Shown: positions 1 through 64,000 of the stretch, in pieces
Numbering within the stretch: the first letter of the stretch is position 1
Layout of the letters: each line of letters opens with the position of its first letter
From: Zhaonella formicivorans
GTDB taxonomy: Bacteria; Bacillota; DUOV01; Zhaonellaceae
Length of the DNA: 64,000 nucleotides
Reading direction: 5' to 3'
Assembly: GCF_004353525.1 (NCBI RefSeq)
Contig: NZ_CP085524.1
Location: 1,274,142 to 1,338,141, forward strand
Translations under genes and position numbers: made by a program
Notes under the pieces: generated by a model
What the model was told of the DNA's origin: nothing
The model's database searches: none
Seen by the model: the letters and a program-made list of their open reading frames with translations, nothing else

Positions 1-346
1 CGGGTGTATCCTCCAGATTGCCCGATTCCCTTACGGGGGGCTTGACACCCAGCTTAAAGGAATCCGTTAAAGAAACTTCAACCTGGGTTTTTTTCCTGGT
101 AGGGCCCAAAATTCTTACACCTTCTATAGCACCTTTAGGCCCTGCAATAATCACCGTTTCCTGGGCTGCGAATTCGCCTGGCTGGGACAAATCTTTAATT
201 TTGGTCAACTGATAACCTTGTCCGAAAAGAGTATCTAAATCCCCCACCGTTACATGCACATGCCGGTTGGAAATCCCAACGGGAACGGTTATTTCCATGC
301 CGCCGACCGGTTCACCGGCTCTGTCAACTTGATCGAAATCAGGCAT
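1..346 (-). CDS. pduL: Phosphate propanoyltransferase (PduL family), 3' end beyond the window
   Basis: The minus strand reads from an ATG at 346 off the left edge (115 complete codons, no stop in the window). The translation has the PduL signature SNRHVH near residue 31, followed by DLDTLFGQGYQL, KDLSQPGEFA, GPKGAIEGVRILGP and KLGVKPPVRESG, all typical of the phosphotransacylase N-terminal half. An AGGAG lies 8 nt before the ATG. PduL transfers an acyl group between CoA and phosphate; with acetate kinase it makes acetate and ATP, or the reverse. No microcompartment genes are visible, and the protein begins without an obvious shell-targeting peptide, so a housekeeping acetyl/propionyl-phosphate role is inferred. 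Identification is firm; the full length is unknown. Confidence 0.9.
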   Translation of the reverse strand, partial: MPDFDQVDRAGEPVGGMEITVPVGISNRHVHVTVGDLDTLFGQGYQLTKIKDLSQPGEFAAQETVIIAGPKGAIEGVRILGPTRKKTQVEVSLTDSFKLGVKPPVRESGNLEDTP

Positions 347-460
347 TGCTTTTCTCTCCTTGTCTGCTGTTCTCTCAAAACTAGTATATGATAAACAATC
401 CTGGTTATCCGGGTAAAATGTTAGCTTTCCATCCTGATTTTGTATCAGAGCATATTTTTA

Positions 461-647
461 GGCTGTTAAATTATTAACAGCCCAGCTTGTAGACAAAGCC
501 CACATGTATTATTTCGCTCTGGACAAGCTCGCACGCGTTGACCTTTGGCAAAGCCTCCGACAGCTGAGCGAAACCAGTCCCGCTCCATAAAACATGTGGG
601 CTGATAAGAGTTTGTCGACGGTCTGGTCTGTTAAATAATTAACAGCC
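461..647. repeat. Palindromic element A, copy 1, with flanking duplicated stem-loops
   Basis: The core is 483-625 (143 bp), starting CAGCTTGTAGACAAA and ending GTTTGTCGACGGTCTG, with subterminal inverted repeats around the CATGT of 'cccacatgtatt' and 'aaaacatgtggg'. It is flanked by two near-identical 22-bp palindromes (461-482 and 626-647, GGCTGTTAA...TTAACAGCC type). The right-hand palindrome contains the gcvH stop codon. The same core recurs at 10569, 14058, 18871 (inverted) and 61282. No protein is encoded. It is interpreted as a small non-autonomous element placed in the gcvH terminator. Confidence 0.85.
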
Positions 648-1022
648 TTCTTTCAGAAAATCAGCATATTGCTCGCTGGTCATCAGTTTAGCAACTTGTT
701 CGGGTTTAGTGAGCCTAATTCGCACCATCCAGCCTGTATCGTAGGGGTCTTCATTTAACAGTTCAGGTGAATCAAGCAGTGCTTCATTAACCGCTATTAC
801 TTCGCCGTCAACGGGACTGTAAACGTCGGAAACAGCTTTGACTGATTCAATCACCCCAAAACTTTTCCCTTCCTCTAGCGTGTCATCTTCCCCTGGTAGT
901 TCCACATAAACAACATCACCCAGGGCTTCCTGAGCATAAGAGGTTATGCCGATTGCAGCCTCTTCACCTGTCACTAATAGCCATTCATGATCCTTAGTAT
1001 ACTTGCGATCCGACGGATACAA
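639..1022 (-). CDS. gcvH: Glycine cleavage system H protein
   Basis: A 127-residue lipoyl-carrier protein. The start is taken as TTG at 1022: AGGAGGG lies 6 nt upstream, and the protein then begins YPSDRKYTKDHEW, the usual GcvH N terminus; a GTG at 1040 would place the Shine-Dalgarno inside the gene. The lipoylation site is Lys62 in GVIESVKAVSD. H protein shuttles the aminomethyl group between P, T and L proteins of the glycine cleavage/synthase complex, and in some Firmicutes also serves in lipoate relay. No P, T or L gene is in the window, so it is a stand-alone copy here. The last codons and stop lie inside a palindrome duplicated by element A. Confidence 0.93.
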   Translation of the reverse strand: MYPSDRKYTKDHEWLLVTGEEAAIGITSYAQEALGDVVYVELPGEDDTLEEGKSFGVIESVKAVSDVYSPVDGEVIAVNEALLDSPELLNEDPYDTGWMVRIRLTKPEQVAKLMTSEQYADFLKEGC

Positions 1023-1055
1023 GAAACACCCTCCTCTCACGTGTTTAATTCCTTG

Positions 1056-3848
1056 TTATGCTAAATTCGCAATGACTTCCGCACACCGGGAGCAAATGGT
1101 GGGATGTTCAGCTGTTTGGCCTACTGTGGGACTGTAGGTCCAACAACGCTCACATTTTTCTCCGGGCGCCACGGTGACAGCCAGCTTCAATCCTTCGATG
1201 TCGACTGCCTGAATAGCATTATTCGGAGCCTTTTCCATGGTAGCCACTTCGACGGCAGAAACAATAAACAGAGTTGCCAGCTCTTTTTCCATTGGTTTTA
1301 AGAATTGGTACCAGTCTTCATCGGCATAGACACTTACCATTGCATTTAAGGAGTTGCCAATGATTTTTTCCTGACGGGCCAGTTCTAAAGCTTTGGAAAC
1401 TTCTTCCCTGACCTCTATCAGTTTATTCCACTTTACTTCCAGTGACTCGTCCAGGTATTTTTCCTGTACTTCAGGCCAGCCGGCCAGTTGGACGCTGACC
1501 GGGCTGCCCGGCTGTTTAGGAATATAACGCCACACTTCTTCACTGGTAAAGGCTAAAATAGGCGTGATGAGTCTCACCAGGGCCATGATAATTTCATACA
1601 TTACGGTCTGCGCCGCTCTTCGGGCCGGATCATCCGGTCTGGAGATATACACCCTGTCCTTGATAATATCCAGGTAGAAAGCGCTCATATCGACTACACA
1701 GAAGTTATGGATGCTGTGGTAAACCACATGGAAATCATAGTTCCGGTATGCTTCCGTAACTTTTGCTATTAACCTGTGCAGTTTCAACAATGCCCAGCGG
1801 TCAATTTCCAGGAACTGCTCGTAAGCCACCTTATCCTGTTCGGGATTAAAATCATACAAGTTTCCTAACAGGAACCGGCAGGTATTCCGGATTTTGCGGT
1901 AAGCTTCAGTCATCTGCTTCATGATGTTGGGCGAAGCGGCCACGTCCCGTTTGTAATCGGCGGAAGCCACCCAAAGCCTTAAAATGTCTGCACCCATCTG
2001 CTTGATTACGTCCAGGGGATCGATGCCGTTGCCAAGGGATTTCGACATTTTTCGCCCCTTTTCATCAACCACATAGCCATGGGTGAGCACCGCCTTGTAA
2101 GGCGCTTTGCCTGTGGTCGCCACCGCAGTGGAAAGGGAGGAATTAAACCAGCCGCGGTGCTGATCGCTTCCTTCCAGGTAAAGATCCGCCGGCCACGCTA
2201 AATCCGGGTTGTCTTTTAAGACTGCAGCATGGCTTGAGCCTGAGTCAAACCACACATCCATAATATCCGTTTCTTTGCGAAAAACCTGATTTCCACACTT
2301 GCCGCATTTTAAACCGGGAGGCACTAAATCATTTGCTTCCTTGGCAAACCAGATATTGGAACCGTGCTTCCTGAATAATTCCTGGACATGTTTAATTGTT
2401 TCATCTGTGATAATGGCTTCGCCGCATTCAGCGCAGTAGAAAATGGGTATGGGAACGCCCCAGGTGCGCTGGCGGGAAATACACCAATCACCCCTTTCAG
2501 CCACCATGTTATGAATCCTGTCCTCTCCCCAGGCAGGAATCCATTTGACCTCTTTGATAGCCTCCAGGGCTTCTTTTCTGAAACCGTCAATTGATGCAAA
2601 CCACTGCTCGGTAGCCCGGAAAATTACCGGATGTTTACACCTCCAGCAGTGAGGATACTGGTGCTGGATGAAGTCCAAGCTGAGCAGCGCTCCGTTTTGC
2701 TCTAAATCTTTTGTGACAGCCTTATTGGCTTCGTCATATGTTAAACCGTGGTACTGGGCACCTTCTTCCGTAAATCTTCCCCTGTTATCCAAGGGAGAAA
2801 TAACCGGCAGATTATAGCGCCGCCCCACCTCGTAATCCTCCAAGCCATGGCCGGGAGCGGTATGGACACAGCCTGTACCGGCTTCCAGAGTGACATGCTC
2901 CCCTAGGATTACAAGCGAATCCCGCTCAAACAAGGGATGCCGGCAAACCACATGCTCCAAATCACTGCCTTTAAATGTTTGGATGATCTCACCCGGTTGT
3001 AAACCGCAAGCCTCCAGAGCTTGGGCATAAAGCCCTTTTGCCATTAAAAGCCTGTCTTCCCCCACCCTGACTAAGACATATTCAAAGTCAGGATGTAAAG
3101 TAATCGCCACGTTGGCAGGAATAGTCCAGGGAGTTGTGGTCCAGATTACCACATAAGCATTTTGCGGATCAAACAGTCCTTTAGAGTCCTTGACGGCAAA
3201 TTTCACGTAAATGGAAGCGGAACGCTTATCCTGGTATTCCACTTCCGCTTCAGCCAACGCTGTTTCGCAATCGGAACACCAGTAAACCGGCTTCAAACCT
3301 TTATAAATATAGCCCTTTTTCGCCATTTCCCCAAAAACCCCGATTTGGGCAGCTTCGTATTCCGGGGATAAGGTCAGATAAGGATTATTCCAGTCACCCC
3401 GTACACCCAGCCTTTTAAATGATTCTCTCTGGATGTTGACAAATTTTAAAGCATACTCGGCACAGCGCTCCCGAAACTCCACAGCGTCGATTTGGTGGCG
3501 GTTGAGCTTTAAATTTTTTATCGCCTGCTGCTCAATAGGAAGACCGTGGGTGTCCCATCCCGGTACATAGGGGGCATCATAACCGGACATGGAATAAAAT
3601 TTAACTACCATGTCCTTTAGGACTTTGTTTAATGTTGTTCCTAAATGTATATCACCATTGGCGTAAGGAGGTCCGTCATGCAGAATGAATTTAGGTTTGC
3701 CCTTGTTGGCTTCCTGGACTAATTTGTAAATATCTTGTTCTTCCCAAAAACTCAAGATTTCAGGTTCCCGCTGCGGCAAATTGGCCCGCATGGGGAAGTC
3801 GGTCTTAGGTAAATTTAAAGTCTGATCGTACTCCACTTTCGCGTTCAC
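1056..3848 (-). CDS. ileS: Isoleucyl-tRNA synthetase
   Basis: A full-length (930 aa) class I synthetase that charges tRNA-Ile in the cytoplasm. The HIGH-type motif is HLGT at residues 68-71, followed later by the KMSKS loop (GRKMSKSLGNGIDP). The CP1 editing domain lies in between, with TTTPWTIPANVA and GTGCVHTAPGHG. The C-terminal zinc knuckle is complete (Cys899, Cys902, Cys919, Cys922). The CDS begins at an ATG with GGAAAGGGTG upstream and follows a T-box leader, so expression is expected to rise when tRNA-Ile is uncharged. It is located downstream of the divIVA group, as in many Firmicutes. Confidence 0.98.
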   Translation of the reverse strand: MNAKVEYDQTLNLPKTDFPMRANLPQREPEILSFWEEQDIYKLVQEANKGKPKFILHDGPPYANGDIHLGTTLNKVLKDMVVKFYSMSGYDAPYVPGWDTHGLPIEQQAIKNLKLNRHQIDAVEFRERCAEYALKFVNIQRESFKRLGVRGDWNNPYLTLSPEYEAAQIGVFGEMAKKGYIYKGLKPVYWCSDCETALAEAEVEYQDKRSASIYVKFAVKDSKGLFDPQNAYVVIWTTTPWTIPANVAITLHPDFEYVLVRVGEDRLLMAKGLYAQALEACGLQPGEIIQTFKGSDLEHVVCRHPLFERDSLVILGEHVTLEAGTGCVHTAPGHGLEDYEVGRRYNLPVISPLDNRGRFTEEGAQYHGLTYDEANKAVTKDLEQNGALLSLDFIQHQYPHCWRCKHPVIFRATEQWFASIDGFRKEALEAIKEVKWIPAWGEDRIHNMVAERGDWCISRQRTWGVPIPIFYCAECGEAIITDETIKHVQELFRKHGSNIWFAKEANDLVPPGLKCGKCGNQVFRKETDIMDVWFDSGSSHAAVLKDNPDLAWPADLYLEGSDQHRGWFNSSLSTAVATTGKAPYKAVLTHGYVVDEKGRKMSKSLGNGIDPLDVIKQMGADILRLWVASADYKRDVAASPNIMKQMTEAYRKIRNTCRFLLGNLYDFNPEQDKVAYEQFLEIDRWALLKLHRLIAKVTEAYRNYDFHVVYHSIHNFCVVDMSAFYLDIIKDRVYISRPDDPARRAAQTVMYEIIMALVRLITPILAFTSEEVWRYIPKQPGSPVSVQLAGWPEVQEKYLDESLEVKWNKLIEVREEVSKALELARQEKIIGNSLNAMVSVYADEDWYQFLKPMEKELATLFIVSAVEVATMEKAPNNAIQAVDIEGLKLAVTVAPGEKCERCWTYSPTVGQTAEHPTICSRCAEVIANLA

Positions 3849-3865
3849 CCTTTCCTAATATAAAG

Positions 3866-4126
3866 AAAAACTACAAATAAAAAAGTCCCGTCACTAAAGG
3901 ACGAGAGCTTCATTCCCGTGGTACCACCTTATTTACGTTAAGTCTTGCTTAACGTCACTTCTTCAGTCCTAACGGCGACTCACCGGGGCATCCTACTCCA
4001 AAGTTTCAGACCCCAACTCCCGGGTGATCTTCGACTAAGCTTCAGTTACCCGGCTTCCACTCTCCCGGGCTCGCTAAAACCTTGGCCTAATCTACTCTCC
4101 CGTTCATAGTTTTTATCACAAAAACA
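3866..4126 (-). promoter_or_regulatory. T-box riboswitch leader of ileS (isoleucine specifier)
   Basis: On the minus strand the leader carries the T-box core GGTGGTACCACGG (3922-3934), followed by a GC-rich stem and a U-run (CGGGACTTTTTT) just upstream of ileS. The 5' stem I has AGAGAG-like and GAAGATCACCC sequences. ATC at 4028-4026 is in the position of the specifier codon and reads isoleucine, matching the downstream gene. Uncharged tRNA-Ile should pair with the specifier and with the T-box bulge and favour the antiterminator. No competing reading of the region was seen. Confidence 0.93.
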
Positions 4127-4137
4127 TTTATAATTAA

Positions 4138-4770
4138 TTATACCACACCGATATCTGAAGTCAAATTCTGCCGATACTTGCTGATCTGACCTAATATGCC
4201 TTTGACCAGCCAGAAAGATATTTGCCCGTTTTCCTCCATACACTGGTCTTCCTGCAGGTCCTTTCCATTGTCTTTTATAAAACGTACAAATAAAATTGCT
4301 GTATCCTGGTTTTCAAGGCAAGCAGCCAATTGGGCCGCCTTCTTATCCACAGCAAAAACATTGCCTTCTTTGATTTCAACCGGGGTAGAACTGTGCAAAC
4401 TCCCGACTACTGTTCTGAAAACGCTTAACTCTTCCATTTCATCCACAGCCGCCAAACACCAGTCCACCAATTTGGCATTTGTTGGCCGCATATCTATTTC
4501 CCCGGCAATTAAAATATCACCGGGAGCCAACGGTGGGCTGTACTCCTCTGCAAATCCTAAGGAAATAATATAAGGTATTTCTTCTGCTCCTATCAAGTCA
4601 AAAGAATCCAGGGGTTCAATATGCTCACAGCTCATAATTAAAACCGGCTGATTTTGCAATTTCCCTCTGGCAATCTCAATTCCTTGCCACTGTTCTACCT
4701 GTCTGAAACTTAAATGCTCTTTAAGTAAAACATACCCCTTATCGGAATTGGTTAAAATGGCAATTCTCAT
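4138..4770 (-). CDS. Divergent nucleoside phosphorylase-like protein, function unknown
   Basis: A 210-residue protein of the size of MTA/SAH nucleosidases. The pattern MRIAILTNSDKG, then YIISLGFAEEYSPPLAPGDILIA, then AVDKKAAQLAACLENQDTAILFVRFI matches the order of the PNP/UDP-phosphorylase fold (start strand, G-hAG-hDP-like central motif, and the position of the catalytic VDMESAA segment). The usual Glu-Ser of that last motif is replaced by Lys-Lys-Ala, so a normal nucleosidase active site is doubtful. It lies between divIVA and the ileS T-box, with its stop only about 12 nt before the leader. Fold assignment is an inference from motif spacing; the function is not recognised. Confidence 0.6.
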   Translation of the reverse strand: MRIAILTNSDKGYVLLKEHLSFRQVEQWQGIEIARGKLQNQPVLIMSCEHIEPLDSFDLIGAEEIPYIISLGFAEEYSPPLAPGDILIAGEIDMRPTNAKLVDWCLAAVDEMEELSVFRTVVGSLHSSTPVEIKEGNVFAVDKKAAQLAACLENQDTAILFVRFIKDNGKDLQEDQCMEENGQISFWLVKGILGQISKYRQNLTSDIGVV

Positions 4771-4840
4771 AAACTTCGCCTGTCAGGCTTATTTCCCCCT
4801 TTGCATATCCCTTGGTACTGATCACTCCAAGCTTCTCGAC

Positions 4841-5314
4841 TTACGCCGACTCTCTATCTATTTCCCTTTCCGGCATTTCATTTTCCAGCATTTCCAAATA
4901 AGTGAGAAGGAATGATTTTAGTTGGGCTTTACAGCTTTGTGTTTTTTTGCGAATGAGTTCGTATTCCTCTTCCATGGCGCGGATTTTTTGTGCTGCTTCG
5001 TCAAACATTTTTTGAATCCGCAGCTGGCTTTCCTGATTTAGCAGTTCACATTCCCTGGCCGCGTTGGCTTTTAATTCTTCCGCGGTTTGCTGAGCCAAAA
5101 TCAAAGTATTATTTAAGGTTTCTTCAATCCTTTTATACCGCTCCAGCTCGGAAGTCAGTCTCTGCACCTCTTCTTTTAACTCCTGATTGTCCCGGTACAT
5201 CTGCTCGTAATCCCTTAAAATACGCGACATGAACACATTAACTTCATCTTCACTGTAGCCACGTAAAACCTTGCGAAATTCCTTATTTTGAATATCCAGC
5301 GGAGTGAGAACCAT
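4841..5314 (-). CDS. divIVA: DivIVA-family septum/pole-targeting protein
   Basis: A 157-residue DivIVA protein. It begins VLTPLDIQNKEFRKVLRGYSEDEVNVFM, the conserved N-terminal membrane-curvature-sensing segment, followed by a long heptad-rich coiled coil to about residue 145. ATG 5314 is chosen because GGAGGTG sits 5 nt upstream; an in-frame GTG at 5320 overlaps that site. DivIVA marks negatively curved membrane at poles and septa, and in spore formers helps place the division site and chromosome. It closes the ylmH-yggT-proC-sepF group, the usual neighbourhood. Confidence 0.93.
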   Translation of the reverse strand: MVLTPLDIQNKEFRKVLRGYSEDEVNVFMSRILRDYEQMYRDNQELKEEVQRLTSELERYKRIEETLNNTLILAQQTAEELKANAARECELLNQESQLRIQKMFDEAAQKIRAMEEEYELIRKKTQSCKAQLKSFLLTYLEMLENEMPEREIDRESA

Positions 5315-5476
5315 GAACACACCTCCATAATTGCAGTTGCCGTCAGCTTAACGTTTTCACATAAAGCTTTCGACGAAATAAGCCCCGTTTCCTTTAAAAG
5401 TTACAAACGGAACTGGATAAAAGTTTTACTCTTTCAGCATTTACAAAAGGCTGCAAAGCTTAATCTACCTGCACAT

Positions 5477-6271
5477 CTAAAGCAAGCGTTTGAGCACAAT
5501 CCCTACCCGTCCTTTTTTCGTTGCCCCTGTTACATCTTCAACTATGAGTCTGCCTCTTCCCCTGCAGGAAATGGTATCGCCTTTTTGTACCGGTTTGGCA
5601 GGGTCGGTAGTTTCTTTCCAGTTCAATTTGACTTTACCGTCTTTAATCTCTTCAAGCATTTGACTCCTGGATAAACTAAAACCGTGGCTGCTTACTGCAT
5701 CAAGCCGCAGGGAAGCCACAGTTGTTTTAATTTGCTTGAAATTTTCTTCTCTCCCAAATTGAGGTTCTATTTCCGAGAGGGGAGCAACTTGAACCGGAAC
5801 ATTGCCTACCTGGCGCAGATTAGCCGCAATGTAAGAAGTGAGTTCCTGGGCTACCACTGTCAAACAGTACTGTTCACCGATTAAAATGTCCCCGATTTTT
5901 TCCCGACGTATGCCCAAACCCAATAAGGCTCCTAAAAAGTCGCGGTGCTTTAACGCAGTAAATTTGCGCCCTCCCGTGATTTTCAAGATGCCTATTTGCG
6001 GCTTAAGATCCTCTGGTTCAAGATAACCGGGGAACAGCACTATTCTCTGCCGTTCCGCCTCTCCATGCCCGCCCTCGAAAACAAATTTTAAATCCGGCAA
6101 ACCCCTTAGAATATCCTTAGCTAAACCGGTATAACGGGGTTCGAGAAAATCGGACACAGCAACTTCATGCTTCGTTAGAACCCTTTCCGCCAGATCAAGT
6201 ATTCTGGTCATGCAGGCCCGTTCTTCAGCATCGGCTATAAATTTGAGCAACTTTTCCCTGTTCAACATCAT
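5477..6271 (-). CDS. ylmH: YlmH-family RNA-binding protein with S4 domain
   Basis: 264 residues. The N-terminal two thirds (LAERVLTKHEVAVSDFLEP, FEGGHGEAERQRIVLFPGYLEP, ALLGLGIRREKIGDI) are the YlmH fold. The C terminus (about residues 185-245, SLRLDAVSSHGFSLSRSQ then GRGRLIVED) is an S4 RNA-binding domain. YlmH is associated with cell division in Firmicutes and with rescue of stalled ribosomal subunits. It sits 8 nt downstream of the yggT gene, in the same operon as sepF and divIVA. Confidence 0.93.
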   Translation of the reverse strand: MMLNREKLLKFIADAEERACMTRILDLAERVLTKHEVAVSDFLEPRYTGLAKDILRGLPDLKFVFEGGHGEAERQRIVLFPGYLEPEDLKPQIGILKITGGRKFTALKHRDFLGALLGLGIRREKIGDILIGEQYCLTVVAQELTSYIAANLRQVGNVPVQVAPLSEIEPQFGREENFKQIKTTVASLRLDAVSSHGFSLSRSQMLEEIKDGKVKLNWKETTDPAKPVQKGDTISCRGRGRLIVEDVTGATKKGRVGIVLKRLL

Positions 6272-6279
6272 AGGCGCAG

Positions 6280-6534
6280 TTAAAACAAACTCAACAACAA
6301 TCGCTGTACTAATTGCAAAACCAGAATGGCTACAAAAGGCGAAAAATCGAGAGGCATAGCGCCCCGCGGCATGATCCGCCTGATTGGGGCCAGAATTGGT
6401 TCTGTTATTTCGTAAATAAAACGAATAACGGGGTTTCCGGGGTCATGGGAAACCCAAGAAAGCAAAACTCTGGCGATAATTAACCAATCTAAAACCTCGA
6501 TAGCAACGTGAATTATAGTTTCAATAGACTGCAT
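6280..6534 (-). CDS. YggT-family integral membrane protein
   Basis: 84 residues with two hydrophobic spans (about 10-27 and 62-82) separated by the YggT signature (LSWVSHDPGNPVIRFIYEITEPILAPIRRIMP). It is a single-repeat YggT domain, the form usual in Gram-positives (ylmG). The protein is in the cytoplasmic membrane; its exact function is unsettled, with links to septal or nucleoid organisation. The gene lies 9 nt after proC and 8 nt before ylmH, hence co-transcribed with sepF. Confidence 0.9.
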   Translation of the reverse strand: MQSIETIIHVAIEVLDWLIIARVLLSWVSHDPGNPVIRFIYEITEPILAPIRRIMPRGAMPLDFSPFVAILVLQLVQRLLLSLF

Positions 6535-6543
6535 AACTCACCT

Positions 6544-7353
6544 CTAATTATGACTTAGCTCTTTTGCCCGTTTTTCCGCCTCCAACACAGCATTCATCAC
6601 TGTAGACCGTAAGTTCCCCTGCTCCAGGGCAAAGAGAGCAGCAATAGTTGTACCTCCAGGAGAAGTAACCATATCCTTTAATTCCGCCGGATGTTTACCT
6701 GTAGCATGCACCATTTTTGCTGAACCTAAAACAGTCCGCACTGCCAATTTTCTCGCTAACTCACGGGGCAAACCCACTTTGACACCGCCATCAATCAAAG
6801 CTTCTATAAACAAATAAACGTAAGCCGGCCCACTGCCGCTTACGGCGGTTACCGCATCAAGCAACTTCTCGGGCAAAGAGAGCACTTCGCCCGTGGCTTG
6901 AAAAATCCTTTCAGCCTTTTCTAAATCCTCAGGGGTTACAGCCTGGTTCACAGCTAACGCTGTAATACCTTCTCCAATCAAACAAGGAGTGTTTGGCACA
7001 GCGCGAATAATAGGAGTTCCATGGGGCAATGACTGCTCTAAGTCCCGCAGAGTCACGCCGGCTGCAATGGAAATAAGGAGCCGGTCCCTGGGAAAGTCCA
7101 AGGAAAGTTCTGCCAAAACCTGACTTATTATCTGCGGCTTTACCGCTAACACAATAATTTCCGCTCTCTCAACCACAGCCAGATTATCGTAATACGTGCT
7201 GACTGCATACTTTTGTTGTAATAAATTGCGCCGTTCGGGGGCCGGATCGCTGACAATGACTGCCTCCGGTTTGACAATTTCCGCCTTTAGCAAGCCGGAT
7301 ATAATGGCTTCTGCCATCTGTCCCCCGCCGATGAACCCAATGGTTTTGTCCAA
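6544..7353 (-). CDS. proC: Pyrroline-5-carboxylate reductase
   Basis: 269 residues, the normal family size. The Rossmann motif GFIGGGQMAEAI (residues 6-17) binds NAD(P)H, and the C-terminal dimerisation domain has VSGSGPAYVYLFIEAL and DMVTSPGGTTIAAL, the ProC signature. It reduces 1-pyrroline-5-carboxylate to proline in the cytosol. Its place between sepF and yggT is common in Clostridia and Bacilli and probably reflects old operon structure rather than a division role. Confidence 0.96.
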   Translation of the reverse strand: MDKTIGFIGGGQMAEAIISGLLKAEIVKPEAVIVSDPAPERRNLLQQKYAVSTYYDNLAVVERAEIIVLAVKPQIISQVLAELSLDFPRDRLLISIAAGVTLRDLEQSLPHGTPIIRAVPNTPCLIGEGITALAVNQAVTPEDLEKAERIFQATGEVLSLPEKLLDAVTAVSGSGPAYVYLFIEALIDGGVKVGLPRELARKLAVRTVLGSAKMVHATGKHPAELKDMVTSPGGTTIAALFALEQGNLRSTVMNAVLEAEKRAKELSHN

Positions 7354-7367
7354 TTATTAACTCACCT

Positions 7368-7808
7368 CTAGTTTGAACTGGTAAGAGTAAAGATGTTTTT
7401 TTCGCGGTAACCAGCTTCCAGATCCCCTGCCACATCGACGTTATTTGGTACAAAGAGAATTATTGCCGCACTGACTTTCTGCATGCTGCCCCCCAAGGCG
7501 TATATTGATCCGCTTAGAAAGTCGACAATTCTCTTGGCCAGTTCCCTTTCAACCTCTTCTAAATTAACAATTACCGGCCTCCTGTTTTTCAAATGATCCG
7601 CAATATTTTGCACCTGTTCAAAAGCAGTCGGTTTCACTACAACCATTTTCATAGCTTTAGGAGCCGGTAAGCTCACAATATTGTTTTTTTTGAACCGTTC
7701 TTTTTGTTCATTCCAGGGTACTGCTTCCTCACGGCTAACATTTTCTTCCTCTACCTCTTCAATTTCAAATCCCATAAAACTCAGCACCTTATCCACCAAC
7801 TTCGCCAT
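7368..7808 (-). CDS. sepF: Cell division protein SepF
   Basis: 146 residues. It starts MAKLVDKVLSFMGFEIEE, an amphipathic membrane-binding helix, then has a charged linker and the compact SepF core (KPTAFEQVQNIADHLKNRRPVIVNLE, then RIVDFLSGSIYALGGSMQKVS) that polymerises into rings and binds the FtsZ tail. SepF anchors and aligns FtsZ filaments at the septum. It follows yggS by 16 nt and precedes proC, the standard ylm order. Confidence 0.96.
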   Translation of the reverse strand: MAKLVDKVLSFMGFEIEEVEEENVSREEAVPWNEQKERFKKNNIVSLPAPKAMKMVVVKPTAFEQVQNIADHLKNRRPVIVNLEEVERELAKRIVDFLSGSIYALGGSMQKVSAAIILFVPNNVDVAGDLEAGYREKNIFTLTSSN

Positions 7809-7824
7809 TTTTGTTCCTCCTTAT

Positions 7825-8514
7825 TTAGCTTCGTGCTCCGAAAATAGCTGTTCCAATCCGGATTAAGTTCGCTCCTTCTTCGATGGCCACCTCAAAATCG
7901 TTAGTCATGCCCATGGACAGATACCGCAGCTCTATTCCCGGGATAGCTTTAGCTCTCAACTCTTCGCTCAAAAGCCTTAAACGTCGAAATACAGGCCGTG
8001 CTTCTTCCGGATCCTCAACCAGAGGAGCCATAGTCATTAAACCTGAAATCCGTAAACCATCCAAGTTGGCCACATTCCTGATAAAAGCTTCGGTTTCTCC
8101 AAGCTTCAGCCCATGTTTGCTTTCCTCTTCCGCCACATTGACTTGAACCAACACCGGCATTTCCTTTCCTGCCTGACGCGCCCTTTTGGAAATTTCCTCA
8201 GCCAGGGAAAGACTGTCCAGAGAGTGAATCAAAGCAACTTTATCAATAATGTACTTCACTTTGTTGGTCTGCAGGTGCCCGATCAAATGCCATTCTACCG
8301 GTTTATGCAGTTCAGGAAATTTTCTATTAATCTCCTGCACCCTGTTTTCTCCGATAGCAGTAACACCTGCCTCTATTGCTTCCAGCATCTGGGGAATTCC
8401 TACCGTTTTAGTAACGGCAATTAATTTAATTTCTGCCGGATCACGTCCAACCCTTTCAGCCGAAGCAATTATCTTTTTTTTGACTTCTGCCAAATTTGCA
8501 GCAATTTGCGACAA
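7825..8514 (-). CDS. yggS: YggS-family PLP homeostasis protein
   Basis: 229 residues with a fold-type III PLP barrel. The Schiff-base lysine is Lys36 in LIAVTKTVG. Other family motifs are GENRVQE, WHLIGHLQTNK and SMGMTNDFEVAIEEGANLIRIGTAIFG, the last binding the phosphate. Members carry PLP without catalysing a known reaction and affect vitamin B6 and amino-acid balance. It is in the sepF operon (ylmE position). Confidence 0.95.
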   Translation of the reverse strand: MSQIAANLAEVKKKIIASAERVGRDPAEIKLIAVTKTVGIPQMLEAIEAGVTAIGENRVQEINRKFPELHKPVEWHLIGHLQTNKVKYIIDKVALIHSLDSLSLAEEISKRARQAGKEMPVLVQVNVAEEESKHGLKLGETEAFIRNVANLDGLRISGLMTMAPLVEDPEEARPVFRRLRLLSEELRAKAIPGIELRYLSMGMTNDFEVAIEEGANLIRIGTAIFGARS

Positions 8515-8602
8515 CTTAATTCCTCCTGACCGTTACTAGAATATTTTTCTACGTTTTAGCAATATTTCCTGCTATCTTGACCTAAAAGTGCTCAATGATA
8601 AA

Positions 8603-9577
8603 TTATTTACCAATAATGCCAGGGTTGACTAAAATTTCATCCCCCGGCTCAAGCCCTGAAACAGCAGCATTATCTCCTACTCGTCCTTTAACTTCCACCT
8701 CTGCAAAGCGAAAATCCCCCGTTAAGGCTTTGAATACCCCTTGGGATTCACCCTTATTTATCAAAGCGCTTGTAGGAATGATAATGCCCCGGTAATTGTG
8801 CTTCACCAGTTCCAAATCAATGAGCCGCTGGTGTAAGAGAATATCCGGGTAATTACTGCTTTCAGCCTGAATCCGCAGCTCTCCCTTTTGAGCAACTATT
8901 TTGGTTACTTCCGCCTGCCACTTTTTGGTATTCCCAGGTACTTTCAAAACAATCTCGTCCCCAACCTTCGGCAACTCTTGGTAAGCTGCCTTGGGAACTG
9001 TAAAATCAAGCACAAGCGGCTTTAGATTATTGATTACCTTCACTACCGGGGAGCCGCTGTTTAGCATGCCTTCCTTAACCGGTGACGTATCGGAGGAAGT
9101 TTTTAAATTCTCCTTTAATGCCTCTACATCCAGGTTAAAGGTGGCGGCAGGCGTAACCACACTTTCCATGCTGTCAGGATGGTAACACACTATCCCTGCT
9201 TTGTTCGCATAAATAGCATACTGGGGTTTTTCCATGTCCTGTGTTGACCCTTCACCGACAATTTTGGCAATTACAGCGCCCTCCGGGACACGCTGCCCCT
9301 CCTTAGCAATGACCTGCAGGGTTCCACTGACTGGTGCGTTGAATACCCATTCATGCCGGGCAACAATTGCGCTGACAGCTATCTTGTCCTCCAACTCACC
9401 GTAATCCACCCTAATCGTTTTTGCTAATTGATTAATAATCAGTTTCTGGGCTTGCCCGATTAGAAGCCAAGCCAGCAAGACGAGGAATGCAATCCCCAAT
9501 AATTGTACAAATTTGCGACTCACCACTTGCTTTCGCCGCTCTTTTTCCAAACGAAGTCTTCTGGGAGTGTATGGCAT
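8603..9577 (-). CDS. HlyD-like membrane adaptor protein
   Basis: 324 residues from the ATG at 9577, chosen because GGGAGAGGA lies just upstream and the next residues form a basic cytoplasmic tail. One transmembrane segment (about 23-41) is followed by an extracytoplasmic part with an N-terminal barrel/lipoyl half (APVSGTLQVIAKEGQRVPEGAVIAKI), a linker, a second beta-barrel half and a C-terminal IIIPTSALINKGESQGVF hairpin, the layout of periplasmic adaptor/HlyD proteins. No ABC transporter or TolC partner is adjacent. Genes like this recur between yggS and pgeF in Clostridia, so a cell-envelope role is plausible; the partner is unknown. Confidence 0.8.
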   Translation of the reverse strand: MPYTPRRLRLEKERRKQVVSRKFVQLLGIAFLVLLAWLLIGQAQKLIINQLAKTIRVDYGELEDKIAVSAIVARHEWVFNAPVSGTLQVIAKEGQRVPEGAVIAKIVGEGSTQDMEKPQYAIYANKAGIVCYHPDSMESVVTPAATFNLDVEALKENLKTSSDTSPVKEGMLNSGSPVVKVINNLKPLVLDFTVPKAAYQELPKVGDEIVLKVPGNTKKWQAEVTKIVAQKGELRIQAESSNYPDILLHQRLIDLELVKHNYRGIIIPTSALINKGESQGVFKALTGDFRFAEVEVKGRVGDNAAVSGLEPGDEILVNPGIIGK

Positions 9578-9652
9578 AGAATCCTCTCCCGTATTAGTTG
9601 CTGTTATTTGTAACCAATATTCTGTGCATAAATTGGCATTTCCTGCCAAAGC

Positions 9653-10474
9653 CTATTTAAGCATGAGCAGTGCTGCCATCCTGCCTGTTTTACCTTGCTC
9701 GGCCCTGTAAGAGAAAAATAATTCCGTATTGCAACTGGTGCAATACCGGCTGTAGCTAATATGTTCTGCTTTCACTCCTACTTCCTGCAAGGCATAAGCA
9801 TTGGCGTGCCATAAGTTCAACAGCCATTTGCCTCTTGGCGCAGGCTGCAGAAACTGTTCGGAGACGTTAAAATTTGCAGCTAATCTTTCCACCACTCTCC
9901 CGTCCACTTCATAACAACAGGGTCCAATGGAAGGGCCGATGCCAATCAAGCAGTTATCGGGTTGACTGCCGAACTCAGCTTGCATCCGCAGCACTGTCTT
10001 CGCTCCAATCTTCAGCACCGTACCTTTCCAGCCAGCATGGGCCAAACCAATAGCAGGGGTTACCGGGTCTAAAATAAAGATGGGAACGCAGTCAGCATAA
10101 TATGTGCTTAAAGGTACCCCCGGCATCCTGGTGATTAGGGCATCGGTCGACAGCAATGCCTGCTTGTAAAGAGCGGCGCCTCTTCCTTTATCCTCCCATA
10201 CTGCAACTCTTATATTTTCCCCGTGAACCTGTTCCCCGGCAACTAAATCCAAATGGTTAATTCCTATAGCACTGCAAATCTCCCGGCGGTTTCTCGCAAC
10301 CACCTCAGGGTTATCGCCCACATGTAAAGCCATATTTAAACTTTGAAAAGGCGCTTGGCTAAAGCCACCCAGCCTGGTAGTAAAACAATGGTTTACTAAA
10401 TTGGTGGCCGTAAAGGCGGGGATGGTTAAATAAGCCAGTTTACCATGCTGCTCTAGTTGAAAGTCGCTGTTCAT
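9653..10474 (-). CDS. pgeF: Peptidoglycan editing factor PgeF / YfiH-type multicopper-like hydrolase
   Basis: 273 residues with the complete metal site of the family: His84 (GEQVHG), Cys129 (YYADCVPI) and His146 (GLAHAGWKG), plus GPSIGPCCYEVDGRV and the C-terminal SYRAEQGKTGRMAALL. Members have been shown to act on purine nucleosides in vitro, and in E. coli to remove mis-incorporated L-Ser from peptidoglycan precursors. Location at the head of the sepF group fits the peptidoglycan role. Confidence 0.92.
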   Translation of the reverse strand: MNSDFQLEQHGKLAYLTIPAFTATNLVNHCFTTRLGGFSQAPFQSLNMALHVGDNPEVVARNRREICSAIGINHLDLVAGEQVHGENIRVAVWEDKGRGAALYKQALLSTDALITRMPGVPLSTYYADCVPIFILDPVTPAIGLAHAGWKGTVLKIGAKTVLRMQAEFGSQPDNCLIGIGPSIGPCCYEVDGRVVERLAANFNVSEQFLQPAPRGKWLLNLWHANAYALQEVGVKAEHISYSRYCTSCNTELFFSYRAEQGKTGRMAALLMLK

Positions 10475-10540
10475 CTCAACACCTCGCCTGACTTGTTTAG
10501 TATATTATATCCTATTTTATGGTACTACAGTAAATAAATA

Positions 10541-10738
10541 AATAACTCAGTCTCAAGGGCCTGATTTACAGCTCGTAGACAAAGCCAGCATGTATTATTT
10601 CGCTCTGGACAAGCTCCTACGCCGTTACCGGCAGCATAGCTGCCGACGGCTGAGGAAACCAGTCCCGCTCCATAATACATGCTGGCTGATAATAGTTTGT
10701 CGACGGTCTGTGACTCAGTCTCAAGGGCCTGAGTTATT
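10541..10738. repeat. Palindromic element A, copy 2, with duplicated terminator-like stem-loop
   Basis: The core is 10569-10710 (142 bp), begins CAGCTCGTAGACAAAG and ends GTCGACGGTCTG, with an internal hairpin (GCCGT..GGCAGC ata GCTGCC..ACGGC, about 10621-10650). The two flanks share an exact 20-base direct repeat (10545-10564 and 10713-10732, ACTCAGTCTCAAGGGCCTGA). Together they reconstruct a palindrome with arms AATAACTCAG/CTGAGTTATT, which is the likely terminator of nrdG. The flank differs completely from that of copy 1 although the core is the same. Confidence 0.88.
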
Positions 10739-10755
10739 TACTAATTCCTTTGGAC

Positions 10756-11268
10756 TTAGACTGCCAATTGGACAGCCCGTCCGCTGTACAGGGATTCCTG
10801 TACTTTAATCAGCCGCTGGTTGCGGGATCCCCGGTAAGGAAGGCTTAGATCCCGTTCTTCCAAAAGGAACGGTCCGTCCACCAGCAAATCAGCCAGCTGA
10901 AGTAGTTCCCCAATAACAGGATCCATTTCCGCCAGAGCCAGCAGTTCTTCGAACAGATAACCAGTATAAATGACTAAATCCATCCCTGAACCCTTGATTT
11001 TCCTCCCGAGTTCCGCAAAAGCAGCAGGCTGCAGGAAAGGCTCGCCCCCGGAAAAAGTGACTCCTTTTAAGAGCTTATGGGCTTTAATCTCCCGGTAAAG
11101 CTCAGTTACAGTAGTTACCTTGCCCCCGTTTAACGGATGGGTTTCCGGGTTATGACAGCCCGGGCAATAATGGTTACACCCCTGGGCAAAAACCACAAAT
11201 CTAATTCCCGGTCCATCCACTATGCTTTCCGGGATTGTCCCTGCAATGCGGATTTCCATTATACTCAC
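10756..11268 (-). CDS. nrdG: Anaerobic ribonucleoside-triphosphate reductase activating protein
   Basis: 170 residues of the radical SAM superfamily, with the cluster motif CX3CX2C at Cys31, Cys35 and Cys38 (GCNHYCPGCHNP) and the SAM-binding FSGGEPFLQP. It cleaves SAM to place the glycyl radical on NrdD and works only without oxygen. It follows nrdD by 20 nt. The start is GTG 11268 or the ATG at 11259; both have weak Shine-Dalgarno sequences, so the N terminus is uncertain by three residues. Confidence 0.95.
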   Translation of the reverse strand: MSIMEIRIAGTIPESIVDGPGIRFVVFAQGCNHYCPGCHNPETHPLNGGKVTTVTELYREIKAHKLLKGVTFSGGEPFLQPAAFAELGRKIKGSGMDLVIYTGYLFEELLALAEMDPVIGELLQLADLLVDGPFLLEERDLSLPYRGSRNQRLIKVQESLYSGRAVQLAV

Positions 11269-11288
11269 TTCCCTGCCTCATTTTGCCC

Positions 11289-13301
11289 TTACATATGGGC
11301 TACCCGATCTCTTAATTCGGCCTTTTTAGCATCGTTAAAGCGGTCTACAGTGCTGAAATAACCGGTAATTCTTCTGACCCTGCGGATTGGACCCGCACCG
11401 CAGACCGGACATGTTTCATCGCTGATTACCCCCTGGTGGCTGCAGGTGGTACAAAAATCAATGGGATAGTTAATTCCCGCGTATCCCATATCGTTATCCC
11501 TCATATGCCTTAAGATGGCTTCCACAGCCTCGGTATTGGCCAGAGGGGGAGACTTTAGTTCCACATAACTGATATGACCGCCATTAGCAAATTTATGGTA
11601 AGGCCCTTCCAGGGAAATTTTATCGTATAATGAAATGGGAAAGCTTACCGGAATATGGAATGAATTAGTATAGTACTCTTTGTCCGTAACCCCCGGTATA
11701 ACTCCGAACTCTTTGCGGTCAATAGCCACGAACCTCCCTGACAGCCCTTCTGCCGGCGTAGCCAGTAGCGTATAGTTTAAGTCATATCTTTGCGCGTATT
11801 CATCTATTTTGTTCCGCATATATTCCACAATTTGCAGCCCCAGTGCTTGGGAATCCGGACTTTCGCCATGATGCTTGCCCGTAAGGGCTGTTAAAGTTTC
11901 AGCCAGACCAATATAGCCTACTGATAGCGTGCCGTGTTTGATTGCGGGTTCAATTGCATCATTTTCACCTAAATTATCAGAATCCAAATAGATGTGTTGT
12001 CCCATCAGGAACGGCATGTCTTTAACCTTTAGCTTGGCCTGGACTTGATAACGGTGGTACAACTGCCTCACAGCCAGATCAATGGCGTTATCCACCAGCT
12101 CATAGAAAATGTCCACATTGCCCCCAGCCCGAATGGCAAGTCTGGGTAAATTGATAGTGGTAAAAGACAGATTGCCCCTCTTCTCCGTTATTTCCGGCCC
12201 TTTTCTGTTAGCCATGACCCTGGTCCGACAGCCCATATAGCTGACCTGATCGCCATAAGGACTGTTGAAAGATGAATCCATGAAGCTAAAAGTGGGATTC
12301 ATCCGGCGGCTGGCAACCCGTATAGCCAGTTTAAAAAGATCGTAGTTGGGATCTCCTGGATTAAAGTTAACTCCTTCTTTTAAACGGAAAATTATATTGG
12401 GAAAAATCGGATTTTCTCCTCGACCCAAACCTTTTTCGTAGGCCAGCAGTAGGTTGCGGGTTACCTTCCTGCCACCTTCGCTGGTATCAGTTCCAATGTT
12501 TAAACTGCTGAAAGGAACCTGAGCCCCAGCCCGCGAATGCATGGAATTTAAATTATAAATCAGTGCCTCCATAGCCTGGTAAGTTTCCTCTTCGGAAGCT
12601 TCTACCACATAAGGCGCGATATCCCTGTCAAAGAAGGGGAAAGATTGCCCGCCATGCATATCATTCTGGCAGCTCTGCAGGATGATGGCAGCCAGCGCGG
12701 TGGCGGAAGACGGTCTTTTGGGAGGACGGATATATCCGTGTCCATTATCGAAACCGTTGCGCAACAGCTCTCCCAAAGGGATCTGCACACAAGTAAGGGT
12801 TTTGGCATAAAAGTCAAGGTCATGGATATGTATATCTCCCCTGGAATGAGCAGCAGAAAATTCTTCCGGTATTAAACGGCTGAGATAGTATTTCTTGCTG
12901 GCTGCACTGGCAATCTGCAGCATTTTGGCTGAAGGTGAGTTGCTGACATTGGCATTTTCCCTGCTTGTTTCCGCCAAAATTTCTTCAACTGCATCCATTA
13001 GATCAGACTTTGCCTCCCGAATACGGGTACGTTTAGAACGATACAAAATATACGCTTTGGCGGTTTTAGCATGTCCAGTCTCAATCAGCACTTTCTCCAC
13101 AACATCTTGTACATCTTCAACAGTAAAAATATTGCCATTGAATGTGTTTTTTAAATTTTTTAATACTTCCAAAGTAAGCTCCACAGCCGTTTGCCTGTCT
13201 TCGCCGCCCACGGCTTGAGCCGCTTTAAAAATGGCATCAGTAATCTTAGCTTCGTTAAAATCCACAATTCTACCGTCTCTTTTTTTTATCTTGGTAAACA
13301 T
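11289..13301 (-). CDS. nrdD: Anaerobic ribonucleoside-triphosphate reductase (class III)
   Basis: 670 residues. An N-terminal ATP-cone (about 1-95, KKRDGRIVDFNEAKITDAIF) senses ATP/dATP. The ten-stranded barrel follows. The C terminus has the zinc site Cys617, Cys620, Cys631 and Cys634 and the glycyl-radical motif RITGYFSTVDRFN with the radical Gly647. It makes dNTPs from NTPs under anoxia, with formate as the usual reductant for this type. Lying between nrdR and nrdG, it forms a regulator-enzyme-activase operon controlled by the boxes at 13844-13890. Confidence 0.97.
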   Translation of the reverse strand: MFTKIKKRDGRIVDFNEAKITDAIFKAAQAVGGEDRQTAVELTLEVLKNLKNTFNGNIFTVEDVQDVVEKVLIETGHAKTAKAYILYRSKRTRIREAKSDLMDAVEEILAETSRENANVSNSPSAKMLQIASAASKKYYLSRLIPEEFSAAHSRGDIHIHDLDFYAKTLTCVQIPLGELLRNGFDNGHGYIRPPKRPSSATALAAIILQSCQNDMHGGQSFPFFDRDIAPYVVEASEEETYQAMEALIYNLNSMHSRAGAQVPFSSLNIGTDTSEGGRKVTRNLLLAYEKGLGRGENPIFPNIIFRLKEGVNFNPGDPNYDLFKLAIRVASRRMNPTFSFMDSSFNSPYGDQVSYMGCRTRVMANRKGPEITEKRGNLSFTTINLPRLAIRAGGNVDIFYELVDNAIDLAVRQLYHRYQVQAKLKVKDMPFLMGQHIYLDSDNLGENDAIEPAIKHGTLSVGYIGLAETLTALTGKHHGESPDSQALGLQIVEYMRNKIDEYAQRYDLNYTLLATPAEGLSGRFVAIDRKEFGVIPGVTDKEYYTNSFHIPVSFPISLYDKISLEGPYHKFANGGHISYVELKSPPLANTEAVEAILRHMRDNDMGYAGINYPIDFCTTCSHQGVISDETCPVCGAGPIRRVRRITGYFSTVDRFNDAKKAELRDRVAHM

Positions 13302-13313
13302 CCAAACCGCCCC

Positions 13314-13781
13314 CTATTTTTCAGTAATTGTTTTCTTCAGCAGACTTTCCAGCTCATGCATAAAAGTTTGCAAATCTTTGAATTCCCGGTAAACCGAGGC
13401 GAACCGGACATAAGCCACGGCATCCAATTGTTGCAGCCTGTCCATTACCAGTTCGCCTATTTTCTCGCTAGTAACTTCCCGCTCCATGGTATTTAGTAAT
13501 TCCTTCTCTATATCCCTCACTATAGCCTCTAGCTTTTCCATGGCTATAGGCCTTTTTTCACATGCTTTGATTAAACCTACCAGAAGTTTGTTGGGATCAA
13601 AAGACTCCCGTTGTCCATTCTTTTTCACAACCATCAGGGGAAGGACCTCTATCTTTTCATAAGTGGTAAAACGCTTGCCGCAATCCTGGCATTCCCTGCG
13701 CCTGCGTATGGAATGGCCATCATCAGCCGGCCGGGAATCTAATACTTTAGAATCACTATAACCGCAAAAAGGACAACGCAA
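13314..13781 (-). CDS. nrdR: Transcriptional repressor NrdR
   Basis: 155 residues from TTG 13781. This start gives the canonical N terminus ([16 protein letters not shown]) and puts AGGAGG 8 nt upstream; a GTG at 13787 is too close to that site, and longer forms add a non-homologous tail. The zinc ribbon uses Cys3, Cys6, Cys31 and Cys34. The ATP-cone follows (about residues 47-137, [21 protein letters not shown]). NrdR represses ribonucleotide reductase genes when dATP is high. Two candidate NrdR boxes lie 63-109 nt upstream, so it should repress its own operon. Confidence 0.95.
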
Positions 13782-13843
13782 CGCCACAACCTCCTGCCTC
13801 TTTAATTCTGAAAGGTTTTTAAGAGCTTTAGCGCGAATTAACA

Positions 13844-13890
13844 CCTCAATATATGGTGCATTTCTTATTATATGCCCCTATATTTAGTAT
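13844..13890. promoter_or_regulatory. Tandem NrdR boxes upstream of nrdR-nrdD-nrdG
   Basis: Compared with the family consensus ACACAATATATTGTGT, the plus-strand 16-mer CCTCAATATATGGTGC (13844-13859) matches 12 of 16, and CCCCTATATTTAGTAT (13875-13890) matches 11 of 16. Their start-to-start distance is 31 bp, the three-turn spacing known for NrdR operators. They sit just upstream of nrdR. The match counts and spacing are read directly; binding is inferred. Confidence 0.65.
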
Positions 13891-14002
13891 GTCAATTATT
13901 TACTGTGTAAGAATTAGTGACACTGGTAAGCATTTCCGCCAAGAATCCGACTATTATCGCCCTTTTTCTTTGTTTTTCTGCTTAGTTTTATTTTAGGGCA
14001 AA

Positions 14003-14038
14003 ATAAAAAAAACAGCCCTCGTTTTCCAGAGAGGCTGC
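14003..14038 (-). terminator. Rho-independent terminator, minus strand
   Basis: On the minus strand CAGCCTC and GAGGGCTG arms close a 10-nt loop and are followed by a run of eight T (plus-strand A at 14005-14012). It lies between the ylmC side and the nrdR promoter, so it probably ends transcripts coming from ylmC and the repeats. Confidence 0.8.
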
Positions 14039-14057
14039 CATTATGATAGTTAATAAT

Positions 14058-14256
14058 CAGCTTGTAGACAAAGCCAGCATGTATTATTTCGAACAGCGGT
14101 CAGGGGACACACCTCTTATGCGTGTTGTCCTCTTATGCTGAGGAATGTCCCCAATTAATAAGCTCCTACGCCGTAACCGGCAGCATAGCTGCCAGCCTAG
14201 AGGAAACCAGTCCCGCTCCATAATACATGCTGGCTGTTAATAGTTTGTCGACAGAC
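14058..14256. repeat. Palindromic element A, copy 3 (long variant with nested GGGGACA block)
   Basis: The outer sequence (CAGCTTGTAGACAAAGCCAG at 14058, TAATACATGCTGGC near the right end, GTTTGTCGAC at the end) matches the 143-bp element. Inside, the usual GCTCTGGAC is replaced by about 70 bp (about 14092-14160) running from GCGGTCAGGGGACACACC to GGAATGTCCCCAATTAAT. The GGGGACA/TGTCCCC pair is the kind of inverted repeat seen with REP-type elements. Copy 4 has the same insertion at the same place. The right terminus (GGTCTG in other copies) is lost where repeat C begins. Confidence 0.8.
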
Positions 14257-14520
14257 ACCCATGCTGCTGTGCAGCACCATCAGAAGAATGAAAAATTGTA
14301 ACCCATTGTGTGTAGCTGCGACATATGACAAGCCATAGAGCGCTCTGTGAAGAGTTTGACTGTAAGCGGCCGAGCAGCATGGACGCTGCGAGAGCGCTGG
14401 AGTGGCATGGACGCCGCGTCAGCGCGTGCCGCTGGAAGTCAAACGATGAGCAGAAGCAGCGCTCTTGGCGATAGTCTTTGGAGCAGCAGACACAAGGGTT
14501 AACATTTTGAGGGTAGTCTG
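14257..14520 (+). repeat. Structured repeat C, copy 1
   Basis: A gene-free stretch with long internal inverted repeats, for example GTTTGACT..AGCGGC (14355-14372) against GCCGCT..AGTCAAAC (about 14427-14446). It matches, in reverse orientation, the sequence at 30558-30850: CAGCGGCACGCG, CCATGCTGCTCG, CGCTTTCAGTC-like and GTAACCCTTGT-like blocks occur in the same order. Shorter relatives lie at 16878-16901 and 49694-49765. It has no coding potential that I can support. It could be a degraded mobile element or a structured RNA. Confidence 0.65.
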
Positions 14521-14585
14521 AGTTAATAGTGTTAGTTATTTAGTATTAAAAGATTTGGTTAATTTTCAAAATAGCTAACCACATG

Positions 14586-14843
14586 TCAGTCATGTCTGGG
14601 ATCGGTGAAGTTCTGCAGTTCGACCAAAATTACGTCTACGCCTAGTTTTTTAATCTTCTCCCAAGGGATAACAATGTCATCATTTTTGCCGAATAACCCC
14701 ATAAATTTCCCAGAACCGGGCAAAATTAAAGCAGTTACTTTTCCCCTTTCAATATCAACATCTATATCCTTAATTACACCTAACCTACGCCCATCTAACA
14801 CATTGATCACGTCCCGCATCCGCAGATCAGAAACTTTCAACAT
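14586..14843 (-). CDS. ylmC: YlmC/YmxH-family PRC-barrel sporulation protein
   Basis: 85 residues, a single PRC-barrel: DLRMRDVINVLDGRRLGVIKDIDVDIERGKV followed by ALILPGSGKFMGLFGKNDDIVIPWEKIKKLGVDVILV. YlmC/YmxH proteins are conserved in spore formers next to sigG or the dcw tail; their molecular function is not known. The ATG follows GGAGGT (TGAGGGGGTGGAGGT context). The gene lies downstream of spoIIR, beyond that gene's terminator. Confidence 0.9.
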   Translation of the reverse strand: MLKVSDLRMRDVINVLDGRRLGVIKDIDVDIERGKVTALILPGSGKFMGLFGKNDDIVIPWEKIKKLGVDVILVELQNFTDPRHD

Positions 14844-14904
14844 ACCTCCACCCCCTCATTACGGCCAAGTCCACTAAAATTATATGACTCCTAGTCCAAA
14901 ATAT

Positions 14905-14942
14905 TGTCAAAAAAGAAAAAGAACGTTAAATAACGTTCCTTA
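14905..14942 (-). terminator. Terminator overlapping the 3' end of spoIIR
   Basis: On the minus strand a perfect stem GGAACGTTA/TAACGTTC, with almost no loop, is followed by TTTTTCTTTTTTG. The palindrome includes the last codons and stop of spoIIR, so stop and terminator overlap. Confidence 0.85.
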
Positions 14943-15564
14943 AGGGACGGGTCTTTTCAGGTTGTTGATCTTGCCTGCGCAAAACCTCTAGAATCTTAAA
15001 CCTGATTTCCACTGCATTTTTCTGCTTAGAAGCTTCCTCTTTTCCTTGCAATACGGCTTGCGCCGGGTCTTTTGCAGCCAAGCTGTTGGAAATATCCACG
15101 AAACATAAAGGTGGAAACAATACACACCACCAGTTTTGACCTTTGCCCTCGCCAAGGACGACCCTGAGCGCTTCGTAGTTACCTGCCGGTAAAGTAAAGT
15201 CTCCATAGGTCTTAGTAGGAAATGCAAAGTTTCCTAAAGTTACTTCCACGGCATAATCTTTACCCCAGGCCCTTACTTCATTATAAGCCGCTTTTTTAAT
15301 CTCTTCTTGTTTGTTTCTAATAATTGCTCTGGCCTCGTCCAGTGATGTTACTTTGGCAAAATCAGGCCCAAACTGTTCAACCAGCCGGTCCCTCACCTTC
15401 CTTTTCAAGGACTGATCTTCCAAAGAGTCGCTATTGGCAATCACATGAAAACGGAGCAAGTTGGAGTTATTATAAGCAGGCTGTGCTGTTTTACCCAATG
15501 AAATAACCCCGATAACCCCCATGAAAAACAATATCCCCAGTATTACCAAACCTCTCCTCTGCAC
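14926..15564 (-). CDS. spoIIR: Stage II sporulation protein R
   Basis: 212 residues. An N-terminal hydrophobic segment (about 5-24) exports or anchors it. The SpoIIR core follows: LLRFHVIANSDSLEDQSLKRKVRDRL (HVxANSDS motif), then GNFAFPTKTYGDFTLPAGNYEALRVVLG and GQNWWCVLFPPLCFVD. SpoIIR is made in the forespore under SigF and signals across the septum to activate the SpoIIGA protease, which matures pro-SigE. Having it beside sigG, with spoIIGA and sigE just upstream, puts both ends of that signal in one region. Confidence 0.95.
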   Translation of the reverse strand: MQRRGLVILGILFFMGVIGVISLGKTAQPAYNNSNLLRFHVIANSDSLEDQSLKRKVRDRLVEQFGPDFAKVTSLDEARAIIRNKQEEIKKAAYNEVRAWGKDYAVEVTLGNFAFPTKTYGDFTLPAGNYEALRVVLGEGKGQNWWCVLFPPLCFVDISNSLAAKDPAQAVLQGKEEASKQKNAVEIRFKILEVLRRQDQQPEKTRPLRNVI

Positions 15565-15576
15565 ATCTTTTCCCCC

Positions 15577-16347
15577 TTAAATATGTTTCTTCATATGACT
15601 TAGAGCTGCTTTTTCAAGCCTTGATACTTGCGCTTGTGAAATTCCTATTTCTTCTGCAACTTCCATCTGGGTTTTGCCTTCAAAAAACCGTAAGGTGAGA
15701 ATCAATTTTTCCCTATCAGTGAGCTTACTTAGCGCTTCCCGTACAGCAATGCCTTCCAACCAGTTGGTGTCATAATTTTTTTCATCACCAATCTGATCCA
15801 TCACAAAGATAGGATCCCCACCGTCATGGTAGATGGGTTCAAACAGAGAAATGGGCTCCTGAATAGCGTCCAGTGCAAATATAATTTCCTCTCTCGGAAT
15901 ATTTAATTCCGAAGCTATTTCCGTAATAGACGGCTCCCGGGAGTTTTTATTGATCAAAGCATCCCTGACCTGCAGTGCTTTATACGCTACGTCTCGCAGG
16001 GACCTGCTGACCCGGATTGGGTTATTATCCCTTAGGTATCTGCGAATCTCACCAATAATCATTGGGACGGCATAGGTGGAAAACTTCACGTTCTGCTCCA
16101 GGTCAAAATTGTCAATAGCTTTCATCAAACCAATGCAGCCGACTTGAAACAAATCATCCACGTATTCCCCTCTGTTGGTGAAACGCTGGATAACACTTAA
16201 AACCAGGCGGAGGTTACCATTTATTAACTTCTCCCGGGCAGATTGATCTCCGTTTTGCATCGCTTTAAACAGCTGTCGCATAACTTCGTTGGATAAAACC
16301 GGTAGCTTTGAGGTATTGACGCCGCATATTTCTACTTTGTTGACCAT
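15577..16347 (-). CDS. sigG: Late forespore sigma factor G
   Basis: 256 residues from ATG 16347 (a TTG directly before it is also in frame). It opens NKVEICGVNTSKLPVLSNEVMR, the SigG N terminus. Region 2 has NLRLVLSVIQRFTNRGEYVDDLFQVGCIGLMKAIDNFD and VKFSTYAVPMIIGEIRRYLRDN. Region 4 ends GKTQMEVAEEIGISQAQVSRLEKAAL. It directs late forespore genes. A good SigF-type promoter lies about 60-90 nt upstream, and two terminators separate it from sigE, so it is a unit of its own. Confidence 0.97.
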   Translation of the reverse strand: MVNKVEICGVNTSKLPVLSNEVMRQLFKAMQNGDQSAREKLINGNLRLVLSVIQRFTNRGEYVDDLFQVGCIGLMKAIDNFDLEQNVKFSTYAVPMIIGEIRRYLRDNNPIRVSRSLRDVAYKALQVRDALINKNSREPSITEIASELNIPREEIIFALDAIQEPISLFEPIYHDGGDPIFVMDQIGDEKNYDTNWLEGIAVREALSKLTDREKLILTLRFFEGKTQMEVAEEIGISQAQVSRLEKAALSHMKKHI

Positions 16348-16407
16348 CAAAAATGCATACCCCCACCCTCTACAAATGTTCTTTTAAACATTCTCAAATT
16401 CATTTTT

Positions 16408-16437
16408 AATTATTGCCCGCCGCACTTGCTTTTATAC
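16408..16437 (-). promoter_or_regulatory. SigF-type promoter upstream of sigG
   Basis: The minus strand has GTATA (16437-16433), a 15-nt spacer, then GGCAATAATT (16417-16408). Both halves fit the Bacillus SigF consensus (GYWTA and GGNRANANTW), and sigG is a known SigF target. The position is right for the start codon at 16347. The match is seen; activity is inferred. Confidence 0.6.
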
Positions 16438-16480
16438 CGCACTGGAACGGGAACACGAAAACTTAGCTACGCAAAATTAC

Positions 16481-16513
16481 AGCCAAAAAATAAAAAAGCA
16501 TTAACAATGCTTG
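16481..16513 (-). terminator. Terminator downstream of sigE (distal)
   Basis: The minus strand reads AAGCATTGTTAATGCTT followed by TTTTATTTTTTGG: a 7-bp stem with a 3-nt loop and a T-rich tail. Together with the stem-loop at 16607-16662 it should stop sigE transcripts before the sigG promoter. Confidence 0.75.
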
Positions 16514-16606
16514 ACTAAGGAAGCTTTTTGGTTACTCGTAACGGAAAATAACAAACTAAGGAAGAATATACTTTCTAAGGAAGAATATTCTTTCCTACTC
16601 ATAATA

Positions 16607-16662
16607 AAACAAACCGTTTCGAACTTCCTCTTAACCAGGAAATTCTAAACGGTTTGTTTACA
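16607..16662. terminator. Long stem-loop, probable terminator after sigE
   Basis: Arms AAACCGTTTcGAAcTTCCT and AGGAAaTTCtAAACGGTTT close a short loop (CTTAACC). The structure is nearly symmetrical, with T-rich sequence on both sides (TTTTATTATG on the minus strand). It sits between sigE and sigG. Confidence 0.75.
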
Positions 16663-16669
16663 TATTATT

Positions 16670-16970
16670 CATCAGTCCCTAGTCCCCATTCCCCAGAATC
16701 GACTAAACGCCTCGTACTTAGTCCTTGGCAGCAGCTTACACAGAGTCATTGGTCGTTAGTCATTAGCACCTGCTCGTCGTCCAGTCCTCCTTACTAGCTA
16801 ATAGCTGGCAGCTGATGGCTGATAGCTGAAAGCTGAAAACTAATGATTAACGACGGCATTATCCTGCTGGCTACTGGTGCCGCGCAGCAGCATGGGCGTA
16901 CATTAGCTAATGACTCTTGCTGTTATGTTAACTGATGGCAAATGGCTGACAGCTACATGCATAGTGCATA
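16670..16970. repeat. Gene-free stretch with AGCTGAT-type heptamer array
   Basis: About 300 bp between the sigE stop and the terminator stem-loop, without a supported gene. At 16795-16845 and 16925-16957 the sequence is a run of degenerate seven-base units such as AGCTGAT, GGCTGAT and AGCTGAA. Related arrays are at 29040-29110, 45996-46035, 49385-49420 and 49790-49822. A 24-bp block at 16878-16901 (CAGCAGCATGGG core) is related to repeat C at 14262-14285 in the opposite orientation. Confidence 0.7.
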
Positions 16971-16974
16971 CATA

Positions 16975-17706
16975 CTATTCCATCCGATTGATTTCCTTGC
17001 GCAAACGCTTAATAATTCGTTTTTCCAACCTGGATATGTATGATTGCGAAATACCCAAAAGATCGGCTACCTCCTTCTGGGTTTTTTCTATCCCGTCCAC
17101 CAGCCCGAAACGGAATTCCATAATCTTCTTCTCCCTGGCTGAAAGTTTTTTCATAGCCTGCTGCAGCAGTTTTTTGTCTACCTCTTCCTCAATGGATTTA
17201 TAAATAATATCGTTGTCGGTACCCAAAACATCTGATAACAATAGCTCATTCCCGTCCCAGTCAATGTTCAGCGGCTCATCGAAAGACACTTCTACCCGGG
17301 TTTTATTATTTCGCCGCAAATGCATCAGTATCTCATTCTCAATGCACCGGGAGGCATAAGTAGCAAGCTTAATTTTTTTTTGCGGATCAAAGGTGTTAAC
17401 AGCTTTAATTAAGCCAATGGTGCCGATGGACACCAAATCCTCTATTCCTACGCCTGTATTTTCAAATTTCCTGGCGATGTAAACTACAAGCCGAAGATTG
17501 CGTTCAATCAGCACCCCTTTGACCGCCAAATTACCCCGCTCCAGTTGGGTAATTAAGATGTTTTCCTCATCATTTGATAACGGCGGGGGCAAAGCTTCGC
17601 TGCTACCAACGTAGTAAACTACATCTAAAAGTGACAATTTCTGCAATAAGCGCATGATAAAAAGCCTTATACTCCATTTAGCTTGTAAAATCTTTTTCTG
17701 TATCAA
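16975..17706 (-). CDS. sigE: Pro-sigma factor E (mother cell)
   Basis: 243 residues. The amphipathic pro-sequence covers about residues 1-32, and the processing region [15 protein letters not shown] matches the SpoIIGA cleavage site of known pro-SigE. Region 2 has [39 protein letters not shown]. Region 4 ends [31 protein letters not shown]. SigE drives early mother-cell genes. It lies 14 nt downstream of spoIIGA, its protease, as in all spore formers. Confidence 0.98.
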
Positions 17707-17720
17707 CTGACCCGCCTCCC

Positions 17721-18659
17721 CTATGTCTTTAACGTCTCACGCAGCATATCCAGATGTAACAGAGCCCGGTATAAACCTTCCGGCGAAAGCGACCTGTTAC
17801 ATACTGCCACAACCACTTGGCGTACCTCGACAAGTTTTTCCTCCATCTGGACAAACACCAAATCAGGTCGAAAAGCTAACATCATGCTACTTTTTTCCCC
17901 TATCGAGTTAAACGGGATCAGGCGTAAACGCTTGGCCCACCACATATCAGTCAACAAATTGGAAAGTTTCTCCAGCTCGGGCTCCTCTCCGGTTTCGAAA
18001 GCTTGCCGAACTGCTTCAGGCAAGATTTTTTTCAACACACTGTATTCCACCACCATTACCGGATGCTGGGTAAGCGGGTCTTTCAATTGGTTGCCGGTAT
18101 CAAGCAGCGCTCTGACGGGGACCGATTTATTCCCAAAACGTATTACCACCGACACATGCAGCAAACTGGCCAGAAAGCTCTTTTTTAAATACCCCGCCCC
18201 AAAGCGGCTCACAAGCACCACGACAGCCAAACCTGCCAGCAGCCAATAGGCTTTAATATTGCTCAGCGAAACCAGGATTCCGTTCAGTACGCTGTAACTT
18301 TCAGCATTGCTGTCAAAAAAGTAAACGGCCCCAAGCATTGCCCCCGCTGTAGCAAACGCCACCATGTAAAAATAACCGATTGCGGCCAAAAACCTCTTCC
18401 AAGACACGTAAAAAAAAGCTATAGCTACCATTAGGAGCGAAAACACAAATTTCATGCCATAGGTAAACAGCCAATGCAGCTCAGGCAGAAATAAGGCCAG
18501 GGTATAAGTGGAACCCAACAAAGCAGCCAGCGCTAACCTCTTTTTGGAGGTTTTAAAATGCCCAAATTTGGATGTAGCCCAAAGAATCGCAAAATCCATG
18601 AGAAAATTGATTAAAAAGACTACATCCAAATAGACTACATACCCGTTTCCCACAGCCAT
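17721..18659 (-). CDS. spoIIGA: Sporulation sigma-E factor-processing peptidase SpoIIGA
   Basis: About 312 residues. Five or so membrane helices fill the N-terminal half ([19 protein letters not shown] at the start), and the aspartic-protease half follows, with the catalytic motif [11 protein letters not shown] (Asp near residue 187) and NPV-type HPVMVVEY. It cleaves the pro-sequence of SigE at the septal membrane when SpoIIR is present. The start is uncertain: ATG 18659 is given, but TTG 18680 and GTG 18653 (which has GGGGA at good spacing) are possible; the homologous part begins at VVYLD, after all three. Confidence 0.93.
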
Positions 18660-18737
18660 CCCCGACCCAGGAAGTGCCAACTAATTATTACCAGTATATG
18701 CCGCTGGTTCTAATTTAGCACTCCGACTTTAGAAATA

Positions 18738-18804
18738 ATTATACTATAAGACTTTGGCAAATAATGTCACAACCTGCTTACCCCATAACTATCTCTTTGA
18801 CACT
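18738..18804 (-). promoter_or_regulatory. Candidate Spo0A-controlled promoter of spoIIGA-sigE
   Basis: Minus strand: TATAAT at 18743-18738, preceded by TTTGCCAAA (18761-18753, 8 of 9 to the 0A-box TTTGTCRAA), a TTGTGA 23 nt before the TATAAT, and AGTGTCAAA (18804-18796, 7 of 9). A long -35/-10 spacing with 0A-boxes in it is the layout of the Bacillus spoIIG promoter. The motifs are seen; control by Spo0A is inferred. Confidence 0.45.
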
Positions 18805-18841
18805 GAAGCCGCTTAAGGTGTCTATATTGTAAGAAAAGATG

Positions 18842-18870
18842 ACAAAAAAAAAAGCGGCGCTACTTGGCAC
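18842..18870 (-). terminator. Terminator downstream of ftsZ, beyond element A copy 4
   Basis: The minus strand has GCGGTGCcaagtaGCGCCGC followed by ten or more T. The stem begins directly after the GTCTG end of element A copy 4, so the ftsZ transcript would read through the element before stopping here. Confidence 0.82.
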
Positions 18871-19062
18871 CGCCCAGACCGTCGACAAACTATTATCAGC
18901 CCGCATGTATTATGGAGCGGGACCGGTTTCCTCTGCCGTCGGCGGCTTTGCCAAAGGTCAAAGGCGTAGGAGCTTATTAATTGGGGACATTCCTCAGCAA
19001 AAGCTAACAGCATGCATAAGAGGTGTGTCCCCTGACCGCTGAAATAATACATACGGGCTTTG
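18871..19062. repeat. Palindromic element A, copy 4 (inverted, long variant)
   Basis: In reverse orientation it has the same ends as the other copies (CAGACCGTCGACAAACTATT at 18871 and ACATACGGGCTTTGTACC at 19045-19062), and the same nested block as copy 3 (GAGCTTATTAATTGGGGACA to GTGTCCCCTGACCGCTG). It starts 9 nt after the ftsZ stop. Unlike copies 1, 2 and 5, no duplicated stem-loop is visible on the ftsZ side; only one terminator hairpin abuts it. Confidence 0.8.
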
Positions 19063-19070
19063 TACCAAAT

Positions 19071-20117
19071 TTATTTTCTTCTTAAGAAAGCGGGAATATC
19101 TAAGTCATCGGAAGTAAAAGGCTTAAACTCCAGTTCCTTGTCAAGCTTCGGTTTTACCGGCTTTTGATCAAAGCCGGTAGCGATGACAGTAACCCTGATT
19201 TCATCCTGCAAACTTTCGTCAATTACTGCCCCAAAAATGATATTAGCTTCAGGGTCAGCAGCAGAAGAGATGATTTCAGCCGCTTCATTTACCTCGAACA
19301 GGCCCAAATTCCCGCCGCCGGTGATATTTAAAAGCACTCCTTTGGCTCCTTCAATGGAAGTTTCTAAAAGCGGACTGGAGATGGCCATTTTCGCCGCCTC
19401 GGCTGCTCTCTTTTCTCCACTGGCCCTGCCGATACCCATCAAGGCAGAACCTGTGTCCTTCATGATTGTTTTAACATCGGCAAAATCCAGGTTTATTAAA
19501 CCGGGGACAGCAATCAAGTCGGAAATACCCTGCACACCCTGACGCAAAACATCATCGGCAATTCTAAAAGCTTCGGTAATGGAGGTCTGCTTGTCAGCTA
19601 CCTGCAGCAGCCTGTCATTGGGAATGACAATTAAAGTATCCACTTTACTTCTGAACTCCAGAATACCTTTCTCTGCCTGGTCTGCTCTCTTTCTCCCCTC
19701 AAAGGTAAAAGGCCTGGTTACCACACCTACAGTCAATGCGCCTATTTCCTTGGCGATTTCAGCGACCACCGGCGCAGCCCCTGTGCCTGTTCCACCGCCC
19801 ATGCCGGCGGTTACAAACACCATATCAGCTCCCTGTAAACTTTTTAAAACTTCATCCCTGCTCTCTTCAGCAGCCTTTTTCCCTATTTCCGGGTTAGCGC
19901 CTGCCCCCAGTCCCTTGGTCAACTTTGTCCCAATCTGTAATTTGGTAGGAGCTTGGGACAAACGCAATGCTTGGGCGTCAGTATTTACTGTAATAAACTC
20001 CACACCCTGCAAACCTGCTGCAATCATTCTATTCACGGCGTTATTGCCGCCACCCCCTACACCTATGACTTTGATAGCGGCAAACTGTTGAAAATCCATA
20101 TCCTCAAATTCCAGCAT
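19071..20117 (-). CDS. ftsZ: Cell division protein FtsZ
   Basis: 348 residues. The nucleotide-binding side has [15 protein letters not shown] and the tubulin signature [13 protein letters not shown]. The T7 synergy loop is [12 protein letters not shown]. The C-terminal peptide [11 protein letters not shown] is the docking site for FtsA, SepF and ZapA-like partners. FtsZ polymerises with GTP to form the division ring, in spores also the polar septum. GAGGGGG lies upstream of the ATG. It is the last gene of the dcw run, 30 nt after ftsA. Confidence 0.99.
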
Positions 20118-20147
20118 TGTAAAAACCCCCTCAATTACTTTCGCTCA

Positions 20148-21380
20148 TTAAAAAATTTCTTTGAACCAGGAAAAAAAGCGGGACAGCAAACCGCCAAATA
20201 GGGGGTCTGCAGTTGGTGCCGCTTGCAAGAAAGCTACGTTACGGGACCCATAAGTTAAAATCCCCAGAGCTGTTGCATATGCGGGGGAATTTACAATATC
20301 CGCCATTCCACCTACATTGCAGGGCATACCTACCCGCACCGGCATATTCATTTCACTGCCGGCTAACTGCACCAGCCCGTCCATCAATGCGCTCCCGCCC
20401 GTAAGCACCACCCCGCCGGGTAATACCCCTTTATAGCCGCAACGTTTAAGCTCTGACTTGACCAAGCTGAAAATCTCCTGCATCCTGGGCTCAATAATGG
20501 AGGCCAGAAGTTTACGGGATACCCGGCGCACTTCATTGCCACCCACGTTGGGAACCTCGATATAATCATCGTCCGGCATCAAGGCCTGCAAAACACAACC
20601 GTACTTCTTTTTGATCTTTTCCGCCTCCATAATAGGTGTACGCAATCCTACAGCTAAATCGCTGGTAACATGATCGCCGCCGATGGGAATTACGGATGCA
20701 AACCAAAGGCTTCCTTGTTCGTACAGAGCCAGTTCGGTGGTTCCTCCTCCTATATCCACCAAAAGCGCTCCCAACTCTTTTTCAGCCGGTACTAAAGCTG
20801 CCTCGGCAGAAGCCAGAGCATTAAAAACCAAAGCTTCTACTTGTATTCCTGCCCTGGTTACACTTTTAATCGTATTTTGAATGGAAGTACCAGCCCCGGT
20901 AACTATGTTGGTCTCTACTTCCAGCCGGGAGCCTGACATTCCCACCGGATCTACAATTCCATCATAACCATCAACTATGTATTGCCTTGGCAAAACATGG
21001 ATTATTTTGCGGTCAGCAGGCAACGCTATCACTTTGGCAGCCTGTAAAACCCGTGTAGCATCCTCAGCGGAGATTTCGCGATCGTGGCTGGCCACCGCCA
21101 CTACCCCACGGTTGTTTAACGAGGCAATATGGGGTCCTGTTATACCTACAAAAGCGGAGTCAATATTCACCCCACTCATTTGTTCAGCCTTTTCCACAGC
21201 TTTTTCTACGGATTTGGCAGTATTTTCAATGTCCACAATAGTTCCTTTGCGCAAACCCACAGAGGCACATTCCCCGACGCCGATGACATTAACTTGGCCT
21301 TCTTCTCCTATTTCTCCTACCACTGCTACAACTTTGCTGGTACCAATATCCAAGCCAACTATTACATTTTTTTTGGGCAA
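20148..21380 (-). CDS. ftsA: Cell division protein FtsA
   Basis: 410 residues from TTG 21380, which follows GGGGGTG by 6 nt and gives the usual start PKKNVIVGLDIGTSKVVAVVGE. The frame stays open for 56 further codons upstream, but that stretch contains an inverted repeat and has no family homology. Actin-fold motifs are VGLDIGTSK (phosphate 1), LLVDIGGGTTELALYEQGSL (phosphate 2) and VVLTGGSALMDGL (adenosine); the 1C domain lies between. The C-terminal amphipathic helix is PLFGGLLSRFFSWFKEIF. It tethers FtsZ to the membrane. Confidence 0.96.
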   Translation of the reverse strand: MPKKNVIVGLDIGTSKVVAVVGEIGEEGQVNVIGVGECASVGLRKGTIVDIENTAKSVEKAVEKAEQMSGVNIDSAFVGITGPHIASLNNRGVVAVASHDREISAEDATRVLQAAKVIALPADRKIIHVLPRQYIVDGYDGIVDPVGMSGSRLEVETNIVTGAGTSIQNTIKSVTRAGIQVEALVFNALASAEAALVPAEKELGALLVDIGGGTTELALYEQGSLWFASVIPIGGDHVTSDLAVGLRTPIMEAEKIKKKYGCVLQALMPDDDYIEVPNVGGNEVRRVSRKLLASIIEPRMQEIFSLVKSELKRCGYKGVLPGGVVLTGGSALMDGLVQLAGSEMNMPVRVGMPCNVGGMADIVNSPAYATALGILTYGSRNVAFLQAAPTADPLFGGLLSRFFSWFKEIF

Positions 21381-21547
21381 CTTTTGCACCCCCAGCCCAA
21401 TGCCGTATTTTCTTGGTACAGACCTGCCCAGACCAAGCGACTTAAAGATACTTGGCTTGCGCCATTGTGAAACTAGAAGAGCAACCCCGCACTGAGACTC
21501 ATACCCTTTGGGTAGAAGCCAAAGCCGCGACGAAAGCCCTAGTTGCA

Positions 21548-21592
21548 CTTATACATTGATTCAATGAACTTAGTACTTTCTGAATGTATAAG
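21548..21592. repeat. Inverted repeat in the ftsA upstream region
   Basis: Perfect 10-base arms CTTATACATT (21548-21557) and AATGTATAAG (21583-21592) are separated by 25 nt. They lie in the 320-bp gap between sbp and ftsA, about 170-210 nt before the ftsA start. This gap has no other supported feature. It may be an operator, an RNA stem or a remnant; I see no T-run to call it a terminator. Confidence 0.5.
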
Positions 21593-21699
21593 GGAAGCCG
21601 GCTTGCTTGCTATTTGCTTTTGCAAACTGCAGCAAAGCATATTGTAAAAAAAATTCAACATATTATCTTATTTCCCTTTTTTTTGTAATTACATTTTTG

Positions 21700-22029
21700 C
21701 TATTTTTTAAGTAAAAACCGGCGGATAATGGCTAGATTCTGAAATAGCCTGACTCCAAAAGCGAACACAGCTGCCATATATAACTCTACGCCCAACTGAT
21801 CACCTATATAAGCCAAAAGTCCCGCTAAAAGGGTATTGCTAAAAAAGCCGGACAAAAAAATTCCGCTGTCGAATTTATTTTCCATGCCGGACCTTAACCC
21901 GCCAAAGACCGAGTCTAAGGCAGCCAAAGCGGCCACCGACATGTATTTAGCATAAGCTACAGGTATTTGGTAAGGAAATAATAAGCCTATTAAAACCCCT
22001 ATTAAAAGCCCTAGAAGAGGAAGCCACAT
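21700..22029 (-). CDS. sbp: Small basic protein (DUF1290 family)
   Basis: 109 residues with three to four membrane helices: WLPLLGLLIGVLIGLLF at the start, KYMSVAALAALDSVFGGLRSGMENKFDS (the family signature), then GFFSNTLLAGLLAYIGDQLG and a C-terminal basic tail. Sbp is conserved between ftsQ/divIB and ftsA or ftsZ in spore formers and actinobacteria; its biochemical role is unknown. It is 21 nt after ftsQ. Confidence 0.92.
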   Translation of the reverse strand: MWLPLLGLLIGVLIGLLFPYQIPVAYAKYMSVAALAALDSVFGGLRSGMENKFDSGIFLSGFFSNTLLAGLLAYIGDQLGVELYMAAVFAFGVRLFQNLAIIRRFLLKK

Positions 22030-22050
22030 AATATCACCCTATTTCCAAGT

Positions 22051-22809
22051 TTATTTACTGTATTTGACAACCGGTGTTGCCACAGTGCTTAAATCTATGT
22101 ACTCCACCGCTTTTCCTGCCAGTTTGCCGTCCTGCATAATTTGCTCCAAAAGCTTAAGCTTCTGCTCTACCTCAGAACCGCTGCCAAAACGCACCTCAAT
22201 GCCTTCCGGAGTATAAACTAAAAACTGTTGGTGATCTTTTATCTCTATTTCCATCAGGATTTTCCGTTTCTCCTCGGGAACCTTGCTCAAAAACTCCAGA
22301 GCTTGAGCCAGCTTTGGGTCGACTATGACCTGACCGGGCCCTACATTGGGGGGGATTTTAACCCCTGTTACTATAGGGAGAGCTACGTCAGAGATTGTAG
22401 AAACTTTTTTTAAGTAGATGCCCGTCTCATCCAACTCCAGAAACCCCTGCTCGCTGGGAATAAGCAAGAGCGGTTTACGTTCAACCATCGTAAGAATTAT
22501 CGTATCAGGAAATTCCCTGGAAATTTTCACATCCTTTACCAGAGGATGTAGGAGCAGATTCTGCTTGATTCTGTTTTCATCGATTTTAAATATATTTGCC
22601 CCTAAGGGTACATTGGCTAACTGTTTAATCTCGACTGATGTTAAAAATGCGTTGTTTCTAACGTCTACTCTGGTTACATTAAAAAAGCTGGATTGAAAAA
22701 AGAAATATACGGCTAAAACAATCAGTAAAAATAAAAAGAGAGCCCGCAGCAAACCCCTTTGGGCTTTTCCAATTGTCCTTGTACGCCGCACAACAGGCAA
22801 CAACTTCAC
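22051..22809 (-). CDS. ftsQ: Cell division protein FtsQ/DivIB
   Basis: 252 residues, bitopic. A basic cytoplasmic stretch, one transmembrane segment (about 24-42), then a POTRA domain (FFNVTRVDVRNNAFLTSVEIKQLANVPLGANIF to VKISREFPDTIILTMVERKP) and the FtsQ beta domain. It forms the septal complex with FtsL and FtsB/DivIC and regulates septal synthesis. It follows murA by 140 nt. Confidence 0.94.
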   Translation of the reverse strand: MKLLPVVRRTRTIGKAQRGLLRALFLFLLIVLAVYFFFQSSFFNVTRVDVRNNAFLTSVEIKQLANVPLGANIFKIDENRIKQNLLLHPLVKDVKISREFPDTIILTMVERKPLLLIPSEQGFLELDETGIYLKKVSTISDVALPIVTGVKIPPNVGPGQVIVDPKLAQALEFLSKVPEEKRKILMEIEIKDHQQFLVYTPEGIEVRFGSGSEVEQKLKLLEQIMQDGKLAGKAVEYIDLSTVATPVVKYSK

Positions 22810-22948
22810 CTCCAGTTAGAATTTAGCCGGAGTATATTTAGGTTAGCCTACTAATATACGTATTTGATTATATCAAAACTAAGAAGCCTATCCAAGAGAA
22901 GATCTGTGAAATCATGGGGGTGCGGTGAAAAAGAACAAAAAAGCAGCT

Positions 22949-24217
22949 TTAGCTGCCGTTCCGCGAATTGTTCACCCGCATTATTCTTGCCCCCAGGGCG
23001 TTGTATTTGCTTTCCAATCTTTCATAGCCCCGGTCAATATACTCTACGTTTTCAATAACAGTAGCATCCTCCGCGGCCAAGCCTGCCAAAACGAGGGCAG
23101 CCCCAGCCCGTAAATCCGTAGCTTCCACAAAGGCGCCGCTTAAAGTTGGTACACCTTTGATAATTGCTACCTTACCTTCCAATTTAATTGAAGCTCCCAT
23201 CCGCCTTAATTCATCAATGTGCTTAAAGCGGTTTTCAAATATGCTCTCAGCCACCACGCTGGTACCGTCAGCAATAGTGAGCAAGGCCATTAATTGTGGC
23301 TGCATATCTGTTGGAAAGCCGGGATAAGGCATCGTTTTAAAATCGACTGCTTTTACCCGCCCGGGAGCAACCACCCTTACACTCTCATTATAGCGGGTTA
23401 TTTTTACCTCCGCCTCCTTTAATTTAGCGATTACCGGCTCCAGGTGGTCAGGAATGATGTCGGTAACGAGCACATCTCCTCCGGTAATAGCTGCTGCAAC
23501 CAGATGGGTACCTGCCTCAATCCTGTCAGGAATAATTGTATGCTCTACTGACCCCAGTTTCTTGACACCTTCGATTTTAATTGTATCCAGGCCTGCTCCT
23601 TTAACTCGAGCTCCCAGGCCATTCAAATAGTTTTGCAGATCAACTATTTCAGGTTCCTTGGCTGCGTTTCTGATAATTGTAGTGCCTTCAGCCAGGGTTG
23701 CAGCCATCATCAGATTTTCTGTAGCCCCCACGCTGGGAAAATCCAAATGAATTTCCGCTCCATGGAGATTGGTAGCTTCAGCTTCTATAAAGCCGTACCT
23801 TTCAGTGATTTTGGTTCCCAAGGCTGCCAGTCCCTTCATATGCAGGTCCATAGGCCTGGAACCAATATTACACCCTCCCGGGAATGCTACCTTGATTTTG
23901 CGGAAGCGGCTTAAAAGGGAGCCAATAACCAGGTTGGAGGCTCGCAATTGCCGCATTAAATTCTCTCCTATTTCCCGCGGCTCTACCCCATCGCTATCAA
24001 TATACATCACATTCCCCGTGATTGAAACTTTGGCTCCCAGGTATTCCATCACTTTTTGCATTACCAGGACATCTTTAATAATAGGGATGTTAAAAAGGGT
24101 GCTTTTGCCCGCGGTCAAAAGGCTGGCAGCCATAATGGGCAGAATAGCGTTTTTAGCCCCGCTCACGCTGATCTCCCCTGTTAATCTGGCACCACCCATT
24201 ACAATAAATTTGTCCAA
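22949..24217 (-). CDS. murA: UDP-N-acetylglucosamine 1-carboxyvinyltransferase
   Basis: 422 residues from TTG 24217, which has GGGGGGTG 6 nt upstream; the longer open frame runs into murB and is not homologous. It transfers enolpyruvate from PEP to UDP-GlcNAc, the first committed step of peptidoglycan synthesis. The active-site Cys116 is in FPGGCNIGSRPMDLH, the loop bound by fosfomycin, so the enzyme should be sensitive. Lys22 (SGAKNAILP) contacts the substrate. Confidence 0.97.
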   Translation of the reverse strand: MDKFIVMGGARLTGEISVSGAKNAILPIMAASLLTAGKSTLFNIPIIKDVLVMQKVMEYLGAKVSITGNVMYIDSDGVEPREIGENLMRQLRASNLVIGSLLSRFRKIKVAFPGGCNIGSRPMDLHMKGLAALGTKITERYGFIEAEATNLHGAEIHLDFPSVGATENLMMAATLAEGTTIIRNAAKEPEIVDLQNYLNGLGARVKGAGLDTIKIEGVKKLGSVEHTIIPDRIEAGTHLVAAAITGGDVLVTDIIPDHLEPVIAKLKEAEVKITRYNESVRVVAPGRVKAVDFKTMPYPGFPTDMQPQLMALLTIADGTSVVAESIFENRFKHIDELRRMGASIKLEGKVAIIKGVPTLSGAFVEATDLRAGAALVLAGLAAEDATVIENVEYIDRGYERLESKYNALGARIMRVNNSRNGS

Positions 24218-24236
24218 GTCTTTCACCCCCCGCTGT

Positions 24237-25151
24237 CTACTCTTCCTCCCCCAGCAGCTTGATTTCGGTTTGTAATTCAATGCCAAAAGCCAGGTAAACC
24301 ATTTCCCGCACCTGTTCAATGAGCTCTAGCACATCGCGGGCGCTGGCATTGCCCACATTGACAATAAAATTGGCATGTTTCTCCGAAACTTGCGCACCAC
24401 CTTTCCGCAGCCCTTTTGCCCCTGCTTTTTCAATCAAATAACCTGCAGCAGAGCCAGGGGGATTGATAAAAACACTGCCGGCGTTAGGCAGGTGCAAAGG
24501 CTGGCTTTTTTTACGGCTTAGCATATTTTCCTGCATTATTTTTTCTATGTATTCCCGTTTCCCGGGTTGCAATTTCAGCTCCGCTTCTAAAACAACCGCA
24601 GGTCTGCCTTTTAAAGCGCTGCGCCTGTAGCCAAACTCCAACTCCTCTTGTTGTAATTTTATTGTGTTTCCGGCATAATCACATACTTCTACGCTTTGAA
24701 CCAGTTCCCCGATACTGCTCCCATAAGCTCCTGCGTTCATCACAATTGCACCGCCAATAGTCCCCGGTATGCCCGCCAGCATCTCCAAGCCGCTAAGACC
24801 GGACTTAGCAGCCAGGTGAGCCAAGAATGGCAGCAAGACTCCGGCCTCTGCCTTTAAGACACAGCCCTCCTGACTGATGCCCTTTAACCCTCCGGCGAGC
24901 TTAAGGACCATACCTCTGACCCCTCGGTCCAGCACCAGCAGGTTAGAACCGTTACCAATCACATACACGGGAATACCCTCAGCAGCTGCTAGCTGCATAG
25001 TTAAAAGCACATCGTCTTTACAAAACGGTATCACCAGCAGGTCTGCCGGCCCGCCGATTCTCCAGGTAGTATGGTATTGTAACGGCTCGTTTAGTCTACA
25101 TTGACCTTTTAGTTTCTGTTTTAAAAACTCCGCTATCCTCTCCCAATCCAT
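24237..25151 (-). CDS. murB: UDP-N-acetylenolpyruvoylglucosamine reductase
   Basis: 304 residues, a type II MurB (no YxN-type insert). FAD is bound by YHTTWRIGGPADLLVIP and VIGNGSNLLV; GIPGTIGGAIVMNAGAYGSSIGE and the catalytic Ser in PNAGSVFINPPG follow. It reduces the enolpyruvyl group with NADPH to give UDP-MurNAc. Overlap with murA is avoided when murA starts at its TTG, which leaves 19 nt between them; murC is 15 nt upstream. Confidence 0.97.
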   Translation of the reverse strand: MDWERIAEFLKQKLKGQCRLNEPLQYHTTWRIGGPADLLVIPFCKDDVLLTMQLAAAEGIPVYVIGNGSNLLVLDRGVRGMVLKLAGGLKGISQEGCVLKAEAGVLLPFLAHLAAKSGLSGLEMLAGIPGTIGGAIVMNAGAYGSSIGELVQSVEVCDYAGNTIKLQQEELEFGYRRSALKGRPAVVLEAELKLQPGKREYIEKIMQENMLSRKKSQPLHLPNAGSVFINPPGSAAGYLIEKAGAKGLRKGGAQVSEKHANFIVNVGNASARDVLELIEQVREMVYLAFGIELQTEIKLLGEEE

Positions 25152-25166
25152 CCTGTTTCCTCCAAA

Positions 25167-26546
25167 TCAGGAACCGCATTCGCCTGAAAGCTTTGCTAAA
25201 AGTTCCGGGCCCACAGTCCAAATATTGCCCGCCCCTATAGTCAGCACTAAATCTCCCGGTGTACACTCTCTCGCCAAATACTGCACAATTTCTTCTTTGG
25301 CAGCCATATATTGCACTGCTGTTCCATTTTTTTTGATTTCCTCTGCGATGAGTTCCGCTGTTATACCGGGTATGGGCTGTTCACTGGCGGCATAGATACT
25401 GTTGACAATGACTTGGTCAGCATCCCGGAATGATTTGCCGAACTCCTTATAAAGCTGCCTGGTGCGGGAATACCTGTGGGGCTGAAAAACAGCCCAGAGA
25501 CGTTTGGGCTTAAGCTGTTTGGCAGCGCTAAGGGTGGCCCGGATCTCAGTGGGATGGTGTGCATAATCATCGATGATCCGGATACCGTTGAAATTGCCTA
25601 CAGTTTGAAATCTACGGCCTGCCCCCCGGAAATTTTTCAAAGCCTCAGCCATGACTTGAAAATTTAAGCCCAACTGATGAGCTACGGCAATAGCTGCCAG
25701 GGCATTACTTATATTATGTTGACCCGGTACAGTGAGTTCCAAAGTTCCTAAAAATTGTTCCCTAAAATAAATTTGAGCCTGAGAAACAGCGCCTTCCAAA
25801 ATTAAATCCACCGCTTTGTAATCAGGCGACCCTGTTAAGCCATAAGTAAAAACATTTTTCCTGTGTCGTGACATTCTGTCCAGTTCGGGGTCATCAGCGC
25901 ACAGCACACAGAAACTATCTTCCGGTACCAGATTGATAAACTTTTCAAATGCTTTGATAATATTTTCCACAGAACCGTAATGGTCCAAATGATCATCTTC
26001 AATATTCGTCACCACAGCTACGTGGGGATGCAGCTTCAAAAAGGAACCGTCACTTTCATCTGCTTCCGCAATTAAATACTTACCCCGGCCATATTTGGCA
26101 TTTCCACCGATATCCTGCAATTCTCCACCAACTACAATGGTAGGGTCCAAACCCCCCCGGGACAAAACACAGGCTAACATGGAGGTGGTAGTCGTTTTTC
26201 CATGGGCACCGGCTACAGCAATTGCCTTCTTCCTTTCCGTCAGCTGCGCTAATAGTTCGCCTCTGTGAATTATAGGAATATGTAATTCCTGAGCCCGAAG
26301 TATTTCAGGGTTATTCGGGGAAATGGCAGTAGATCTAACTACCAGCTTAACATCGGGACCAATGTTTTCTTTACTATGTCCGGCGTAAATTTTCGCTCCT
26401 AAAGCCTGTAATTTGTCTGTGGTACTGGTAAGCTGCACATCAGAACCCGATACAGGCTGGCCCAATTCCAGCAAAATTTTGGCCAAACCACTCATACCCG
26501 AGCCGCCGATGCCTATAAAGTGTGTCCTTTCTTTCTGCTCTTCCAA
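25167..26546 (-). CDS. murC: UDP-N-acetylmuramate--L-alanine ligase
   Basis: 459 residues. The N-terminal UDP-binding Rossmann domain has HFIGIGGSGMSGLAKIL, the ATP loop is AGAHGKTTTTSML, and the central domain has EADESDGSFLKLHP and DDHLDHYG. The C-terminal domain includes IIDDYAHHPTEIRATLSA, the MurC hallmark. It adds L-Ala to UDP-MurNAc. The 211-nt gap to murG holds no gene that I can support. Confidence 0.98.
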   Translation of the reverse strand: MEEQKERTHFIGIGGSGMSGLAKILLELGQPVSGSDVQLTSTTDKLQALGAKIYAGHSKENIGPDVKLVVRSTAISPNNPEILRAQELHIPIIHRGELLAQLTERKKAIAVAGAHGKTTTTSMLACVLSRGGLDPTIVVGGELQDIGGNAKYGRGKYLIAEADESDGSFLKLHPHVAVVTNIEDDHLDHYGSVENIIKAFEKFINLVPEDSFCVLCADDPELDRMSRHRKNVFTYGLTGSPDYKAVDLILEGAVSQAQIYFREQFLGTLELTVPGQHNISNALAAIAVAHQLGLNFQVMAEALKNFRGAGRRFQTVGNFNGIRIIDDYAHHPTEIRATLSAAKQLKPKRLWAVFQPHRYSRTRQLYKEFGKSFRDADQVIVNSIYAASEQPIPGITAELIAEEIKKNGTAVQYMAAKEEIVQYLARECTPGDLVLTIGAGNIWTVGPELLAKLSGECGS

Positions 26547-26757
26547 GTTGCTCCTCTCCTTCCGTTTTCGGCGCCATCCAGCATCATAATCCTAAACGTC
26601 ACACACCAATTTTCATCATTTTTGCTGTTGACGGTAGCATCTTAGGTCTACCCAATCTGTTCCCAGCCGGGGCAAAATTCATATCTTTATGTTATGCAAT
26701 CCCGCTTCGCTGTGTTACCTGGCTTGTCCCAAAGTAAAAAAACAAAAAGGCAAAGGC

Positions 26758-27870
26758 CTAAATTCCTGCCAAAGCCGTCACACATTCTACTATGTGCTGC
26801 AACGCCCCGGGTCGGCCCATTTTTCGGCTTGCCTCAGCCATAGCCAGTCTCTCCGCAGGGTTGGTCAGCACTAATTCCATTACTTCCAGTAACCTTTGGC
26901 TGGTAAAGTCATTTTCTAAAATTACTTTCGCTGCTCCATTTTTTTCCAAGGCACGGGCATTATATTCCTGATGATTTTCTGCTGCATAAGGATAAGGAAC
27001 CAAAATAGCAGGCAATCCTTTGGCCATCACTTCTGCCAGGAAACTGGCTCCTGCCCTGCTGATCACCAAATCGGCGGCAGCTAACGCATTTTCCATCTCG
27101 TAAAGGTACGGTTTAATGGTAATATTTCCAGTAATACCCAAATCTATTCCTTGCTCTTTTACCATTTGGCATACTTCCCCATACCCGTTTTTTCCCGTCA
27201 AATGCAACAGGTTTAAATCAGAACGACTTTGCACAAAAGGGTACATCCCTACTACCGCACGGTTAATGCTTTGAGCTCCCTGGCTTCCACCTACAACCAG
27301 TACATTAAATTTTCCAGGGTCAAGATTTAAAAGCCGGGCACCCTCTTCCCTGGATACCTGCAGTATTTCGGGACGGATGGGCAGTCCGGTATGTACCAGT
27401 TCCGCCTTGGTCCGAAAGTATTTAGCGCTTTCAGGGAAAGTAATACAGATTTTATCCACAAACCTGGCCAAAAGTTTATTTGTAATGCCGGGGTAAGCAT
27501 TTTGCTCATGAATCAAGGTAGGTATGCCTAACAAAGCAGCAGTAATCACCACCGGTCCGCAAACATATCCCCCCGTACCTACCACAACATGGGGTTTAAA
27601 ACGGCGTATGATCTGCCAAGCTTGTGCGGACCCTTTAATACTCTTTAAGCCGGCTCTTAAAGCCGGCCATGAAATCTTTCTGGTGAGACCCTCGGCAGTT
27701 ATGGCTTGAAAAGGAAGCCCTGCTTTGGGCACAATGTCAGCCTCCAGCCCCCGGGCGGTGCCAATATAAAAAAATTCACTCCCGGGGTATTTTCCCTTAA
27801 TGCCTTTAGCAACCGCCAGAGCCGGATAAATATGCCCTCCGGTACCTCCCCCGGTTAGCAAAACTCTCAT
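26758..27870 (-). CDS. murG: Undecaprenyldiphospho-muramoylpentapeptide beta-N-acetylglucosaminyltransferase
   Basis: 370 residues from ATG 27870, preceded by AGAGGT; an ATG five codons upstream is also possible. GT-B glycosyltransferase: MRVLLTGGGTGGHIYPALAVA (G-loop 1), GTGGYVCGPVVITAALLGIPTLIHEQNAYPG, LVVGGSQGAQSIN and ISRAGASFLAEVMAKGLPAILVPYPYAAENHQ (UDP-GlcNAc binding). It converts lipid I to lipid II at the inner membrane face. Confidence 0.98.
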   Translation of the reverse strand: MRVLLTGGGTGGHIYPALAVAKGIKGKYPGSEFFYIGTARGLEADIVPKAGLPFQAITAEGLTRKISWPALRAGLKSIKGSAQAWQIIRRFKPHVVVGTGGYVCGPVVITAALLGIPTLIHEQNAYPGITNKLLARFVDKICITFPESAKYFRTKAELVHTGLPIRPEILQVSREEGARLLNLDPGKFNVLVVGGSQGAQSINRAVVGMYPFVQSRSDLNLLHLTGKNGYGEVCQMVKEQGIDLGITGNITIKPYLYEMENALAAADLVISRAGASFLAEVMAKGLPAILVPYPYAAENHQEYNARALEKNGAAKVILENDFTSQRLLEVMELVLTNPAERLAMAEASRKMGRPGALQHIVECVTALAGI

Positions 27871-27904
27871 TTTACCTCTTGTCATATAGCTTATCCCATT
27901 CCCC

Positions 27905-29002
27905 TTACTTACTAGCGCTATAGCGCGAAATGTTTAAAAGCAAGCCAACCGCCGCCATGGTAAAAATCAAGGAGCTGCCGCCGTAACTAATGAAAGGCAG
28001 CGTGATTCCCGTTACCGGCAGCGACCCGGTAACTACCCCGATATTGATAATTGCCTGCAGAGCAATCATTGTTGTAATCCCGGCGGCCAGCAGACTGCTA
28101 AAGCTGTCAGGCGAAGTAATCGCCACCTTAAACCCCCTCCAAACGAACAACAGGAAAAGCAGCAATATTAAAGCGCCGCCGATGAAACCCAGCTCTTCAC
28201 CGATAATAGCAAAAATAAAGTCGGTATGCTTCTCCGGCAGATAAAACAATTTTTGCCTGCTGGCTCCCAAACCCACGCCAAATAAGCCGCCTGACCCCAG
28301 AGCCAGCAAGGATTGTATTGTCTGAAAACCAGAATCTGTAGGATCGGCCCAGGGGTTCAAAAATGCAGTAAATCTTTCCATGCGGTATGGAGCCAAGTAA
28401 ATTGCTAATGCTACTAAAACCATACCCACCACAGCCAGCAACGAAAGGTGGCTAAACTTAGCGCCGGCCGCCATAAGCAAAAAATAGGTAGTTCCCGCAA
28501 TAGCTACCGCCGTGCCCAGGTCCGGCTGGGCCAGAATCAAGCCGCACACTATGCCCAGCAAGACTAAAACCGGCAGCACGCCTTGACTAAAGGATTTAAT
28601 CTTCTCCTGCTTAGTACTTAAAAGCCGGCTTAAAAACATGACCATGCCCAGTTTAATCGTTTCCGAAGGCTGGAATGACAAAGAGCCTACTCCTAACCAG
28701 CGGGAGGAGCCTTTGCGTGCATCGCCGACTAATAATACTAAGACAAGCAAAATCACGCAACTTACAAAAATCGGGTTAACAATTTTCTTTAGGCGCAAAT
28801 AATCCACTTTCATTGCTGTAAACATGGCCACAGTTCCCAAAGCAGCCCAGACGATTTGCCTCTTCAGGTAGAAGTAAGGGTCGCCCAAAACCTGATCCGA
28901 AGTAACTGCGCTGGCGCTGAAAACCATTATAATACCAATGGAAATCAATAACATAACGCTCAAAATAATGGCAAAATCCGGTGCTCCTTTTTTCGCGCGC
29001 AC
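27905..29002 (-). CDS. ftsW: SEDS peptidoglycan polymerase FtsW (SpoVE type)
   Basis: 365 residues and about ten membrane helices. SEDS motifs: PYFYLKRQIVWAALGT near the N terminus, GSLSFQPSETIKLGMVMFL, LAQPDLGTAVAIAGTTYFLL (with the conserved Asp), LPEKHTDFIFAIIGEELGFIGG and PVTGITLPFISYGGSSLIFTMAAVGLLLNISR. It polymerises lipid II together with a class B PBP, here presumably SpoVD. In spore formers this locus position is often occupied by spoVE. Confidence 0.95.
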   Translation of the reverse strand: MRAKKGAPDFAIILSVMLLISIGIIMVFSASAVTSDQVLGDPYFYLKRQIVWAALGTVAMFTAMKVDYLRLKKIVNPIFVSCVILLVLVLLVGDARKGSSRWLGVGSLSFQPSETIKLGMVMFLSRLLSTKQEKIKSFSQGVLPVLVLLGIVCGLILAQPDLGTAVAIAGTTYFLLMAAGAKFSHLSLLAVVGMVLVALAIYLAPYRMERFTAFLNPWADPTDSGFQTIQSLLALGSGGLFGVGLGASRQKLFYLPEKHTDFIFAIIGEELGFIGGALILLLFLLFVWRGFKVAITSPDSFSSLLAAGITTMIALQAIINIGVVTGSLPVTGITLPFISYGGSSLIFTMAAVGLLLNISRYSASK

Positions 29003-29029
29003 TTTTTACCCTCACTTCCTTCCCATGCA

Positions 29030-29110
29030 TCGAATGTGAATGTAGCTGTCAGCCCTCAGCTGTCAGCTATCAGCCATTAGTTATTTCATGTTAGCTGTTT
29101 GTTGTTAGCT
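29030..29110. repeat. Heptamer array overlapping the murD 3' end
   Basis: Units of the AGCTGTC/AGCTATC/AGCCCTC type run from about 29042 to 29110 (TGTAGCTGTCAGCCCTCAGC onward). The last murD codons (Arg-Gln-Leu-Thr-Thr-Asn-Ser-stop) are formed by this repeat (CAGCTAACAACAAACAGC on the minus strand). Confidence 0.65.
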
Positions 29111-30455
29111 GACGTACCAGCTCTTTAAACGTCTCTCCCCGGTGTTCGTAATTTTTAAACATATCATAGCTGGCGCAGGCCGGCGAGAGGAGCACGATTT
29201 CCCCCGGCTCCGCCAATTCACTGGCTTTATGCACAGCTTCGGGAAATGTTTGGACTCGGTGAATGGATTTAAAACCCACTTTTTCTACCGCCCCAATTAT
29301 ATCCTCAGCCGTCTGACCCAATACCACCAAATGTTTAACACGTTCTTTGATCTTGCGGGCAAATGCGCTGAAATCGCTGCCTTTGGTGCTTCCTCCGGCT
29401 ATTAAGACCAGAGGCTGCGAAAAAGCCTCCAGCGCCTTAATGGATGCATCGGGGTTGGTCCCCTTGGAATCATTGATATACGTTACCCCTTTAATCTCTG
29501 CTACCTTTTCCAAGCGATGGGCTACTCCCGGGAAAGTGCAGAGTGTATTTCTTAAGTTTTCCGCAGTTAACCCCATAGCCCTGCCGGCAGCTACTGCTGC
29601 CAAAGCATTCTCCAAATTGTGGGCGCCGGGAATTTTCAATTCATCCTCCCTGCAAATTTCTAAGATTTGCCCTCCTGTTTTAACCAGAATTTTGCCTTTC
29701 TGGGAAACAATACCTTGTTCTAAATTATGCTCCCGGCTGAAGAATATTACTCTCCCGGGGCAAATTGAGCCCATCTCCCGCAAAATTGGGTCGTCATAGT
29801 TTAAAACTGTGTAGTCCTCTTTCGTCTGCCGGCTGAAAATTCTCGACTTAACTTGGGCATAATTAGCCATGCTTCCGTGACGGTCCAGGTGATCGGGAGT
29901 GATATTGGTAATAACCGCCACTTTGGGATGAAATCCTTCCACCCATTCCAACTGAAAGCTGGATACCTCTACTACCAAGACATGCTCTTCGGTGGTATAT
30001 TGTACTTCCTGGATGAGCGGCAAGCCAATATTACCCCCTACAACCACTTTTTTTCCCGCATCTTTAAACATTTGGCCAATTAAAGCGGTAGTTGTGGTTT
30101 TGCCGTTAGTTCCGGTGATAGCTACAATTGAACCTTTGCTTAGCCTTGCTGCCAGTTCAATTTCGCCCCAAACCGGAATATTATGGGCTACTGCTTCGCG
30201 AAGCGGCTGAGCGGTCATAGGTACACCGGGACTCGTCACTACTAAATCAAATTTCTCCTTGCTAATGGGTGGATACCCTCCGGGGCAGATATTAATGGCC
30301 CAACCTTGAAGCTGTGCTATTGCCTCGGACAATTCTAGGGAGCTCTTTTGATCCGCTATTGTTACCTCTGCACCCATGGCCGCCAGTACTCTGGCAGCCG
30401 CCACCCCGCTCCTGGCCATTCCAATAATTAGAATCTTTTTGTCTTCGAAATTCAT
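29091..30455 (-). CDS. murD: UDP-N-acetylmuramoylalanine--D-glutamate ligase
   Basis: 454 residues. The N-terminal dinucleotide-like fold (ILIIGMARSGVAAARVL), ATP loop ITGTNGKTTTTALIG, NITPDHLDRHGSM, and the C-terminal YINDSKGTNPDASIKALEAF with VLIAGGSTKG and LLSPACASYDMFKNYEHRGE are diagnostic. It adds D-Glu. The C-terminal seven residues after ELV come from a repeat array and probably have no function of their own. Confidence 0.98.
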   Translation of the reverse strand: MNFEDKKILIIGMARSGVAAARVLAAMGAEVTIADQKSSLELSEAIAQLQGWAINICPGGYPPISKEKFDLVVTSPGVPMTAQPLREAVAHNIPVWGEIELAARLSKGSIVAITGTNGKTTTTALIGQMFKDAGKKVVVGGNIGLPLIQEVQYTTEEHVLVVEVSSFQLEWVEGFHPKVAVITNITPDHLDRHGSMANYAQVKSRIFSRQTKEDYTVLNYDDPILREMGSICPGRVIFFSREHNLEQGIVSQKGKILVKTGGQILEICREDELKIPGAHNLENALAAVAAGRAMGLTAENLRNTLCTFPGVAHRLEKVAEIKGVTYINDSKGTNPDASIKALEAFSQPLVLIAGGSTKGSDFSAFARKIKERVKHLVVLGQTAEDIIGAVEKVGFKSIHRVQTFPEAVHKASELAEPGEIVLLSPACASYDMFKNYEHRGETFKELVRQLTTNS

Positions 30456-30524
30456 GCTGTTCCCTTCTAACTTTAAAATTAAGTCCTAAATCGCCCTTTT
30501 ATTTTATATAGTAACTATTTAAAC

Positions 30525-30860
30525 TTATTCGTCATAATCCGCTGTTTTATGTCTATCTCGAAAATAGCTATAACGTTTATGTCCTGTCGCTCCCGCTGTC
30601 TGAATCAAGAGCACCAACTGCTCGGTGCCGGACTTCCAGCGGCACGCGGTGACGCGACGTCCTGTCGCTCCACTGCTCATCTCAGTCCATGCTGCTCGTC
30701 CGCTTTCAGTCCTTGCCCTCGCAGGTTGCTCTAAGGATTCAGACAAAGGTCACTTCCACGGACATAAACGTTTACCTAGTTTTCATTGTACTGCTGGTGC
30801 TGCGAAAGCGGCATTGGCGTCTACCCTGAAAATGTAACCCTTGTATCAGCTGCTCCGGGA
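30525..30860 (-). repeat. Structured repeat C, copy 2, in the murD-mraY gap
   Basis: This 416-bp gap (30456-30871) holds no gene. From about 30558 it carries GTTTATGTCCTGTCGCTCCC and TGTCTGAATCAAGAGCACC (also at 45945-45990 and 49438-49477), then blocks that match 14264-14520 in reverse: CAGCGGCACGCG, CCATGCTGCTCG, and TACCCTGAAAATGTAACCC against GGGTTAACATTTTGAGGGTA. The arrangement within each copy is conserved although the bases have diverged. Confidence 0.65.
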
Positions 30861-30871
30861 TGATTTCGCGC

Positions 30872-31828
30872 CTATTGCATCCATAAAACAATCCCCAGGG
30901 CCGCCAAAATCAGGCCGGCAAGCCAAAAAACACCTACCACCTTTGTTTCCCTCCAGCCCAATAGTTCAAAATGATGGTGCAGAGGGCTCATGCGAAAAAC
31001 CCTTTTGCCTGTAAGTTTAAAAGATATTACCTGAATAATTACTGAAAGAGTTTCAATGGCGTAGACACCGCCGATTACAGGCAAAAGCAATTCCGTTCTG
31101 GTTAAAACAGCGAGGGTTCCCAAGGCACCGCCCAGTGCCAGGGAGCCTGTATCTCCCATAAATACTTTTGCAGGATATTTGTTGAACACTAAAAACCCCA
31201 GGCAGCTGCCTGCCACCGCCAAAGCAAAAATAACCAGATTTGCTTGGTCTTGTGCATAAGCAATTACCGCAAAGGCCGCGGCGCTGCAGACCGTAATGCC
31301 GGCGGCAAGTCCATCCAAACCATCCGTAAGGTTCACCGCATTAGTGGAAGCTACCAAAACAAGCAAAACAAATAGCGGGTAAAAAGCGCCAAGGTTCCAG
31401 GAAAAAATTCCAGGCAGTTCTACCACTGTTCCCCTTTCCAGGAACCAAACTGCCAAAATGCCTAAAGTCAGGCTTAGAAAGACCTGACCCAATAATTTAT
31501 ACCGGGCCTTCAGGCCCAAAGAACGCCGTAAAACAACTTTAATATAATCATCAGCAAAACCCAAAAGGCCAAACCCCACAAAGACCAGTAAGGCCAAATA
31601 CGTTTCTGCATTAGCTTCAGCAAACAGCAATGTGCTAAGCAGTACAGCTATGATAAACATCAGTCCCCCCATAGTTGGGGTTCCGGTTTTTTGCAAATGG
31701 CGCTCGGGCCCTTCACTGCGCACGGTCTGCCCAAATTTCAAGTATCGCAGTAAAGGTATAAACAAGGGGCCCGTGATAATGCAGATTATTAAAGCCGTAA
31801 GAAAAGCCAAGCTACTGTTATTCATCAT
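30872..31828 (-). CDS. mraY: Phospho-N-acetylmuramoyl-pentapeptide-transferase
   Basis: 318 residues, ten membrane helices. Conserved cytoplasmic loops: GTPTMGGLMFI near the N terminus, GFADDYIKVVLRRSLGLKARYKL (Asp-Asp Mg site), NAVNLTDGLDGLAAG, FNKYPAKVFMGDTGSLALGGALG and MSPLHHHFELLGWRETKVV. It makes lipid I from UDP-MurNAc-pentapeptide. Its ATG overlaps the murF stop by 4 nt, indicating translational coupling. Confidence 0.98.
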   Translation of the reverse strand: MMNNSSLAFLTALIICIITGPLFIPLLRYLKFGQTVRSEGPERHLQKTGTPTMGGLMFIIAVLLSTLLFAEANAETYLALLVFVGFGLLGFADDYIKVVLRRSLGLKARYKLLGQVFLSLTLGILAVWFLERGTVVELPGIFSWNLGAFYPLFVLLVLVASTNAVNLTDGLDGLAAGITVCSAAAFAVIAYAQDQANLVIFALAVAGSCLGFLVFNKYPAKVFMGDTGSLALGGALGTLAVLTRTELLLPVIGGVYAIETLSVIIQVISFKLTGKRVFRMSPLHHHFELLGWRETKVVGVFWLAGLILAALGIVLWMQ

Positions 31829-33225
31829 TTACCTCCGGTATCAGCAACAAATTCAACTATTTCCTCCATCTTAACGGCCCGCGAGCCCTTGACTAAGACC
31901 AGATCCCCAGGCTCGAGCAGTTCGAATAAATGCCGCTTGGCTTCATCATTATTACTGTAAGTAAATACACGGTCAGCAGACATACCGGCAGCTAAAGCGC
32001 CCTCGGCAATATACCTTGCCAAATCGCCAACAGCCAAAAGGTAATCAACGCCAAGATCCGCCACATATTCGCCCACCTCTCTGTGCCCTTCCACTTCTAT
32101 ATTTCCCAATTCCCGCATATTCCCAAGCACAGCTATTGCCCTGTGTTTTTTTTGGGTAGCTAATATGTTCAGGGAGGCTTTAGTAGAACCGGGGTTAGCG
32201 TTATACGCGTCATTGATAATTGTACTTCCCTTGATTCCAGGTACCGTCGCCAGCCGCATGGCGCTTAATTTGACATTGGCGAGCCCGGCAGCTATTTCCT
32301 GCAATGTCAAACCAAGCTCCAAACCAACCCCCGCGGCCGCCAAAGCATTTAGTACGTTGTGCTCTCCGGGTAAAGGTAAATGAACTTCAACCTGCCCTGC
32401 ATCAGCTGTGAGTATAAAGCTTATTCCCTGCTCCATATTTTTTAATGCGCTGGCCCGGATTTGGACATGGGAGTCAAAGCCATAAAACAGCACTTTCCCG
32501 CGGCATAAAGCACTTAATCTGCGGGACCAACCGTCCTCAGCGTTTAACAGGCAAAAACCGCTCACGGGAACATGCTCCAAAAGCTCTCCCTTAGCCCTGG
32601 CAATATTCTCCACAGAGCCAAGGAGCTCGTAATGGGTAACACCAATATTGGTGATAATGCCGGCTGTAGGCCTGGCTATCCTACAAAGGGCATCGATTTC
32701 TTTTAAACCGCGCATGCCCATTTCCAACACAGCAGCCTCATGTCCCGGCTGAAGCTGTAAAAGTGTCAGCGGCAACCCGATCTCATTGTTAAAATTTCCC
32801 TGGGTCTTCAAAACATTAAACCGCTCCGCCAGTACGGCCCCCACCATATCTTTCGTAGTAGTCTTGCCGTTAGAGCCGGTCACCCCGATTACGGGTATCC
32901 TAAACCGTTCCCGGTGGTTTTGGGCCAAACGCTGCAGCGCTTTAAGAGTATCATCCACCAGAATTAAACTATACTTTGATTGTTCAAATTTACGGGCCAA
33001 CTCGGGTCTGGATACTACTACAGCTACCGCTCCTTTTTCCCAAGCTTTTTCAATATAATCGTGTCCGTCAAAATTTTCGCCTTTTAAGGCAAAAAACAAA
33101 GAACCTGGATTCAGCGTCCTGGTATCGGTAGATACTTCTCCCACTTCTGTGTTTTGGCCATTGCCACATAGTTTGCCTGACATTACCCTGGCAATGGTTG
33201 CCAAATCTCCTATCATGCTACTCAC
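31825..33225 (-). CDS. murF: UDP-N-acetylmuramoyl-tripeptide--D-alanyl-D-alanine ligase
   Basis: 466 residues. The N-terminal domain has STDTRTLNPGSLFFALKGENFDGHDYIEKA, the ATP loop is VTGSNGKTTTKDMVGAVL, then TQGNFNNEIGLPLTLL (MurF-specific), NIGVTHYELLGS and the C-terminal IINDAYNANPGSTKASL with AVLGNMRELG. It adds D-Ala-D-Ala to complete the pentapeptide. One base separates it from murE. Confidence 0.98.
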   Translation of the reverse strand: MSSMIGDLATIARVMSGKLCGNGQNTEVGEVSTDTRTLNPGSLFFALKGENFDGHDYIEKAWEKGAVAVVVSRPELARKFEQSKYSLILVDDTLKALQRLAQNHRERFRIPVIGVTGSNGKTTTKDMVGAVLAERFNVLKTQGNFNNEIGLPLTLLQLQPGHEAAVLEMGMRGLKEIDALCRIARPTAGIITNIGVTHYELLGSVENIARAKGELLEHVPVSGFCLLNAEDGWSRRLSALCRGKVLFYGFDSHVQIRASALKNMEQGISFILTADAGQVEVHLPLPGEHNVLNALAAAGVGLELGLTLQEIAAGLANVKLSAMRLATVPGIKGSTIINDAYNANPGSTKASLNILATQKKHRAIAVLGNMRELGNIEVEGHREVGEYVADLGVDYLLAVGDLARYIAEGALAAGMSADRVFTYSNNDEAKRHLFELLEPGDLVLVKGSRAVKMEEIVEFVADTGGK

Positions 33226-33226
33226 C

Positions 33227-34696
33227 TTACTTTGTTAAGATTTCCCGGGCAACAGCCACGTCATCGAAAGGCAAAACATTGTCGCCAATGATTTGGTAGC
33301 TTTCATGCCCTTTTCCTGCAATCACAATCACGTCTCCAGGCCGGGCAAGACTTATGGCAGCTGCAATAGCTTCTCTACGGTCTACAACTACCTGGTATTT
33401 CCCCTGGGCCCTAATTACACCCGGTTCTATGTCAGCAATAATTGCCCTGGGCTCTTCACTTCTGGGGTTATCGGAGGTGATAATGCAGTAATCGCTAAGT
33501 TCTCCCGCTTTTTCCCCCATGATCGGCCTTTTTGAGCGGTCTCTGTCCCCACCGCAGCCAAAAACCGTAATCACCCGCCCGGCAGTAACTTGCCTGGCAG
33601 TTTTCAGTACATTTTCCAGGCTGTCCGGGGTATGGGCATAATCAACAACTACTGCAAAGTCCTGTCCACAATTCACCAACTGAAAACGACCCGGCACGCC
33701 TTCCATTTCCTCCAAAGCCTCTTGTACAAGTTGGGGCTCCAACCCTTCTTCCAAACCTACAGCACAGGCGGCTAAGGAATTGTAAACGCTGAATTTTCCT
33801 GCCAGCTGCAAATTCAGCCTGAACGAACCATGAGGATAATCAAGGGTATAAGCTGTACCGTCCATTCTGATTTCGATGTCCCTTGCCCTGTACATTGCTC
33901 CTGCGGTAAGCCCATAGGAGACAACGGAAACTTGAGTTTGTCCGGCCAGGTAGGCTGAATTGGGATCATCCAGATTTAGAACCGCATATTTAGAGCGTTC
34001 TTTGCTACCGGGACCAAGACTTCTAAACAATTTCGCTTTCGCTTCCAGGTAGGAGTGCATATCGGGATGAAAATCCAAGTGGTCCTGGGTTAAATTAGTA
34101 AAAACCGCTACATCGAATTCTGTTCCCGCCACCCTATTTAATTCTAAGGCATGGGAGGAAACCTCCATCACAGCATGGCTTACTCCTTCATGGGCCATCA
34201 GGCTAAACAGCTCCTGAAGATCGGAAGCCTCGGGAGTAGTATGGTGGCTTGGAATTGCCCTGTCATCAATCAAATTGGCTATGGTACCCACCAGGCCTAC
34301 CTTTGCTCCTTTTTTTCTAAATATGGCTCTCGTTAAATAAGTAAAGGAGGTTTTCCCGTTAGTTCCGGTCACCCCAATCAAATTTAACTTGCCCGCAGGA
34401 TAATCATAGAAAGCACAAGCCAGGGTGGCCAAAGCCAGGCGAGTATCCGGAACCACAATCAAAGTAACCCCCACAGGGACTTCCACGTCTCTTTCCGCCA
34501 CTATTACGCTTGCCCCACGCATGAGCGCATCTCTGATAAAGTTATGCCCATCAGTCCTAAAACCTGTAATACAAACAAAAATTCCTTCCGGTTTTACCTG
34601 CCTGGAATCGTAAAAAATACCGCTGACTAGACGCTCAGTATTACCTTTAACTACCGCTCCGGACAATTTCTGAACCAGTTCCTGCAGTTTCCGCAA
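33227..34696 (-). CDS. murE: UDP-N-acetylmuramoyl-tripeptide synthetase, meso-DAP type
   Basis: 489 residues. GIFYDSRQVKPEGIFVCITG, the ATP loop VTGTNGKTSFTYL, TTPEASDLQELF, NLTQDHLDFHPDMHSYLEAK and the C-terminal VFGCGGDRDRSKRP are diagnostic. The substrate-specificity motif is ITSDNPRSEEP; DNPR marks meso-diaminopimelate ligases, so the wall is expected to contain meso-DAP. A terminator candidate precedes it, so it may have its own promoter in the 200-nt gap after spoVD. Confidence 0.98.
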   Translation of the reverse strand: MRKLQELVQKLSGAVVKGNTERLVSGIFYDSRQVKPEGIFVCITGFRTDGHNFIRDALMRGASVIVAERDVEVPVGVTLIVVPDTRLALATLACAFYDYPAGKLNLIGVTGTNGKTSFTYLTRAIFRKKGAKVGLVGTIANLIDDRAIPSHHTTPEASDLQELFSLMAHEGVSHAVMEVSSHALELNRVAGTEFDVAVFTNLTQDHLDFHPDMHSYLEAKAKLFRSLGPGSKERSKYAVLNLDDPNSAYLAGQTQVSVVSYGLTAGAMYRARDIEIRMDGTAYTLDYPHGSFRLNLQLAGKFSVYNSLAACAVGLEEGLEPQLVQEALEEMEGVPGRFQLVNCGQDFAVVVDYAHTPDSLENVLKTARQVTAGRVITVFGCGGDRDRSKRPIMGEKAGELSDYCIITSDNPRSEEPRAIIADIEPGVIRAQGKYQVVVDRREAIAAAISLARPGDVIVIAGKGHESYQIIGDNVLPFDDVAVAREILTK

Positions 34697-34850
34697 ATCA
34701 ATCCCCCCTGTTCATGCATATAATATGAAGGTCGCTACAAGCCAACTGCTGTTAGCCGCAAGCAAGAAGATGCCTAATTTGGCAGTTATTTATATTATTA
34801 ACATAACCACTGGAAGAATAACCTTTACTTCCACCCAATGCACGCGGAAA

Positions 34851-34893
34851 AACCCAGGCAGAGAAACCTTGCGCCTCTCTTACACTGGGTGCG
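34851..34893 (-). terminator. Terminator or attenuator between spoVD and murE
   Basis: The minus strand has ACCCAGtGtaAGAGA, a GGCGCAAGG-containing loop, TTCTCTgcCTGGGT and then TTTTTCC. It sits 150 nt before the murE start. A stop inside the dcw run would separate mraZ-spoVD from the mur genes, unless it acts as a partial attenuator. Confidence 0.75.
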
Positions 34894-34898
34894 TTTAC

Positions 34899-37052
34899 CT
34901 ATGGACCTATAGTTTCCACTGTTTGTTCTTCCCTGAACCTGACTTTGACTTTAGTCCCTTGTGGCACCAGAGTGGCTGGTATCGGCTCTTGTTCCACCGC
35001 TACGCCGCTGCCTACCGGGATCATTTCCAGTCCCAAAGCTTCCAAAAGCCTTGCTGCTTCGGAGATCCTCAGGCCTGTAACGTCAGGAACTTTTAATTGT
35101 TCATTATCTCCCTGCCGCTCACCCGCATAGAGAATAGCTTTTGTCCCTGGTTTTACTTTTGCGCCGCTTTTGGGAGTTTGTTTGACAACGTACGGTCCCT
35201 CGCCCTGGACCGCCGGCGTTAATCCGGCAGCCTTTGCCACTTTTTCAGCTTGAATAACAGGTAAACCTACCAAATCAGGAACTGTTGAAAGTCTACCCTC
35301 TTCTTGTTTCGCACCATGCTCAGCTTGTGCATTATATTGGGGGGTAACGCCCAGGTAGCGCAGGGTATCTTCCACCACCCGTTTAAACACAGGTGCCGCA
35401 ACCTGTCCGCCATAATATACGCCTTGAGGCTCGTCAACCACAACCAAAGCAACCACCTGCGGGTCATTTACAGGGGCAAGGCCGATAAACGAGGCTACGT
35501 ACTTGCCCTGCATGTACCCTCCGGGGCCTGGTTTTTGGGCAGTCCCTGTTTTGCCGCCTACCCTGAAGCCGGGAATATAGGCGTTTCTGCCGGTGCCTTC
35601 ACTGACGACTCCTTCTAAAATTTCAGCCAATTTTTTTGCTGTCTGTTCGGAAAGAACCTGCTTTTCTACAACCGGTTCAATGGCCTCCACCAAATTGCCG
35701 TCCTTATCCCTGATTTCTTTTACCAGCTGGGGTTGCATCAACTTTCCACCGTTAGCCACTGCCGAGACAGCCCTTACTAACTGCAAAGGAGTTACTGCTA
35801 TGGACTGACCCATGGCAATAGTAGCCACGTTGATTAATTTAAGTTTTTCTTCAGGGATCATGATCCCTTTGGCTTCCCCTCTGAGCTGAATACCGGTTTT
35901 TTGACCGAAACCAAAAGCTTTTACATAATCGTAGAACAGTCCTTTTTCCTTTTCTTCCAACCGTAGGCCCAACTCCACAAATACCGGGTTACAGGAATTC
36001 TGCACGCCTTCCACAAAGCTCTGGCTCCCGTGGGGTTTATACGACCTCCAGCATTTAATGGTCTCTTTGCCTACTTTAATATAGCCCGGATCATAAAAGC
36101 GGTCTTCCGGCTTAACAACCGCCTCTTCCATAGCTGCAGCAGCCGTAATTATTTTAAAAGTTGAACCGGGTTCGTAGGCATTGGACGTGGCTATATTGCG
36201 CCAATTCTGCTGCGGGAACTCCTTATAGTTGTTTGGATTATAGGTAGGCCTACTGCCTAAAGCCAGTATACCCCCTGTTTTTGGATCCATGACGATAATG
36301 GTAGCGCTTTTAGCCTGTTTTTCCGCCATAACCCGGTCCAGTTCCCGTTCCACGATATACTGGATGGTCTCATCAATAGTTAGCACGAGGTTGTGACCAT
36401 CCACCGGAGGGATGTATTTATGTACTGCTTCAGGAATTGCTCGCCCGGTGGCGTCAAATTCAATAACTATTTTGCCTCTCTTGCCCCGCAGTTCCTCGTC
36501 GTAAGTTACTTCCAAACCCTCCAGGCCTTGGTTGTCTATCCCGGCAAAACCCAAAATATGGGCGGCCAGGGTGCCGTTTGGATAATAGCGCTGGCTTTCT
36601 TCATAGACTTCAATACCCGGAAGTTCCAGTTGCTTTATTTTCGGACCGGCTTCGAAACCGATTTTGCGTTTCACCCAGACAAAAGAACTGTTTTTGGTAA
36701 TCAACTGGTATACTTTATCTTGAGGCATGTCTAAAATACTAGCCAATTGCGCCGCAATCTTTTCCGCTGTTCCAGGGTTTTTAGCATCAGCATGTTTGAC
36801 TTCTGCCGGAAATGCGCCTACAGAGTCGGTACTGATGCTGACTGCCAGTTCCTTGCCGTTGCGATCATATATTACACCCCTTTTCGCTTCCACAGGAACC
36901 TGCCGAAGACGGTTAACCACAGCTTTTTCCTGCAGTTCTTCTCCGCGCACAAACTGCAGCCAGCCAAGGCGTAAAATAAGCAAAAAAAGAATACCGGCTA
37001 TTATTAAAAAGAGCCCGGCTATTCTTTTCCTAACTACTAGGTTTGTATTCAT
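34899..37052 (-). CDS. spoVD: Class B penicillin-binding protein SpoVD with two PASTA domains
   Basis: 717 residues: N-terminal membrane anchor (about 11-33), PBP dimerisation domain, and transpeptidase with Ser297 in STFK, SCN at 353-355 and KTG at 501-503. Two PASTA domains close the protein (about 591-655 and 660-710). A class B PBP cross-links new glycan made by its SEDS partner. Two C-terminal PASTA modules occur in both division PBPs and SpoVD; only one PBP gene is here between ftsL and murE, so it may serve division, spore cortex or both. The spoVD name is by position. Confidence 0.93.
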   Translation of the reverse strand: MNTNLVVRKRIAGLFLIIAGILFLLILRLGWLQFVRGEELQEKAVVNRLRQVPVEAKRGVIYDRNGKELAVSISTDSVGAFPAEVKHADAKNPGTAEKIAAQLASILDMPQDKVYQLITKNSSFVWVKRKIGFEAGPKIKQLELPGIEVYEESQRYYPNGTLAAHILGFAGIDNQGLEGLEVTYDEELRGKRGKIVIEFDATGRAIPEAVHKYIPPVDGHNLVLTIDETIQYIVERELDRVMAEKQAKSATIIVMDPKTGGILALGSRPTYNPNNYKEFPQQNWRNIATSNAYEPGSTFKIITAAAAMEEAVVKPEDRFYDPGYIKVGKETIKCWRSYKPHGSQSFVEGVQNSCNPVFVELGLRLEEKEKGLFYDYVKAFGFGQKTGIQLRGEAKGIMIPEEKLKLINVATIAMGQSIAVTPLQLVRAVSAVANGGKLMQPQLVKEIRDKDGNLVEAIEPVVEKQVLSEQTAKKLAEILEGVVSEGTGRNAYIPGFRVGGKTGTAQKPGPGGYMQGKYVASFIGLAPVNDPQVVALVVVDEPQGVYYGGQVAAPVFKRVVEDTLRYLGVTPQYNAQAEHGAKQEEGRLSTVPDLVGLPVIQAEKVAKAAGLTPAVQGEGPYVVKQTPKSGAKVKPGTKAILYAGERQGDNEQLKVPDVTGLRISEAARLLEALGLEMIPVGSGVAVEQEPIPATLVPQGTKVKVRFREEQTVETIGP

Positions 37053-37107
37053 TATTTTCCCCCTAAGCCAAAGCCCGCGCTGTCAATACCTGCTGCTGCA
37101 CTTCAAG

Positions 37108-37617
37108 CTATAGCTCTGAAGCTTCTACCATCCCCACAAAAAAAGAAGAAATCCTTTTGGCAATGAGCGCTAAAATACCCGGTCTCGGTTCGCTTACCCG
37201 GACAGCCGTTTGCTGATCGTCAGCTTTGGCAGCCACCCGAACAGGTTCTTGTACAGGTACAAACTCCATATCCTCAACCGTAGGTTCAGTCATACCCAGA
37301 TCGTTTACAGCTATCTTTTCAATCCTATCCAATGACTTCAGCTGATCTATTTCTAATTTTAGCCTTTCATTAGCAGTTTGCAAAGACTGAATTTCCTTTT
37401 TCAACTTAGTTATTTGGTATCCTTTCTGGGTAAATAACGCTACCCGGGAGGTGAGAGCCAAGCCGGTTACAAAAGCACAAATAATAAGGAGCATTATTCC
37501 CATTTTAGCTTTAACCGGGATTTGCCTATTTTTGGGGGTTTGAGGCAGAGCAATCACGGGCTCATAAGTATATTCGTATTTCTTTGGAACTACTAACAAA
37601 ATATTCAACCTCCCCAA
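37108..37617 (-). CDS. ftsL: Cell division protein FtsL (DivIC-like)
   Basis: 169 residues. A cytoplasmic stretch of about 40, one transmembrane span (MGIMLLIICAFVTGLALTSRVALF) and a short leucine-zipper coiled coil (LKKEIQSLQTANERLKLEIDQLKSLDRIEKIAVNDLGM) with the FtsL-like IAxNDLGM close. The tail is Ala/Val rich and poorly conserved. It forms the FtsQLB complex. The 5' end is one codon choice among near starts; TTG/ATG alternatives are possible. Confidence 0.9.
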   Translation of the reverse strand: MGRLNILLVVPKKYEYTYEPVIALPQTPKNRQIPVKAKMGIMLLIICAFVTGLALTSRVALFTQKGYQITKLKKEIQSLQTANERLKLEIDQLKSLDRIEKIAVNDLGMTEPTVEDMEFVPVQEPVRVAAKADDQQTAVRVSEPRPGILALIAKRISSFFVGMVEASEL

Positions 37618-37634
37618 CAGTTAGAACCAAGCTG

Positions 37635-38570
37635 TTATCTTTTGACAGCAGCCCGTAATTTAGCGCTACGGGCTCTGGGATTTACCTTCAGTTCCAAAGG
37701 TGATGCCACCACTGGTTTTTTGGTCAAAATGTCGATAACTGGCTCTTTACCACAAACGCAAACCGGAAACCCAGGAGGACATGTACAGCCTCTCGCTAAT
37801 TTGCGAAAAATCTCTTTGACAATGCGGTCTTCCAGGGAATGAAAAGTGATAATAGCTATCCTGCCGCCGGGATGCAAAAAATGAACGGCTTGCTCTATAG
37901 TATTTTTTAACACCTCCAGTTCCTGATTGACTGCAATCCGGAGAGCTTGGAAAGTCCTTTTGGCAGGATGGGGACCCTCTCTCCTAGCCCCTGCCGGAAT
38001 CGCAGCTTTAATGACTTCAACCAGTTGGCCGGTAGTTTCTATTGGCGCCTGCTTTCTTTTTTGGATTATAAACTGTGCAATCCTTTTAGCCCAGCGCTCT
38101 TCCCCATATTCCCAGATAACCCGGGCTAATTCTTCTTCGGATAAGCAGTTGACCAGCTCTTTGGCACTGGTGTTACGAGACCTGTCCATCCGCATATCCA
38201 AAGGTGCATCATGCATATAACTGAAGCCTCTTTCACCCGCATCAAGCTGGTAGGAAGAAACTCCCAAATCGAATAACACTCCGTCTATTCCCCGGACATC
38301 ATGTGCGGCTAAAATCCTTGCTAATTGGCTGTAATTAGCATGTACGGCCTTAAATTTGCTGCCGTAAACCGCCAAGCGTTGACTGGTTGCGTTGATGGCG
38401 TCCTTATCCTGATCTATGCCGATCAAGAGACCTTTTGCCTCAAGTTTTTTCAGGATTGCCTCACTATGCCCTCCTCCGCCTAAAGTGCAGTCTACATAAA
38501 TTCCGTCGGGTTTGACAGCTAATAGCTCAAGAGTTTCTTTTAAAAGTACAGGAACATGATGAAATTCCAT
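37635..38570 (-). CDS. rsmH: 16S rRNA (cytosine(1402)-N(4))-methyltransferase
   Basis: 311 residues. It begins [34 protein letters not shown], which holds the SAM site, and continues [23 protein letters not shown] and [17 protein letters not shown], ending [12 protein letters not shown]. It methylates C1402 of 16S rRNA in the ribosomal P site. It directly follows mraZ (17 nt) as in nearly all dcw clusters. Confidence 0.98.
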
Positions 38571-38587
38571 TTAGACACCTTCCCGGG

Positions 38588-39025
38588 TTAGAGCTCAAGA
38601 TCAAAATCAGCTAATTTTTCGGCGATAGTTTCGTAATCTTCTTTGGCATCCTGACAGTATTTTTCCCAAACTTCCTTACTCCAAACTTCAACCCGTGAAG
38701 AAACGCCAATGACCACCACATCTTTATCCAGGCTGGCATGTTCCCGCAGAATCTGGGGAACCAGGACTCTACCCTGTTTGTCCAGTTCGCACTCTGTAGC
38801 GCCGGAAAAGAAAAAGCGGACAAAAGCCCTGGCATCAGCTTTCGTAAAAGGTAAAGCTTTTAACTTCTGCTCCAACCTTTCCCACTCGCCCATGGGGTAT
38901 ATAAACAAGCAGTTATCCAACCCTTTGGTCATCACAAATTTATCACCTAATCCTTCCCGGAATTTAGCTGGAATGATCAGGCGTCCTTTGTCATCTATGG
39001 AGTGTTGATATTCCCCCATGAACAT
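38588..39025 (-). CDS. mraZ: Transcriptional regulator MraZ
   Basis: 145 residues from ATG 39025, with GGGGTG 7 nt upstream; an ATG five codons earlier lacks a site. Two AbrB-like repeats: [31 protein letters not shown] and [33 protein letters not shown]. MraZ forms a ring that binds tandem boxes in its own promoter and represses or tunes the dcw cluster. Four boxes are visible at 39037-39083. Confidence 0.96.
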
Positions 39026-39036
39026 GGACTTGCACC

Positions 39037-39083
39037 CCACTTAGCGGGATAACCCCTCCACTTTCAACCACTTTAAACCACTT
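39037..39083 (-). promoter_or_regulatory. MraZ-binding boxes in front of mraZ
   Basis: The minus strand carries AAGTGG at 39083-39078, 39073-39068 and 39063-39058, exactly 10 bp apart, and a fourth AAGTGG at 39042-39037 (21 bp on). Helically phased GTGG repeats just upstream of mraZ are the recognised operator of MraZ. The last box overlaps the ribosome-binding region. Confidence 0.8.
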
Positions 39084-39223
39084 ACGCCTATTTATTTCGC
39101 GGGAAGTGGGGAAATTCCTGCTAATTCCTGGCAGTCTACCAACTTTTTTTAAAAATTTTTACAGGTGTAAGAGCTTTTGATTTATTCATCTTCTGGGTAC
39201 ACTACCGGCAAGGAGTTGATTAG

Positions 39224-39397
39224 ATGTTGTCGACAGGATTTTTTAGTGTTGTGCTCTGGACAGTATGGGGGACACTCGCTCTTATCCTGGCAGGAGGGTT
39301 ATTCCTTTGGCTGGTAAAAAAACCGGCGGAAAAGCCTACCCTTGCTGCCCGCATGGGTGAAACAGAAGCGGAAATTTTGGAAGAGGTGGAGGAATAA
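39224..39397 (+). CDS. Small single-pass membrane protein (57 aa)
   Basis: ATG 39224 with AAGGAG 8 nt upstream, stop TAA at 39395-39397. Residues 6-29 (FFSVVLWTVWGTLALILAGGLF) form one membrane helix, followed by a basic patch (LVKKPAEKP) and an acidic tail rich in Glu (ETEAEILEEVEE). It is one of the few plus-strand genes, divergent from mraZ, and ends at a strong terminator. I do not recognise the family. The good ribosome site, membrane helix, clean acidic tail and terminator argue that it is real. Confidence 0.7.
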   Translation: MLSTGFFSVVLWTVWGTLALILAGGLFLWLVKKPAEKPTLAARMGETEAEILEEVEE

Positions 39398-39400
39398 AAA

Positions 39401-39430
39401 GCAAGCTGCAGAAAAATGCAGCTTGCTTTC
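39401..39430. terminator. Bidirectional terminator between two small convergent genes
   Basis: A perfect 10-bp stem GCAAGCTGCA/TGCAGCTTGC with a GAAAAA loop, T-rich downstream on the plus strand (TTTC) and TTTTTA on the minus strand. It serves the small plus-strand gene ending at 39397 and the minus-strand gene ending at 39451. Confidence 0.88.
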
Positions 39431-39450
39431 AAAAGCGGGGAAATATATCG

Positions 39451-39630
39451 CTACAGGTCCTCAAATTCATTTAACTTCGCGCCGCTGGTATTCAGGACAA
39501 AATCGGAACGAGCAGCTTTGCCCAGCGGAGTGTGCCGGCCTTTTTGCCTCATGTTATCGCCTGTATAAGCGATCCCCGTCACTAATGAAGAACTTTTGCG
39601 GTTGAGAAGAGTCTCACGCCGGTTGAGCAT
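39451..39630 (-). CDS. Hypothetical small protein (59 aa)
   Basis: ATG 39630 follows AGGAGGTG by 6 nt, one of the strongest ribosome sites in the window. The product is a soluble, moderately basic protein (starts LNRRETLLNRKSSSLVTG, ends SGAKLNEFEDL) without cysteines or a membrane span. The gene converges on the terminator at 39401-39430. Not recognised; it could be a spore or envelope small protein, but nothing in the sequence proves it. Confidence 0.65.
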   Translation of the reverse strand: MLNRRETLLNRKSSSLVTGIAYTGDNMRQKGRHTPLGKAARSDFVLNTSGAKLNEFEDL

Positions 39631-39706
39631 TAATCGCACCTCCTAAGAGTTAGGGTTTACAAAGTTGCTCTTCTTTATCCCACAACCTATGGAACAATTT
39701 CCAAAT

Positions 39707-40264
39707 CTATTTGCGCAGTCTCCGCCAAATATACCAGACGGAGAGCGCCAGCACTGCGCCAATCAGGTACTCCGTTCCCTTTTGAGCCAGTTGCCAAATG
39801 CCTAAGCTGGCTATAGTTACAATTATACCCGCGCCCAATACCCCAGCGGCAATAGCCGGAAACGCATACCAGAAACGAATGCCAAAAAGGAAAGCCAAGA
39901 GTGCTCCAGTCCAGGCTCCGGTCCCCGGGGCGGGAACCCCGACAAAGATTGCTAAGCCGATAGCCCCATACTTTTCTATTTTTTCTGAATGCCTTCTGGT
40001 ACGGGCGAAAAGCTTGGCAAAAATCCTTGCAAAAAAAGGTATTTGGGTAAGCAGCTTTACCACAGGCTCCAAAAGAAGCAACAAAGGGATTACGGGCAAC
40101 ATATTTCCTAGCACAGCATATAAAAGATTTTCCCCGGGGGAAACCCCCCAGGCCAGTCCTAAAGGAATGGCAGCACGCAGTTCAGTTACGGGTATGGCAG
40201 CTAAAAAGAATACCCGCCAGTTGACAGGGACCGCGGAAAAAAGCGCAATTAAACGTTCTGTCAA
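39707..40264 (-). CDS. Small multi-drug export-like membrane protein (COG2426)
   Basis: 185 residues with four or five membrane helices. The family signature is present: AAIPVTELRAAIPLGLAWG near the N terminus, then YAVLGNMLPVIPLLLLLEP and AIGLAIFVGVPAPGTGAWTGALLAFLFGIRF. The Pfam name (Sm_multidrug_ex) is historical; a transport substrate has not been established. The CDS ends 75 nt from the small gene above and begins directly at the M20 peptidase stop. Confidence 0.88.
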   Translation of the reverse strand: MTERLIALFSAVPVNWRVFFLAAIPVTELRAAIPLGLAWGVSPGENLLYAVLGNMLPVIPLLLLLEPVVKLLTQIPFFARIFAKLFARTRRHSEKIEKYGAIGLAIFVGVPAPGTGAWTGALLAFLFGIRFWYAFPAIAAGVLGAGIIVTIASLGIWQLAQKGTEYLIGAVLALSVWYIWRRLRK

Positions 40265-41461
40265 TTAGGTAAACCTCCTTAAGACCTGCAATAATGATCT
40301 GGTCATCACCCTTACGCCGTATTGCAGCGCTTGTTCGTCAATATTAAACCGGGCATGATGCCAGGGATAGTTGTCTCCCCCCGCGCTTCCAGAACCGAGC
40401 ATTACAAAAATACCAGGCACTGTTTGAGCAAAATAGGCAAAATCCTCTCCTCCCATGGAGGGTTTAGCCAAATTCACTACATTCGTGCTGCCCAGTTCCT
40501 GGCTAGCAGCTTCCCGGACGATTCCTACCAGTTCTTCGTCATTAACAGTGGGCGGGTACCCCCAAGTATAGTCCAATTGATAAGCGGCGCCGCTCATGGC
40601 AGTCACACCGTCTAAAATTTGCCTCAGCAGCTTGGGCATGTTTTTTCTAACCTCAGGGTTTAAAGTCCTGACAGTGCCCAAGAGTTCCACTTCCGAGGCA
40701 ATTACATTGCACTTGGTTCCCCCATGAATGGAACCCACAGTCACCACTACAGGCTCCAGGGGATCGATTTTGCGGCTGGCAATAGTCTGTAAGGCCATTA
40801 TTGCCTGGGCTGCCGTTACTACAGCATCCACAGTTTGGTGGGGTGCAGCTCCGTGCCCGCTTTGCCCTTGAATCATAATCCGAATGTTGTCGGCAGCGGC
40901 CATTACGGTCCCTGTCTTAATGCCCACTGTCCCTGTCGGCAGCCCTGGAAAAACATGTAACCCTAATACAGCCTTGACATCGGGATTTTGCAGCACACCC
41001 TCCTCAATCATTGCCTTGGCACCGCCGGGAGGGCATTCCTCAGCAGGTTGAAAAATAAATTTAACTGCCCCTTGCCACAAATTGCGGTTAGCCGCCAGCA
41101 AAGAGGCAACGCCCAAAGTTATGGCCATATGGGCATCATGCCCACAGGCATGCATCACCCCGGGAGTCCGGGACGCGTATTCTACCCCTGTTTCTTCCAA
41201 AACCGGCAAAGCATCCATATCCGCCCTGAGCGCCACGCAAGGGCCGGTGGCGCCGCCTTTGATGACGCCGGCCACACCGGTTTTGGCATACCTGTAGACT
41301 TCCGCCCCCAGTTCTTCCAAAATGCCAGATATTTTTTTGCCTGTCTCGTGTTCTGCAAATCCCAACTCGGGATGACGATGAAAATGCCTGCGCCAGTTTA
41401 CCAGCTGTTGAAAAAGGGCTTTCGTTCCTTGTAGGACCCAGGCATAGTCTTCTTGCTTCAT
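40265..41461 (-). CDS. M20-family amidohydrolase / N-acyl-amino-acid hydrolase
   Basis: 398 residues from ATG 41461 (GGGGTGG 5 nt upstream; longer frames run into the next gene). The dinuclear metal motifs are HACGHDAHM and PAEECPPGGAKAMIEEGVL, and the lid domain has GHGAAPHQTVDAVVTAAQAIMALQTI. It belongs to the M20D group (hippurate/IAA-amino-acid hydrolases, amidohydrolases), which remove acyl groups from amino acids. The substrate cannot be told. It lies 46 nt after the MoeB/ThiF gene. Confidence 0.93.
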   Translation of the reverse strand: MKQEDYAWVLQGTKALFQQLVNWRRHFHRHPELGFAEHETGKKISGILEELGAEVYRYAKTGVAGVIKGGATGPCVALRADMDALPVLEETGVEYASRTPGVMHACGHDAHMAITLGVASLLAANRNLWQGAVKFIFQPAEECPPGGAKAMIEEGVLQNPDVKAVLGLHVFPGLPTGTVGIKTGTVMAAADNIRIMIQGQSGHGAAPHQTVDAVVTAAQAIMALQTIASRKIDPLEPVVVTVGSIHGGTKCNVIASEVELLGTVRTLNPEVRKNMPKLLRQILDGVTAMSGAAYQLDYTWGYPPTVNDEELVGIVREAASQELGSTNVVNLAKPSMGGEDFAYFAQTVPGIFVMLGSGSAGGDNYPWHHARFNIDEQALQYGVRVMTRSLLQVLRRFT

Positions 41462-41507
41462 TTTTTCCACCCCATAGCTTTGCAGTTGTCGTAATACTCT
41501 AGCCTTC

Positions 41508-42314
41508 TTAACCTTGCTGCATGTCACAGTAGAGCTCATACTCTTCCAGCTCGGTAATTGTCGGATGCTCACCGCAAACAGGACAATCCGGGTTACGTTC
41601 CACTTCTACTTCCCGGAATTTTGTTTCCAGAGCATCAAACAGCAGCAGTTTTCCTGCCATATTTTGTCCTACACCCAGCAACAGCTTAATAGCTTCCGTA
41701 GCCTGCAGCATACCCATAACCCCCGGCACCACTCCTATGACACCTGCTTCCTGGCAGCTGGGCACCGTACCCGGAGGAGGCGGAGCCGGAAAAACGCAGC
41801 GGTAGCAAGGTCCCTGGCCCGGGAGAATAGTCATGAGCATCCCATCCCAGCGCAAGATCCCTGCCTCGATCATGGGTTTTCCTGTAAACACGCAGGCATC
41901 ATTTAGCAGAAACCTGGCCGGGAAATTGTCTACTGCGTCGATGATTAAATCATAATCCTTTATTAAATCCAGCACATTGTTTTTAGTAAGGCGCAGTTCG
42001 TGAGCAATGACGTTTACCTCGGGGTTGAGCGCGTTTAAAGTACGCTTAGCCGATTCAACTTTGGCCATACCAACCCTATCGGTCGTATGCACTACTTGAC
42101 GCTGCAGGTTGGACAAATCGACGGCATCATTGTCCACCAGACCGATTGTACCGACACCCGCGGCTGTCAAATAAAGACTAACCGGTGAGCCCAGCCCACC
42201 GGCGCCCACTATCAATACTTTGGATTCTAAAAGCTTTTTCTGCCCTTTGCCACCCACTTCTTTGAGCAAAATGTGCCGGCTATAGCGTCTAATCTGCTCT
42301 TCGTTCAGGCCCAA
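41508..42314 (-). CDS. MoeB/ThiF-type adenylyltransferase (E1-like)
   Basis: 268 residues. The nucleotide loop is LIVGAGGLGSPVSLYLTAAGVG, the Asp site is DNDAVDLSNLQRQVVHTTDRVG, and DYDLIIDAVDNFPARFLLNDAC follows. Zinc is bound by GPCYRCVFP and DCPVCGEHP. Such enzymes adenylate the C-terminal Gly of a sulfur carrier (MoaD, ThiS, or a cysteine-synthesis carrier). No carrier gene is adjacent, so the partner cannot be named; molybdopterin or thiamine synthesis are both possible. Confidence 0.92.
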   Translation of the reverse strand: MGLNEEQIRRYSRHILLKEVGGKGQKKLLESKVLIVGAGGLGSPVSLYLTAAGVGTIGLVDNDAVDLSNLQRQVVHTTDRVGMAKVESAKRTLNALNPEVNVIAHELRLTKNNVLDLIKDYDLIIDAVDNFPARFLLNDACVFTGKPMIEAGILRWDGMLMTILPGQGPCYRCVFPAPPPPGTVPSCQEAGVIGVVPGVMGMLQATEAIKLLLGVGQNMAGKLLLFDALETKFREVEVERNPDCPVCGEHPTITELEEYELYCDMQQG

Positions 42315-42433
42315 TTTTCTCCCTCCTTCGCATGCTTAATTCCATGCTAATCAACACTCTTGGCTTTGTCAATTTAAATAGCAGCTTTTCATCGGAAAAG
42401 GAAAGAAGCCCATATCGGGCTCCCATTAAACCA

Positions 42434-42547
42434 CTACTTCTCTTCTTTTTTGGCAAAGCTGTCTTTCGCTTCGCATTCCGGGCATTTTTTCGGCTTACAT
42501 CTTGTTTCCTTTTCAAATCCGCAGTTGCCGCATTTCCATACTGCCAT
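42434..42547 (-). CDS. RCKP-type rubredoxin-like small protein (37 aa)
   Basis: ATG 42547, GGGGGTG 5 nt upstream, stop TAG at 42434. The product MAVWKCGNCGFEKETRCKPK followed by KCPECEAKDSF has the CxxC...RCKPKKCPxC pattern of RCKP rubredoxin-like proteins: one mononuclear metal site built from two CxxC knuckles (Cys6/Cys9 and Cys22/Cys25), plus Cys17. It is likely a redox or metal-binding protein. Longer overlapping frames on the same strand are not homologous to anything I know. Confidence 0.85.
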   Translation of the reverse strand: MAVWKCGNCGFEKETRCKPKKCPECEAKDSFAKKEEK

Positions 42548-42577
42548 CCCTACACCCCCTGGTTAAACTCAAATTTT

Positions 42578-43201
42578 TTATTCGCCTGCACTCTCAATTA
42601 ATTTCTTAAGCCTTTCGGCCGTGGCAGCATCAGGTTTGGTCTCTAAGGCAGCTTGCCACTGGGCAATAGCACCCTTTTTATCATTGCGCACATTGTACAA
42701 GAAAATACCGTAATTCATTCTGGCGTTTAAAAACTTGGGATCTTGTTCAATTGCCTTTTTATAATGTTCTTCCGCCAGGTCATATTGGGCGCTGTAAAAT
42801 GCTGCCGTGGCCAGATCCACTCTGATGTTAATATTCTGCGGCTGCTGTTCCAATGCCTTTTGGTAGCTCTTTACCGCTGCCTTAAAAAACTTTGCCCCTT
42901 CTTCATAGTTTTGCACATCAAAATATTGGACACCCAAGTCGTATTGATTATTTGCCAGGGCAACGAGAAGATTAACATTATTAGGATTAGTTTTTACAGC
43001 TTGTTCATATTGCCTGATATTGGCCCGTAAGCTTTGCAACTGGCTATTACCCCCGGAAGCCCCGGTTGCCTGAAAATCGTCAGCAGATGGCGCTTGCCAG
43101 ACCATAAAGGAACCAACCAACCCAACAGACAGTACGATGACCAGGATAATTAGAGGAATTTTTGCTGCCCGCTTATGTTTTCTTATCGCTTTCAGCATCA
43201 T
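42578..43201 (-). CDS. Membrane-anchored tetratricopeptide-repeat protein
   Basis: 207 residues. A basic start (LKAIRKHKRAAK) and one membrane helix (about 15-35), a short linker, then three TPR units from about residue 60 (NLLVALANNQYDLGVQYFDVQNYEEGAKFFKAAV, INIRVDLATAAFYSAQYDLAEEHYKKAI, LNARMNYGIFLYNVRNDKKGAIAQWQAAL). TPRs mediate protein contacts; the domain faces outward if the anchor is a normal N-in signal. No partner is evident. Confidence 0.85.
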   Translation of the reverse strand: MMLKAIRKHKRAAKIPLIILVIVLSVGLVGSFMVWQAPSADDFQATGASGGNSQLQSLRANIRQYEQAVKTNPNNVNLLVALANNQYDLGVQYFDVQNYEEGAKFFKAAVKSYQKALEQQPQNINIRVDLATAAFYSAQYDLAEEHYKKAIEQDPKFLNARMNYGIFLYNVRNDKKGAIAQWQAALETKPDAATAERLKKLIESAGE

Positions 43202-43301
43202 CTTCAGATCTTCCTTTCATGATCCCTTGTCATCGATCATAGTATAGGCCACTTTGCTTGTCAACTAAATACCAGCTGACAAAAAGAAAGATGCTGTTTT
43301 A

Positions 43302-43418
43302 CTAATCCTCTCTTTGTTCCTCACTATACTTTTTATGCCTTGGATTTTCTACATTTATGCCTAACCAATTCAAGAAATCCAACCAAGTATCTATGTTGGT
43401 CTTTTGGGTTAATTCCAT
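43302..43418 (-). CDS. Possible small protein (38 aa)
   Basis: An ATG at 43418 opens a 38-codon frame (ELTQKTNIDTWLDFLNWLG, ending HKKYSEEQRED) in the otherwise empty 350-bp gap between bshB1 and the TPR gene. The composition looks protein-like (Trp, Asn, charged tail), but the Shine-Dalgarno (GGGAGGAG) is 15 nt upstream, too far for a confident call. The rest of the gap (43200-43300, 43420-43549) is AT-rich with no feature seen. Confidence 0.35.
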   Translation of the reverse strand: MELTQKTNIDTWLDFLNWLGINVENPRHKKYSEEQRED

Positions 43419-43549
43419 GGCTGTTAAAAACGGCTCCTCCCTGTTAAAAATTTTACTATGTTAAGTAGTATTATAGCAAAAAAATAGTTAATGTCCATCA
43501 ATTTTTTATTAATTAATGTATATTTTTTTCGCTCTCTAGCTTAATTAGC

Positions 43550-44251
43550 TTATAGATCCAAAGGGTTAGAAACAGCGAGCATCTCTTTGCTAAAAAATGC
43601 TTCGCCGTATTTAACCCCGATCAAAGAGCCAAAATACCTGTTCCTAGCTTCCAGCACCTCTAAAAAGCTGCCCGTATTCAAACCGGTCGTACGCAACCGG
43701 TTCTCGTCAAATTGGGAATGGTGGGCCTGTATTGCCCGCAATTTAAGCTCAAAGTAGGGAGAAATATCAACTACAAAGCTAGGCTTGGCATGATAATGGT
43801 TTAAATAATAATAAAACAGACGCTTGGGCCGGTAAGGTTTTAATTCAGGATAAAATTTCCACAATCCGGCGCTAAAAAAAGCTTCGGCTACAAGCCTGCT
43901 GCAATTGACATGGTCAGGATGCCTGTCCTGCCAAAAAGGCGCCACAATCACTTTAGGCCTGCCCTGTCTTATAACTTTCACTACCTCCTGCAAGTTAACC
44001 TCGTTGATTTGAACATTTCGGTCCGGGATTCCCAGGTTTACCCGCCAGGTCACGCCTAGAATTTCTGCCGCTCGGGCAGCCTCCTCTGCCCGCTCTTCTA
44101 CAGTGCCGGTGCTGGCCATTTCTCCTCTGGTCAAATCAACTATACCAACCCGCATCTTTCTTTTTAGGGTAGATGCAATGAGTCCGCCACACCCAATTTC
44201 CACATCGTCCGGATGAGCTCCAAAAGCAATTAAATCAACTTGTTCGATCAT
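43550..44251 (-). CDS. bshB1: Bacillithiol biosynthesis deacetylase BshB1
   Basis: 233 residues from ATG 44251 (GGGAG upstream; upstream TTG codons are weaker). PIG-L/LmbE fold: zinc site AHPDDVEIGCGGLIA near the start, LTRGEMASTGTVEERAEEA, then DRHPDHVNCSRLVAEAFF, the third zinc ligand. BshB1-specific extensions are YYYLNHYHAKPSFVVDISPYFELKLRAIQAHHSQF. It deacetylates GlcNAc-malate to GlcN-malate, step two of bacillithiol synthesis. The bshC gene ends 5 nt before it. Confidence 0.93.
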   Translation of the reverse strand: MIEQVDLIAFGAHPDDVEIGCGGLIASTLKRKMRVGIVDLTRGEMASTGTVEERAEEAARAAEILGVTWRVNLGIPDRNVQINEVNLQEVVKVIRQGRPKVIVAPFWQDRHPDHVNCSRLVAEAFFSAGLWKFYPELKPYRPKRLFYYYLNHYHAKPSFVVDISPYFELKLRAIQAHHSQFDENRLRTTGLNTGSFLEVLEARNRYFGSLIGVKYGEAFFSKEMLAVSNPLDL

Positions 44252-44256
44252 CAAGT

Positions 44257-45882
44257 TCAACTCCCTAAAAAAACAAATTTATGGCTAAAATCCCCTAACG
44301 AATTATGCTGCTCCAGCAAGCCCGCGATAACTCCCGCTCCATACTTAAAAAGATAGGGAAACACATTGAAAACTGTTTCTTGTAAACGGTTATACGGATA
44401 CAGGTTGCGCGCAATGTACTCCAGATCCTTTCGTAAGTCTTGATTCTCTCTGCTGTACCTTTGCCAAACCTTATCTTCCAGATATTTTAGCTGGTCCATA
44501 ATCCGTTCTAAATTTTCGCTTTGTAACCCCTGCAAATCATTGTATTTTTCTAGAAATTCCCGGCTAAAGTGGTTTATTTCCCCTGCAATCCGCTCCCGGA
44601 AAAGGCTGAATTTCTCTTTGATTCCTAACTTATCCCGGGCAATTAAAATTTTCGTCATTCTCCCCGTCAAGCCTTGCCAAACCTCCGCCAAATCGGTCAC
44701 TTGGTACCGGTTTAGCATTACTTCCACCTGCGGTTCGACCAAAGTAAAGCTGGCTCTGGGATAAAGTATGGGCATTTCTCCGCCGAAGGCAGCAAAAACA
44801 TTCTTGAGTTGGGCCCAGTAATTGATTTCGCCGGGACCTGCTACGTAAACTGCTGTGGGGAGAAGACAGTCCTGTAAAACCGGCCTTAGGATTACATCGG
44901 GACTTAAGGTTTCCGGATTAAACCGGATCAACTGTTCTATTTCTTCCCTGCTGTATAAACTTTGCCCCGCCCTGAACCCCCCTTCCCAAGCTAAGAGAGG
45001 TTCCCGGTTACCTTGCCTGTAAAGGAAAAGGTGAGTGTGGCTGGACGATTTTAAAACAGCAGGGGTGCAACCGAGCTTTTCAATCAACAGGTTAGACTTC
45101 TCCACTCCCTGGTGAAATTCATCTTGAATTTGCAAAGCTTTTTGGTAGAAAGGCGCTGCCATCCGGCGCAACCCGGGCAGCATCGGATTAAAATAGACTA
45201 AACCGTATTGACTGAATAAACTTAACAGCAAACGACCGAACCAGTCTGCCAAAGTGCTGCTCGCAGCAAGCTTGTCCAGCAGCAGTCCCGCATATGCTTG
45301 CTTAAAAGCCGCATCAATAGTTTGGGACTTGAGTTGTTGCACTAGCCGAAAGCAATGCTCTCCCGTTGAAACTAAGCCAGCGGCAGGGGTACCTGCCGGC
45401 TTGTAAGCAAGGGTCAACCGCTGAATTTTGCCTTCCCTGTTGAGACAAAAGATGTGATTGACCTCCTGATAATCGTGGTCCTCCCCGGCGCTCCAAAAGA
45501 CCGGTACAGCGCGGATATTGTATTTGCTGCGCAAAACCTGGCACAAAAAAACAGCAGTTAACGTTTTGTAAATGGTGAGCAGCGGCCCGGTAAAAATACC
45601 TACCTGCTGTCCGGTAACTACAGCCACTGCGTCTTCCTGGGCCAACTCGGCGATACTCCTTAGTGTCTTGCTGTCAGCACCAAGGCGCCGGTTATCTTCG
45701 TCCAATATTGCGGCTAATTTAGAGCGGTCACCTGTCCACTTTTCCTGCAGAAAACGCACTCTTTTTTCTATGGGGAACTCTGCAGGATTATAGGTAAAAA
45801 GTTCTTGGACACGGTTAAAGTCCTGAACGTACAACCGGTAAATGTCCTTTACCGCAGGAAAAGCAACTGGTCGACTCCACAT
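44257..45882 (-). CDS. bshC: Bacillithiol biosynthesis cysteine-adding enzyme BshC
   Basis: 541 residues, the full family length. The Rossmann-like core has VAVVTGQQVGIFTGPLLTIYKTLTA and VPVFWSAGEDHDYQEVNHIF, followed by YVAGPGEINYWAQLKNVFAAFG and a long coiled-coil region (about 385-470). BshC adds cysteine to GlcN-malate to give bacillithiol. The nearby mraZ matches the bshC-mraZ neighbourhood of Bacillus. bshA is not in the window. Confidence 0.95.
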   Translation of the reverse strand: MWSRPVAFPAVKDIYRLYVQDFNRVQELFTYNPAEFPIEKRVRFLQEKWTGDRSKLAAILDEDNRRLGADSKTLRSIAELAQEDAVAVVTGQQVGIFTGPLLTIYKTLTAVFLCQVLRSKYNIRAVPVFWSAGEDHDYQEVNHIFCLNREGKIQRLTLAYKPAGTPAAGLVSTGEHCFRLVQQLKSQTIDAAFKQAYAGLLLDKLAASSTLADWFGRLLLSLFSQYGLVYFNPMLPGLRRMAAPFYQKALQIQDEFHQGVEKSNLLIEKLGCTPAVLKSSSHTHLFLYRQGNREPLLAWEGGFRAGQSLYSREEIEQLIRFNPETLSPDVILRPVLQDCLLPTAVYVAGPGEINYWAQLKNVFAAFGGEMPILYPRASFTLVEPQVEVMLNRYQVTDLAEVWQGLTGRMTKILIARDKLGIKEKFSLFRERIAGEINHFSREFLEKYNDLQGLQSENLERIMDQLKYLEDKVWQRYSRENQDLRKDLEYIARNLYPYNRLQETVFNVFPYLFKYGAGVIAGLLEQHNSLGDFSHKFVFLGS

Positions 45883-45936
45883 TCTCCCATCCCTTTCACT
45901 TGTCAGTAAACATCTTAAACACCGAAAACCGCCTCA

Positions 45937-46035
45937 AAAATAACTGTAATGTTTACGTCCTTTCGCTCCCACTGTCTGAATCAAGAGCACCAACTTCAAG
46001 CCGATAGCTGATGGCTGATAGCTGACGGCAGATAG
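45937..46035. repeat. Short repeat C relative plus heptamer array
   Basis: 45937-45995 (GTTTACGTCCTTTCGCTCCC, TGTCTGAATCAAGAGCACC) is about 85 percent identical by eye to 30561-30617 and 49424-49482. It is followed by heptamers (GATAGCTGATGGCTGATAGC) up to the sfsA stop codon, whose TAG is the first TAG of the array on the minus strand. Confidence 0.7.
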
Positions 46036-46734
46036 CTAAACAACTACAGGAATTTCCCCCAACAAAGTCATTCCCTTTGGATCTACAGCGCATTTATAAG
46101 CATAGGCTTCCACACCGCTTTTTAATGCCAAACGCAGAGCGCGTCCAAATTCCGGATCAGTTGCATCGTTAGGCGAAAAATGCTGTGCGTCCCGGCGCTG
46201 TACTACAAAAATTATTATACATCTAAACTCATTTTCCCTGGCAGCAATAAGCTCCAGAAGGTGCTTCCTGCCCCGCTCCGTGGGTGCATCGGGGAAGCGA
46301 GCCCGGCCCCTTTCCACAAGCGTAACGGATTTTACCTCAATTAAGCAAGGTGGTTTCCCTGGCAGAAAAAAATCAAACCTGCTGGCCCCATAAGTATATT
46401 CCGGCTTTATTTCCCCGTAACCTGAAAGCCGGTGTAAATATTTCATTTCCAAAGCCCGCCGCACAATTGCATTGGAAAGGCGGGAGTCTATAGCCACCAG
46501 AGAGTTTTCATAATTAACCATAGCAAGCTCATAGGAAGTTTTTCTGCCTGCTGCCTTTTTTTCAATAAGCCATACTTTGGCCCCCGGAACCAGCAGTTCC
46601 AACATTCGCCCCGAGTTTGGCACGTGGGCCAGGGCCTCTTTGAAACCGACACTTACTTTGGCTAGAAAGCGGTTCAGCCTGACCAAAAATACCCCTTTAA
46701 CCATTTTTTCTACGGGAAATGAGATTCTAATCAT
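46036..46734 (-). CDS. sfsA: SfsA-family DNA/RNA nuclease
   Basis: 232 residues. OB-like N terminus (GVFLVRLNRFLAKVSV, LEAHVPNSGRMLELLVPGAKVWL) and a nuclease-like half with RFDFFLPGKPPCLIEVKSVTLVERGRARFPDAPTERGRKHL and FVVQRRDAQHFSPNDATDPEFG, all SfsA signatures. The D...EVK motif resembles PD-(D/E)XK nucleases. Its cellular role is not clear (named for sugar fermentation stimulation). The stop codon derives from the adjacent heptamer array. Confidence 0.95.
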   Translation of the reverse strand: MIRISFPVEKMVKGVFLVRLNRFLAKVSVGFKEALAHVPNSGRMLELLVPGAKVWLIEKKAAGRKTSYELAMVNYENSLVAIDSRLSNAIVRRALEMKYLHRLSGYGEIKPEYTYGASRFDFFLPGKPPCLIEVKSVTLVERGRARFPDAPTERGRKHLLELIAARENEFRCIIIFVVQRRDAQHFSPNDATDPEFGRALRLALKSGVEAYAYKCAVDPKGMTLLGEIPVVV

Positions 46735-46761
46735 TATTGCTCCTTACTGAAAATAGTCTAC

Positions 46762-46788
46762 AAAAAAAACGCCCCTTCTTGAGAAGCG
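46762..46788 (-). terminator. Terminator downstream of the small zinc protein
   Basis: The minus strand has CGCTTCT and GGGGCG-side arms (with G-T pairs) around CAAGA, then eight T. It lies between the sfsA start and the small gene at 46790-46942, and ends the latter. Confidence 0.75.
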
Positions 46789-46789
46789 C

Positions 46790-46942
46790 TTACCAATAAC
46801 CCCACTGGGACCTTTGATGCCGCTGGTAACAAGTTTTACAAAGGGATTTGCTGCCCCAAATTTCATACACCTGCAGCAGCTTTTGCTTACGGTACGGTTT
46901 GCCGCACTGCTGACAACAAGCTATTTCCGTAATTTTTTCCAT
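46790..46942 (-). CDS. Small zinc-ribbon-like protein (50 aa)
   Basis: ATG 46942 follows GGGAG by 6 nt. The product (begins EKITEIACCQQCGKPYRKQK, ends CKTCYQRHQRSQWGYW) has two CxxC knuckles (CQQC near residue 11 and CKTC near 37) about 26 residues apart, enough for one zinc. It ends directly at a terminator. Not recognised beyond the zinc-ribbon pattern. Longer upstream frames overlap perR and have no support. Confidence 0.75.
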   Translation of the reverse strand: MEKITEIACCQQCGKPYRKQKLLQVYEIWGSKSLCKTCYQRHQRSQWGYW

Positions 46943-47111
46943 GGTTTGCTCCCATCCTGTTTGTTTTGTTTTTATTATCTTATCCCTTATGCCGTGAATT
47001 ATGTGACAGGGAGAACCCAGGGTAGGAAAAATAACTGGGAGACTTACCAATAGCTCCCGCAGGCAGCTAAAAAGTTTCGTGTTACCTGCAAGAAGCCTGC
47101 TACGGGCTTCT

Positions 47112-47504
47112 TCAGTTTTTGGTTTGGCATTCATCGCATAAGCCGTAAAATTCTAAACGGTGATGTGTTACTTTTAAACCCATTTGGCTTGCAACTTCAT
47201 CATTTAATTTGGTTTGTACAGGCAAATCGACGTCGAGCACTTTTCCACATGCCTCGCAGACAAAATGGTAATGGGCTGCCGGATTGCCATCATAACGGCT
47301 GTAGGAACTCCCATAATTCAGTTCACTGATTTCTCCCAATTCTTTTAATACATGCAAATTGCGGTATACTGTCCCCAAACTAATATCAGGTAAGGTTTTG
47401 CGCGCTTTTTCATAGATCCAGTCAGCTGTAGGATGAGTATCAGTATTCTTTAGTACATCCAGAATAACTTTTTTCTGTTTAGTCATGCGACTTCCCAGCT
47501 TCAT
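47112..47504 (-). CDS. perR: Fur-family regulator, PerR type
   Basis: About 130 residues. The winged helix has MTKQKKVILDVLKNTDTHPTADWIYEKARK and ISLGTVYRNLHVLKELGEI. The structural zinc uses CEACGKVLD and CDECQ. The regulatory metal ligands of PerR are all present: His in HPTAD, Asp in SRYDGN, HYH, and the Asp after CGKVL that distinguishes PerR from Fur. PerR senses peroxide through metal-catalysed His oxidation. The start is ATG 47504 (ATG 47510 and GTG 47513 also possible). A candidate box covers its own leader. Confidence 0.88.
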   Translation of the reverse strand: MKLGSRMTKQKKVILDVLKNTDTHPTADWIYEKARKTLPDISLGTVYRNLHVLKELGEISELNYGSSYSRYDGNPAAHYHFVCEACGKVLDVDLPVQTKLNDEVASQMGLKVTHHRLEFYGLCDECQTKN

Positions 47505-47516
47505 CCTCATCACCCT

Positions 47517-47568
47517 TAATAATAATTACTATTTACCATAGTTTATAATTTAGGACAGTATATGTCAA
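47517..47568 (-). promoter_or_regulatory. perR promoter with candidate PerR box
   Basis: Minus strand: TTGACA (47568-47563), 17 nt, TAAACT (47545-47540). Downstream, TAGTAATTATTATTA (47531-47517) matches 12 of 15 positions of the Bacillus PerR box TTATAATTATTATAA and would overlap the transcription start. This suggests autoregulation; binding has not been shown. Confidence 0.6.
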
Positions 47569-47575
47569 GTTAATT

Positions 47576-47938
47576 TTAATTCAGCATAGGGTTGTAACCT
47601 CCTACACTAAACCAACTTTCTACCGATTCTGCCAGGATTTTTTGAATATCGCCCAGCATCCTGGTAAAACGGTATTCAGCCAGCAAAAATTCATTGATAG
47701 CAGGGTTGAGGGATAGAATTTGATAAATCTGTTCCAACTGCACCAGCAACTCTTCATCAACTTCCTGTCCCAAAAGCTGGGCCATTTGTACCTCCCATTG
47801 CTTGCGCCGGTACTCTTCCAGTATGGAAAGATTAGTTTTGTCCTTTTCCATTTTTTCTTTAGCTTTAAGATATTCTTTATATTCCTCTGAAGCCGCCAAC
47901 TCGCGGGCCAGATCGTGGGCCTTATTGTATACTGACAT
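47576..47938 (-). CDS. YlbF/YmcA-family protein
   Basis: 120 residues from ATG 47938 (GGGGGG at 6 nt; an earlier start would overlap it). All-helical: NKAHDLARELAASEEYKEYLKAKEKMEKD, LSILEEYRRKQWEVQMAQLLGQEV, SLNPAINEFLLAEYRFTRMLGDIQKIL, the com_ylbF pattern. In Bacillus, relatives form the Y-complex that affects RNase Y, competence and sporulation. The gene lies just upstream of the perR promoter and is likely a separate unit. Confidence 0.85.
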   Translation of the reverse strand: MSVYNKAHDLARELAASEEYKEYLKAKEKMEKDKTNLSILEEYRRKQWEVQMAQLLGQEVDEELLVQLEQIYQILSLNPAINEFLLAEYRFTRMLGDIQKILAESVESWFSVGGYNPMLN

Positions 47939-48079
47939 TACCATCCCCCCAATTGCTTTAAACGCTTAGCTGATTGTTATTCTACCCGGGCAAGTCAAAA
48001 TCCTGCTACACCGCATAATAGCTTTTCCAGGGGGCAAGCTAAAAATGATCCTAAAACTAGCGATATGGAGGTAAGGATT

Positions 48080-48238
48080 TTGCAAAAAGGTGAAATTCCC
48101 TGGATCTATAACGAAGCTTTTGAACCCCATCATTTTTCATTCACTGCCGACGAAAGCCAACCCATGGACATGGACAAGGAAGAAGCGGCATCTCCTGAAG
48201 CTGAAGATTATCGGGGTTTTACTTTCGAAGTATTTTAA
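48080..48238 (+). CDS. Small acidic protein (52 aa)
   Basis: TTG 48080 follows GGAGGT by 7 nt and opens a frame to TAA 48238. The product starts QKGEIPWIYNEAFEPHHF and ends YRGFTFEVF; 12 of 52 residues are Asp or Glu. It is a plus-strand gene convergent with the P-loop gene and ends at the terminator at 48244. I do not recognise the family. The strong ribosome site, the ordered termini and the terminator support expression. Confidence 0.6.
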   Translation: MQKGEIPWIYNEAFEPHHFSFTADESQPMDMDKEEAASPEAEDYRGFTFEVF

Positions 48239-48243
48239 ACAAA

Positions 48244-48280
48244 GGGCCTCTACCTCGAAAAAGGTGGAAGCCCCTCTTTT
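48244..48280. terminator. Bidirectional terminator of two convergent genes
   Basis: Stem GGGCctctACCT / AGGTggaaGCCC with a CGAAAA loop, then TCTTTT on the plus strand. On the minus strand it covers the last codons of the P-loop gene and is followed by TTTGTTTAAAA. Confidence 0.75.
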
Positions 48281-49353
48281 GAAATCCGGTCCTTTTGCAA
48301 AATTTGCTGCAGCAAGTTTTTCCCGCCGTCCTGCATTACATCAAAAACCGGAACCCCAATGTTTTCCCGCATACTTTGGAGCAGAAGCTGTTTATCAACG
48401 TAAGCCGGTTCATAGTCGTTGGCCTCGTAGCGATAACGAGGATAAAAAGGGTTAACGGTTATTGCCAGCAATTCTACTTGCTGCTTCAACAGCACCTTGA
48501 TGCCATGCTTTTGAAGAGTCCTTATATACTGGTAACTTTGGGTTACATTGCCCGAAATAAGAATCTTGATAGGGTCCGCAAAAACCAAAGCAGGTTTACT
48601 GTCCTGCTCCAACAGGAATTTAACCAACTCGGGCCAGCACTTTTCCCCCACCACACCGGGAATATATACAAAGGCCGTTTTGGGCTGCCAATGGAGATAA
48701 AGTTCCTGAATATCCTGCTTATCAATTAAAAAAGCTACCGGGCTTTCTATGATTTTTCCCCTGGCAGTCACAAAGGTAACGCTATTGTAACCCTGCAAAG
48801 AGCGGCCCTGGTAAGAACCCAAGCTACAAACGCCGCTAATGGCGCCGGTTTCTTCAACGAGCCTTCCTATGTCCGGTTGCCTGGCAGCACCGGTAGCCAG
48901 GATAAAGCCATCTGTTTCCACCATGGGGGCCATCCTGTTTAAGGCGCCATCTACCAGAATTAACCGGGCCTCCAATTCTTGCAATTTAGCAATAACAGTG
49001 CGCAGTTGACTGCTTTTGTTTGGTCCCGCTATTAAAACCTGGCCTTGTTCCTTTACCCTGGCGTACACAATTCTGCCCAAAGGAGTTAACATATTTGTAG
49101 TTTCAATGATTTCCAATCTGGCTGTACTGACCTTTAAGCAGCGCTCAGCCGTAGCAACCAATTGTCCCGGCAACAGGGTTAAGCGCGGTTTTGGCAATCC
49201 GGTTACGTTATCTATCCGTTCCCCGTCATACCCGATGCTTGTTAGACCAAACATCATGTCTTTTTTATTCAGTTCGTCAATAATGCTGGAAGTGGTTGTT
49301 GTCTTACCTGTGTTTTTTGCCGTACCTGCGATACCAATAGCCATAGAATGCAT
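48250..49353 (-). CDS. P-loop protein, possible reactivase of a B12-dependent mutase
   Basis: 367 residues. The Walker A is IAGTAKNTGKTTTTSSI (about residues 8-24), of the type with extra Lys seen in MinD-like/DRTGG-type NTPases; LILVDGALNRMAP serves as Walker B. The C-terminal half is less conserved. The pattern GTAKNTGKTT resembles, from memory, the KamB-type reactivase that restores lysine 5,6-aminomutase. It lies 500 bp downstream of a cobalamin-dependent mutase on the same strand, which fits. No MutS-like partner (KamC) is present. The P-loop is certain; the reactivase role is inference. Confidence 0.6.
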   Translation of the reverse strand: MHSMAIGIAGTAKNTGKTTTTSSIIDELNKKDMMFGLTSIGYDGERIDNVTGLPKPRLTLLPGQLVATAERCLKVSTARLEIIETTNMLTPLGRIVYARVKEQGQVLIAGPNKSSQLRTVIAKLQELEARLILVDGALNRMAPMVETDGFILATGAARQPDIGRLVEETGAISGVCSLGSYQGRSLQGYNSVTFVTARGKIIESPVAFLIDKQDIQELYLHWQPKTAFVYIPGVVGEKCWPELVKFLLEQDSKPALVFADPIKILISGNVTQSYQYIRTLQKHGIKVLLKQQVELLAITVNPFYPRYRYEANDYEPAYVDKQLLLQSMRENIGVPVFDVMQDGGKNLLQQILQKDRISKEGLPPFSR

Positions 49354-49384
49354 ACTTTTCCACCCCCATTCGCATGTATAAAGT

Positions 49385-49825
49385 GAAGCCTTCAGCCACC
49401 AGCCATCAGCTAGCAGCTATGTAGAAAATAGCATTAACGTTTATGTCCTGTCGCTCCCAGTGTCTGAATCAAGAGCACACTGCTCGTGCGTCATAGGTCA
49501 GGGGACACACCCACCAGACCGTAGGGCTGAGTCGTTAGTCGTTAGCCCTTAGTTCCTGGTATTACCTTGGGAATTGGGTTGTAACTAACAACCAGCAACC
49601 AACAAACTAACAACTACTCCAAGTCAAAACTCAATAAGTTGAAGAATGTCCCCAACACTAATTCTCTTTACAGAGACTCTATGGGTCGTCAAAGCTACCA
49701 ACACAATGGGTTAAATTATTCGTTCTTCTGGTGGTACTGCGATAGCAGCCTGAGTGTCTGCTAGCCCTAGGACAATGCTGGTATAATTTTCAGCTGACGG
49801 CTGAAGGCTGATAGCTGTTGGCTTC
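49385..49825. repeat. Mosaic of repeats in the gap between the P-loop gene and the mutase
   Basis: About 440 bp without a gene. In order: heptamers (49388-49420); a short repeat C relative (49424-49482); GGTCAGGGGACACACCC (49493-49509), paired with GAAGAATGTCCCCAACAC (49643-49660), the same kind of block as is nested in element A copies 3 and 4; tandem GTTAGTCGTTAG and AACAACCAGCAACCAAC-like words (49530-49615); a block related to 14262-14330 in reverse (49694-49765); and heptamers again (49790-49822). Confidence 0.7.
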
Positions 49826-49848
49826 CCTAAAGATATGGTCCCGTGTAA

Positions 49849-51666
49849 CTAAATGGTTGTGACTGTCCCTCTGCCTGCTCTGCCGGGATAGGCCCCTTCC
49901 TCCCTGCTGCCCAGTAAACCGGCGTATATTGCCTGCACAAAATCTCCTGTCTGCAACACTTCTTGCAGTACCTTTTCAATGCCTGCCACTATATCCTGGC
50001 TCCACTCTTCTGCTTTTTTCGTAGGCGCAATCCCGGCCTGGCCAAAGAACCTGAAGCCCTCCATAGTTGCCCGCAAGGTGTCGATTTTAGAGGGCACGGA
50101 AATGGGTCCTCCTGAGTATGCTTCATCGGAAGAAGCAATTGAGATGGCATCTACTTCCAGAGCAGAAGCCAGGCAGGCATGCAGCGCCGTAGTCATGGAA
50201 GACTGCACCCTGTCTTCAGAGTGGGTAAGAAAACCAATAGGTGCACCCGGCCAAATAGGAGCATCTACAATGGAACGAAGCGCAAAAATCTTGGCTGCGT
50301 TAAAGTCTATGTAGTTATCCTCCATCTGGCCGCTGATCATTACTTCCGGTGAATAGCAGAATAAAGGCTGCAAAATAGGCTTAGCCCCTAAACGCACCGC
50401 CAGATCGGCAACGATCAGCATTCCGGCAAATGCTTTATAAGCAGGAACACCGCACAGTTCTTCATTGGTTACCACGTCAAAGGGCATGTTATACTTAATA
50501 GCATACTTCATGGAATGGTAAGCATCAACTAAAAGCCGCTCCGGATCAGTCCCAGCGCCCAAAGCTCCATAGCAAAAATTGATTTTTGTTAAGTCCGCTC
50601 CAATTTTACCTGCTAAAACTACTGTTTCAGGGGTATTCAGCCCCCGGTGGGCCCTGACCTGCCATAAGGTGCTTTCCTGCAAAGCACCGTGAATCCTGTT
50701 TAAGTTGGCTGGGGTAATTACAGTCCCATCCTCCTGATGAGTCAGGAAACCGTCTAAAAACCCTTCCGTCCTTGCTCCCCAAGAGGGATCAAAGTGAACC
50801 ACGCCGTCCGCTCCCCAAGCCTCACTTACCTGTACATGGCCGATATCAAGGTATGGACACCCTGTGCCATACTGATTGAAAACAATAGGCTTCTTGCGGG
50901 TATGCTGTAATTTTTGAACGGACATCCTGGCTTTCACATCTTCCAGGTACCTTTCTAACCCTTTAACCTCTTCGGGTGTAAAGCGACGGGTTTTGGGATG
51001 CAGTTCTCCCGTCTCGTAGTACTTTCTAGGTATTTCGCCGCACAGTTTGGGATATTCAGCCATAAACTCTTTATTCTCCTGGCGGTTTAGCCAGCGGTTA
51101 ATATCCCACAGTTCATCCCGCACCTTAGCCCTTTCAACACCGGGAGAGGTTTTATTCTCCACCCAGGCCAGGATCATTTTGGAAATTACTTCCAAAAGGC
51201 TGCCAATATTGCTGTGCCTATACTGATAACTATAGCCGGCAGTCATATCCTGCTTTGTTTTCTTAACCTGTACTCCTTCAGTGGATAGTTCCCTGCCTTC
51301 CACAAAGGCAACAGCCTGCTCCACAGTAGTGCCTGGCCCGAAACCGGCATCAAAACCAAGTTCTGCTGCCAGTTCAGGTCGGATAGCCATGCCGCCGATT
51401 CCTAATGTCACCTTTTCCCTGACCCCGGCAGCATCTGCTAAATCAACAAATTTTGCCAATACCTCGGCTACGCCGTATCCCAAAGTACGGCTTAAAAGGA
51501 CAGTATCCACTTTTTTATCTACTATTTCCCGGACTATTTCCTCTGGAGGCAAATCGGGCGGTAATAAAATTGTCTCATGCTGTGCCTCATCTAAACCCCT
51601 CTTAATCATTTTCAAACCAATATCGTGAACAGGATCCAAAGGGGCAAGCAAAACTCTTTTACCCAT
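49849..51666 (-). CDS. Cobalamin-dependent mutase with N-terminal B12 domain, substrate unknown
   Basis: 605 residues. N-terminal B12-binding domain (about 1-125): LDPVHDIGLK (His14 as the expected lower ligand, Gly17), VLLSRTLGYG and LGIGGMAI, the order of base-off/His-on cobalamin proteins; the Asp stands three residues before the His, not two. A helical linker (150-250) leads to a C-terminal barrel (255-600) with FNQYGTGCPYLD, GADGVVHFDPSWGA, KINFCYGALGAG, VTNEELCGVPAYKAF and ASSDEAYSGGP. The two-domain logic is that of glutamate mutase (S and E subunits) in a single chain, but the barrel does not match one known enzyme in my reading. AGGAGG lies upstream; the start overlaps the small gene before it by 8 nt. 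Confidence 0.82.
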   Translation of the reverse strand: MGKRVLLAPLDPVHDIGLKMIKRGLDEAQHETILLPPDLPPEEIVREIVDKKVDTVLLSRTLGYGVAEVLAKFVDLADAAGVREKVTLGIGGMAIRPELAAELGFDAGFGPGTTVEQAVAFVEGRELSTEGVQVKKTKQDMTAGYSYQYRHSNIGSLLEVISKMILAWVENKTSPGVERAKVRDELWDINRWLNRQENKEFMAEYPKLCGEIPRKYYETGELHPKTRRFTPEEVKGLERYLEDVKARMSVQKLQHTRKKPIVFNQYGTGCPYLDIGHVQVSEAWGADGVVHFDPSWGARTEGFLDGFLTHQEDGTVITPANLNRIHGALQESTLWQVRAHRGLNTPETVVLAGKIGADLTKINFCYGALGAGTDPERLLVDAYHSMKYAIKYNMPFDVVTNEELCGVPAYKAFAGMLIVADLAVRLGAKPILQPLFCYSPEVMISGQMEDNYIDFNAAKIFALRSIVDAPIWPGAPIGFLTHSEDRVQSSMTTALHACLASALEVDAISIASSDEAYSGGPISVPSKIDTLRATMEGFRFFGQAGIAPTKKAEEWSQDIVAGIEKVLQEVLQTGDFVQAIYAGLLGSREEGAYPGRAGRGTVTTI

Positions 51667-51916
51667 GGTTAACCTCCTTTACGTGATCATCAACACCCAG
51701 CCAGCCGTATTTATCTCCGGAGCGGTGGACATAAGCTCTGGCTCTAACCCTGACCCCGGGCCCTTCGTGCTGAATAAAAACTACATCAACGTCCTGAAAT
51801 CCTAATTCCTGCATTAAGCTTAAAATCAGGTTTTTGCCCTCCTCGGCATTGCTGCAGACCAAGAAAGTTTCAAGATCCAGCGCATCCATTACTCGATCAA
51901 GAGTTTTTGATGGCAT
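51659..51916 (-). CDS. Small protein translationally coupled to the mutase (85 aa)
   Basis: 85 residues: MPSKTLDRVMDALDLETFLV, then CSNAEEGKNLILSLMQELGF and VDVVFIQHEGPGVRVRARAY. AGGAGG precedes the ATG. The stop overlaps the mutase start by 8 nt, so the two are translated together, as expected of a small subunit or chaperone. It is not OraS-like (wrong length and sequence) and I do not recognise the family. It is the first gene of this two-gene unit; the plus-strand gene starting at 52027 is divergent. Confidence 0.8.
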   Translation of the reverse strand: MPSKTLDRVMDALDLETFLVCSNAEEGKNLILSLMQELGFQDVDVVFIQHEGPGVRVRARAYVHRSGDKYGWLGVDDHVKEVNHG

Positions 51917-52026
51917 CTACAAACCTCCTCTAAGAAAATTTTAAAAAAGTTAATTCTAACCGCTCACATTTTGCTCAGTCCTGAATAAGGTATACACTAA
52001 CCAAACCCTGAAAGGATGTGACTGAC

Positions 52027-52881
52027 ATGGAGGCTAGACTTCAGCCGAACTTCAGCCGCTTATGTAATGATTTTCTGGAACAAGACAAATGCCCGTGTAT
52101 ACTGGCCGAGCTAAAACGCTGCCCTGTTTGCAGCCACCTGCAAGGCGGCGAACTGTGTAATTGTGACTGGGTTGGAACATGCGTTTATACCCATTACCGA
52201 TTTAGTGAAGTTGCTCCTTTACCCGCTAACCCGGACCGTAAAAAAGCCAATATAATTAAAGCTTTCCCCTTGAGCCCTGGAGGCATGCTTATTTACGCAC
52301 AAATCTCGCAGCAAATGCTTTTAGCCCTTAATGAATTCAGTCTTATCCAGCTGAGGCACATCAAACCTCCCGCTGTTTTACGTGTTCCGGCAGCAGTTTT
52401 GGAAGTATTTGATGAGCAAAGTATGATTGAATTGGCAGTTTTCACTAACGACCTCCAATGTCAGCATCTCTTGCAAACGCTACCGGAAATAACAGTGGAA
52501 ATTTTAAGGGACCAAATAGTCTTCGGCCTGGTACCTCTGTCGACTGTCAAGAACTCCAAGATACTTGTAATAGCTTCGGGTTACGGTTGCCTTTTGACTC
52601 CCAGCATAATCAGAATGCTTCAGAGCGCGGGGAATGAAGTTACTACGGCTTTATGTGCTTCCCATCCGGTAATTCAGGAAAGAGTCAAAGCATTAAGGAG
52701 CCAGATTTTACCTTTTGACTCCAAACATTTGCCTATTAAAGAACTGCTCAGCCAAAAATACAGTTTCATCTGCACCCTCGCTCAGGATACATTAAACAAA
52801 AAATTGACCAATTCCCTTAAAGACCTACACCTCAATATACCAATAGCCCTTTTAAACAATGATTTGTTTCTGAATAGCTAA
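52027..52881 (+). CDS. Cys-rich, FNR-like redox protein, function unknown
   Basis: 284 residues from ATG 52027 (AAAGGA 10 nt upstream; a GTG at 52018 is too close). The first 60 residues hold seven cysteines: CPC, CPVC, CNC and GTC around DWVG, enough for one or two iron-sulfur sites. The rest (about 85-280) resembles a ferredoxin-reductase pair: a beta-barrel stretch, then ILVIASGYGCLLTPSIIRMLQSAGNEVTTAL as a nucleotide-binding strand-loop-helix. The Gly-rich loop is degenerate. It is divergent from the mutase pair and convergent with the permease. A redox partner for the mutase or the flavoprotein is possible but unproven. Confidence 0.65.
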   Translation: MEARLQPNFSRLCNDFLEQDKCPCILAELKRCPVCSHLQGGELCNCDWVGTCVYTHYRFSEVAPLPANPDRKKANIIKAFPLSPGGMLIYAQISQQMLLALNEFSLIQLRHIKPPAVLRVPAAVLEVFDEQSMIELAVFTNDLQCQHLLQTLPEITVEILRDQIVFGLVPLSTVKNSKILVIASGYGCLLTPSIIRMLQSAGNEVTTALCASHPVIQERVKALRSQILPFDSKHLPIKELLSQKYSFICTLAQDTLNKKLTNSLKDLHLNIPIALLNNDLFLNS

Positions 52882-52892
52882 GATGCAAAAGT

Positions 52893-52922
52893 GGGGCAGT
52901 ATCACCTACTGCCCCGTTTTTT
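52893..52922 (+). terminator. Terminator after the Cys-rich redox gene
   Basis: Perfect 8-bp stem GGGGCAGT/ACTGCCCC with an ATCACCT loop followed by GTTTTTT. The minus-strand side (ACTTTTGC) is weaker, but may also stop the permease transcript that ends at 52960. Confidence 0.9.
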
Positions 52923-52959
52923 GCAAACTAATTAATACCTGCTTTGATAAAGCAGTTTC

Positions 52960-54360
52960 CTACATGATGATGATGGCTACTATGGTAGTTGCCGCTAATC
53001 CCAGTACAACTGGCAGGAAGTTTCGGCGAGCCAGTTCGAAAGGCTCAACCCCACAAATAGCTGCCACGGGAATTAAGCCCCACGGTACCACAGTACCGCC
53101 TCCAACCCAAATTGTAGATATTTGACCCAAAGCTGCCAAGACGCCAACATCAACGTTGGCAGCAGTTCCAAATGTTCTTGCCAGCGAACCGACCAGTGGT
53201 AACCCGGAAAAACCAGAACCATCCAAGCCCGTTATTACTCCAATAATTAGCTGTATGAACGCTATCGGAATCCTCGTCAGAGGAACAACGGCTGAAAGGG
53301 CATTGCCCAAATCACCCAATAACCCTTGCTCAGTCAAAGTGAATCGGGTTTCTCCCACTATCCTGGGCAGGATTTCCCCAGAACCTAAAAAGAAAAATCC
53401 CCCAATCACAACTACTGGCGCAAAGATCTTGATGCCAAACATAAAACCGTCACGGATGTAGTCAGTAATTTTTTCCAATGAGTCTACTCCATACTGGCAT
53501 ATAGCCGCTACGGCCATGATGATAGCCGCCGTTCCGCCTACCAGGGCTGTTGCATCGCCACCTTTAAGATCAAATACAACCAAAGCCACAATTACGCTCA
53601 GAAAAGCTAAAGGGACTAACCACGCTATGAGGTAAGAGGTAAAGGTAAATTGTCGTTCAACTGCTTTTGCCTCTTGTTCCGCAAAACGACGTCTTTCTTC
53701 TTCATGGACTTCTTTTTCTTTGCGTAAAATACCTTGCAGCACCCAAAAGGAAGCAATAGTTGTGACAAGTGTCATGGTTATAAATAAGGGCACGCTGGCG
53801 CTGATTACACCGCTTGCACCTATGCCAGCGGCCTTCCCGCTGATTCCCGGAGCTCCTTGGATGATATAGTCGCTGGAAAGGGCAACCCCATGGCCAAAGA
53901 TGTTCATTGCCATGGCGGCACCAATGCTCGGTAAACCTGCTCTGACAGCTACCGGAAGCATAATAGCCCCTATTAAAGCAACTGCTGGCGTAGGCCAGAC
54001 AAACCAAGCCACCACAGCCATACCAATACCCAATAGCCAGAAGGCTAGAGTGGGGCTTTTCATCAGTCTGGCAGCAGGTTGCATAACCAGATAGTCAGCA
54101 CCAACGTCCGCCATTGCTTTAGACATAGCCACAACTATGGAAATTACTACAATTATCTCCCAAAAAACACCTCCCGCTGCTACAAGGGCATTGTAGACTG
54201 TTTGCACAGCCCCAATCAAACTGCCTTTAGCTACAAACCCAAAAATAACCAGACCTGCTATGCACGGTAAAAGCGTATCTCGCCGCATGACCATTACTGC
54301 TAGTACAACCAGTACAGTAACTACATAGATCCAATGAAGCGCATTTAATTCTACGGGCAT
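52960..54360 (-). CDS. Multi-helix permease of the ion-transporter type
   Basis: 466 residues from ATG 54360 (AAGGAG 8 nt upstream). About 11-12 membrane helices: LHWIYVVTVLVVLAVMVM at the start, a central charged loop (about 215-245, KEKEVHEEERRRFAEQEAKAVER), and LIIGVITGLDGSGFSGLPLVG plus ISTIWVGGGTVVPWGLIPVAAICG near the C terminus. The helix layout and NIFGHGVALSSDYIIQGAPG loop recall GntP/CitM-like secondary transporters of organic acids and amino acids. It is in the operon with the flavoprotein and the PLP enzyme, so it likely imports their substrate. Confidence 0.75.
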   Translation of the reverse strand: MPVELNALHWIYVVTVLVVLAVMVMRRDTLLPCIAGLVIFGFVAKGSLIGAVQTVYNALVAAGGVFWEIIVVISIVVAMSKAMADVGADYLVMQPAARLMKSPTLAFWLLGIGMAVVAWFVWPTPAVALIGAIMLPVAVRAGLPSIGAAMAMNIFGHGVALSSDYIIQGAPGISGKAAGIGASGVISASVPLFITMTLVTTIASFWVLQGILRKEKEVHEEERRRFAEQEAKAVERQFTFTSYLIAWLVPLAFLSVIVALVVFDLKGGDATALVGGTAAIIMAVAAICQYGVDSLEKITDYIRDGFMFGIKIFAPVVVIGGFFFLGSGEILPRIVGETRFTLTEQGLLGDLGNALSAVVPLTRIPIAFIQLIIGVITGLDGSGFSGLPLVGSLARTFGTAANVDVGVLAALGQISTIWVGGGTVVPWGLIPVAAICGVEPFELARRNFLPVVLGLAATTIVAIIIM

Positions 54361-54394
54361 TGCTACGTCTCCTTCCAAGTTCAGCAGCGACTAA

Positions 54395-55678
54395 CTAGAT
54401 AACGCTCTTGGCAAAGATGTCTGTCATACCTGCTTTTTGTACTCTTTGTTTAATAGCCTCTACATCAGTTGTATATAATCCCAATTCCTGCATGCGCGCA
54501 AAATAAACAGAACCTGAGAAAGTGAATTTCTTGCTGAGACCTTCCTCGGTTTTCATCCGCTCGTTTACATGGGCGATAGCATCACCCACAGCCAGCTCAG
54601 TCGGAATTTCAACCAGTTCTTTGTTGTTAGCCCATCTGACTGCGTTATGTCCTGCTAATGTTCCGGTACAAATGGCTTCAGTGTGGCCAACCAAGAGACC
54701 TGCCTTTTCACCGCCGCAGAACAGATTTTCAGCACCGATTACTTTCAGTGTATTATCCCGAGGTGATAAAGCCAGATAACGCATGGAGTTACCAATGCCA
54801 CCGGAATAGGGATCTTCAAAACGAGCATTTTCAAAGCCTGGTATTTGCCGCAATTGGTCTAAAGGATAGTATGGAGTCATTAATTTTGCGTGACCGGTAT
54901 CCAGCAAGATCACGTTTTCAGCAAATTCTTTCAACGCATACTGCTGACAAGCTTTCTTGGTCAGGGCCTCATCGCCTTTTTGTAATTCTTTCGGAATAGG
55001 AATTACTGCAACACCGGTTTTATTCAATTTTTCCTGGATTTCTTCGCTCAGTGAATCTTTATGCAGTTTGCAGGAGCCGCTCATAGCGCCGTATGATCCG
55101 TCAGCTTTCTTGCCCATGAACTCTTGCACACCCAGCTTAGCGGCTATGCTGAAACGCGGACCGAAGGTCGGGCAGCGGTAGATGCACATAGCGCACCCAT
55201 TGCCATACTTGGTGCAGTTTCCTTGTGGACCGGCGGTACCGGTTGTTTCCACAAAAACATCACCTTCGAAACGTTCATCGTTATCAGTCAATACGGCTAC
55301 AACCTTGTTGCCGTTGTTTTCAATTCCTTTTACCCTGGACATTAATCTTACGTCAACGCCCAAATCGATCAAGTGCCTTCTGACAGCCGGCTCAATACGA
55401 GCCACATCATACAAGGATGCATGTTTGTGACCAGGGAATTCAATATTGCGATGTCTGGACTCCCGGTCGGAAATCTGGAATAAATCCCCGCCGCCCATGG
55501 CAATCATTTCTTCGGTTGCGGTGAAACGCCCGTTATTGCGCATAATTCCACCGACCAAACCAGTACCTAAGAGCATATCGGTACGCTCCAGAAGCACAAC
55601 TTCAGCCCCTGCTTTGCGGGCAGCCACTGCAGCGGCAGAACCGGCCCAGCCGCCGCCTACGACTACTACTTTAGTCAT
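54395..55678 (-). CDS. FAD-dependent oxidoreductase with four-cysteine motif
   Basis: 427 residues from ATG 55678 (AAAGGAGG 7 nt upstream). The N-terminal FAD loop is VVVGGGWAGSAAAVAARKAG (residues 5-24), and ENLFCGGEKAGLLVGHTEA is the second FAD contact near residue 340. In between, Cys155, Cys162, Cys165 and Cys169 (CTKYGNGCAMCIYRCP) form a ferredoxin-like CxxCxxxCP group with a fourth Cys six residues before. It resembles FAD_oxidored/GidA-like flavoproteins. The cysteines could carry a [4Fe-4S] cluster and pass electrons to or from FAD. The substrate is unknown; the operon suggests an amino or imino acid. Confidence 0.78.
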   Translation of the reverse strand: MTKVVVVGGGWAGSAAAVAARKAGAEVVLLERTDMLLGTGLVGGIMRNNGRFTATEEMIAMGGGDLFQISDRESRHRNIEFPGHKHASLYDVARIEPAVRRHLIDLGVDVRLMSRVKGIENNGNKVVAVLTDNDERFEGDVFVETTGTAGPQGNCTKYGNGCAMCIYRCPTFGPRFSIAAKLGVQEFMGKKADGSYGAMSGSCKLHKDSLSEEIQEKLNKTGVAVIPIPKELQKGDEALTKKACQQYALKEFAENVILLDTGHAKLMTPYYPLDQLRQIPGFENARFEDPYSGGIGNSMRYLALSPRDNTLKVIGAENLFCGGEKAGLLVGHTEAICTGTLAGHNAVRWANNKELVEIPTELAVGDAIAHVNERMKTEEGLSKKFTFSGSVYFARMQELGLYTTDVEAIKQRVQKAGMTDIFAKSVI

Positions 55679-55779
55679 TTTTTTTCCTCCTTTGTTAATA
55701 AAATACGTCACTGGCAATAATTGATCATTTTCATGGGAATGAGACACCCAGCGGCATGTCCCCTCTGCACAACCCGCAT

Positions 55780-57252
55780 TTAGTCAAGAAGTCCGGCATA
55801 CTTGCAGGTAATTTCAATTAAACGGAACAAAGCCTTAATTCCATAGCGAGTAACATCTTCAATCAACATACCGTTTTCATCAGTTGTACCAAGGTCAGGT
55901 GAAATGTAGATGTTACCGTCATAAGCCACAGTCGGGATAACACCAAACTGGTTCATGCCGGACTGGAAGATGTTGGTGCCTGCATACATATCTTCGATGG
56001 AGAAGATGGGTACACCCATTTGCCCATTCTTCCAGGTACCTTCGTAGTTGATCTCAACAGCCCTGGAGTTGTACGACTTGTTAATGATAAAGCCGTCTTT
56101 CAGGTGCTGCGGTATGTTAAGGTTCTGGAATTCTTCAGTGATAATCCTGTATAAGTCATCAACAGGCTTGGTTAATACTTCCGGATGGTCTCTCAAGACT
56201 TTCAGGGCCTGAATTTGGGAAAGCAGAGCTTCTTTACCCGGGTCAAAGGTTACATAAGCAGCTTTACCGTAGGAAGCGGTAGTGCCGTAACGGTCGCCGT
56301 GGACGCCCAGTGCCCTGCGAATTTGTACCATAACGTCTTCTTTACCGATAATCAGACCGCTGGTAGCTGCGCCTGATGTTTTATCCATACTATAGATAAC
56401 TACGTCAGCACCGCTCTTTCTTGGGTCATGACCTACAAACGGAAGTCCCCAAGCGTTATCCACTACGTAAGGCAAATCATAGGAGTGGGCCAAATCAGCC
56501 ATTAATTTGTTTAAGAGCGGTGTGCCGTCTTCATCTTTTACACCATAACCATACCCGGGAGTTTCGTAACCCAAGGAAGTGAATCCTGTCAGCATGGGTT
56601 CATGGATCTCTGCATACATGGCCATTTTCTCGATGGATGCTTCCGGATCCACTTCAGTTAATAGAGGCACCGGCCAATATTTGATACCATGACAGTCATA
56701 CTTGGCTCCTTCCAAGGGAACAATCACGGTATCAGTGTTATTTTGACGTTTGCCGTAGAAACCTAACTCACCCGGTGTTGTTCCACGGTCAGCAAATATA
56801 TCCTTAAATTTGGGCGGGAACGGGCGGCCGTAACCTCCATGGTGGTGCAAGTGTTTTTCCCAAGGAATAATGTATCTTGCTCTGTAGTTATCGCCCCTGC
56901 CTAAGTTAGGCGGTGTAAACAGGGTGTCAAAAGTTACCCACAGACCGGCTTCACATGTTGAAGTAGCCATAGCATCATACTCGTCGCCGTATACGTCTTT
57001 AACAATCTCTCTGATTTCATCAACAAGTTTTGCTAAGGGGATAACTTCCCTGGCACCACGCTCGGAAGCCTCTAAAATATCTTTACGCAGCGGAGCCGGG
57101 CAGCCGGATATTCCTCCGGTCAAACCGAATTTACCCCTGATATCTGTTGGAATGCCAATTTCATCTGCGGCTTTCTTTGCTTCAGCATAGATGTTGCCAA
57201 TATTTGCCTGCAGTTGTTTATACATCTGAAATTTATATTTTGGTTTTGCCAT
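55780..57252 (-). CDS. Fold-type I PLP-dependent enzyme, substrate unknown
   Basis: 490 residues, AGGAGG at good distance from ATG 57252. Aspartate-aminotransferase fold: the PLP-lysine is Lys291 in [17 protein letters not shown], and Asp265 in [11 protein letters not shown] binds the ring nitrogen. His-rich [15 protein letters not shown] (132-146) lies in the N-terminal part. The overall look is between SepSecS/SelA-like and beta-eliminating lyases; I cannot place it. It is followed by the flavoprotein and preceded by RidA, which usually protects PLP enzymes that release enamines. Confidence 0.78.
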
Positions 57253-57267
57253 TGTAATAAAACCTCC

Positions 57268-57726
57268 TTACTTTACTTTAACAATCATTTCCACTTCAAC
57301 GGCAGCATCGATGGGCAGCTCGCTGACACCTACCGCTGAACGGGCATGCTGTCCTGCTTCACCAAAAATTTTGCCAAGCAGTTCAGAAGCGCCGTTGATT
57401 ACTTTCGGCTGACCGCTGAACCCGGCCGCACTATTTACAAAACCTGTCACCTTAACTATTTTTTCCACTTTATCCAAGCTGCCAACTAAGCTCTTCACTA
57501 CGCTTAAACAGTTGATAGCGCATATTTTTGCAGCTTCATACCCTTGTTCCTCGGATACTTCTGCGCCTACTTTGCCTTTATACTTCAGTTCACCATTGAC
57601 AAAAGGAATTTGTCCCGAAGTATACACATAACCATCAATTAAAACGCCAGGCACGTAGGCAGCAACAGGTTTAGGAGCTTCCGGAATTTCCAGGCCAAGC
57701 TCTTTTACTTTTGCTTCATAAGACAT
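57268..57726 (-). CDS. RidA/YjgF-family deaminase
   Basis: 152 residues with RidA core motifs: [64 protein letters not shown] and [30 protein letters not shown] (the Arg in HARSAVG holds the carboxylate). RidA proteins hydrolyse reactive enamine/imine intermediates, so a PLP eliminase or an amine oxidase in the pathway is expected. It is the gene before the PLP enzyme (15 nt). Confidence 0.92.
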
Positions 57727-57809
57727 TTCTACCCCCCCTTTCAGGCTTATTTTTTATTTATGTAGATAGGTGCAAGGTTCTCTGCTTATTATGCGTTACT
57801 CCAATGTTA

Positions 57810-58253
57810 TTATTCGCTTGGTTTAACGCAGATTACCTCATCGCCTAACTGCAAACCTTGTTCCACACCGGTTTCCCTGTTGGAATTTTTCACGATTATG
57901 TTCAGGTGATTTGGCATATGGGTTTCATCGAAACCGGCAATGACCCCTACGCTCTTACCCCCTATAGTCAGCTGGTCACCGGCTACCATTACCCCTCCCT
58001 GTGTCACTTCAAAAAAACCTAGATAAGCTATCTTGTTCACGGTTTTGCCGGGACCTGCCTCCATCTCGTCGGTAAGGATAAGCTCGTGAATCTCGTGTCG
58101 GCACAGCGCCCGGGAGATAGGAGTCATCAGCTGCAGGCTCCTGCCTTCCAGTTTGCCATCCAACACCACCACCAGCTTGCCTTTAATTGGAGTTTTCGCT
58201 GCGTAAGGGTTGGCTTTAAACATCCCTGCTTTATACGGATCAACGGTTGACAT
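57810..58253 (-). CDS. Glucitol-IIA-like small protein, first gene of the island operon
   Basis: 147 residues from ATG 58253, with AAAGGAGGTGA 5 nt upstream, the best ribosome site of the operon. The part from about residue 85 (YLGFFEVTQGGVMVAGDQLTIGG, then GFDETHMPNHLNIIV) is like the PTS glucitol/sorbitol IIA beta-barrel. No EIIB/EIIC or HPr is nearby, so phosphotransfer is unlikely. It may be a binding or sensing protein related to a DUF family. It is the first gene after the paired operators. Confidence 0.6.
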   Translation of the reverse strand: MSTVDPYKAGMFKANPYAAKTPIKGKLVVVLDGKLEGRSLQLMTPISRALCRHEIHELILTDEMEAGPGKTVNKIAYLGFFEVTQGGVMVAGDQLTIGGKSVGVIAGFDETHMPNHLNIIVKNSNRETGVEQGLQLGDEVICVKPSE

Positions 58254-58329
58254 GGTAGTCACCTCCTTTGAAGTAGATTCACCAATAGCTTTTGCCGGAA
58301 CTACCGCAATTATGATTGTCAGCATTATG

Positions 58330-58417
58330 TACTCATCATTGGTGAGGAGCAATAGGTTAGAAAAATGGTGTTTCCATTAATGATGTTCAGCCAACATTTA
58401 CTCATCATTGGTGAGTA
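58330..58417. promoter_or_regulatory. Paired 19-bp dyad operators upstream of the island operon
   Basis: TACTCATCATTGGTGAGTA (58399-58417) and TACTCATCATTGGTGAGGA (58330-58348) are the same dyad; arms TACTCAtCA/TGgTGAGTA differ at one position. They are 69 bp apart, between the regulator stop (58435) and the start of the operon at 58253. They are the obvious sites for the FCD-type regulator encoded next to them. I could not settle a -35/-10 pair here. Confidence 0.75.
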
Positions 58418-58434
58418 ACAAGAAGCAAGAAAAC

Positions 58435-59163
58435 TTACTTCTTGTTAAGCCTCTCCCAATACCTTTCTACATCGCAAATTAAGCTTTCGATGTGATTAAC
58501 CATGGCCCGGTAAGCTGCATCGGGCTTGTGTTTCTGCACCGCTTCCAGAATCTCCCGGTGATCTTGGACCATGGTACCCCGCAGCTGGTGCCGAATATAT
58601 TCCAGTACCGGGGAGAACTGGCCTTCCTGTTTGATCAGTTCAACTACGGCAATCAGTATTTTGTTGCGGCCTGCTTTAGCCAACAGGTGGTGAAACTCGC
58701 TGTCCTGCTCCACCCCCGATTGGCCCGAATTAACAAGCTGCTCTTGCCGTTCCAAAACTTCTAACATGTGCCTGACTTCCGTGGGCGTAGCATGAAGGGC
58801 AGCCAGGCGGGCAATTTCCCCTTCCACAGCCCGCCTAGCCACCAGGATATCAATTAAGTCCTGTTTGCGGTGGGTATTAAAGCTTTTAAGCAATTCGGAG
58901 CCGTAGAACACCCTTTGGCGTTCCCTTTCCAGGTTTTCATAGCGTGCTGACCCTGCAGCAGTAAGTGTACGGCCTTGAAAGCCAACACGCTTTGTATAGC
59001 CTCTTGTATCCAACTCCCTGAGCAGCCTGCCGACGGTTGCTTCACTCAGTTCCATCCCCGCCAAACGTAGGGCTTCTTTTAACACACCTGACCCAAGAGG
59101 CTGCTCAGTTTTATGCAGTTCTCCAAGTATAATACGCTCTTGTTCCTCTTTTTCAGATAGCAT
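58435..59163 (-). CDS. Transcriptional regulator with winged helix and FCD domain
   Basis: 242 residues. N-terminal winged helix (about 1-72, LGELHKTEQPLGSGVLKEALRLAGMELSEATVGRLLRELDTRGYTKRVG), which looks like the HTH_12/NrpR type rather than the GntR type. C-terminal FCD domain (about 95-235) with LVARRAVEGEIARLAA, EFHHLLAKAGRNKILIAVVELI, HREILEAVQKHKPDAAYRAMVNHIESL; the Asp-His-His set binds a metal and an organic-acid ligand in this family. It lies upstream of, and in the same direction as, the island operon with the paired operators in between, so it is its likely controller. Confidence 0.85.
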   Translation of the reverse strand: MLSEKEEQERIILGELHKTEQPLGSGVLKEALRLAGMELSEATVGRLLRELDTRGYTKRVGFQGRTLTAAGSARYENLERERQRVFYGSELLKSFNTHRKQDLIDILVARRAVEGEIARLAALHATPTEVRHMLEVLERQEQLVNSGQSGVEQDSEFHHLLAKAGRNKILIAVVELIKQEGQFSPVLEYIRHQLRGTMVQDHREILEAVQKHKPDAAYRAMVNHIESLICDVERYWERLNKK

Positions 59164-59206
59164 ATCAGACCTCTTTTACCAAACAGGATTTATAGTACAC
59201 TTTTAA

Positions 59207-60220
59207 TTAATGAATAACTTTCGTAAGCACAAGCACGATAAACACGGCGTAAAAAGCACCGCCAACCATTAGAATATTAGGTGTCAAATATTTCTTTACG
59301 CGTATTTGCCAGTAAACCAAGAGTGCTGAGGCCAGAGCCAAAACTGCGCTTAACGTGGCGCCAAGGGTGAGATTCCAAGGGGTTAAAGCTATTCCCAACG
59401 CAGGAATCACCGAACTTTGAAAAACCATTGCGCCGGTTATATTTCCCAGCGCGAGAGTGTCCTTGCCTTTGCCAATCCAGATAATGCTGTTGAATTTCTC
59501 CGGCAGTTCTGTAGCAACCGGAGCGATAATCAAAGCCAAAACAAAAGTTGGAATCCCTAAAAACTTGGACAAGTGCTCCACTGAGTCAACGAAAATATTG
59601 GCACCGAAAACTATCAACCCTAAAGCAATTGCAATCTGCAGCAAAATTATGCCTAAGCTAGGAGACTTACTTTTTTTCGCTAAGAACAATGGGCTAAGTT
59701 CGTGGTCCTCACCGATAGTTTCTTCTTCATTAAGAGTCTGGTAAACATATACGCCATATGCAATTACCAAACCGGCGGCTACGATCAGCTTCAAATTATG
59801 ATTTCCCAAAAACGCTGCCAGGATGGCCACCGTATACACTATCAGGAAAAAGCCTAAATCCCTGGTCATTACCGAAGTATCAACATGCATTTTGGGAAAT
59901 TCAGGTCTTTTTCTTTTATTGGCTACTACCGCTATCCCGGTTATAAACATTGCTAAAGTTGATAGCATAAATGGCGCACCCAGGATCGCTCCCACTCCAA
60001 TATGGGCTCCTTCAGCCTCGCCACCAAAAATGATAGCGATCACAGGAATCATTGTTTCGGGCAACGCCGTACCTACGGCAGCCAAAATGCTGCCAACAGC
60101 ACCCTCCGACAAATTCAATTTCTTGCCCAACCATTCCACTCCATTGGTAAACACCTCAGCGCCAAAAAGAATTATAACCAAACTTATTACTAACAAAATT
60201 AGTTCCCAGAGTTGCTCCAA
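59207..60220 (-). CDS. Sodium/calcium exchanger-type antiporter
   Basis: 337 residues from TTG 60220 (GAGGTGA 5 nt upstream); an in-frame GTG at 60250 lacks a site. Ten membrane helices in two inverted halves. The alpha-repeats are GSILAAVGTALPETM and LIIAPVATELPEKFN, each with the Glu needed for cation binding. CaCA family, cytoplasmic membrane. It lies upstream of the regulator, in the same direction; whether it belongs to the island is unclear. Confidence 0.88.
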   Translation of the reverse strand: MEQLWELILLVISLVIILFGAEVFTNGVEWLGKKLNLSEGAVGSILAAVGTALPETMIPVIAIIFGGEAEGAHIGVGAILGAPFMLSTLAMFITGIAVVANKRKRPEFPKMHVDTSVMTRDLGFFLIVYTVAILAAFLGNHNLKLIVAAGLVIAYGVYVYQTLNEEETIGEDHELSPLFLAKKSKSPSLGIILLQIAIALGLIVFGANIFVDSVEHLSKFLGIPTFVLALIIAPVATELPEKFNSIIWIGKGKDTLALGNITGAMVFQSSVIPALGIALTPWNLTLGATLSAVLALASALLVYWQIRVKKYLTPNILMVGGAFYAVFIVLVLTKVIH

Positions 60221-60305
60221 CTTCTTCACCTCATTTAATTTGGTAAACACTAGTATTTTTATCGTGCGTAAATCCTTTTATGCAGTTGCTACTTTTATGC
60301 AGTTG

Positions 60306-61067
60306 CTACAATGGTAACATTTTGCGCTGCTGCGCGGTATAGACAGCGATCTGGTTATAGCCAATTTTTTTAAGTAAACTTGCTATTTCAGCGCCATACC
60401 TCCCTACATGACTCGCTTCATGGGCATCTGAGCTTATTGTCACCGGGATATTTAGTTCAAAGCATCGAGCAATTATTCTTTCCTCCGGATAAACTTCTGC
60501 AACCGGTTTGTGCAAACCTGCGCTGTTTATTTCCACTGTCAAATCACTCTGCTTGATGGCCCTTAGTACCGGCTCGACCCAGCCCATAATATCCTGCTTT
60601 GGTCTGAAATTAAAAATTTTAATTAAATCCAAATGTCCAACTATTTGAAACAACCCCGATTGAGCAGCCTTGGTTAAAGTTTCAAAGTAGACCCTGTGCA
60701 ACTCATCTACATCCCAATCTTGATAGCGGTGAATGTAATCGGGAACATCAAAGGGCCAGTCAGCAATATTATGGACAGACCCGATCACATAGTCGAATTG
60801 ATACTGTCCAAGTAATTGTCTTAGTTTCAGCTCTTTTTCTGGAAAATAGTCCACTTCCAACCCAATGCGCACTTGCAGTTCGGGGTAATAGGAGTTTAAC
60901 TGATTTTTAATATCAAAGTTGATACGCTCCAGATAGCGATCATGGTCTGAAAAACCTATTACTCCAATCCCTTTTTCCCTGGCTTTCGTTAAAAAAGCAA
61001 TAAGGTGCTCCAACTCATAACTACCACTGCCATGGGCAACGGGGTGAGTGTGCAAATCAACGAGCAT
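60306..61067 (-). CDS. PHP-domain phosphoesterase, histidinol-phosphatase-like
   Basis: 253 residues. PHP metal motifs in order: VDLHTHPVAHG (residues 3-13), GFSDHDRY, GLEVDYF, IGSVHN, IVGHLDLI, VEINSAGLHKPV and ISSDAHEASHVG. Order and length match HisJ-type histidinol phosphatases, but no his genes are near, and similar PHP proteins act on other phosphate esters. The substrate is therefore not fixed. It is preceded by a long empty region with element A copy 5. Confidence 0.85.
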   Translation of the reverse strand: MLVDLHTHPVAHGSGSYELEHLIAFLTKAREKGIGVIGFSDHDRYLERINFDIKNQLNSYYPELQVRIGLEVDYFPEKELKLRQLLGQYQFDYVIGSVHNIADWPFDVPDYIHRYQDWDVDELHRVYFETLTKAAQSGLFQIVGHLDLIKIFNFRPKQDIMGWVEPVLRAIKQSDLTVEINSAGLHKPVAEVYPEERIIARCFELNIPVTISSDAHEASHVGRYGAEIASLLKKIGYNQIAVYTAQQRKMLPL

Positions 61068-61252
61068 GTACTTTACCCCTTCCCGCTAATCATCATCGAT
61101 GAGCGATTATAATTATCAGTTCTACGCTCGCATGAAAAATCCTTCTTGTTTCGACTTTTTTTAAAAAATTTTTTGATGTATTTTGTATTCACCTTGAGAT
61201 ACTGTAAGAGCCTTGCTTTCACATGTTTTTGACTTCCTCATACAATTGCAAA

Positions 61253-61453
61253 GGCTGTTTAAAAATGATATTTAAACAGCCCAGCTTGTAGACAAAGCCA
61301 GCATGTATTATTTCGCTCTGGACAAGCTCCTACGCCGTTGACCTTCAGCTCCGCTGCCGACGGCTGGGGAAACCAGTCCCGCTCCATAATACATGCTGGC
61401 TGATAATAGTTTGTCGACGGTCTGGGCTGTTTAAAAATGATAATTAAACAGCC
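61253..61453. repeat. Palindromic element A, copy 5, with duplicated terminator-like stem-loop
   Basis: Core 61282-61424 (143 bp), the same size and ends as copy 1. It is flanked by two 29-bp copies of one palindrome (61253-61281 and 61425-61453; arms GGCTGTTTAA/TTAAACAGCC) that differ at a single base. The right copy lies 23 nt from the stop of the FlxA-like gene and is its probable terminator. The 150 bp left of the element (61068-61250) hold nothing I can call. Confidence 0.88.
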
Positions 61454-61475
61454 TTAGTGTTAGTAGTACTCTTCT

Positions 61476-62324
61476 TTAATATTCGTTGGGCATCTGATTT
61501 AGCTGGGCCAAAGTAAACACTGGTCCGTCCAGGCAAACATAGCAACTCCCGATGTTGCATCGACCGCATTTGCCAATGCCGCACTTCATCCGCATTTCCA
61601 AAGTAGTTATAATCTGTTCCGGCGTATAACCCATTTTCGCCAGACTCTGCAGCACGAATTTGATCATAATGGGCGGACCGCAGGTGATGGCCACTTTGCC
61701 TTCCGGCGATGGATTGATTTGCTCCAGAAAAGCGGGAACAAAACCTACGTTGCCGGACCAATTTTCATCCCCTTTGTCTACAGTAACGTCAACCTGCATA
61801 TCCATCACTTTGGGCCAGTTCTCAAAAAGATCATCTTTAAAACAAAGATCCTGCGGGGAACGGGCCCCATAGATCACATGCAGTTTGCCGAAGTCCTGGC
61901 GGTTGGCAATACAGTAGTTGATGAGAGACCTTACAGGCGCTAAGCCAATGCCGCCGCCAATAAACAATAGATCCTTCCCTTTGCATATTTCAATAGGAAA
62001 ACCGTTACCGTAAGGGCCCCTAATGCCTATCTGCTGGCCTACCGCAGCTTCATGGAGGGCCTCAGTCAACATGCCCACTTTCTTGATGGCAAATTCCAGA
62101 TGGTTTTCTCCTTGGGAGGTGATGGAAAACATTGCTTCACCGATGGGGAGCATGGAAACCATGGCCAGTTGGCCCGGCAGGGGGGTAAAAGGTTTTCCGT
62201 TTTCGGTTGTCACATGAAAAGTTTTGACGTCGGGCGTCTCTTCTACAATTTTAATGATTTTTCCCACAACCGGGATTAAAGGGTTCATAACTGTCCCCTG
62301 CTCAGCTAATGCTTGGTTAGGCAT
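61476..62324 (-). CDS. FAD/NAD(P)-binding oxidoreductase subunit (FlxA/AsrB-like)
   Basis: 282 residues. Ferredoxin-reductase fold: FAD barrel with PGQLAMVSMLPIGEAMFSI, FIGGGIGLAPVRSLI for NAD(P)H, and TCGPPIMIKFVLQSL. The C-terminal [2Fe-2S] site is MKCGIGKCGRCNIGSCYVCLDGP with four Cys, as in PyrK and AsrB. It takes electrons from NADH for the iron-sulfur subunits upstream. It overlaps the preceding gene by 8 nt. Confidence 0.88.
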   Translation of the reverse strand: MPNQALAEQGTVMNPLIPVVGKIIKIVEETPDVKTFHVTTENGKPFTPLPGQLAMVSMLPIGEAMFSITSQGENHLEFAIKKVGMLTEALHEAAVGQQIGIRGPYGNGFPIEICKGKDLLFIGGGIGLAPVRSLINYCIANRQDFGKLHVIYGARSPQDLCFKDDLFENWPKVMDMQVDVTVDKGDENWSGNVGFVPAFLEQINPSPEGKVAITCGPPIMIKFVLQSLAKMGYTPEQIITTLEMRMKCGIGKCGRCNIGSCYVCLDGPVFTLAQLNQMPNEY

Positions 62325-63318
62325 CCAGGCTCACCTCCCCTATTTGCTTGATAATCCGCGTAATGTCCACATTGACCGGACACTTGACAACGCAGCGTCC
62401 ACAGCCGACGCAGCCCCACTTCCCGTACCTCTCAGGAATATACTGCAGCTTGTGCAGGAAACGCTGTCTGACCCGCTCCTTCTTGCTGGGTCTTGGATTG
62501 TGACCGCCGGCCATTAAAGTATACTCCTGATACATGCAGGAATCCCAGCAGCGAAACTTGACACCGCTCTCCCCTCTCGTTTTCCCTTGAATGTCAAAAC
62601 AGTGGCAAGTAGGGCAAAGATAAGTGCATGTCCCACAGTTCAGGCACTTTTTGCAGATTTCATTCCACAGGCTGTGCTCAAACATCTTCTGCAGCTTAGC
62701 AGTCAAGCCTTCAACCTGCAAAACCATGGTACATTCCGCCGTAGGCTGCGTCACGCCGGCCAAATCTTCCAATTGCGCAGAGTTTTCTTCCAGGAACTTC
62801 TTGCCTTTGTCTGATTTTGCTTCAAAAACCAATGCCTCGCCGGCATCCCATGCCATTACATCCGCCAATTCGGTCCCGGAAGGATCTACTCCCAGGGAAC
62901 TGCAAAAACAAGTTGGTTCCGGTTTACGGCAACCTAAAGCAATTACCAGTGTATTTTCCCTCTTGTTTTTATAGAACAGGTCTTCATAACCTTTGGTTAA
63001 AAACACGTCATCCAACACTGCTAAGCTCTGTACATCACAGGGTCTGGCCCCAAAAAGCACTCTGGGCTCACAGGCCGCAGCAATTTCCTCCACCGCAGCT
63101 TCTTGTTTATGAGCTTTATAGCAATACATGTGCTCTGTCTGCGGGAAGAACAGCTCTTTCGGGGGAACAACCGTATTCCGCTCCAGAGCTAACTGTACGC
63201 CTGCCTGATATGCAGTAAAGCGCGTAGTACCTTCCACCTCAGCAGGAACAAAAAGCTGATAGCCGGAACTGATTTTCTCCAAAAAGTTGTTGAGATTGTT
63301 CTTTTTTACGCCAAGCAT
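62317..63318 (-). CDS. Iron-sulfur subunit (AsrA/FlxB-like)
   Basis: 333 residues. An N-terminal part with RPCDVQSLAVLDDVF and GCRKPEPTCFCSSLGVDPSG, as in anaerobic sulfite reductase A and hydrogenase beta-type subunits, then two ferredoxin sites: CKKCLNCGTCTYLCPTC (about 220-240) and GCVGCGRCVVKCPVNVDI (about 305-322). It carries electrons between clusters. The stop overlaps the next gene by 8 nt and the start is 11 nt after the third gene, so all three form one complex or operon. Confidence 0.88.
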   Translation of the reverse strand: MLGVKKNNLNNFLEKISSGYQLFVPAEVEGTTRFTAYQAGVQLALERNTVVPPKELFFPQTEHMYCYKAHKQEAAVEEIAAACEPRVLFGARPCDVQSLAVLDDVFLTKGYEDLFYKNKRENTLVIALGCRKPEPTCFCSSLGVDPSGTELADVMAWDAGEALVFEAKSDKGKKFLEENSAQLEDLAGVTQPTAECTMVLQVEGLTAKLQKMFEHSLWNEICKKCLNCGTCTYLCPTCHCFDIQGKTRGESGVKFRCWDSCMYQEYTLMAGGHNPRPSKKERVRQRFLHKLQYIPERYGKWGCVGCGRCVVKCPVNVDITRIIKQIGEVSLDA

Positions 63319-63329
63319 TACCTCACCCC

Positions 63330-64000
63330 CTACATAAACTCTTCCGGGTCTTCAGCTTTGTAAAGACCAAGAGGAGGTAATGTCTCGGTATCAAGTCCGG
63401 CCTCATATTCACCGAACAGCTCTACAATGTCTTTAGCAATTTTACGGTTCAATTTCATGATCGGAACTCCCATGGGGCAAACCCGCTCACATTCACCGCA
63501 TTCTATGCATCTGCCCGCCACGTGAAAGGCCCTGATAATGCCATAGACTTGGTTGCCTGTAGGAGTTACATCCCTCTCCAGCCATGTTTGGCCCTGATCG
63601 AAACAGCAAACTGTACAGTTGCAAGCCGGACAAACATTGCGGCAGGCATAGCACCGGATGCAGCGAGAGTATTGCTTGGTCCAAAATTCGTATTTCTCAT
63701 CAGGCGTCATCTTTTCAATTTCTTCCACTCCGGCAAAACGCTCCACTTCTGCTGTTACCGCAACCTCATCCAGTGCCACCTTTTCCCCCAGCAGCATGTC
63801 ATATACTACCGGGTTATGATGGGTGCAGTAAGTGCATTTTTCTTCCAGCGGCACTTCAGAGGCTTTTTCCTGTCCAAGCAGGGGAGCCTTCTTTGCGCTC
63901 TTCATTCCCGGGCACGGCAAACCAATCAGGAAGAGATTTTCCCTTTTGACCTGTTTATCCTGTACCAGCCTGTTGACTCCCCTGGAGTCGCATCCCTTGA
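63330..64000 (-). CDS. Two-cluster ferredoxin-type subunit, 5' end beyond the window
   Basis: The frame stays open to the right edge, so the gene is longer than the visible 222 codons. The upstream part reads KGCDSRGVNRLVQDKQVKRE and NLFLIGLPCPGM, the motif with which coenzyme F420-hydrogenase/formate-dehydrogenase beta-like iron-sulfur proteins bind their substrates; a TTG at 63920 is therefore internal. Two [4Fe-4S] sites follow: CIRCYACRNVCPACNC and CIECGECERVCPMGV, with an extra CTYCTHH before. With the FlxA- and FlxB-like genes it suggests a NADH-linked electron-bifurcating or heterodisulfide-reductase-type module continuing to the right. Confidence 0.85.
   Translation of the reverse strand, partial: KGCDSRGVNRLVQDKQVKRENLFLIGLPCPGMKSAKKAPLLGQEKASEVPLEEKCTYCTHHNPVVYDMLLGEKVALDEVAVTAEVERFAGVEEIEKMTPDEKYEFWTKQYSRCIRCYACRNVCPACNCTVCCFDQGQTWLERDVTPTGNQVYGIIRAFHVAGRCIECGECERVCPMGVPIMKLNRKIAKDIVELFGEYEAGLDTETLPPLGLYKAEDPEEFM

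Follow-up and report, generated by a model that had tools for sequence, protein, structure and literature searches.

A conserved, co-regulated gene set of anaerobic Firmicutes with a putative domain-permuted relative of B12-dependent lysine 5,6-aminomutase, probably in an undescribed pathway

The window analyzed here is a stretch of 64,000 nucleotides from Zhaonella formicivorans (NZ_CP085524.1), and all coordinates are positions within it. A single minus-strand run comprises an FCD-domain regulator, two operators and the genes for a DUF6917 protein, a RidA-family protein, a PLP enzyme, an FAD protein and a permease. Beyond the permease lie a divergent plus-strand gene and then, again on the minus strand, genes for a small protein, a B12 enzyme (the mutase) and a KamB-like reactivase. 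The features of the locus are:

48250..49353, minus strand: KamB-family reactivase-like protein with P-loop AGTAKNTGKTT (NF052386, 250 bits, cut-off 210)
49849..51666, minus strand: B12 enzyme of 605 amino acids (Pfam B12-binding, E 6e-15), with a predicted KamE-type B12 domain (residues 1-135) fused to a KamD-like N-domain and TIM barrel
51659..51916, minus strand: small protein of 85 amino acids, a putative detached dimerisation domain of KamE/OAM type
52018..52881, plus strand, divergent: PRK05802-like FAD/NAD-binding (PyrK-like) protein with a Cys-rich N-terminus
52960..54363, minus strand: permease of distant CitMHS/ion-transporter type (Pfam CitMHS, E 1.7e-5, under cut-off)
54395..55678, minus strand: FAD protein of the MnmG/TrmFO-like fold family (PF01134, E 4e-35)
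55780..57252, minus strand: PLP enzyme of 490 amino acids, fold type I, lysine motif SMDK
57268..57726, minus strand: RidA-family protein (PF14588, E 3e-25; PF01042, E 2e-17)
57810..58253, minus strand: DUF6917 protein (PF21891, 162.8 bits)
58332-58346, no strand: operator copy 1, palindrome CTCACCAATGATGAG, 1 mismatch to the core CTCATCANTGATGAG
58401-58415, no strand: operator copy 2, same palindrome CTCACCAATGATGAG, 1 mismatch to the consensus core CTCATCANTGATGAG
58435..59163, minus strand: FCD-domain regulator (PF07729, E 1.3e-24) with an HTH_12-type N-domain (PF08461, E 3.6e-11)
59207..60250, minus strand: sodium/calcium-exchanger-family transporter (PF01699, E 6e-30), a possible regulon member
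61089..61103, no strand: weak and uncertain third operator-like site with 2 mismatches, lying about 20 bp ahead of a PHP-domain gene

All the genes named in a preliminary description of this DNA are present where it had placed them, on the minus strand. Its four-cysteine site in the FAD protein corresponds to a C-x6-C-x2-C-x3-C motif that is invariant among relatives, and the protein that it had proposed as a possible reactivase matches the KamB family well above the cut-off. The start of DUF6917 that it had chosen, ATG 58253, is preceded by a good ribosome site (AAAGGAGGTG); this DUF6917 protein is the one that had been called IIA-like. The PRK05802-like protein matches NF004470 under the cut-off (E 1.8e-28) and was seen again in about 15 loci. 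Both Pfam matches of the RidA-family protein lie above cut-off and relatives were found in the PDB, which places it in the Rid family; its C-terminal motif HARxAVGVxELP, with a catalytic-type Arg, is conserved. The arginine of this motif has a catalytic role in RidA. The PLP enzyme forms its own family of about 490 amino acids without a Pfam model, with weak Cys/Met, SelA/DgaE and aminotransferase matches around the lysine. A fold search with its structural model returned fold-type-I matches, and the model, with a mean pLDDT of 57, is informative on fold type alone.

To determine how widely these genes travel together, the neighborhood check asked for in the preliminary description was run. 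A contig scan with the mutase recovered 8 relatives, all from Firmicutes, and plasmid records gave no match. Of 398 genomes sampled from the phylum, 38 carried relatives of the whole mutase protein, those other than the window mutase at 52-79% identity, and 360 did not; roughly one sampled genome in ten, heliobacteria included, has the unit. Among the 48 loci read (one counted twice, L001 and L061 being the same contig stretch, which leaves the conclusions unaffected), the small protein immediately precedes the mutase in 46. We also found kamB adjoining the mutase (45/48) and, near it, the PLP enzyme (44/48), DUF6917 (42/48), the regulator (37/48), the FAD protein (36/48), RidA (31/48) and the permease (18/48), so that RidA, the FAD protein and the permease are each absent from part of the loci. 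The flanks are unrelated to one another and consist mostly of housekeeping genes.

Co-occurrence across genomes agrees with this linkage. Every one of the 38 mutase genomes has the PLP enzyme, against 2 of the 360 others (Fisher p 4e-51), and the wider family of the FAD protein occurs in 114 genomes, with its nearest subgroup mostly tracking the mutase. When loci are compared pairwise, the mutase, PLP enzyme, FAD protein and reactivase show correlated identities (32 loci, r 0.81-0.90), as expected if the four were inherited together.

The preliminary description had also pointed to paired operators, and these proved to be copies of one 15-bp palindrome, both between the regulator and DUF6917, with a core that is conserved across loci. 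The consensus core, CTCATCANTGATGAG, gave 68 sites at up to 2 mismatches in 879 kb of loci, compared with 0-2 for each of five control palindromes, and most of these sites lie shortly upstream of the genes for DUF6917 and the small protein. In three genomes an operator lies upstream of the sodium/calcium-exchanger-family gene that adjoins the regulator. Of the 38 mutase genomes, 30 contain an exact core; 8 of the 360 others do, and in 7 of those 8 the sites fall inside coding frames, like chance sites. Since the genome as a whole holds 30 two-mismatch sites, the third site in the window is weak and such sites are not usable alone. The regulator carries an FCD domain and the conserved palindrome stands upstream of its putative targets; from position and conservation, we infer that the FCD protein binds the palindrome. 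FCD-family regulators typically sense small carboxylates.

Outside the cluster, two permease paralogues of this genome (L182) have the operator upstream, as do permease paralogues in eight further genomes. The operator also lies 53 bp upstream of an operon for a pyruvate-synthase-like 2-oxoacid:ferredoxin oxidoreductase that ends in a RidA gene (L196); a second such oxidoreductase operon (L187) is a weaker case, 1 kb from its operator site. In two genomes a site precedes the gene for a DHDPS-family aldolase, accompanied by a peptide-type ABC transporter; in three, a site precedes a NIF3-like/amidohydrolase/transporter operon, of which the contig of one genome holds just the first gene; and in one genome an enolase-superfamily/octopine-dehydrogenase-like/M24/proline-racemase operon follows a site. 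Apart from the permeases, the aldolase and the NIF3/amidohydrolase operons, these regulon members come from one or two genomes. Substrates such as 2,4-diaminobutyrate/ectoine, hydroxyproline or a hydantoin- or opine-type compound were considered and not adopted, because each guess rests on the regulon genes of one or few genomes.

The grouping of these genes is not due to chance, given the core gene set found in 48 loci, the co-occurrence in 38/38 compared with 2/360 genomes and the excess of operator sites (68 compared with 0-2). These results show that the gene set is one conserved, co-regulated unit in anaerobic Firmicutes, and the linkage and shared operator bear out the earlier picture of a unit that looks catabolic and dedicated, with a regulator, a permease and paired operators to itself. 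The outcome that the preliminary description had named as refuting its proposal, genes that fail to stay together in other genomes, was not observed.

HMMER detected a B12-binding domain alone in the mutase. PF09043, the KamD TIM barrel, had no match to it at E <= 1, and neither PF09043 nor PF16554 matched the mutase or the small protein, so that kinship had to be assessed by profile-profile comparison. Using hhalign, we aligned residues ~155-589 of the mutase over 401 columns to a KamD profile, which comprises the protein from the lysine operon of this genome and its relatives, with a score of 56 and E 1.8e-6. The score stood well above its controls: 40 column shuffles reached at most 26.7, the reversed profile 20 and GlmE 21. 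In the same way, the small protein aligned to the KamE dimerisation domain with a score of 38 over 38 columns (E 1.7e-5), where shuffles reached at most 19.5. KamD against OraE, as positive control, gave E 2e-30, which makes the window enzyme a much more distant branch; its identity to KamD/KamE is about 21%.

Fold comparison agreed with the profiles. An AlphaFold model of the mutase, built from nine sequences and of moderate quality (mean pLDDT 68, pTM 0.68), had lysine 5,6-aminomutase alpha subunit (1xrs_A) as its best fold match (E 6e-13) and ornithine aminomutase as its second, and its Rossmann part matched KamE. All three domains of the family (dimerisation, B12 Rossmann and TIM barrel) are found, permuted over two proteins, and the cobalt-ligand histidine of lysine 5,6-aminomutase is conserved. 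By profile-profile and fold comparison, then, the mutase is a domain-permuted, very distant homologue of KamD/KamE. Judged from the alignments, the small protein is the detached dimerisation domain of KamE, and it and the reactivase belong to the same lineage as the KamD/KamE-type mutase. What the preliminary description had called an unusual mutase is thus a relative, if distant and in permuted form, of lysine 5,6-aminomutase. Its statement that the set lacks KamD/E was not confirmed: KamD- and KamE-like parts are recovered by hhalign and fold, and the KamB family match is above cut-off. The methylmalonyl-CoA mutase family was also considered and set aside, with no PF01642 match in the whole genome.

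The PLP contacts of lysine 5,6-aminomutase (5,6-LAM) are listed in PMC3958899. We mapped these residues along the profile alignment and counted them over 49 sequences. The place of the PLP lysine (K144 beta) has a gap-free equivalent, which is Leu25 in 49/49 sequences. Among the barrel contacts R184, S189, S238, R268, N299 and Y263, the stacking Y263 alone is kept, as Tyr366. The equivalent of Ser238 is Arg341 in 49/49, that of Arg268 is Ala or Gly, and Asn299 corresponds to a leucine in a part where the alignment is weak; the Gly-Gln-Ser phosphate loop of 5,6-LAM falls in a gap. Lys19 is invariant. The mutase seems to be without the PLP lysine and nearly all PLP contacts, a reading that depends on a remote alignment; most simply, it would be an adenosylcobalamin (AdoCbl) enzyme without PLP. 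Because the PLP site is largely gone, the PLP-assisted amino shift of the KamDE family is improbable, and the chemistry of the mutase is probably a different one.

On balance, we lean slightly towards an operon for the regulated breakdown of an amino acid or another amino-carboxylate, with a permuted B12 enzyme without PLP, a PLP lyase, RidA and a ferredoxin-linked oxidation. We infer every chemical step of this route. The permease would import the amino-carboxylate, and the B12 enzyme, using adenosylcobalamin but no PLP, would generate a substrate radical, holding the substrate carboxylate by residues such as the invariant Arg338 and Arg341, and would rearrange the carbon skeleton or eliminate a group while the KamB-like reactivase keeps it alive. 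Elimination by the separate PLP enzyme would then give an enamine or imine, which RidA could hydrolyze to a 2-oxo acid and ammonia, and the 2-oxoacid:ferredoxin oxidoreductase could convert the 2-oxo acid to an acyl-CoA. The FAD/Cys4 protein and its PyrK-like partner may balance electrons, and the FCD regulator may sense the acid or an intermediate. We give about an even chance to the more specific proposal of a third branch of the lysine/ornithine aminomutases that gave up PLP and turned into a new AdoCbl carbon-skeleton mutase or eliminase, in an undescribed amino acid route under one regulon.

The mutase might instead still be a PLP-dependent 1,2-aminomutase like 5,6-LAM and 4,5-OAM, with its PLP residues relocated (e.g. 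Lys19), acting on another diamino acid (e.g. 2,4-diaminobutyrate) whose product the PLP enzyme and RidA deaminate to a 2-oxo acid. The enzyme shares fold and lineage with PLP/B12 aminomutases, the stacking tyrosine is retained, Lys19 is invariant and an ammonia-lyase followed by RidA is chemically fitting; however, the equivalents of the PLP lysine, phosphate loop, Ser238 and Arg268 are gone in 49/49 sequences. A lysine five residues after the cobalt histidine, like Lys19, is also common in the B12 domains of non-PLP enzymes, and we regard relocation as rather unlikely. Weak matches of the B12 domain alone to MtgC/MtbC-type corrinoid proteins could hint at corrinoid methyl transfer or another non-radical B12 system. 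The best matches of both mutase halves are radical aminomutases, and the unit comes with a KamB-type reactivase, which makes such a system very improbable.

The purpose of the unit may also differ from carbon or energy catabolism. Biosynthesis or detoxification of an unusual amino acid would suit the phototrophic heliobacteria that carry the unit (Heliorestis convoluta), which are not known amino acid fermenters, and flanks that are often housekeeping genes. Against this, the unit has a permease of its own, several paralogues of which share the operator, and the regulon holds a 2-oxoacid:ferredoxin oxidoreductase, hydrolases and ABC importers, which together argue for uptake and breakdown; we consider such a role distinctly unlikely. 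The automatic annotation, which names the reactivase KamB, would suggest an ordinary lysine, ornithine or glutamate operon, if not genes of separate known pathways brought together by chance. Both are contradicted by the conservation tests that were run (linkage at 48 loci, 38/38 co-occurrence, shared operator), and a true kamB/kamD/kamE operon and a glmE gene stand at other places in the same genome, in keeping with the earlier remark that the set matches no such operon. We hold this explanation to be scarcely credible.

Taken together, the unit is probably an offshoot of the B12 aminomutase lineage that serves an undescribed pathway. We found no paper on DUF6917 and no description of such an operon in the open-licence literature, which is weak evidence of absence because subscription journals were not covered; the portion seen of the Heliorestis convoluta paper (PMC7143216) does not discuss the cluster genes. 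The known radical reactions of adenosylcobalamin are few, and additions to them are rare. If PLP has been lost, the enzyme would offer an example of how a single radical scaffold takes on different chemistry, and the contributions of B6 and B12 in the aminomutase lineage could be told apart. Since the unit is common in anaerobic Firmicutes, a carbon and nitrogen flow is currently unannotated or misread in sediments, soda lakes and hot springs, and the KamB match means that automatic annotation will label part of the unit as lysine fermentation. The unit can be tested directly, given its conserved operator and hosts in culture, the heliobacteria.

Among known systems, lysine 5,6-aminomutase KamD/KamE with KamB (PF09043, PF16554, NF052386) is like the unit in all three domains and in the reactivase, whereas in the window the domains are cut and joined otherwise, at ~21% identity, with the PLP site apparently lost; the unit also has a separate PLP enzyme, RidA and an FAD protein in place of enzymes from the lysine pathway. 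The mutase shares its fold class with D-ornithine 4,5-aminomutase OraS/OraE, but the TIM-barrel profile match is weak, the domain order differs and no OrtAB or diaminopentanoate dehydrogenase adjoins the window mutase. The window PLP enzyme has its fold-type-I core and PLP-lysine region in common with cystathionine/methionine gamma-lyase and DgaE/SelA, a likeness limited to ~60 residues around the lysine. A QVR..TP motif of the mutase is similar by eye to glutamate mutase and had suggested kinship, which was rejected at profile level (hhalign probability 0.5%; no match of PF06368, the GlmE family, to the window mutase). In outline, the unit would resemble GlmS/GlmE followed by methylaspartase if its B12 enzyme is a carbon-skeleton mutase that acts before an ammonia-lyase.

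In the window, the B12 cluster is bordered by electron-transfer subunit genes, an arrangement also seen in several relatives, and the window further carries genes for bacillithiol synthesis:

window:61476-63998, electron-transfer subunits of iron-sulfur and FAD/NAD type (4Fe-4S proteins and proteins like dihydroorotate dehydrogenase B)
window:43550-45882, bacillithiol synthesis, BshC and a PIG-L deacetylase (BshB-like)

The FAD/Cys4 flavoprotein has a widespread second subgroup at about 50-62% identity (for example at loci L129, L143 and L144), which adjoins a PRK05802-like FAD/NAD protein in several genomes; with this subgroup included, the wider family occurs in 114 of the 398 genomes of the phylum sample. 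Paralogues of the PLP enzyme at loci L135, L136, L137 and L138 are divergent (27-54% identity) and located apart from the mutase, and some adjoin genes for RidA, an M24 peptidase, MmgE/PrpD-like proteins or transporters. The chemistry of the PLP enzyme could emerge from these paralogues.

Elsewhere, the window's own genome encodes a classical, complete-looking lysine fermentation operon and, apart from it, glutamate mutase GlmE (locus L117):

G000:C1:388000-402000 (locus L095), classical lysine fermentation operon with KamB, KamD, KamE and neighbours

Open frames of about 600 aa in which a B12 domain is N-terminal and the C-part is weakly GlmE-like (G010:C1:1111493, G056:C1:1101221 and G094:C2:377940) are a B12 enzyme family of a different, unassigned kind. 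The single 869-aa KamD-KamE fusion protein found in one genome (L110:5421-8030) is a further rearrangement within the KamD/KamE lineage.
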